Of a stretch of DNA of 23,553 bases, positions 1 to 23,553 are shown piece by piece. The stretch is from a virus. How positions within the stretch are numbered: position 1 is the stretch's first letter; the number at the start of each line of letters is the position of its first letter. The notes under the pieces are model-generated. The model was given only the letters and a program-made list of their open reading frames with translations, was not told where the DNA came from and made no database searches. The translations under genes were made by a program, and so were the position numbers. The DNA is taken from IMG/VR virus record IMGVR_UViG_3300013104_000073, positions 1 through 23,553 of that record. The stretch is one strand, 5' to 3'.

Positions 1-1
1 A

Positions 2-232
2 ATAGAAGCAGACTATGAAATTACGTTCGATATGTTTTGGAGGCAGTACAACAAAAAGATAAATAAAGTAAGATGCATTTTACTTTTTGGTAAGTTGAAT
101 AAAACCGAGCAGATAAAGGCTTTTGTTGGCATAAAAGAATATGATCGCTATTTAAAAAAAGAGATCTGGCGAAGCAAAGCCGATCCGGAAACTTATTTAA
201 GAAACAAGTATTGGCTGAATGAATATAAATAA
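2..232 (+). CDS. C-terminus of a phage replication-type protein (partial)
   Basis: The reading frame is open to the left edge, so only the last 76 residues are present; the first ATG in the window (32) is internal. The segment has the pattern FWxxYxKKxxK, then a spacer with a conserved YLKKEIW, and ends with PETYLRNKYWLNEY. This is the C-terminal signature seen in many phage replisome-organiser/DnaD-like or HTH replication proteins, whose ends read roughly as FWxxYPKK...TYLNxxxWxDE. The enzymatic or DNA-binding part would lie outside the window. The GemA-like gene follows directly, as in an early or middle phage operon. The assignment is by C-terminal motif only. Confidence 0.5.
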   Translation: MEADYEITFDMFWRQYNKKINKVRCILLFGKLNKTEQIKAFVGIKEYDRYLKKEIWRSKADPETYLRNKYWLNEYK

Positions 233-248
233 AATAAAAAGTAAAAAC

Positions 249-662
249 ATGAGTAAATACTCTTCATTCTTTGCCTCTTACAATGCAAGCGTTAAAAACG
301 GAAACTCTTATGATAGGGAAGAAATAATAGCAGCTTTCACTGATGGGCGAACTACATCGTTGAAAGAACTTACCGATGACGAACTTACTAAACTGGTTAA
401 TATTTTAAATGCTCAAAACAATATATACCTGCAGAAGAATGCGGGCCACAAAATGCGCCGTAAAATAATAAGCATGGCTCATGAGATGGGCTGGCATAAT
501 TTAATAAATGGCAAATGGGTGGCTGATATGCGCAGCATCAATACCTGGTGCCTGCAAAAAAGTTACCTAAAAAAAGAACTGAATAAATACACATACAACG
601 AACTTCCCAAGCTGGTAAGCCAGTTTGAAAACGTGTATAAATCGTTTTTGAAAAAAGTTTAA
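249..662 (+). CDS. GemA/DUF1018-like regulatory protein
   Basis: The product is 137 aa if translation starts at the ATG encoding MSKYSS; an ATG at 219 would add 10 residues but overlaps the upstream gene. The order of elements matches Mu gp16/GemA (DUF1018). A first helical half has SLKELTDDELTKLVNILN. A second half begins KMRRKIISMAHEMGW, with the pattern of the KI-x-LW-x-x-x-G segment. A terminal helix pair follows (YTYNELPKLVSQFENVYKSF). In Mu, GemA affects host gene expression and DNA gyrase; the role here is inferred from the family. The gene sits between a replication-type protein and small unknowns, where Mu-like phages keep this gene. Resemblance is by pattern, so moderate confidence. 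Confidence 0.5.
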   Translation: MSKYSSFFASYNASVKNGNSYDREEIIAAFTDGRTTSLKELTDDELTKLVNILNAQNNIYLQKNAGHKMRRKIISMAHEMGWHNLINGKWVADMRSINTWCLQKSYLKKELNKYTYNELPKLVSQFENVYKSFLKKV

Positions 663-704
663 AGTATCTTTAAACACTATTTTTAAATAATTAAAAAAAC
701 AGAA

Positions 705-1094
705 ATGGGAACAACTACAGCAAAAAAAACAAGTACTAAAGGATGCCTTTCTATAATGATCATTGCTTCGGTTATCGCATTTATTATGATTAAGGGATGT
801 GGTGATGATACTACTTCATCTCCCTCATCAAAATCTCATGAGGATGCTGCTTATATTGTTTCCAAAGATTTTGCAAAACAAAAACTAACTTATCCGGAAG
901 AAGCTGATTTCCCCTGGATTCCAAAATATTCTCAAATGGATGCTGATAGTATATACACAGTTGTTGGAGAAGTTACTTCAAAAAATGGGTTTGGCGTAAA
1001 GGTTAAATTCACTTACAAATGTCGTCTAAAATTTTTAGGAGGCGATGATTTAGACACCAATAATTGGCAGCTTATTGATATGGATATGTATTAA
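705..1094 (+). CDS. Small membrane-anchored protein, unknown function
   Basis: The 129-aa product has a basic N-terminus (KKTSTKG), one hydrophobic segment at about residues 14-30 (IMIIASVIAFIMI) and then KGCGDD. That could be a weak lipobox (IKGC) or simply a membrane anchor. The soluble part has AAYIVSKDFAKQKLTYPEEADFPW, then TVVGEVTSKNGFGVKVKF, then WQLIDMDM. This pattern, a conserved Y-P/S-x-A-x-F-P motif followed by a V-x-x-x-NxFG beta segment, occurs in many small secreted or anchored bacterial proteins of unknown function. It could be a superinfection or envelope-modifying accessory (moron) protein. No function can be assigned. Confidence 0.6.
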   Translation: MGTTTAKKTSTKGCLSIMIIASVIAFIMIKGCGDDTTSSPSSKSHEDAAYIVSKDFAKQKLTYPEEADFPWIPKYSQMDADSIYTVVGEVTSKNGFGVKVKFTYKCRLKFLGGDDLDTNNWQLIDMDMY

Positions 1095-1130
1095 TTTCTT
1101 TAGTCCGGCTTTTTGTTCACATTATTTATA

Positions 1131-1163
1131 TTGTCATGGATAAGTTATTAACTTGCTACTTTG
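1131..1163 (+). promoter_or_regulatory. Possible Bacteroidota-type promoter
   Basis: TACTTTG at 1157-1163 resembles the Bacteroidota -7 element TAnnTTTG with one base missing. A TTG at 1131-1133 lies 23 bases upstream, within the 17-23 range reported for Flavobacterium promoters. It would start transcription about 30 bp before the small gene at 1200. The 105-bp gap after the preceding gene otherwise shows no open frame. The match is imperfect. Confidence 0.3.
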
Positions 1164-1199
1164 CCAACATTTTCTAACCATTAAAACAAATTGCTTATT

Positions 1200-1403
1200 A
1201 TGACTGAGTACAACGACCATGAACTTATTTTAAGAATTCCTACACAATCTCCTCAAACAACCCATAGCCACCTTATAAAGGCGCTTGTGGCTACCGTGCG
1301 TTGGTTTGCGCATGCAGAGGTAACCAATTTCGACGCTGACAATATTTATTATCTGGCAGAATTTTTAGAGCAGGTAACCCCTTCAGAAAAGCAGTTGCAT
1401 TAA
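1200..1403 (+). CDS. Hypothetical protein, 67 aa
   Basis: The ATG at 1200 (MTEYNDHELIL) is chosen over a TTG three codons upstream because it gives a normal start. The product is acidic and has one likely amphipathic helix (SHLIKALVATVRWFAHAEV) and a second near the C-terminus (YYLAEFLEQV). No signal peptide, membrane segment or known motif is visible. It is followed 10 bp downstream by a convincing intrinsic terminator, so it is the last gene of the leftmost rightward unit. Family not recognised. Confidence 0.5.
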   Translation: MTEYNDHELILRIPTQSPQTTHSHLIKALVATVRWFAHAEVTNFDADNIYYLAEFLEQVTPSEKQLH

Positions 1404-1412
1404 AAAGAAACT

Positions 1413-1441
1413 AAAGCCTATTTATAATATGGGCTTTTTTG
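1413..1441 (+). terminator. Intrinsic terminator
   Basis: AAAGCCTAT and ATGGGCTTT pair over 9 bp (one G-U) around a 7-nt loop and run into a T7 tract. It lies 10 bp after the stop of the 67-aa gene and closes that transcription unit before the putative regulator. Confidence 0.75.
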
Positions 1442-1463
1442 TTGGTAATTATTTTTAACCAAC
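1441..1463. promoter_or_regulatory. Inverted repeat upstream of the putative regulator gene
   Basis: GTTGGT (1441-1446) and ACCAAC (1458-1463) form a perfect 6-bp inverted repeat with an 11-bp AT-rich spacer, 40 bp before the start of the HTH-like gene. Its size and position would suit an operator for autoregulation, but it could also be a secondary hairpin of the terminator next to it. No good -7 element is visible between it and the gene. Confidence 0.3.
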
Positions 1464-1503
1464 ATAAAAAAGATTTTTAAATTTATGCATTGTCTATATA
1501 CTT

Positions 1504-1830
1504 ATGAGCCCACGCGGAAGCCTCACTTTATTTAAAGATATTTTTATAGAATCCCCATCGTTTTCTGATGACATAAAAAAAAGAAAGGGAAGAAGCGAAC
1601 ATCACATTAGCCGTCGTAATGAATGCCTCATAGATCGGTATTTTTTCTATGCCAAATTCACTGGCAAACGTTATGACCTGGTGCTTAAAACAATAAGTGA
1701 TGAATTTTTTTTGAGCGAAGTAACGATTCCTGAAATTATTGATGCTAATTATGAACAGCTTGCATCTCTTAAAAAGGAGCAGCCAAATAAAAATTATTTT
1801 GTGAAAAGATGGCCCCATTTGATCTGGTAA
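1504..1830 (+). CDS. Small putative HTH regulator, Bacteroidota phage type
   Basis: The 108-aa product is basic and compact. Its core is KGRSEHHISRRNECLIDRY, then a segment TGKRYDLVLKTISDEFFLSE, then TIPEIIDANYEQL. The last two read like two helices of a helix-turn-helix (a phage-replication-repressor or Mor-like fold with ...LSEVTIPEII as recognition helix). It ends with FVKRWPHLIW. Small proteins of this shape recur in Bacteroidota prophages, generally unannotated. It is flanked upstream by a terminator and an inverted repeat, so it has its own transcription unit. It is convergent with the head operon, with only a 7-bp gap and no terminator. A late-gene activator role is possible but only inferred. 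Confidence 0.5.
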   Translation: MSPRGSLTLFKDIFIESPSFSDDIKKRKGRSEHHISRRNECLIDRYFFYAKFTGKRYDLVLKTISDEFFLSEVTIPEIIDANYEQLASLKKEQPNKNYFVKRWPHLIW

Positions 1831-1837
1831 AGCCAAT

Positions 1838-2353
1838 TTATACGTTATTAAAATCTATCTGCAAAGAAGGGTTGGCAGGTGTGAATGATTCTGCTGCACT
1901 ATCATCCATAAATATTGTATTGAATACTATTACCCGAACCCTGAAATTATCACCTTCTCTGCGTTCTGTTTGCGCACTAATTCTTGTGCAGGGCTGCATT
2001 AATCCATCGGCATTATAGCCTTGTATGGCCTGATAAAGCAATTGCTCCAACTCATAATATTGAAGGGCTTGTTCTTTTACAGAATCCGGGGCTCCGGCCT
2101 GTGAGGGGCTGAATGAAGGAAAGCCGAGCCTTAAAGTAAATTGTGCATTGCCCAATTGTACATTACTCTGCATTTCATCATAATTAGTATTACCGAAATC
2201 AATTAATACACATGGCCATGATACGGCAGGACGCTGATCATAATATTCCAGTTGCCCCAAATCCTGGTCAACCCATTTTATAGCAGGCACCTGTGTAGTA
2301 ATTTGGGTTTGTAATTTTTGGAGAAGCTGCGCAAAGAAAGATTGAAGTGCCAT
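1838..2353 (-). CDS. Tail terminator/neck protein (gp37-like)
   Basis: The 171-aa product is the last gene of the leftward head operon, 4 bp after the gpG-like gene. A helical N-terminus (FFAQLLQKLQTQI) leads into alternating beta segments: PAVSWPCVLIDFG, GNAQFTLRLGF, and the C-terminal RRVEGDNF-type strand seen here as ERREGDNFRVRVIVFNTIF. This is the pattern of small tail-completion or tail-terminator proteins (Mu gp37/DUF1834-like, lambda gpU-like). They cap the tail tube and join it to the head. Position after gpG supports this. The family is inferred from fold-like pattern and synteny, not from a diagnostic motif. Confidence 0.5.
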   Translation of the reverse strand: MALQSFFAQLLQKLQTQITTQVPAIKWVDQDLGQLEYYDQRPAVSWPCVLIDFGNTNYDEMQSNVQLGNAQFTLRLGFPSFSPSQAGAPDSVKEQALQYYELEQLLYQAIQGYNADGLMQPCTRISAQTERREGDNFRVRVIVFNTIFMDDSAAESFTPANPSLQIDFNNV

Positions 2354-2357
2354 AAAA

Positions 2358-2915
2358 TTATTTTACAATTGTTTTTAAGTCATTAAAAATTTGGGTTTGC
2401 AGTTGCTTTACCAATACCGGGCTATCATCCCAACTATTGGGGAAAAATTGACGCCTGGGTAAATTAACATTGCGTTCGAATGATTTTACAAAAATGTTTT
2501 TTTCAATGCCGTGAATGGTTTGCATTTGTCTTTTGCCTCCTTTATAAGTTCTTCCCGTGGGATGCTTAGTTGCAGATATTATTCTCCTTGTATGTGCTCT
2601 TACTTTTACGATACCATTAAAGCCATTATTATGTGCAGCTGCATATTTTACATTATTTTTTACATGAGCGGAAATGCCCTCGACAGTGAAATAATTCCCG
2701 CGTCTTAATGTTCCTGTTTTTACAAGAATTGTTCCCTTTCTTTTTATTGGTTGCCAGGGTTGGAATGTTTGCCCATGCCAGCCCTGATCCTGAAAGTTTT
2801 TATCAATGAAACGTAATGATATTTCACCGGCTTTACGAGGAAATTTATTGCGGGCATAGTTTTCTACCGCTTTTGATTTTTGATTTAAGAATTTTATAAA
2901 TTCTTCCGGATTCAT
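2358..2915 (-). CDS. Phage virion morphogenesis protein (Mu gpG-like)
   Basis: The 185-aa product has the virion-morphogenesis pattern: an early FIDKNFQDQGWHGQTFQPW, then KRKGTILVKTGTLRRGNY, NNVKYAAAHNNGF, and a final PRRQFFPNS followed by a helix. These match the W-P-L/I...LxxTGxLRxS...YAxxHNxG...PxRxFxG sequence of Mu gpG/HK97-gp10-type proteins. In that family the protein takes part in head completion and head-tail joining. A basic loop (HTRRIISATKHPTGRTYKGGKRQMQ) is inserted between the HNxG and PRR motifs. The gene starts at ATG 2915, just beyond a GC-rich hairpin region that separates it from the MuF gene. Confidence 0.75.
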   Translation of the reverse strand: MNPEEFIKFLNQKSKAVENYARNKFPRKAGEISLRFIDKNFQDQGWHGQTFQPWQPIKRKGTILVKTGTLRRGNYFTVEGISAHVKNNVKYAAAHNNGFNGIVKVRAHTRRIISATKHPTGRTYKGGKRQMQTIHGIEKNIFVKSFERNVNLPRRQFFPNSWDDSPVLVKQLQTQIFNDLKTIVK

Positions 2916-2923
2916 TATATTTG
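2916..2923 (+). promoter_or_regulatory. Perfect -7 element TATATTTG (Bacteroidota type)
   Basis: TATATTTG is a perfect match to TAnnTTTG and points rightward, against the flanking leftward genes. Transcription would begin at about 2928, immediately before a nested hairpin that ends in a T-tract. No clear -33 TTTG is visible in the AT-rich upstream sequence. An AT-rich match can arise by chance, so the pairing with the hairpin is the main support. Confidence 0.4.
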
Positions 2924-2927
2924 TATT

Positions 2928-2989
2928 GAAGAAGCGGGAGAACTCAGGGGGTGCTCAAACACCCGGCCTGATGATTTGCCCGCTTTTTT
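2928..2989 (+). ncRNA. Candidate small structured RNA between MuF and gpG
   Basis: The interval folds into three nested stems: AAGCGGG (2932-2938) with CCCGCTT (2979-2985), TCAGG (2944-2948) with CCTGA (2967-2971), and GGGTG (2949-2953) with CACCC (2960-2964). On the plus strand this is followed by six T residues, as in an intrinsic terminator, and preceded by a perfect TATATTTG -7 element. The result would be a roughly 60-nt RNA antisense to the end of the MuF message and the leader of gpG. Alternatively it is a processing or attenuation hairpin in the leftward message, where the T-tract is weak (CTTCTTC). Confidence 0.4.
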
Positions 2990-4322
2990 ATTTTCGATAA
3001 ATAAGTTGATTCTTTCTTTTATTGATAAGTTGTTTTTCGTTTAATATTTTTTTCCCTTTCTTATCTAAGGTTGTTACTTCTACAAATGAATATGGTTTTA
3101 TATTATTTTCGATGTCAGTGATAAGCATTAAAGGCCAGTTTCTATAATATTTTATATAGTATCTTTCCAATTTACCCTTATCGTTTTTATTGCTCCATAT
3201 TTCATCGGGCGATTTAATTACATCTAAAACATTTCCAATGTAATTTTCCCGATGTTCTTTTTTGTGATCTTCAATAGCATGACTGATAAAATCACGATCA
3301 ATTTGTAATTCCAATCCTGTGGGGTCTTTTTCGGTAATGCTTCCCTGGGGTGCAATGTCATTAAACCAGTTATATGCTTCTGCTTTATCAGCAAATTCTA
3401 TTTTAGGTTCAAAAGAAAATCTATTATATAAAGATTCAACGGAAGGCATTCCGTAATTTTTTTCTGCCTGCAATTGTTTAGGCTTTCCACTACCTGCCTG
3501 GTATTTATAGTATCCATCGGGGTCTAAAATTACTTTGGTATTACCTACGTTATGCTGGAAGTAATAAGGAATTACATCTTTATTTTTAAATGTTTTAGGA
3601 TCGGCGGTTACTTTCCCTGCATTTTCTTCGAGCCCGGGAATAACGAAGCAACGGCAATTCCAATCGTTTGGCGGATAAATAGTATTCCATATTGGATCAG
3701 AAGGAGGAGATGTAAAACCATCCAATAAAGCATGAGCAGGGCGCACACGATCATCTTCCACGGTGGAGTATTGAATATAATCCATATCCTTTAGTCTATC
3801 CCATTGAAAAGCCATCTGTGATCCGGAAATGGCAGTATTATATTCTGTTTGGAGCCAGTTAACATTAAACTGGTAACCTGCATCGAGGCAGGCATTTCTA
3901 AAGTCGGTGAAGCTTCTAAGGTTGCCATCTATATCATTGAGCAATGAATTAATATGAATTAACTCTGCCTGGCTTTTAGCTGCGCTGAACTGAAAAACAT
4001 TATCCTGAAAATGTGCCAGCAATGCATTGCGTGAGTCATCAAAGGAAAAGGTAGTGCCACCAAGCCCATTCTGAATAGCTTTTAAAAGATCACCTGCAGT
4101 TTTCCAATAAAGATCATCAGGCACCTGCTGATTATTTATTTTGCCATCATATACTGCACGGGCCAGTTTTTCTATGATGCTTTCAAAAGGATTATCATCG
4201 GAAAGATTATAAAGCCTTACTCCTAAGCCATCTGTCGAGTGAGAGTGATGATGTGAACAAACGTTTTCATAGATTTCTTTTAAATATTCAAATGCTTGCC
4301 CCGCAGTTACGGGGCTGGGTCG
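2988..4322 (-). CDS. Minor head protein MuF with C-terminal BECR-type nuclease-like domain
   Basis: The only standard start in frame is GTG 4124 (378 aa), but the frame is open and protein-like back to 4322, adding 66 codons without ATG, GTG or TTG. Those codons include a helix (FESIIEKLARAVYDGKI) that continues into the MuF domain. Numbering from GTG, the MuF core has FSAAKSQAEL (46-55), NWLQTEYNTAISGSQMAFQW (89-108), RVRPAHALLDG (126-136) and PPNDWNCRCF (151-160), the SPP1 gp7/Mu gpF signature. After a linker, residues 275-365 have DRDFISHAIEDHKKEHREN, SPDEIW, RYYIKYY, and a beta-rich end. This resembles the phage barnase-EndoU-colicin-RelE (PBECR) nuclease domains fused to MuF proteins. 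Expression probably needs a -1 frameshift from the portal gene. Confidence 0.75.
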   Translation of the reverse strand, partial: RPSPVTAGQAFEYLKEIYENVCSHHHSHSTDGLGVRLYNLSDDNPFESIIEKLARAVYDGKINNQQVPDDLYWKTAGDLLKAIQNGLGGTTFSFDDSRNALLAHFQDNVFQFSAAKSQAELIHINSLLNDIDGNLRSFTDFRNACLDAGYQFNVNWLQTEYNTAISGSQMAFQWDRLKDMDYIQYSTVEDDRVRPAHALLDGFTSPPSDPIWNTIYPPNDWNCRCFVIPGLEENAGKVTADPKTFKNKDVIPYYFQHNVGNTKVILDPDGYYKYQAGSGKPKQLQAEKNYGMPSVESLYNRFSFEPKIEFADKAEAYNWFNDIAPQGSITEKDPTGLELQIDRDFISHAIEDHKKEHRENYIGNVLDVIKSPDEIWSNKNDKGKLERYYIKYYRNWPLMLITDIENNIKPYSFVEVTTLDKKGKKILNEKQLINKRKNQLIYRK

Positions 4323-4328
4323 AAAAAA
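4298..4328 (-). other. Candidate -1 programmed frameshift signal (portal to MuF)
   Basis: On the minus strand the portal codons GAT TTT TTC contain the heptamer T TTT TTC (4328-4322), an X XXY YYZ slippery site in the right phase. After a 6-nt spacer (GACCCA), GCCCCG (4315-4310) pairs perfectly with CGGGGC (4303-4298) around the loop TAACTG, which contains the portal stop TAA. A -1 slip continues with CGA in the MuF frame. Slippery site, spacing, hairpin and the missing MuF start codon all agree. Product ratio cannot be judged from sequence. Confidence 0.7.
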
Positions 4329-5623
4329 TCAGCAAGTTGAGTCCTGAACTTATCCCAAAATTTTTGTTTGTAAACAAGTTTCTCCGGCTTATTCTTTTTT
4401 TGTTTTGGAATAATAGGAGATGCAGGAGGCATGGGAGGTGTTTGTTGTTCCTCTTCCATCTTCTTCTTTAATTCATCATAATTTTCCGGCTTTGGTATTC
4501 CGTAGGTTTCATAATAGTAATCATCGCCGACAGGAACTTGTTTTGAAACAAAATCATCAATGGTTTGCCTGTCGAGTAATTCTGCAAGATCAACTTCTTT
4601 TTCAAATTCAAATTTGCCGCGAATGTCGAACCCATAAGTTTGGAGGATGCGAAGAAATTTATCTGAGTTCAAACAATTTTCAACAAATTTCAGATCGCTT
4701 TTTGTAACATCGAGCTGTTGTTTGCCGTGCTCTTTTGATTGGGCATAGCCACTCTTTTTTGAACTTGTGGTTGTTTCGGTAACGGTGAGTATGATAACGC
4801 TCATTTCTTCATTACAAGCGGTTCTAAAGAGTTCCTGCAACTTACCGTCGCCGTTGCTTTGCTTGCCGTCTTTCATATCAAAATCGGCCTGCTTGGGGAT
4901 TAAGAGAGCCAAAGAGCTTCCTGCCTCATCCATTACATTTTTAAGCTCCTGTTTTGTTTTTAAATCATAAGCATCATATTTAATTATTCGTACAGGCTGG
5001 CCAAAAATTTCCACGTATTGAGCCCAATCTGCGAGATTACCTCTCTTCCAAAGTGCATAAGGAGAGCATTTCAACAATAGACCGAGGTCTTTCTTCTCGC
5101 CTATTACCCATATCAATTCCATGTTTTCGTAAGACCAGCCATCCTGCATATTCTGGTCTTTTGAAATAATGCCTAATTCCGGTTTAATATGTTTGCGGGG
5201 AATTTCTTCAAAAGTAAAGTCGGAACCCGGAATAAATTCGATACCGGATATTCCCCAAAAAAATGATTCAATAATTTTTTTCATTATGCCTCGCATTGCA
5301 ATGCTCTCGCATATTGAATTAAGGTCTCCATCTCCTGTGCCATTTATCTTATTACCTTCATTTTTTTCGTAATTGAAATGCAGATTTTTATTCAGAACTG
5401 CATCAATGCGCCTTTGCATTATGCCTGATAAATGGCCGTCAAGAATTACATCAGCGTATAAATCGTAGAGCCTTGTACGTAAGGGATAATAAACATTTTC
5501 GGCAGATTGAAGGGCTAACCTCCAGTCTGCAATATCTTTAGAAGAGCGGTCAGCACTTCTTATTACGATCTGGTTAACAATAAGGCTTTCCGGGTTTTGA
5601 ACCTTCTTTTTTTTTGATGTCAT
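4307..5623 (-). CDS. Portal protein, DUF935 (Mu gp29-like)
   Basis: The 438-aa product is a DUF935-type portal, the dodecameric ring through which DNA enters and leaves the capsid. Recognisable stretches are DWRLALQSAENVYYPLRTRLYDLY near the N-terminus, HLSGIMQRRIDAVL, and FFWGISGIEFIP. They are followed by KCSPYALWKRGNLADWAQY, EIFGQPVRIIKYD, and a C-terminal helical region (LAELLDRQTIDDFV). A Pro-rich linker (TPPMPPASPIIP) and a Lys-rich tail end the protein. Length fits the family. It lies upstream of MuF as in Mu (gp29, gp30). The last four codons follow a T TTT TTC heptamer, so a fraction of ribosomes may shift into MuF and give an 878-aa fusion (434 portal plus 444 MuF residues). Confidence 0.85.
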   Translation of the reverse strand: MTSKKKKVQNPESLIVNQIVIRSADRSSKDIADWRLALQSAENVYYPLRTRLYDLYADVILDGHLSGIMQRRIDAVLNKNLHFNYEKNEGNKINGTGDGDLNSICESIAMRGIMKKIIESFFWGISGIEFIPGSDFTFEEIPRKHIKPELGIISKDQNMQDGWSYENMELIWVIGEKKDLGLLLKCSPYALWKRGNLADWAQYVEIFGQPVRIIKYDAYDLKTKQELKNVMDEAGSSLALLIPKQADFDMKDGKQSNGDGKLQELFRTACNEEMSVIILTVTETTTSSKKSGYAQSKEHGKQQLDVTKSDLKFVENCLNSDKFLRILQTYGFDIRGKFEFEKEVDLAELLDRQTIDDFVSKQVPVGDDYYYETYGIPKPENYDELKKKMEEEQQTPPMPPASPIIPKQKKNKPEKLVYKQKFWDKFRTQLADFFDPAP

Positions 5624-5710
5624 TTTAATTCAGATTAAAACAATAAAAAGTTTTTAAATGTTTACTTGCAAAACAAAAACAAGGGCCTGCATAAAAGATG
5701 AATATTAACT

Positions 5711-6133
5711 CTACCAATGCTGACATTTTTTTAGCGTGGATGAAAAAGTTACTGAACTTCCTTCGGGGAAAGTAGTGGCAGGATCATCGGGTTTATAAGG
5801 CCATCCGTCCGGATCAATTTTACCTGCCATTATTTTATCGAAATAATCAATGGTATCTTCATAAGCAGTTCGGAACATGGCTACATCAATATTAGGATTT
5901 GAAAGTTTAATTAATTGCCAGCAAACAATATCCTTTACTTTATTTTTTAAATTTTCATCATCAAAAGTGTCTGCAAATATTTGCGTAAGATCATATTTAC
6001 TCAAATAACTTTTTGCTTCGGCAATGCCTGCATTAATTGCCTGAGTTACTTTAGTGTCATCTGCCCTTGTAATTTCATCTATGTTTTCGACATAAATATG
6101 AGATTGCAGATCATCTTTAGTTAAGTAAGCCAT
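5711..6133 (-). CDS. Head-tail connector, DUF1320 (Mu gp36-like)
   Basis: The 140-aa product begins AYLTKDDLQSHIYVENIDEIT, then KVTQAINAGIAEAKSYLSKYDL and VKDIVCWQLIKLSNPNIDV. This is the all-helical pattern of DUF1320 and related head-completion proteins, which open with YxTxxDL and carry a repeated A-x-x-E-A-x-x-Y-L helix. The family forms the connector ring under the portal. The C-terminus is short and Pro-rich (DPDGWPYKPDDP). Its ATG overlaps the stop of the 57-aa gene (TAATG), indicating translational coupling. The portal gene follows after 87 bp in which nothing else is recognisable. Confidence 0.7.
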   Translation of the reverse strand: MAYLTKDDLQSHIYVENIDEITRADDTKVTQAINAGIAEAKSYLSKYDLTQIFADTFDDENLKNKVKDIVCWQLIKLSNPNIDVAMFRTAYEDTIDYFDKIMAGKIDPDGWPYKPDDPATTFPEGSSVTFSSTLKKCQHW

Positions 6134-6306
6134 TATAATTCAATTTCATTATTAATAGAGTTGAGTCGCTCAATAGTTACCTCCCACTGATCGCCATCAT
6201 TGTCTTGAATAAGACATAAATGAACGGAGATCATTTTTATAAATTTTACATCCTGCTGAATAGAAGTTCCTTCATCCATTACCAATATTTCATCTTCAAA
6301 AAACAT
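6133..6306 (-). CDS. Small hypothetical protein, 57 aa
   Basis: This frame fills exactly the gap between the large terminase and the gp36-like gene. Its ATG (6306) is 1 nt after the terminase stop and its TAA shares a base with the next ATG. The product is MFFEDEILVMDEGTS..., with a central beta segment (KFIKMISVHLCLIQDNDGDQWEVTIERL) and no signal or membrane segment. Tight coupling on both sides and normal codon content argue that it is translated. It has no recognised family; its place suggests a small connector or packaging accessory protein. Confidence 0.6.
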   Translation of the reverse strand: MFFEDEILVMDEGTSIQQDVKFIKMISVHLCLIQDNDGDQWEVTIERLNSINNEIEL

Positions 6307-6307
6307 T

Positions 6308-7873
6308 TCAATATTTTTTAGAATTCCGTTTACGACGGATGATTGTTATTGATTCGGAAGCCTGAACATCAATTTTATTTTTAATAATCATTACTGCACC
6401 TTCTACAGCATCAGGGCCATCCATTGTTTTACTGTTGGGGCCCGCGCTTTTAAATTGAGATTCGAGGCGTTTCATGTGCGGATTGTTTTTTTCATCTTCG
6501 TTTAATATTAAAAGCCCCAACCGATTCAATGGCTCTAATGTGCCTTCTATGCGAAACCATTTGTCCGGCTTATCCCGATCATCTGGAGAAACGGGTAATA
6601 CATATTTTCTCTCTTTTCCCTTTTCGAAGATGAGTGGTAATAATACCTGCTGGTAAAATGGATCTTGCAGGCTATTGTTTTCGATATAAACAAAAGGAAG
6701 CGAATGACCTTTTATAAATTCATAAGAAGTATAGAGCCAATCAATGAAATTTGAATTAGTAGTATTATCCACAAAAGCGCGAAGAATATAAAATTTCATA
6801 TCCTTATAACCAATCGTTATAACGGCTTTGCAACTATTTTGAACACGCGCTTTTAAGGCAGGTTTATCTCTATTTGAGGGAGATGGATCTGCATAGATAA
6901 TAATGAAGGGGAACTCATTAAAAGGTGGACATTTTCCATAAATTATTTCTTTGAAGGCTTTGCCCTGAACAATTGGATTGTTGAAATATTCTTTTTGTCC
7001 GCTTTCGTAACTTATGCTTTCGAGCATGTAATCAATTGCCTCTTCACTATTCTTTTCGGGCCAAACAGAAAAACCATTGCTATCGCGAATGTTTATTAAC
7101 TCAACATCATCCGCATATTCTTCTGCACGGACTGCAATACTATCTTCGGCGATAATATTATTATCAACAAAAATGAAATAAAGGCTGCTGATGTCAACAG
7201 TTGGTATAACAGCCTGTTCCCACCACTCCCACACCTGGTGAAGGCGTTCAGAGTTGCGACATACTTCGTCATCATCCAGATCATCGGCTATAATAATATT
7301 GATGCGCAGCTCTTCATTTTTAGCACCGCGGGGATTTTGCCCGGAGCCCACAGCGCGAAAAGTGCAATTATCTCTTGTTGTGAATTCTCCATGTTCCCAT
7401 TTGCCAGCTCGTTCCTGAACGCCATAATCATTTATGATTCGCTGATTAGCTTCAAGGTTAGCCTGATAAGAATCGAGTAACCGAACTGCATTATCGTTGC
7501 TTTTACTAAGGAGAAGCATATTAATACGCATTTTGCGTGCGAACTTCAAGTAAAATATTTCAAACATTCTTCGCGTACTCTTCGAAAGCCCTCTTGCCCA
7601 TGCGCGCCTTTGATAAAATCTTTGAGTAGCTTTTAAAATACGTTTTGTTGATTCCTTTTGAAATTGTGCCACAGGAGCAAAGCAATATTTTGGAAAATAA
7701 TATTTAAACCAATCTTCCGGATTTGCTTCTAAGTTTTTAATTCTTTTCTTTTTCTCATATTCAGATTCATTAATATCAACGGGCGTGCTATTACGAATGC
7801 TCAGCAAAAAATCTTCCCACTCAAGCAATGCCTGTTTGTTAGACTTATTAGCCGTGACAATCTTTATGCTCAT
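6308..7873 (-). CDS. Terminase large subunit (Mu gp28-like)
   Basis: The 521-aa product is the packaging motor and nuclease that cuts and pumps phage DNA into the prohead. The N-terminal ATPase part has WARGLSKST (92-100) as Walker A, a variant P-loop common in Mu-like terminases, and INIIIADD (191-198) as Walker B ending in DD rather than DE. The RNase H-like nuclease half has IIIYADPS (D329), FVYIENNS (E398) and MDGPDAVEGAV (D485, D488), giving the expected acidic residues. Start ATG overlaps the small-subunit stop by ATGA. Length matches the family. It precedes the 57-aa gene and the gp36-like connector in one operon. Confidence 0.9.
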   Translation of the reverse strand: MSIKIVTANKSNKQALLEWEDFLLSIRNSTPVDINESEYEKKKRIKNLEANPEDWFKYYFPKYCFAPVAQFQKESTKRILKATQRFYQRRAWARGLSKSTRRMFEIFYLKFARKMRINMLLLSKSNDNAVRLLDSYQANLEANQRIINDYGVQERAGKWEHGEFTTRDNCTFRAVGSGQNPRGAKNEELRINIIIADDLDDDEVCRNSERLHQVWEWWEQAVIPTVDISSLYFIFVDNNIIAEDSIAVRAEEYADDVELINIRDSNGFSVWPEKNSEEAIDYMLESISYESGQKEYFNNPIVQGKAFKEIIYGKCPPFNEFPFIIIYADPSPSNRDKPALKARVQNSCKAVITIGYKDMKFYILRAFVDNTTNSNFIDWLYTSYEFIKGHSLPFVYIENNSLQDPFYQQVLLPLIFEKGKERKYVLPVSPDDRDKPDKWFRIEGTLEPLNRLGLLILNEDEKNNPHMKRLESQFKSAGPNSKTMDGPDAVEGAVMIIKNKIDVQASESITIIRRKRNSKKY

Positions 7874-8325
7874 CTTTTAATGCTTACCTGAAGAAATGAA
7901 TTCCACAAATCAGATATTTCCATTACCTGGTCTATGGTGCCAACTTTTTGTAAATGCTTAATAAAGCGGATACCGCTTTCAACGAGATCTGCAATAGATA
8001 AATCAGTTTCCAAATTGCGAATGGAAGCTGTGAGTTTTATTTGAATATCGGCTTCTTTTGTGTTGCCATAACGCTGGCCTTCGTTTTTTTTACGGATGGA
8101 ATTATTCAGCTCTTCCATTTGTTCATAAAGATTATTTAGCACTTCTTCTTTACTTACCAATAATCTTTTCCGGAGATTTTTCCATTGAAATTCATTTACC
8201 CATTTGCTCATAGTTTTTTCAGAAACATTAACCTTTTTAGCGACCACCTTTTGATCGAGTTGCTCGCGGGTAAAAAGAATTTTGGCGAGGTATTGTTTAT
8301 CTGAAATAGTTATTGGAGTAGCCAT
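7870..8325 (-). CDS. Terminase small subunit / gp27-like DNA-binding protein
   Basis: The product is 151 aa from ATG 8325 (MATPITISDKQY); an ATG six codons upstream (8343) is possible but less likely. An N-terminal helix-turn-helix is visible: LFTREQLDQKVVAKKVNVSEKTMSKWV, followed by EFQWKNLRKRL, the layout of small terminases and Mu gp27-like proteins with a synthetic HTH_23-like domain. The rest is helical (EEVLNNLYEQMEELNNSI ... SGIRFIKHLQKVG), suiting oligomerisation. It heads the leftward packaging operon and overlaps the large subunit by ATGA. A -7-like element (GATATTTG) at about 8331-8338 would give a nearly leaderless message. Confidence 0.7.
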   Translation of the reverse strand: MATPITISDKQYLAKILFTREQLDQKVVAKKVNVSEKTMSKWVNEFQWKNLRKRLLVSKEEVLNNLYEQMEELNNSIRKKNEGQRYGNTKEADIQIKLTASIRNLETDLSIADLVESGIRFIKHLQKVGTIDQVMEISDLWNSFLQVSIKR

Positions 8326-8344
8326 AATGCACACAAATATCACG

Positions 8345-8359
8345 AACAGCGAAGCTGTT
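8345..8359. promoter_or_regulatory. Palindrome in the divergent promoter region
   Basis: AACAGC-GAA-GCTGTT is a perfect 6-bp inverted repeat in the 150-bp region between the leftward packaging operon and the rightward capsid operon. It lies just upstream of a leftward -7-like GATATTTG, where an operator or activator site would sit. It could instead be a short host-type repeat. The rest of the region (8360-8475) is AT-rich with several in-phase stops and no clear rightward -7 element. Confidence 0.35.
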
Positions 8360-8475
8360 TTACGAATTGAAAAAGTATGACACTACAATAAATAAAGTAT
8401 GGTAAAGCAATAAATGAATAATGATAAAAACCTTATTTGGAGAGGGTTTCAGAGGATTGCAATTTTACAACATCA

Positions 8476-9465
8476 ATGGACAAATTCAAAAAAATTGATA
8501 AAGAATTTTTACTCACTGATAGCTCTCTTAACAGCTATGGTTACAGGCTCTTGACGGCTGGTTACCTTATGAGTGAGTTTCAAAAAAATCCTATCGGCTA
8601 TTTTTTGCATGCTGATAAAGAGATGACTGACTTCACGCGAAAAGATGGTGTGCTTGTAAAATGGAGTGATTTTAGAAAGGATGGGGATAAAGTATATGCA
8701 AAGCCAAATATCAATTTGAGCCATCCCCGCGGTGAGAGAACTGCTGATGAAATTGAAAATGGTTTTTTAAATGCGGCAAGCTGTGGTCATTTCGTAGTGC
8801 TTGAAATAAGCAATAATGCAGAAGATTATTTGCCTAATCAAAAGGGGCCTTCAGTAAGTAAATGGTACAACAGGGAATGCAGCCTTGTTGATATTCCAGG
8901 TAATTATAATGCCCTGACAGAGTTATTCGATGAAAATGATAATCCTTTAAATCTTAAAAACTTAAATTTTTCAATAATGACAAAATTATTCTTCACGCCT
9001 GAACAAATTACAAAAATGAATTTGAAAGCCGATGCTGACCAGGGAGCAGTTGAAACTGCTTTTAATGATCTTGTTGCAAAAGCGGGCCGTGTAGATGCCG
9101 CAGAAAGCGCAAAGAAAAAAGCTGAGGATGATTTGGCAGAATTGAAAAAGACAACTATGGAAAAAGAAGTGAAAGGCCTTATTGCGAAAGCATTGGATGT
9201 GGATAATAAAATTACCAAAGAATTGGCTGGTAAACTTGAAAAGCAGTTTGAAGGAAAACCGGCAGAATTGAAAGACTTGCTGGATGCGTTGCCGGTCCAT
9301 AAAACTATTACCTCCCAATTGAATGGGGAGCAAGCTGATATTGCTAAAAAGACGTGGGATCAATTGGATAAAGAAGGCAAGCTGGAAGACCTGAAAGCGA
9401 AAGACTTCGATTTATTCAAACAAAAATACAAAGCCCAATTCAACAAAGATTACGCTGGTAAATAA
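8476..9465 (+). CDS. Prohead protease-scaffold fusion
   Basis: ATG 8476 (MDKFKKIDKEFLL) gives 329 aa; an upstream in-frame TTG exists but lacks support. The first ~165 residues read as a Mu gpI/prohead protease-like domain: NPIGYFLHADKE (candidate His), KVYAKPNINLSHPRGER, ENGFLNAASCGHFV (candidate Ser), RECSLVDIPGNYNA. The remaining half is a charged coiled-coil scaffold (VDAAESAKKKAEDDLAELKK, then VKGLIAKAL, KELAGKLEKQFEGK). An internal ATG at 8977 (MTKLFFTPEQ) would yield the scaffold alone, 162 aa, as with nested protease/scaffold genes in Mu and lambda. It immediately precedes the capsid gene. Catalytic residues are by analogy. Confidence 0.7.
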   Translation: MDKFKKIDKEFLLTDSSLNSYGYRLLTAGYLMSEFQKNPIGYFLHADKEMTDFTRKDGVLVKWSDFRKDGDKVYAKPNINLSHPRGERTADEIENGFLNAASCGHFVVLEISNNAEDYLPNQKGPSVSKWYNRECSLVDIPGNYNALTELFDENDNPLNLKNLNFSIMTKLFFTPEQITKMNLKADADQGAVETAFNDLVAKAGRVDAAESAKKKAEDDLAELKKTTMEKEVKGLIAKALDVDNKITKELAGKLEKQFEGKPAELKDLLDALPVHKTITSQLNGEQADIAKKTWDQLDKEGKLEDLKAKDFDLFKQKYKAQFNKDYAGK

Positions 9466-9516
9466 AGACTTTATTCAATACCCTTTAAAACTTTTTTAAA
9501 AGCAAATTAAAATACA

Positions 9517-10599
9517 ATGAAACTTCTCAAATCCGTAACCGCCCTGATTTTTATTGCTCTGATGTCGGTAATAATTTCTACGATTTTTTCTTTCTCTTTT
9601 TATGCCGTGGCGCTTGCACTTATTGCAGCATCATTTATGAAAATGCCTGCTGGCGTTTTTATGGGTGTAACGGTAGAAATCTGGAGTAAAGACATTATTG
9701 ATAACCTTTTTAAGAATAATGATTTTGCAAAGCGTGCATTTTCGGAGGATCAATATGTAATAGGGGGTGCGGTGGTGCATATTCCAACAGCAGGCGCCCC
9801 GGATAAATCATTAAAAAACCTTGCTGTATTTCCGCAAAATGCTGTAAAAAGAGCAGATGATGAGGTAGTTTATCCATTGGATACTTATTATCAAACACCA
9901 AAGTTCGTAGAAAAAGTGGAGCAATATGAATTGAGCTATGATAAACGCCAAAGCATCATGGGAGAACAACAAGCGCAATTGATACAAGATTCAATGGATG
10001 GCCTCTTGTACCGTTGGGGATTGCAGGGGAAGAATATGGACACTCCCATCAATTATGTTTTGCTCGATGGGGAAGCCTCTGCGCAAGATACACTTGCAGG
10101 AGCAGTGGGAAGCAGGCTTACCATGAATAAAAACCCATTCAGTATTGTAAAGAAAAAGATGGATAATGCCAACTTACTGAATGATGGCAGAGTAGCACTT
10201 CTTACTGCAAATCATTATGCACAATTCCTGGATAGCCTTACGGATAATGAGAGGACAAATTTCTACAGAATGGCAGATATGTCAAGAGGAGTAATTGGTA
10301 CATACCTGGGTTTTGAAGTTATCATGCGCAGTTCAGTTCAGCGATGGAGAAATACTGCCGGTGTATGGTCAATAGTGGATGAACAGGCGGATAATTTTGC
10401 TGCAGGTGCCAATGACAGCGCTGCTTCGATCTTTTACCAGCAAATGGCAGTATCAAGGGCAAGAGGTCAAGTGAATGTATTTGACAGCGCAGGCAGACCC
10501 GAATATTATGGTGATATTTTCTCGATGAATATGAGATTAGGAGGCAGGGTAAGGAGAACCACAGGTATTTACGCTGCTATTGAAGACATCGCTGCATAA
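9517..10599 (+). CDS. Major capsid protein with hydrophobic N-terminus
   Basis: The 360-aa product follows the scaffold and precedes a small surface-type protein, the normal place for the capsid gene. The capsid body starts near residue 50: VEIWSKDIIDNLFKNNDFAK, GGAVVHIPTAGA, then TPKFVEKVEQYELSYDKRQS, ALLTANHYAQFLDSL and VIGTYLGFEVIMRSSVQR. The last is the E-loop/P-domain order of HK97-fold capsids in Bacteroidota phages. Unusually, residues 4-45 are two hydrophobic stretches, TALIFIALMSVIISTIFSFS and YAVALALIAASFMKM. They could be a membrane-targeting segment or a delta-like piece removed by the protease. HK97-fold assignment rests on pattern and synteny. Confidence 0.8.
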   Translation: MKLLKSVTALIFIALMSVIISTIFSFSFYAVALALIAASFMKMPAGVFMGVTVEIWSKDIIDNLFKNNDFAKRAFSEDQYVIGGAVVHIPTAGAPDKSLKNLAVFPQNAVKRADDEVVYPLDTYYQTPKFVEKVEQYELSYDKRQSIMGEQQAQLIQDSMDGLLYRWGLQGKNMDTPINYVLLDGEASAQDTLAGAVGSRLTMNKNPFSIVKKKMDNANLLNDGRVALLTANHYAQFLDSLTDNERTNFYRMADMSRGVIGTYLGFEVIMRSSVQRWRNTAGVWSIVDEQADNFAAGANDSAASIFYQQMAVSRARGQVNVFDSAGRPEYYGDIFSMNMRLGGRVRRTTGIYAAIEDIAA

Positions 10600-10635
10600 G
10601 GAATCAACAACATTACTCGATTTTAAAACTTTAAT

Positions 10636-11016
10636 ATGAAAAAATTTATCTCTTTTATTCTTATATCGGCATTCATTATGACTGCCGGTGCGCAAACCAC
10701 AAAGATGTACAGTAAAACGATTACTGCGGCTGATACCACTTCTTTCATTAATGTACCGAGCAGGATCAAATCGTTTACCTATGCGATTACAAAGACAAGC
10801 GGTACCCTTGCTGGGAAAGTTTACCTGGAGGGAAGCATTGTGCAGGGTCAATGGGTAGCACTTGATAGCATTACACTTGCTGATAATACTGTTATGCAAT
10901 CAAAGACTACTCCTATTACCTCTACTGATTATTTAAGTTACCGATATAGATGTACCAATACAAGTTCAGCTACGGCAAATGTAGAGGCAGTATATCTGCG
11001 GCGAACGGATGAATAA
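10636..11016 (+). CDS. Candidate capsid decoration protein with Sec-type leader
   Basis: The 126-aa product starts with a textbook Sec signal, MKKFISFILISAFIM then TAGAQ with a likely cleavage after AQ. The mature part is short, Thr/Ser-rich and beta-stranded (SRIKSFTYAITKT, GKVYLEGSIVQGQWVALD, LSYRYRCTNTSSATANVEAVYL), like a small jelly-roll or Ig-like domain. It sits 37 bp after the capsid gene, where decoration or head-stabilising proteins are usually encoded. The leader is nearly the same as that of the tail fibre at 22770. Function is inferred from position; a secreted accessory protein is the alternative. Confidence 0.55.
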   Translation: MKKFISFILISAFIMTAGAQTTKMYSKTITAADTTSFINVPSRIKSFTYAITKTSGTLAGKVYLEGSIVQGQWVALDSITLADNTVMQSKTTPITSTDYLSYRYRCTNTSSATANVEAVYLRRTDE

Positions 11017-11057
11017 AAGAAAGGCCCGTTTTTTAATCCAACCAGAAAACTTTTGAA

Positions 11058-11498
11058 ATGCAATTTGAATCCATACAAGCAATACTTAATGATTTCATTC
11101 CTCTTGTAGAAGGATTCACTTCTTTACCCAAGTGGGACTTTAAACAATGGAGTTGGGGATATGGAACTGCTGCTGGATTCGACCGGGATAAAAGGCCTAA
11201 AGGTATTATCACCAAAGAGCAAGCACTAAGTGATTCATCGAAGCAATGGTTGAAGGATTTTAATATCCTTTATCCTTTGATTAAAAAATCTCTTAATCCA
11301 TCACAATGGGCAGCATTGCTAAGTTTCAGTTACAATGAAGGAATCGGAAGTGCTGAAAAACTCGTGGATGACATAAATACTAATTCACCCGGCTTGGAAG
11401 CTCATTGGAAAGAGTACGTATATGCGGGAGGAGTGAAAAACGGTGATCTTCTTGCACGAAGAAATAAGGAATGGAAATTATGGTTAGAGAATTTATAA
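11058..11498 (+). CDS. Endolysin, GH24 T4-type lysozyme
   Basis: The 146-aa product cleaves the peptidoglycan glycan backbone. E18 in LVEGF and D27 in KWDF are eight residues apart, matching the catalytic E-x8-D of T4 lysozyme. S32 takes the place of the usual Thr just before WGYGT (33-37). Further family marks are ITKEQALS, NPSQWAALLSFSYNEG and LLARRNKEWKLWL. No signal peptide or anchor is seen, so it should need the holin encoded about 10 kb downstream. It is separated from that lysis cassette by the whole tail module, a split arrangement. Confidence 0.88.
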   Translation: MQFESIQAILNDFIPLVEGFTSLPKWDFKQWSWGYGTAAGFDRDKRPKGIITKEQALSDSSKQWLKDFNILYPLIKKSLNPSQWAALLSFSYNEGIGSAEKLVDDINTNSPGLEAHWKEYVYAGGVKNGDLLARRNKEWKLWLENL

Positions 11499-11501
11499 AA
11501 T

Positions 11502-11573
11502 AGCGCAATAAAATAAAGGTAGCCTGGCAGGTTCATAATCATCAGGCCGGAGGTTCGAATCCTTCTTGCGCAG
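11502..11573 (+). tRNA. Degenerate tRNA-Met(CAT)-like element
   Basis: The 72-nt element has a 7-bp acceptor with a 1-72 mismatch (AGCGCAA with TTGCGCA), U8/A9, a D-loop-like AAAGGTA with the GG pair, an anticodon loop TTCATAA (CAT at 11534-11536) and an excellent T arm (GGAGG, TTCGAAT, CCTTC). The D stem (AAAT/GCCT) pairs poorly and the anticodon stem (GCAGG/TCATC) keeps only three pairs. No CCA is encoded. It is either a decaying phage tRNA or a tRNA-like RNA with another role; it is followed by a terminator. Confidence 0.5.
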
Positions 11574-11598
11574 CAAATTTTATCATGGCGATCAGTTG

Positions 11599-11632
11599 AA
11601 AGGGAGGTGGGGAAGTGAAACCTCCCTTTTTT
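11599..11632 (+). terminator. Strong intrinsic terminator before the tail sheath gene
   Basis: AAAGGGAGGT (11599-11608) and ACCTCCCTTT (11620-11629) pair perfectly over 10 bp with an 11-nt loop, followed by a T-tract. It ends only 14 bp before the sheath ATG and leaves no room for a promoter, so sheath expression needs read-through or antitermination. AACCTCC (11619-11625) is also fully complementary to GGAGGTT (11549-11555) in the T arm of the tRNA-like element. Confidence 0.8.
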
Positions 11633-11646
11633 AAAAAAAAATTATT

Positions 11647-12798
11647 ATGTCTAATCTTCCAAATGTAAGTGTATCATATAGTAATGGCAATCTGCTTGCT
11701 GATGCGAGTGTAATAGATGGCATAGCGGGGATTGCGGGGACAGTAAATACTGCAGGCTTAATTGGTGTGGTTAATATTGTTTACAATCTGAATGATGCAA
11801 TAACTGCGGGCTACACATTACTTGCTGAACCGGATATGTACCGGCACATAAAAGAATTTTATGATGAGATGGCCGGTAATCAGAAACTTTATGTAATGGG
11901 CCTTGCCAATACTATGACTATGGCACAAGCCCTTGACAATACCAATGAAGCAGCCGCTAAGAAACTTACAAAAACTGCAAACGGTGAAGTGAGGCTTTTA
12001 GGATTGTTTCGCAAACCTGATGTGGGATATGCTGCAGGCGCGGATTTTTTTGATAGCGATGTGCAAGCTTCAGTACTTGCCGCAAATACTTTTTGCCAGG
12101 CAAGGCTTGCAGAATTAATTCCATGTCGTGTATTAATTGAAGGAAGAGTAAATGATGATACAAGCATTACCATTTATCAACCAAAAACGTCTGCTGTTGG
12201 TTTTGCAGGAGTTGTATTAGGTGGGAGTGCAAATGATGGATCGGCAAGTGTGGGAACACTTCTTGGAAGGGCTTGTAAATATGCCGCTCACATTAAAGTA
12301 GGAAAAGTGGCCAACGGGCCTCTGGCCATCCAAACTGTTTACATCGGCACAAAACTTTTAAAAGATATTACCGATCTGGATACTCTTCACGGAGATGGGA
12401 TAATTTCTTTTATGCAATACCCTAATAAAGCAGGATTTTATTTCGGTGTTGATCGCATGGCAAGCACGGATGATTACCGGCTTCTCGTTTATGGAAGATT
12501 GGTGGATAAGGCTGCTGTTATTGCCAATGCTGTTTACGTGGAAGAATTGGAAGGTGAAGTGGAAGTGGATGCCAATGGGCTTATAAGTGAAACGGATATT
12601 GAGCATTTGAAGGGTTCAATTACTCAACAGATTAATTTGAACATGAGTGACCAGATAAGTGATTTGACAGTAATAATTGATCCGAACCAGGATATTATTA
12701 CTACGAGCACCCTTGTGGTAAAATTACAGATTACACCTCTCGGATATAAATCGTTCATCGAAGTAGACCTGGGCTTAAATGCGCCAGTAGCTTCTTAA
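11647..12798 (+). CDS. Contractile tail sheath protein (DUF2586-like)
   Basis: The 383-aa product is the contractile sheath subunit around the tail tube. The N-terminus (NLPNVSVSYSNGNLLADASV) and GLIGVVNIVYNLNDAITAGYTLL match the DUF2586 sheath pattern of Bacteroidota phages. The rest includes FYDEMAGNQKLYVMGLANTMTM, PCRVLIEGRV, SVGTLLGRACKYAAHIKVG and a C-terminal DLTVIIDPNQDIITTSTLVVKLQITPLGY segment, the conserved sheath end that forms the interlocking handshake strands. Tube and chaperone genes follow, confirming order. Presence of a sheath makes this a myovirus-type phage. Confidence 0.85.
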   Translation: MSNLPNVSVSYSNGNLLADASVIDGIAGIAGTVNTAGLIGVVNIVYNLNDAITAGYTLLAEPDMYRHIKEFYDEMAGNQKLYVMGLANTMTMAQALDNTNEAAAKKLTKTANGEVRLLGLFRKPDVGYAAGADFFDSDVQASVLAANTFCQARLAELIPCRVLIEGRVNDDTSITIYQPKTSAVGFAGVVLGGSANDGSASVGTLLGRACKYAAHIKVGKVANGPLAIQTVYIGTKLLKDITDLDTLHGDGIISFMQYPNKAGFYFGVDRMASTDDYRLLVYGRLVDKAAVIANAVYVEELEGEVEVDANGLISETDIEHLKGSITQQINLNMSDQISDLTVIIDPNQDIITTSTLVVKLQITPLGYKSFIEVDLGLNAPVAS

Positions 12799-12808
12799 TA
12801 AAAAAAAT

Positions 12809-13246
12809 ATGCCCTTTGAAAGTAAAGAATGCGCATGGGCGCAAACGAAGTTGAAAATACTCACGCGTACCGTTGTAGGCTCGCGCGGTTTCAATTTTAA
12901 ATATGGAATTGAAAAAGAATTATTATATGCCGCCGGCTCCATGCCTATAGGCATACAAGAAGGCAACGAAAAACCGGAAGGGAGTATTAAAATTTTGAAA
13001 TTTGAACTTGACCTGCTTCAAGATGCAGCCCAGATTGCGGGTTACAAGAGCATATTGCATGTACCTCATACAGCTATACTCATTACGTGTTCATTCAAGA
13101 AAGACCCTACAGATACCATTCGTATAATTGAAGCTTTAGGTGTAGGACTTGGTGAATGGGAAGTGGCTATGGAACAGAATGCAAAATTCGCCGAAGTAAC
13201 TATGCCCTGGATAGCGTTGGATATGAATGTACGCAAGGGTTCATAA
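12809..13246 (+). CDS. Tail tube protein
   Basis: The 145-aa product lies directly after the sheath, as in most contractile phages. It starts PFESKECAWAQTKLKILTRTVVGSRGFNF, then KELLYAAGSMPIGIQEGN, EKPEGSIKILKFELD, and ends EWEVAMEQNAKFAEVTMPWIALDMNV. That is the all-beta tube fold with the G-N-x-x-P-x-G loop and the EVxMP strand typical of tube proteins. No membrane segment or signal. It polymerises inside the sheath on the baseplate and its length is set by the tape measure protein. The assignment is from pattern and synteny. Confidence 0.75.
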   Translation: MPFESKECAWAQTKLKILTRTVVGSRGFNFKYGIEKELLYAAGSMPIGIQEGNEKPEGSIKILKFELDLLQDAAQIAGYKSILHVPHTAILITCSFKKDPTDTIRIIEALGVGLGEWEVAMEQNAKFAEVTMPWIALDMNVRKGS

Positions 13247-13249
13247 TCC

Positions 13250-13299
13250 TTCGACGAGCTCAGGATGACAAAAATTCGAGAAGTTCAGGATGACAAAAA
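13250..13299 (+). repeat. Two tandem 25-bp copies of a dispersed-type repeat
   Basis: Copies at 13250-13274 and 13275-13299 share the frame TTCGAnnAGnTCAGGATGAC plus five A residues; they differ at three places (CG/GA, and C/T). The core resembles TTCGACAAGCTCAGGATGACA-type intergenic repeats scattered in some bacterial genomes, so this may be a host element in the tail operon. It fills the 62-bp gap between tube and chaperone genes. Confidence 0.6.
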
Positions 13300-13308
13300 A
13301 TAACAACT

Positions 13309-13728
13309 ATGATAAGAAATGATGCAACCAAAGGCAGTTCTTTAAAAGACATCAAAGAACGCGATAAACAAAATAAGGAGCAAGAGCTTCGTGATAAATG
13401 TAACGCCCTGGCCAATGAAAGATGGGGAGAGGATAAAGTAAAGAAGATGAGCAATGAACATAAAGGGCTCTTTTTTTTACCGGTAATGGATGATGCGGGC
13501 AACATTGAAAAAATAGCATTGATGAAACCCATAGACAGAAATGTACTAAGCTATGCAACTACTAAAATAACCGATGAAGGCTTATATGCTTTTTTGGAAG
13601 CAGCGATGAGGGAATGCTTTATTGATGGCGACCCTGAGATACTTGATGATGATGAATATTTTATTCCTGCAGCTAACTCCTTCAATAAAATACTCGAAGG
13701 TAAAAAAGCATCTCTGCTAAAAAGATAA
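13309..13728 (+). CDS. Tail assembly chaperone, short form (G-like)
   Basis: The 139-aa product lies between tube and tape measure, where nearly all long-tailed phages keep the tape-measure chaperones. It opens with a strongly charged helix (DIKERDKQNKEQELRDKCNALANERWGEDKVKKM). A domain follows with GLFFLPVMDDAGNIEKIALMKPIDRNVLSYATTK and an acidic DDDEYF stretch near the end. It ends EGKKASLLKR. The stop is crossed by a -1 open frame that runs exactly to the tape measure start, the hallmark of the G/GT system. Function by synteny; sequence alone does not name a family. Confidence 0.7.
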   Translation: MIRNDATKGSSLKDIKERDKQNKEQELRDKCNALANERWGEDKVKKMSNEHKGLFFLPVMDDAGNIEKIALMKPIDRNVLSYATTKITDEGLYAFLEAAMRECFIDGDPEILDDDEYFIPAANSFNKILEGKKASLLKR

Positions 13729-13922
13729 AAGAAGCATCCGAAAAAGTTGATATATCGAGTATCGGCTTTTTGGCAAGTATGCTGAGTTATTACCGACCTG
13801 GTCTTGATGTTTCTACACTCACCGAACAAGAATTTATAATTGAAATTGCTCACCTGATAGTGATAAGGAGAATGGAACAGCAGGATCAGGTTAATAAAGC
13901 TTTAAAGGGTATTTTAAAATGA
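13722..13922 (+). CDS. Tail assembly chaperone -1 frame extension (GT-like)
   Basis: The -1 frame is open from 13704 to the TGA at 13920-13922, which overlaps the tape measure ATG (ATGA). At CTA AAA AGA TAA a -1 slip of the AAA codon re-pairs as AAA and continues AAG ATA AAA, giving a 204-aa product (138 plus 66 residues). The extension, ISSIGFLASMLSYYRPGLDV...IRRMEQQDQVNKALKG, is helical and protein-like. A weak hairpin (CCGAAAA with TTTTTGG) follows. An independent start at ATG 13780 (46 aa) is possible but less likely. Confidence 0.6.
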   Translation, partial: KIKEASEKVDISSIGFLASMLSYYRPGLDVSTLTEQEFIIEIAHLIVIRRMEQQDQVNKALKGILK

Positions 13923-15688
13923 ATAAAGAGACGCTCGAATTTTTTGTGAAAATGAGAGACCTGGTAACAGGCCCTCTCATGAAGATTGCGAAAGCAGTTA
14001 AAGAAAGCGATAGCGTAGCGAAAACATATAAAAATACATTGGGTTCTCTTTATGACCGGGTAAATGATTTGAAGAAATTCCGGATGGATGACGCTTTTGG
14101 GAAGAAACAAATAATGGCCGCTACGGCTGAAATAAAAAAATATGAAAAACAAATAGACCGATTAGAAGGAAGATCTTCTACGAGTAATTTATTTGGCTGG
14201 AAAAATATAAGAAGCCTTGCAATGGCCGCAGGAATTACTTTCGGCGCATCGCAGGCATTTGGGTTTGCTAAAGATTCTATTAATTCTGCGATGAATTTTG
14301 AAGCAACTAAAAAGAGCTTCCAGGTACTTACGGGAAGTGATTCAATTGGAAGTGATCTTTCTGAAAAACTCCGCGATCTTAAAACTAATACTATTCTGGG
14401 CCCTTCTGTGTATAAGAATGCACAGAGGATGCTTTCATTCGGTATTTCATCTGATAAAATTATTCCGGATTTAAAAATGCTTGGTGATATAAGCATGGGC
14501 GATGCCACTAAACTCGGAAGGCTAACACTTGCTTTTAGTGAAATGGAATCGCAGGGTAACCTGAATGGAAGGAGACTGCTTCAGATGGTCAATGTTGGTT
14601 TCAATCCATTGGAAGAAATAAGCAAGAAAACAGGTAAGAGCATTGCGGAACTGGATAAGATGATGAGAAAAGGAGCGATAAGTGCAAGTATGGTGGAAGA
14701 TGCCATAAAGGATGCAACGGGAACCGGAGGAAGGTTCAATAACATGATGAACAAGATGGGAGAAACTACGTGGGGTAAAATGAAAAGATTTGAAGGAGCA
14801 TGGGCCAACTTAAAAATTACCATTGGGGAAAAACTTTTGCCAGTGGCTACCCGTTTTTTAGAATGGGCTCAGCAGGCAGTGAGATGGATTGATAAAAACA
14901 TTGATTCAATAATAAGTTGGGGAAAAGCGATTGGGGGAACTATAGTTGTTTTCAAAGCCCTGACTTTTGGTTTAGAATCTTACAGAGGTTTAATGGCAGG
15001 ATTGGGGATAGCAGAGAATGCTGCAGCAGAAGGTTCGGGAATATTCACCTCAGCATTGAAAGGGCAAATATTTCAAATCGGATTATTAGCTGCTGCCATT
15101 ACCTCAGTTATAACATTATATAATTATTTAGGTGGTGCAATGGATAGGGCACAAGGCAATGCAAATGAATTTAATCAAACGGCCTATGATGCAGAAAAAA
15201 GGCAGCTTTCCAATATTCTTGGTACTTACTCAGGAAAGAATGCAGATAAAAAGAAAAATCTTTTGTTAAGCCAAGCGGCAGAACGGCTTAATAATTATAT
15301 TAATCAAACTCAACAAGAATTTGATATTTTAAAAGCAAAAGAAATTAAAGAAGGTGTTGGTGGAAAAGCTTTTGAAAACATTTATCATTCTTTGCAATTG
15401 TCAGGAACACAACTTTCATTGTATAAAAGTCAATTAAAGGCAGTGACCGATTTGCAAAATGTAAATCCCACGCAAAATCCAAAATCAAAAGGAGATGGGC
15501 AAGAAAACCCGATTGCAGCCGATGTTACAGGAGGTGGCCCACGTGTGATAAATATTAATGGTGTAAAGTTTACTGACAAAATAGAATTTCATGTCGCTAA
15601 TATGATAGAAGGAACTGCAGAAGCAGAGCGTAAACTTCAAGATATGTTTTTGAGAATATTAAATAGCGGCGCATACGTACAGGGATGA
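13919..15688 (+). CDS. Tape measure protein
   Basis: The 589-aa product fixes tail length and is threaded through the tail tube. The N-terminal ~90 residues are coiled coil (KIAKAVKESDSVAKTYKNTL, AATAEIKKYEKQIDRL). Residues ~115-290 have the tape-measure domain: AMNFEATKKSFQVLTGS, GPSVYKNAQRMLSFGIS, NLNGRRLLQMVNVGFNPL, TGGRFNNMMNKMGETTWG. Hydrophobic segments lie near residues 335-365 (GTIVVFKALTF...) and 385-405 (IGLLAAAITSVITLYNYL). At about 1.5 A per residue it predicts a tail near 90 nm. Its ATG overlaps the chaperone GT stop, and its stop overlaps the next small gene. Confidence 0.88.
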   Translation: MNKETLEFFVKMRDLVTGPLMKIAKAVKESDSVAKTYKNTLGSLYDRVNDLKKFRMDDAFGKKQIMAATAEIKKYEKQIDRLEGRSSTSNLFGWKNIRSLAMAAGITFGASQAFGFAKDSINSAMNFEATKKSFQVLTGSDSIGSDLSEKLRDLKTNTILGPSVYKNAQRMLSFGISSDKIIPDLKMLGDISMGDATKLGRLTLAFSEMESQGNLNGRRLLQMVNVGFNPLEEISKKTGKSIAELDKMMRKGAISASMVEDAIKDATGTGGRFNNMMNKMGETTWGKMKRFEGAWANLKITIGEKLLPVATRFLEWAQQAVRWIDKNIDSIISWGKAIGGTIVVFKALTFGLESYRGLMAGLGIAENAAAEGSGIFTSALKGQIFQIGLLAAAITSVITLYNYLGGAMDRAQGNANEFNQTAYDAEKRQLSNILGTYSGKNADKKKNLLLSQAAERLNNYINQTQQEFDILKAKEIKEGVGGKAFENIYHSLQLSGTQLSLYKSQLKAVTDLQNVNPTQNPKSKGDGQENPIAADVTGGGPRVININGVKFTDKIEFHVANMIEGTAEAERKLQDMFLRILNSGAYVQG

Positions 15689-15837
15689 AAATTCTTTTAA
15701 TGATAAAAATACTTTTTGTGTGTATGATTTTATCGGATGGGTTCATTTATAAAAATTTTCCACAGGAAGGACATCGGGTTGTGAAGATGTATTGGAACTG
15801 CAAAAAAAATAAATATGGCATTACCGTTACCAGGTGA
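15685..15837 (+). CDS. Small overlapping protein with hydrophobic leader, 50 aa
   Basis: ATG overlaps the tape measure stop (ATGA) and the frame ends 23 bp inside the next gene, so it spans the otherwise empty 126-bp gap. The product starts MKILLMIKILFVCMILSDG, a signal- or anchor-like segment, then a short basic tail (YKNFPQEGHRVVKMYWNCKKN). Coupling on both sides argues for translation. The alternative is that the gap is leader sequence for the DUF6046-like gene. No family recognised. Confidence 0.4.
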   Translation: MKILLMIKILFVCMILSDGFIYKNFPQEGHRVVKMYWNCKKNKYGITVTR

Positions 15838-16459
15838 AATAATTGATTTAGGGAAACTTTTCCAAAGGGTATTTGGAGGAAAACCTTATGTGATTAATAA
15901 AAATGGCGATGTGACTGATGCGCCTGGAGAGCTTTATCAAATTCCCGCCAACAGCCTTGTTATAAAAAACGGTCAACAGCTTACGCCAAAAGGATCATTA
16001 GTTGCTGAAAAATATAAAGGAGTTGAAATATGGTTGCCTACTTATTTAAGCGCTAATGGAGTTACTGTTTTTCTCCCTTACAGCATTATAAAAATAACCG
16101 GCAAAAAAACAATTATAAGAACTCCGCTGGTGGAAAGAATGGGAACGGTAAAAGAACAATACAATATTGATGATTATTCAATAATAATAAAGGGATTTTT
16201 AATTTCTGATGATAGAACTTTTCCGGAGGATGATTTAAAGACTTTGAAAATACTTTATGAAACACAGACGGCAGTAACAATAGATAACGCGTTGACTAAT
16301 ATTTTTCTTGCAAACCCTGCATTAGATCAATTTGAACAAAGAAGGGTAGTGATAACAAGTTTAGACATTCCCGAAGTGCAGGGCGGCAGAAAGAATGTGA
16401 GGCCTTTTGTAATGGAGATGGAAAGCGACAGTGTGTTCACCCTTGAACTGAATAACTGA
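15815..16459 (+). CDS. DUF6046-like baseplate-associated protein
   Basis: The 214-aa product follows the tape measure region and precedes the hub, the place of proteins joining tube to baseplate (lambda gpL/Mu gp43-like position). Segments include YKGVEIWLPTYLSANG, IKITGKKTIIRTPLVERMGTVKEQ, DDYSIIIKGFLI, ALTNIFLANPALDQFEQRRVVITSLDIPE and RPFVMEMESDSVF. This is the DUF6046 pattern of Bacteroidota phages, with the conserved IKG(F/I)L, (I)NxLLxxxxI, VVI and SD elements. Start ATG 15815 overlaps the preceding small frame. Function is by position. Confidence 0.65.
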   Translation: MALPLPGEIIDLGKLFQRVFGGKPYVINKNGDVTDAPGELYQIPANSLVIKNGQQLTPKGSLVAEKYKGVEIWLPTYLSANGVTVFLPYSIIKITGKKTIIRTPLVERMGTVKEQYNIDDYSIIIKGFLISDDRTFPEDDLKTLKILYETQTAVTIDNALTNIFLANPALDQFEQRRVVITSLDIPEVQGGRKNVRPFVMEMESDSVFTLELNN

Positions 16460-17454
16460 TGGCTTTCATAATGACAGCGAATGTAACTATCGGTGATTTC
16501 AAACCGGTAAAACCAAGTTCTTTGAAATGGCGACGTTCAATAGATAATTACAGCGACAGTGCATTAATTGTAATACCTGCAATATGCCGATTAAAAAGTA
16601 CGGGGCAGCCTTATCAATATGTGGAGACGGCTCAACAATTTACTGAAGGCATGAAGGTGCAAATAGATGCAGGATATGATGGGAATAACATTACGAGATT
16701 TAAAGGATTTGTAAAGAGGATCAATTTTACTATTCCTCTCGAAATAGAATGTGAAGGTTATTCATATCAACTCAGGAAGAAATTGGACATATCAAAATCA
16801 TGGCCTGCAGGTACGAAACTTAAAGATATTTTGGCCTTTTTAGTAGGAGGAACTGATATAAAATTGAGTGATGCGATTCCTGATATAACCGTGGAGAGTG
16901 CAGTTACTTTAAGCCACGCAAATGGCACACAAGCACTCGATATGATTAAGGAAAAAATGTTGCAGACAATTTATTTTACTGATGATATTCTTTATGTGGG
17001 GCTGAGGGAAACAAAACCTATAGGAGATGTGAAATTTCAATTGGGATGGAATGTTGTAAAAGATAATGGTTTAAAGTTTAATACTGATAGAGAGTTTTCT
17101 GATGTGAAAATTGTGTTGAGAAGCCGAAATAAAGATGGAACATTCAGAGCAGCAATTCACGATTCTAAATTTACGTCAACAAAGGTTAAACAAATAAGAG
17201 TTCAGCTAACGCAGGATTATATGGATAAAATGGCTGCTGATTATAAAAAGACATTAGTAAATGTTGGCTATGAAGGAATGATAACTGCTTTTCTGATTCC
17301 TTACAGTGAACCCGGAATGAGTGCTTCGTTGAAAAGCAAAAGGTACCCGGAAAGAAATGGAAGTTATTTTATTGAAGCCGTTGATGGAGAATTTTCGCCA
17401 CATGCAGGCGGAAGGCAGCATATTAAAATTGGTAATCTACTGAGTAATGGATAA
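16459..17454 (+). CDS. Baseplate hub protein (gpD/gp44-like)
   Basis: The 331-aa product shares one base with the preceding stop (TGATG). It has the layout of late-control D/Mu gp44 hubs. A beta domain has WRRSIDNYSDSALIVIPA, EGMKVQIDAGYDGN and RFKGFVKRINFTIPLEIECEGYSY. A middle domain has LKDILAFLVGGTDI, SHANGTQALDMIKEKMLQTIYF and LYVGL. A last beta domain ends YFIEAVDGEFSPHAGGRQHIKIG. The hub connects tube, spike and baseplate. The GT-Q-A-L-D-x-I and E-C-x-x-Y/W motifs fit. No lysozyme domain. Confidence 0.75.
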   Translation: MAFIMTANVTIGDFKPVKPSSLKWRRSIDNYSDSALIVIPAICRLKSTGQPYQYVETAQQFTEGMKVQIDAGYDGNNITRFKGFVKRINFTIPLEIECEGYSYQLRKKLDISKSWPAGTKLKDILAFLVGGTDIKLSDAIPDITVESAVTLSHANGTQALDMIKEKMLQTIYFTDDILYVGLRETKPIGDVKFQLGWNVVKDNGLKFNTDREFSDVKIVLRSRNKDGTFRAAIHDSKFTSTKVKQIRVQLTQDYMDKMAADYKKTLVNVGYEGMITAFLIPYSEPGMSASLKSKRYPERNGSYFIEAVDGEFSPHAGGRQHIKIGNLLSNG

Positions 17455-17944
17455 GGAAGAACAAATAAGAGAAGCAATAAGAAGATTAGGAAGTGAGGTA
17501 GGCCCCATGCATACATTACTTGCGCAAGTAGAGAGCGTGGATGAAGCTGCACTTACCTGCACCCTGATAGATGATGATGTAGAAATATTTGATGTAAGGT
17601 TATCGCCGGTATTGAATGGCAATCAATCGGTGATCATCTTTCCGAAAATAAACAGTTGGGTAATTGCTGTACGAATAGAACATGATGAGGATTGGATGAT
17701 AATGGCGGCCGATGAGATTGAAAAATATCGCATTACTATCGGAACACAGATAATTGAAATGGATGGAACGCAGGTGATGATAAAAAATAATAATGATGAT
17801 TTGAAAACTTTGATGAATGATTTATTAAATGCAATTATAAACATGAAGTTCACCACAAATACCGGAGTAACTATTGAATTGATTAATGCTCCTGATTTTG
17901 CGAACATTCAAACGAGGTTTAATGCATTTTTAAAAAGTAATTAA
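17447..17944 (+). CDS. Baseplate spike-type protein (gpV/gp45-like OB fold)
   Basis: The 165-aa product overlaps the hub gene by 8 bp. After a short helix (EEQIREAIRRLG) it has an OB-fold-like set of strands: HTLLAQVESVDEAALTCTLIDDDVEIFDVRLSP, QSVIIFPKINSWVIAVRIEHDEDWMIMAADEIEKYRI and QIIEMDGTQVMIKN. The P-x-x-x-S-x-V motif is the mark of baseplate assembly V/Mu gp45-like proteins. The spike helix is short and the C-terminus (LMNDLLNAIINMKF) is helical. It would form the trimeric membrane-piercing tip or its adaptor. Confidence 0.65.
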   Translation: MDKEEQIREAIRRLGSEVGPMHTLLAQVESVDEAALTCTLIDDDVEIFDVRLSPVLNGNQSVIIFPKINSWVIAVRIEHDEDWMIMAADEIEKYRITIGTQIIEMDGTQVMIKNNNDDLKTLMNDLLNAIINMKFTTNTGVTIELINAPDFANIQTRFNAFLKSN

Positions 17945-18166
17945 ATGGCACTTGATAAAGCAACATTAAAAGCATCCATAGAATCTGCGTTTGATTTTGA
18001 AGCTACGCAAATTGATAGCCCGGATGCCAGCAGAAGCAGGATAGCACAAGCCCTTGCTGATGCGATAGAAATTTATGTGAAAGGAGGAGATGGCATCTAC
18101 CAGGGAGGAATGACGGCAGGCGCTAATAATGTAATAGCTGTAGGAGTGCCAATAAAAATTGAATGA
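17945..18166 (+). CDS. Small tail/baseplate operon protein, 73 aa
   Basis: The start directly follows the preceding stop (TAAATGG). The protein has a helix (DKATLKASIESAFDFEA), then RIAQALADAIEIYVKGGDGIYQGG and a beta hairpin (NNVIAVGVPIKIE). The ALADAI-x-x-Y-V segment recurs in small proteins of phage neck and tail operons. Its stop overlaps the next start. Structural role likely from position, exact function unknown. Confidence 0.6.
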   Translation: MALDKATLKASIESAFDFEATQIDSPDASRSRIAQALADAIEIYVKGGDGIYQGGMTAGANNVIAVGVPIKIE

Positions 18167-18453
18167 TGAACGACATTTTAAAAGATACTGACGGCGACCT
18201 TTTAATATCGAACAATGATATTGTGGTTGGATACAGCGATCAACAGCATAGAGAAGATTTGCTTATGGTGGAAAAAGGAGCGATAAAGCAATTCCCGGGC
18301 GTAGGTGTTGGAGTTTTTAAATTTTTGGAAAGCGAAGACGGGGCTGGACTTTTAAAAGAAATATCGCTGCAGTTTTCGGCCGATGGAATGGATGTACAAC
18401 AAGTGGGGCTTGATAATAATGGTAACATAACTGTAATAGCTCCATATAAATGA
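18163..18453 (+). CDS. Baseplate wedge protein, gp25/gpW-like
   Basis: The 96-aa product has DGDLLISNNDIVVGYSDQQHREDLLMVEKGAIKQFPGVGVG, then LLKEISLQFSADGMDVQQV and NGNITVIAPY. This matches the small T4 gp25/P2 gpW-type wedge of Bacteroidota phages: a nucleating QxxxxLLxxxKG segment, a P-x-x-G-V-G turn and two C-terminal strands. gp25 sits in the wedge and starts sheath assembly. Either of two adjacent ATGs (18163 or 18166) could start it. It overlaps genes on both sides by 4 bp. No lysozyme catalytic residues are evident. Confidence 0.65.
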   Translation: MMNDILKDTDGDLLISNNDIVVGYSDQQHREDLLMVEKGAIKQFPGVGVGVFKFLESEDGAGLLKEISLQFSADGMDVQQVGLDNNGNITVIAPYK

Positions 18454-18743
18454 AAACTGTAACCATATTAGAAGGCCAGACGGTGACTGATATTGCATTG
18501 CAGGAGCTTGGTGATGCAGAAAGAAGCATGGAAATAGCAGTGATGAATAATATAAGCATTACAGATGATTTGATTGCCGGTAGTTTTATTAATGTTCCGG
18601 ATTATGATGCCTCAAAACAAAATTACGTGCAGTTGTTTGCTAATAGCGCAAATAAACCTGCATCAGCAGATTCATTCGATGAAAATGGATTATTAACAGG
18701 GATAGGCTATTGGTATTTGGAAAACGATTTTATAATTCAATAA
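18450..18743 (+). CDS. LysM-domain tail/baseplate protein (gpX-like)
   Basis: The 97-aa product is mostly one LysM module: VTILEGQTVTDIALQELGDAERSMEIAVMNNISITDDLIAGSFINVPDY, residues 3-52. The GQ-x-x-x-D-I-A, I-A-x-x-N and L-x-x-G motifs match LysM. Similar small LysM proteins join tube and hub in contractile tails (P2 gpX). It has a short acidic tail (DSFDENGLLTGIGYWYLEND). Start overlaps the preceding stop (ATGA). Confidence in the LysM call is high, in the precise role moderate. Confidence 0.75.
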   Translation: MKTVTILEGQTVTDIALQELGDAERSMEIAVMNNISITDDLIAGSFINVPDYDASKQNYVQLFANSANKPASADSFDENGLLTGIGYWYLENDFIIQ

Positions 18744-18758
18744 TTCGGCAAGCTCATT

Positions 18759-19616
18759 ATGGCAAGAAGCATACAAACAATTTATGATTCGATGGTAGCG
18801 GAGGGAATAAGACAAGCTACTGATGCTAATCTACCCACAGTAATTGATTCATTTAATAATACAAGCAGTGTGGCCATTTGGAAAATATATTTCTGGACGG
18901 TGGCTTTTTGTATTAATGCTATTGAAACAATTTTTGATGCTTTCCGGGGAGAGATAGATAATACCATTGCTACTGAAAAGCCTCACAGTGCAAGATGGTA
19001 TGCAGGAATGGCAAAGAAGTTTCAATATGGTTATAACCTCGTTGCTGAATCAGATTATTATGATAATTCCGGTTTAACAGAAGATCAGATAAATGCATCT
19101 TTAATTGTGGCTTATGCCGCGGTGGTGGAACAAGATCGCGGAATAAGAATAAAGGTGGCAAAAATTATAAACGGCGACCTTGGGCCATTGGCAGCGGATG
19201 AGCTAACCTCCTTCCAGGAATATATGGAAGAAATAAAGGATGCAGGAATTAAACTTTTAATTACAACAGCAGATGCAGATGACCTGAGTTGTGTATTGAG
19301 AATTTACTATAACCCCCTGGTGATAAATGGAACCGGCGGAAGAATAGATGGAACAGAGAATACGCCCGTGCAGGATGCTTTGAAAAGTTATTTATTGAAT
19401 CTGCCTTTCAATGGGTTGTTTGTACCACAGTTGGCAGTGGATCAACTTGAGTTAGTGGATGGAGTAGTAATAGCAAAAGATGATTCGTGGCAGGCAAAGT
19501 ACGGAGCTCTTGATTTTTCGGGTATTGATGTAGAATATAATCCAGACAGTGGCTATTTAAGAATTGATGATTCAAATTTAAACATAACGTTCATTCCTCA
19601 TGGCCCAATACAATAA
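18759..19616 (+). CDS. Baseplate J-like protein (gp47-like)
   Basis: The 285-aa product has the J-like start: MARSIQTIYDSMVAEGIRQA, then IDSFNNTSSVAIWKIYFWTVAFCINAIETIFDAF, the long helical entrance of these proteins in Bacteroidota phages. The central part has VVEQDRGIRIKVAKIINGDLGPL and DAGIKLLITTADADDLSCVLRIYYNP, followed by TPVQDALKSYLLNLPFNGLFV and KYGALDFSGIDVEYNPDSGYLRI. It forms the baseplate wedge periphery. Length is shorter than Mu gp47 but the order fits. It overlaps the next gene by 17 bp. Confidence 0.7.
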   Translation: MARSIQTIYDSMVAEGIRQATDANLPTVIDSFNNTSSVAIWKIYFWTVAFCINAIETIFDAFRGEIDNTIATEKPHSARWYAGMAKKFQYGYNLVAESDYYDNSGLTEDQINASLIVAYAAVVEQDRGIRIKVAKIINGDLGPLAADELTSFQEYMEEIKDAGIKLLITTADADDLSCVLRIYYNPLVINGTGGRIDGTENTPVQDALKSYLLNLPFNGLFVPQLAVDQLELVDGVVIAKDDSWQAKYGALDFSGIDVEYNPDSGYLRIDDSNLNITFIPHGPIQ

Positions 19617-20091
19617 TTACAATATTGATTTTTATAAGCAAGCCCGACGGGAATTGCATCAGGCAATACGTTTGCCAAAATTTATTGTATTAATAAAAGC
19701 GTTGGTTTTTCCATTAATCTATTTGTTGAATGCTTTTTTCAATTACAGGAATGCAAAAATTTATCAACTCACCATAACGCCACAGGTATGTTACCTCCAG
19801 AGGATGCTGAATGACAGTTATGATCTTATACAAAGGCGAATCCGGATTGATGATGCAGTATGGCATTTACCATTTTTCCTTTACCAGGAAGAAGAATTAA
19901 AGCCACAAGGACTTTATCAGGAAACAGAAAATAAACCTGTTTACTTATATAATGACGGCGAAGCAGGAGAATCGCCCAATGATTTTGTGGTATTAGTTCC
20001 GTCGGATATTACTTTTTCCGATGCAGAAATGCGCGGGAAGATAGACAGCTTTAAACTTTTTGGAACAACCTATACAATACAGCGAGTATGA
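19600..20091 (+). CDS. Baseplate/tail protein in gpI (gp48) position
   Basis: The 163-aa product lies where P2 gpI and Mu gp48 are encoded, between J and the fibre genes. It has a hydrophobic stretch (FIVLIKALVFPLIYLLNAFFNY, about 28-49), then IYQLTITPQVCYLQRMLNDSYDLIQRRIRIDD, a conserved segment of such proteins in Bacteroidota phages, and a beta C-terminus (DFVVLVPSDITF ... YTIQRV). The hydrophobic part is more likely a buried helix than a membrane anchor. Overlaps both neighbours (17 and 4 bp). Family by position and pattern. Confidence 0.55.
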   Translation: MAQYNNYNIDFYKQARRELHQAIRLPKFIVLIKALVFPLIYLLNAFFNYRNAKIYQLTITPQVCYLQRMLNDSYDLIQRRIRIDDAVWHLPFFLYQEEELKPQGLYQETENKPVYLYNDGEAGESPNDFVVLVPSDITFSDAEMRGKIDSFKLFGTTYTIQRV

Positions 20092-20861
20092 ATCAAAGAA
20101 TTGACTTTAGTAATCTTGGCGGTTTTCCTGCGACCCAATATATGACCGATTATATGCAGGTAAGTTATCGCGGAGCGTTTGCGGCGCTTGCATCATTGAT
20201 TGGTGACAAAGTTATAATAAGCGGATGCCAGATAGTAGGTGATCAGATAACCAATGGCTGGATAAGTGTGGCGGGAGAGCTGGTGCCTTTTGTGGGAGGG
20301 ACAGGGGATGCTACCTCGCAAATAAAAATAATAGAAACAAATGAGACAAGATTATTTTTCGACAATACTTCGAAAGCTGTTTATTTTAAAAGGCAGGCGC
20401 AGATAACTTCTCCGGGTTCATTTTTGTATAGCGATTTAAAAAATATTGGAGCGATAAGAGATATTATTCCGACAGGATTAATAAGCATGTGGAGTGGTGC
20501 AATTGCCAACATACCAAATGGCTGGGCTTTATGTGATGGAACTAACGGAACACCCAATCTTTCCGGCAAATTTATAGTTGGTTATAGTGCTGCAGATGGA
20601 GATTACAACGCAATTGGCAAGACTGGCGGAAGTAAGACGGTTACATTAATTAAAAACAACTTACCTAATGTTCCAATTGATGTGCCTATTCCAAAAGCAC
20701 AGACTTCGCAAACAGATGTGGGATATGGTAATATAGTAACTGGAAATACAGGTAATGAGCCTGTGGATGCCACTACTTTACAAACTTCTCCATTAGGTAT
20801 ATCTCAACCTTTTGATACACGTCCACCTTATTATACACTTGCTTACATCATTAAATTATAA
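20088..20861 (+). CDS. Tail collar-domain fibre protein
   Basis: The 257-aa product contains a clear phage tail collar domain: residues 128-166 read PTGLISMWSGAIANIP, NGWALCDGTNGTPNLSG, KFIVGY, followed by a glycine-rich tail ending RPPYYTLAYIIKL. The N-terminal 110 residues (TQYMTDYMQVSYRGAFAALASLIGDK...) are a baseplate attachment-type region. Collar domains end short tail fibres that contact the host surface. Start overlaps the preceding stop (ATGA). The gene belongs to the rightmost part of the tail operon, where host-range genes gather. Confidence 0.82.
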   Translation: MNQRIDFSNLGGFPATQYMTDYMQVSYRGAFAALASLIGDKVIISGCQIVGDQITNGWISVAGELVPFVGGTGDATSQIKIIETNETRLFFDNTSKAVYFKRQAQITSPGSFLYSDLKNIGAIRDIIPTGLISMWSGAIANIPNGWALCDGTNGTPNLSGKFIVGYSAADGDYNAIGKTGGSKTVTLIKNNLPNVPIDVPIPKAQTSQTDVGYGNIVTGNTGNEPVDATTLQTSPLGISQPFDTRPPYYTLAYIIKL

Positions 20862-20863
20862 CA

Positions 20864-21334
20864 ATGGCAACAAAAAGAGATACTGTAAAGCCGTGGTTCG
20901 AAACAGGAGATAAGCCATCACAAACGCAATTTTGGACATTATTTGATTATCTCTTTTTTCAAGATGATGCGATAAATACTGCCAATGTAAATGGATTGGA
21001 TGCTGCATTAACAGCGAAAGCGGACAAAAGTGCACTGGATGGATTTACGGGAGGAGAGTTGCTTACCCTGAATACAAATGGTACCTATTTATTGCCAATG
21101 GGATATTTTTTAGAAAAGCTAATTATTATTCCAACGGTTGATCAGAATATCTCCATCGGTAAAACAAATGGAGGCGATGAGATAGCGGGTGCACAGTTAT
21201 TGACGGCAAATAATGCCATTCCTTATGAGATTAACCAGGTAGCTTTTTCTGCCGATGAAACCATTTATTTCAATGGCATCAGCGCTACTACTTATATAAT
21301 TATTTTCAAAAGGAAATTAATAACAATCCCATGA
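20864..21334 (+). CDS. Tail fibre-associated protein of Bacteroidota phages
   Basis: The 156-aa product opens KPWFETGDKPSQTQFWTLFDYLFFQDDAI, a recurrent N-terminal segment in Bacteroidota phage fibres, then DALTAKADKSALDG, a coiled/trimerising bit. The rest is a small beta domain (LEKLIIIPTVDQNISIGKTNGGDEI ... TTYIIIFKRK). It starts 3 bp after the collar gene and overlaps the next by 4 bp. It likely decorates or trimerises the fibre. Function inferred from pattern. Confidence 0.6.
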   Translation: MATKRDTVKPWFETGDKPSQTQFWTLFDYLFFQDDAINTANVNGLDAALTAKADKSALDGFTGGELLTLNTNGTYLLPMGYFLEKLIIIPTVDQNISIGKTNGGDEIAGAQLLTANNAIPYEINQVAFSADETIYFNGISATTYIIIFKRKLITIP

Positions 21335-21558
21335 GCAGAGAAGAATTTGAAAGAATGAAAATAAGGATATGGGAATGGGCAGGGAGAATATTAATAGGCA
21401 TCTTAACATTTTTTGCTTACTCCATTTATAATGATGTAAAAACGCTTACAGAAAATATGCCTGTGATGCAGGAGAAGATACAAACATTAAATGAAAAAGT
21501 GGAAAGACTTGAAAACAAAGTTTTCTTTTCAATAAAAGATAAAAATTCAAACCCTTAA
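21331..21558 (+). CDS. Small TM plus coiled-coil protein of the lysis region
   Basis: The 75-aa product has a charged start (SREEFERMKIRIWEWAGR), one membrane segment (ILIGILTFFAYSIYNDV, about 20-36) and a coiled coil (QEKIQTLNEKVERLENKVFF). Proteins of this shape lie beside holins in many phages and may act as holin partners or regulators. It starts the lysis cassette: holin-like gene 3 bp later, then an unknown and the u-spanin. Its start overlaps the fibre gene stop. No specific family claimed. Confidence 0.6.
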   Translation: MSREEFERMKIRIWEWAGRILIGILTFFAYSIYNDVKTLTENMPVMQEKIQTLNEKVERLENKVFFSIKDKNSNP

Positions 21559-21560
21559 TC

Positions 21561-21827
21561 ATGTCATTCGGTACCAAACAACTTGGAAAACAAACGCCCG
21601 ATTTTATAAGACGAATTAAAGCTGCATATAATTATTTATCGTTGGCTCTTGTTGCATTCATTCCATCAATATCCCATGATTTTAGCATATCAGTGGATAA
21701 ATTAACATTGCTAATAGCCCTTGCTGGCGTGGGAATAAATTTCATTGGCGAATTTTTCGGAGTAAGTGCAGGAGAAAAATCTTCTGTGGCAGCTCCTAAT
21801 GATCAGGAGGTTCAAAACAGTAAATAA
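21561..21827 (+). CDS. Holin-like protein
   Basis: The 88-aa product has two membrane segments, YLSLALVAFIPSIS (about 25-38) and LTLLIALAGVGINFIGEFFGV (about 48-68), separated by a short polar turn. It has a basic N-terminus (KQTPDFIRRIK) and a charged C-terminus. That is the size and topology of a small two-TM (class II) holin. It sits in the lysis cassette near a u-spanin, while the lysozyme is encoded far upstream. The holin call rests on topology and context. Confidence 0.6.
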   Translation: MSFGTKQLGKQTPDFIRRIKAAYNYLSLALVAFIPSISHDFSISVDKLTLLIALAGVGINFIGEFFGVSAGEKSSVAAPNDQEVQNSK

Positions 21828-21851
21828 TTTTTAACAATAAAACGTACAACT

Positions 21852-22178
21852 ATGTCACTCGAAACAGTAAAAGCAGATTTAAACATCATTTTTGGAGCCA
21901 TTAAAGATGCAGAATCTTCATTGACCGATGGATTTCAAACAACCGATCTTATTACATTGGTTCCGGTAGCTACACAAATTCCCACGGTAATAAAATCGTG
22001 GAAGGAGGCTAAAACAGAGATTGGGCAAATAGATGCCACTCAAATTGCCGATTTGCAAGCTTTCATCGGTACAAATCTTGAATTGAAAAACTCAAAAACA
22101 AAGGAAGAAATAATGAGTGCCATCAATTTTGTTTTTGCCGGTTATACCCTTATTGAATCTTTCAAAAAAGCAGCATAA
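21852..22178 (+). CDS. Hypothetical protein of the lysis cassette, 108 aa
   Basis: The product is predicted all-helical: LETVKADLNIIFGAIKDAESSL, IPTVIKSWKEAKTEIGQI, ATQIADLQAFIGTNLEL and EEIMSAINFVFAGYTLIESFKKA. No signal peptide and no clear membrane span, although the last helix is moderately hydrophobic. Its stop shares a base with the u-spanin start (TAATG). Similar small helical proteins occur beside holins in Bacteroidota phages. No function assigned. Confidence 0.55.
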   Translation: MSLETVKADLNIIFGAIKDAESSLTDGFQTTDLITLVPVATQIPTVIKSWKEAKTEIGQIDATQIADLQAFIGTNLELKNSKTKEEIMSAINFVFAGYTLIESFKKAA

Positions 22179-22675
22179 TGCGCCTCCTGTGTTTAATCTG
22201 TGCCTTTGTTTTCCTCGGTGGCTGTAAAGCCATCGAGGAGGCGAGGGACAATGCCGCCTATAAGCGTGTAATTGGGAGTGATAAACTCAGTGAGAAGGCT
22301 TATGATCGTCTTGCCTTATCACATCCCTGCGTTACAGATACTTTTGAAAGCCCTGTTTATATAAAGGGGAAAACTGATACGATGGAGATAGATAGTGCAA
22401 TTATTTTTCCAGTTACTAATAAGGTAATTCATGATTCGATAAAGGTAATCACCATCCATACTCATGCAAACGACACCATTAAAATTCAATTGCCTCCTGA
22501 CCGGAGAGCATTTAATGATTTAAAGAGTACCTATGACATACTACAAGGATCGCAGATGGAAGTAATTAAACAGCTCGCCCTTGAAAAAAAATTATCATTA
22601 CGAAAAACATGGATAATGATTGGCGAAGGATTGTTATGCTTGTTTTTTTTAATCATTTATATAAAGAAAAAATAA
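22178..22675 (+). CDS. u-spanin-like lipoprotein
   Basis: The 165-aa product starts with a lipoprotein signal: MRLLCLICAFVFLGGC, lipobox LGGC with lipidated C16. The periplasmic part is charged and beta-stranded in the middle (YIKGKTDTMEIDSAIIFPVT, DSIKVITIHTHANDTIKIQ). It then has a helical SDILQ-type stretch and a C-terminal membrane segment (WIMIGEGLLCLFFLIIYIKKK). N-terminal outer membrane lipid plus C-terminal inner membrane anchor is the architecture of unimolecular spanins (T1 gp11 type), which fuse the two membranes in the last step of lysis. Its start region carries strong hairpin potential. Confidence 0.75.
   Translation: MRLLCLICAFVFLGGCKAIEEARDNAAYKRVIGSDKLSEKAYDRLALSHPCVTDTFESPVYIKGKTDTMEIDSAIIFPVTNKVIHDSIKVITIHTHANDTIKIQLPPDRRAFNDLKSTYDILQGSQMEVIKQLALEKKLSLRKTWIMIGEGLLCLFFLIIYIKKK
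22181..22243 (+). other. RNA hairpins over the u-spanin signal peptide codons
   Basis: CCTCGGTGGCT (22213-22223) and AGCCATCGAGG (22228-22238) form an 11-bp stem (one G-U) closed by GTAA, a GNRA tetraloop. CGCCTCCT directly after the ATG (22181-22188) is fully complementary to AGGAGGCG (22236-22243). The two pairings share 22236-22238. They could shape translation of the spanin or be an accident of codon choice. Confidence 0.45.
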
Positions 22676-22721
22676 TCATGAGGCACATCAAAATAGGTTT
22701 TCTTTTCTCATGGTTGCAAAA

Positions 22722-22751
22722 GACAGGGGATGTTTATCTCCTGTCATTTTT
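22722..22751 (+). terminator. Intrinsic terminator after the lysis cassette
   Basis: GACAGGGGAT (22722-22731) pairs with ATCTCCTGTC (22736-22745) over 10 bp (one G-U) with a GTTT loop and is followed by ATTTTT. It ends the lysis operon, 19 bp before the fibre gene start. Confidence 0.75.
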
Positions 22752-22769
22752 AAAATTTAATTCTTACTC

Positions 22770-23553
22770 ATGAAAAAGTTTATTTCAATCATCCTTTTTA
22801 TTTTTATCGCAAGCGGAGCGTTTGCGCAATTTGGAGGGTATAATTATTTGCAAGTCTATAACACTTTGCGATTTAAAAACCGTTTCATTACTTCAATAAA
22901 TAATGATACCTCTTTCGTTCAGAATGATTCTTTTTCAATTCCCACATCGTGGGCCGTTTATAAATATTTTCAAAATAAACTGGATAGCCTTGCATTATCA
23001 GGAGGGCAGGTAAATAGCGATTGGAACGCTACAAGTGGTGTGCAGCAGATATTGAATAAGCCTACGATTTATACGAAAGCGCAAGTGGATAGCATCACCA
23101 GTTCGCAAACACTTGACCAGGTTCTTGGTAGAGGTAATGCTTCAACTAATACGATTAATCTGAATGGATCAACATGGACAGATGGCTTGTGGGTGGACAG
23201 TAAAAACCTTGTGACTGTTAATGGATTTATTTCCCAAAATACTAATACCAGTATGTGGATGGACGGTATTAATTTGATGTATTTTCATCCTCAGCCATCG
23301 GGTCGTTATTATGATTGGGACACGATTAAATATATTCGACCTTATAATCTGGCAGAAGAACCATCTGCAAGTTCAACGATTTATTTTCCGTTGGGCAGCG
23401 GTACGCTTGTGACGAAGGTAAATGGCGTGCCTGCGGATAGTACGGGGAATGTGCCTTTGCCATTTAGCAATACTCTCGATCAAGTTTTAATAAATGGAAA
23501 TTCTACTAATCATAATATTGTTCAAACAAATGGTGCATATATAAGTCAATCTG
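22770..23553 (+). CDS. Tail fibre protein with Sec-type leader (partial)
   Basis: The frame from ATG 22770 stays open to the right edge (261 codons). It starts MKKFISIILFIFIASGAFAQ, a Sec signal with likely cleavage after AFAQ and close to that of the candidate decoration protein. Then comes an attachment-like region (QVYNTLRFKNRFITSI, PTSWAVYKYFQNKL). Typical fibre modules follow: VNSDWNATSGVQQILNKPTI (residues about 80-99), two LDQVL-x-x-GN-x-ST repeats at about 23112 and 23474, and VNGVPADSTGNVPLP, all widely seen in phage fibres. It is separated from the lysis genes by a terminator. The C-terminal receptor-binding part lies beyond the window. Confidence 0.75.
   Translation, partial: MKKFISIILFIFIASGAFAQFGGYNYLQVYNTLRFKNRFITSINNDTSFVQNDSFSIPTSWAVYKYFQNKLDSLALSGGQVNSDWNATSGVQQILNKPTIYTKAQVDSITSSQTLDQVLGRGNASTNTINLNGSTWTDGLWVDSKNLVTVNGFISQNTNTSMWMDGINLMYFHPQPSGRYYDWDTIKYIRPYNLAEEPSASSTIYFPLGSGTLVTKVNGVPADSTGNVPLPFSNTLDQVLINGNSTNHNIVQTNGAYISQS

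Follow-up and report, generated by a model that had tools for sequence, protein, structure and literature searches.

A conserved predicted -1 frameshift signal at the portal-MuF joint of Bacteroidota phages, retained in single-frame portal-MuF fusions

Frameshifting in phages is known from the tail assembly chaperones, for example G/GT of lambda and 17.5/17.5* of SPP1, the latter on the heptamer UUUUUUC (PMC6316719). As proposed here, a -1 slip takes place on an X XXY YYZ heptamer shortly before the stop of a gene for a phage structural protein, and the extended product is formed in a fixed ratio. The heptamer of SPP1 17.5/17.5* is even identical to that of the window, i.e. the whole stretch of DNA analyzed here (23,553 nt of the 23.5-kb IMG/VR virus record IMGVR_UViG_3300013104_000073). 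However, other genes and another function are concerned: tail chaperone frameshifts lie between the major tail protein and the tape measure, whereas the joint in the window lies in the head module and leads from the portal to MuF. Bacterial dnaX also employs a -1 frameshift. There, slipped ribosomes terminate shortly behind the site, so that a short and a long form arise, as predicted for the single-ORF phages described below, but heptamer and protein are different, and in the clade of the window a slip would lengthen the product. Portal and MuF on one polypeptide, encoded by a single ORF, are found as natural fusions in the Microbacterium phage clusters EA/EB (PMC7302621), in PHROG 35074 and in Porphyromonas phages. 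No frameshift had been noted in them before; those of the Porphyromonas type retain the frameshift signal. MuF polymorphic toxins (PMC5576092) and PBECR effectors (PMC5512222) possess a variable C-terminal nuclease or toxin, are encoded beside the portal and are thought to ride in the capsid. A frameshift does not occur in those reports, whereas here MuF expression would be tied to the portal.

While all these elements are already known, the nearest precedent for their combination is an isolated prediction for Brevibacillus phage Emery (gp4/gp5; KC595516; PMC4168068; 2014), in which an annotated slip leads from a 520-aa protein to a longer product, both called head morphogenesis. In our scan of Emery, a portal-like protein has T TTT TTA close to the 3' end of its gene, and its -1 extension was identified as Phage_Mu_F (3.8e-12). 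The portal match was weak, pointing to another family (Portal_T4) below its cut-off, and by eye no GC hairpin was seen after the site. As in the window, the predicted Emery slip would join a portal-like protein to MuF, although it had not been described as a portal-MuF frameshift. In contrast to the Bacteroidota system, it concerns a single Firmicute phage and a software prediction, with no conservation analysis in the Emery report. A literature search of open-licence papers found no description of a conserved portal-MuF frameshift or of a frame-swapped form.

The portal gene of the window (4307-5623, minus strand, zero frame, 438 codons) is Mu gp29-like, and its product matched the Portal_Mu profile (PF06074) with 8.8e-59 and 199.9 bits (Pfam cut-off 23.9). 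Its 3' end reads ...CTT GCT GAT TTT TTC GAC CCA GCC CCG TAA. Here a first-pass annotation had proposed a slippery heptamer, followed after a spacer of 6 nt by a GC-rich hairpin with the portal stop in its loop, and re-reading the letters located each of them exactly where it had been placed. The heptamer T TTT TTC (4322-4328, minus strand) is in phase with the portal frame (GAT TTT TTC GAC) and is followed on the same strand by the spacer GACCCA (4316-4321) and the hairpin (4298-4315). The arms GCCCCG (4315-4310) and CGGGGC (4303-4298) enclose a 6-nt loop with the portal stop TAA (4307-4309). In ViennaRNA an extra G-U pair extends the putative stimulatory hairpin, which is assigned by folding and covariation, to 7 bp with a 4-nt loop (GCCCCGT-AACT-GCGGGGC). 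The 32 nt downstream of the heptamer fold with -14.4 kcal/mol (z = -3.0; 0/200 shuffles as good). The covariance model R1 matched the junction at 4331-4293 (E 3.9e-10), while an Rfam scan of the window found no family at the portal-MuF junction.

The -1 frame (2988-4328, minus strand) starts directly behind a TGA at about 4331, ends at 2988 and encodes a MuF minor head protein with a C-terminal nuclease domain. Both domains scored above the Pfam cut-offs: Phage_Mu_F (PF04233; 3639-3851, minus strand; residues 160-230; 1.6e-13, 51.8 bits) and the barnase/EndoU-like nuclease domain PBECR2 (PF18810; 2994-3335, minus strand; residues 332-445; 1.7e-14, 54.5 bits). An open-frame scan confirmed that no ATG, GTG or TTG is present for 66 codons past the slip, up to GTG 4124, and that a -1 slip would enter this frame and yield 434 + 444 residues, both as first proposed. 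The predicted slip-spanning peptide is LADFFRPSPVTAGQ....

Two other places in the window were recorded on the plus strand. At 13309-13728, with a -1 frame to about 13920, a likely tail chaperone pair precedes the tape measure; its 72-codon -1 frame opens just before the stop of the first ORF, and A AAA AGA forms a weak slip site, making a second frameshift possible. Directly after a lysozyme-like ORF, a tRNA-like sequence was found at 11502-11573 (Rfam RF00005, 31.2 bits, just over the cut-off).

A portal-alignment search identified 36 bacterial and 80 viral loci, corresponding to 104 distinct junctions after removal of duplicates. The stretches used by this search fall inside the portal, away from the junction. 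We are aware of the fact that an exact DNA pattern search is biased to the heptamer; frequencies were taken from the portal-homology sets and a phylum sample. One locus (L031) had matched the exact pattern by chance and was rejected. A MuF partner was present in 90 of the 104 junctions, and in 86 of these 90 MuF lay in the -1 frame behind an in-phase T TTT TT(C/T). The other four comprise a single ORF with the site (L155), a T10 run (L149) and two loci that look broken (L082, L150). L082 and L150/L039 were set aside, as they appear to be broken by frameshift mutation or assembly; in L082, a Bergeyella prophage, the site is intact and the MuF frame is broken near a G run (5259-5450). In the remaining 14 junctions no MuF homolog was found beside the portal, which mostly stops near residue 380, and elements without MuF were also without the frameshift signal. 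In the only MuF-less locus read through (L062), MuF is missing and a host gene reading as prfA follows, therefore it looks like a decayed or domesticated element. At 3998-5753 it holds a Mu-like portal and a downstream phage gene beside the host gene, with MuF and frameshift site gone.

Among the hosts are Chryseobacterium, Epilithonimonas, Kaistella and Flavobacterium (isolate genomes) as well as Sphingobacteriaceae, Chitinophagaceae, Prevotellaceae, Paludibacteraceae and Salinivirgaceae (metagenome bins). A prophage of Chryseobacterium ureilyticum DSM 18017 is one carrier of the joint. Across these Bacteroidota phages heptamer, spacer, hairpin and the missing MuF start were kept, in agreement with the first-pass proposal. 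Among the close relatives no homolog was found that combines a regular MuF start with absence of the heptamer, the case that the first-pass annotation had named as refuting; those bearing an ATG retain heptamer and hairpin. In the phylum sample Portal_Mu was detected in 44 of 395 genomes. Of 30 Portal_Mu loci read there, a hairpin accompanied T TTT TTC in five and A AAT TTT in one. The covariance model matched 93 sites in 859 kb of loci; over the 395 genomes it matched four places in Portal_Mu genomes and gave six weak matches (E 2e-4 to 8e-4), which are probably due to chance. As a control, 933 other ORFs of the related loci were inspected: 10 (1.1%) had T TTT TTY within 20 codons of their end, and in no case was this joined by a -1 frame open 150 codons past the stop. 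Many Bacteroidota viruses appear to carry a conserved slip signal at the portal end, and a share of their portal subunits should carry MuF.

The in-phase slippery heptamer was present in all 92 distinct two-frame junctions, as TTTTTTC in 88 and as TTTTTTT in four, and in most of them the stem starts 4-6 nt past the heptamer. The mean hairpin score of the 92 junctions was 13.2, compared to 8.0 (sd 1.9) in dinucleotide shuffles. Stem variants were compensated on both arms, as in GCCCAAC/GTTGGGC, GCCCGAC/GTCGGGC, GCCCCAC/GTGGGGC, GCCCTAC/GTAGGGC, GCCCGTTGAAA/TTTCAACGGGC and others. Using the covariance-model alignment of 90 sequences, which leans towards structure, a covariation of 0.248 was obtained versus 0.079 (sd 0.008) for shuffled sequences (0/500 as high). 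In a gap-free set of 35, picked by hairpin length, it amounted to 0.291 versus 0.114 (sd 0.016) and fell below 0.08 when the partner was slid by one column.

Further slip sites were observed at the same joint in other phages. Elizabethkingia phage TCUEAP3 uses T TTT TTC with a stem of different sequence, the distant phages BS-TP1 (L192) and L218 show A AAT TTT followed by a hairpin, and Peternella_1 and fF4 have A-runs at the joint and MuF in -1. More distant Mu-like portals (pippi8-1, FPSV, several phylum-sample loci) are accompanied by separate MuF genes without a site. These variants bear on the possibility that RNA polymerase rather than the ribosome slips on the T6 run, producing mRNAs with an extra U and the same fusion. 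T6 runs and nearby hairpins can promote such slippage, and some relatives do have A9-A10 (L161, L165) or T10 (L149) runs at the joint. However, T6 with a following C is preserved in 88 of 92 junctions and the X XXY YYZ phase in all of them, L192 and L218 manage without a homopolymer, and the hairpin comes after the heptamer at a distance typical for ribosomal slippage, while the hairpins reported to help polymerase slip are located upstream. Because of the fixed phase, the A AAT TTT sites and the downstream hairpin, we favor ribosomal slippage and consider transcriptional slippage improbable. In L149 itself (5240-5265) the portal ends with the T10 run and MuF is in the +1/-2 frame, which may reflect either transcriptional slippage or a homopolymer error.

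The -1 frame behaves as coding sequence already ahead of any start codon. For MuF codons 12-45 past the slip, which lie beyond the portal stop in most loci, pN was smaller than pS in 889 of 889 pairs, bearing in mind that the pairs are not independent and that synonymous sites are near saturation. The earliest ATG of the MuF frame is found at a median of 68 codons past the slip. In many loci the part that aligns by profile to MuF relatives starts only a few residues from the heptamer. Together with the covarying stems, the purifying selection that acts on MuF codons ahead of any start largely upholds the frameshift reading of the first-pass annotation. MuF starts were annotated late in three deposited phage genomes (L163 4673-4985, L161 4634-4760, L192 4143-4284), where the open frame extends back to the portal end, and the annotated start in TCUEAP3 is about 275 nt beyond the portal end. 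The MuF frames are 167-514 aa long across the loci, and their C-terminal domains vary between PBECR2, CdiA_C or none known. This variability, as in polymorphic toxins, fits the view that MuF proteins carry effector domains.

In Porphyromonas-type phages portal and MuF form one ORF of 820-861 aa. Nevertheless, 15 of 16 examined single-ORF loci (L158, L171-L185) keep T TTT TTC, spacer and hairpin in frame 0. The same holds for L166; L155 has T TTT TTT and a hairpin, and L184 is fused without the site. In the single-ORF phages with the site a -1 slip meets a stop after 20-32 codons and would make a short portal without MuF. On a quick portal tree the single-ORF state reflects at least three separate changes. 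Along ten single-ORF genes synonymous variation was 0.49 (sd 0.09) compared to 0.19 at the site, with none at all in GAT TTT TTC and the stem GCC. An AlphaFold2 model of one natural fusion (L173) reached a mean pLDDT of 52 and was set aside. Possibly, L220 represents another frame-swapped lineage: its portal-MuF ORF of 817 aa has A AAT TTT in frame 0, and a -1 slip stops after two codons.

These data also speak to a MuF protein that is synthesized separately, whether through re-initiation or by use of an internal or non-standard start such as GTG 4124, with heptamer and hairpin serving something else. GTG 4124 is indeed present, and four relatives (L007, L009, L060 and Bacteroides phage p00) have, besides heptamer and hairpin, a MuF ATG at the portal stop. 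However, the stretch upstream of 4124 is conserved as protein, the earliest ATG of the MuF frame comes only at a median of 68 codons past the slip, and the site is retained in one-ORF portal-MuF genes, where re-initiation is not needed. We regard separate synthesis as a full account as even less probable than polymerase slippage. Since the four relatives have both heptamer and ATG, tethered and free MuF are both possible in them, and tethering is not the sole route for MuF there. That the hairpin is a terminator or another DNA/RNA element and the frame break due to decay or sequencing error is, despite the strong hairpin at a gene end, the least credible reading and already contradicted by conservation, as the terminator scan at the junction revealed neither a terminator-like site nor a U tract, MuF is under purifying selection, and an identical T6 break in about 90 distinct junctions, several in isolate genomes, excludes an assembly error as well as the homopolymer error at T6 that the first-pass annotation had named as refuting.

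Overall, we consider it very probable that a programmed -1 ribosomal frameshift joins portal to MuF. This proposal builds on the signal, its covariation, the coding of the -1 frame, the wide conservation and the retention of the signal in single-ORF phages, all read from sequence. Ribosomes near the portal end would run into the hairpin roughly 6 nt downstream of T TTT TTC, and some would slip back by one base, with both tRNA-Phe re-pairing (TTT TTC to TTT TTT). Slipped ribosomes would bypass the portal stop and continue into MuF, so that one start would give two products, the portal of 438 aa and a portal-MuF-nuclease protein of 878 aa. As MuF has no start of its own in the window, it would exist there only attached to the C-terminal end of a portal subunit. 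Such a fusion probably serves to bring a small number of MuF/nuclease copies to the portal ring within the head; we infer function of the signal in the cell, its efficiency, entry of the fusion into the ring and delivery of the nuclease.

SPP1 gp7, the MuF protein that has been studied, is held by the portal with 1-2 copies per capsid (PMC5576092). With a slip of roughly 8-17%, 12 portal subunits would come with one or two MuF, and the frameshift may in this way control MuF stoichiometry, as the first-pass annotation had suggested. The fused-ORF lineages with the same signal show that this is not simply a rare fusion in every phage. In the single-ORF clade the fusion is what unslipped ribosomes would make, so fused subunits are not necessarily the minority in every phage: either the slip occurs often throughout these phages, or their ratios are not the same. 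Common to both layouts is that both products are encoded. It seems rather likely to us that one conserved signal determines, in two opposite layouts, how much portal is made bare and how much with MuF, with the slip adding MuF in one layout and removing it in the other, and that selection acts on both products in a mixed portal ring and not on the direction of the shift.

The finding addresses the question how one or few MuF copies join a twelve-fold portal. A frameshift welding MuF to a share of the portal subunits would be a direct answer, similar to gag-pol. The frame-swapped layout, a natural experiment, suggests selection on the signal itself, and the covariance model can be used to find such joints. 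A further consequence of the frameshift would be that many Bacteroidota prophages have MuF genes mis-annotated with late starts, those carrying toxins or nucleases among them.
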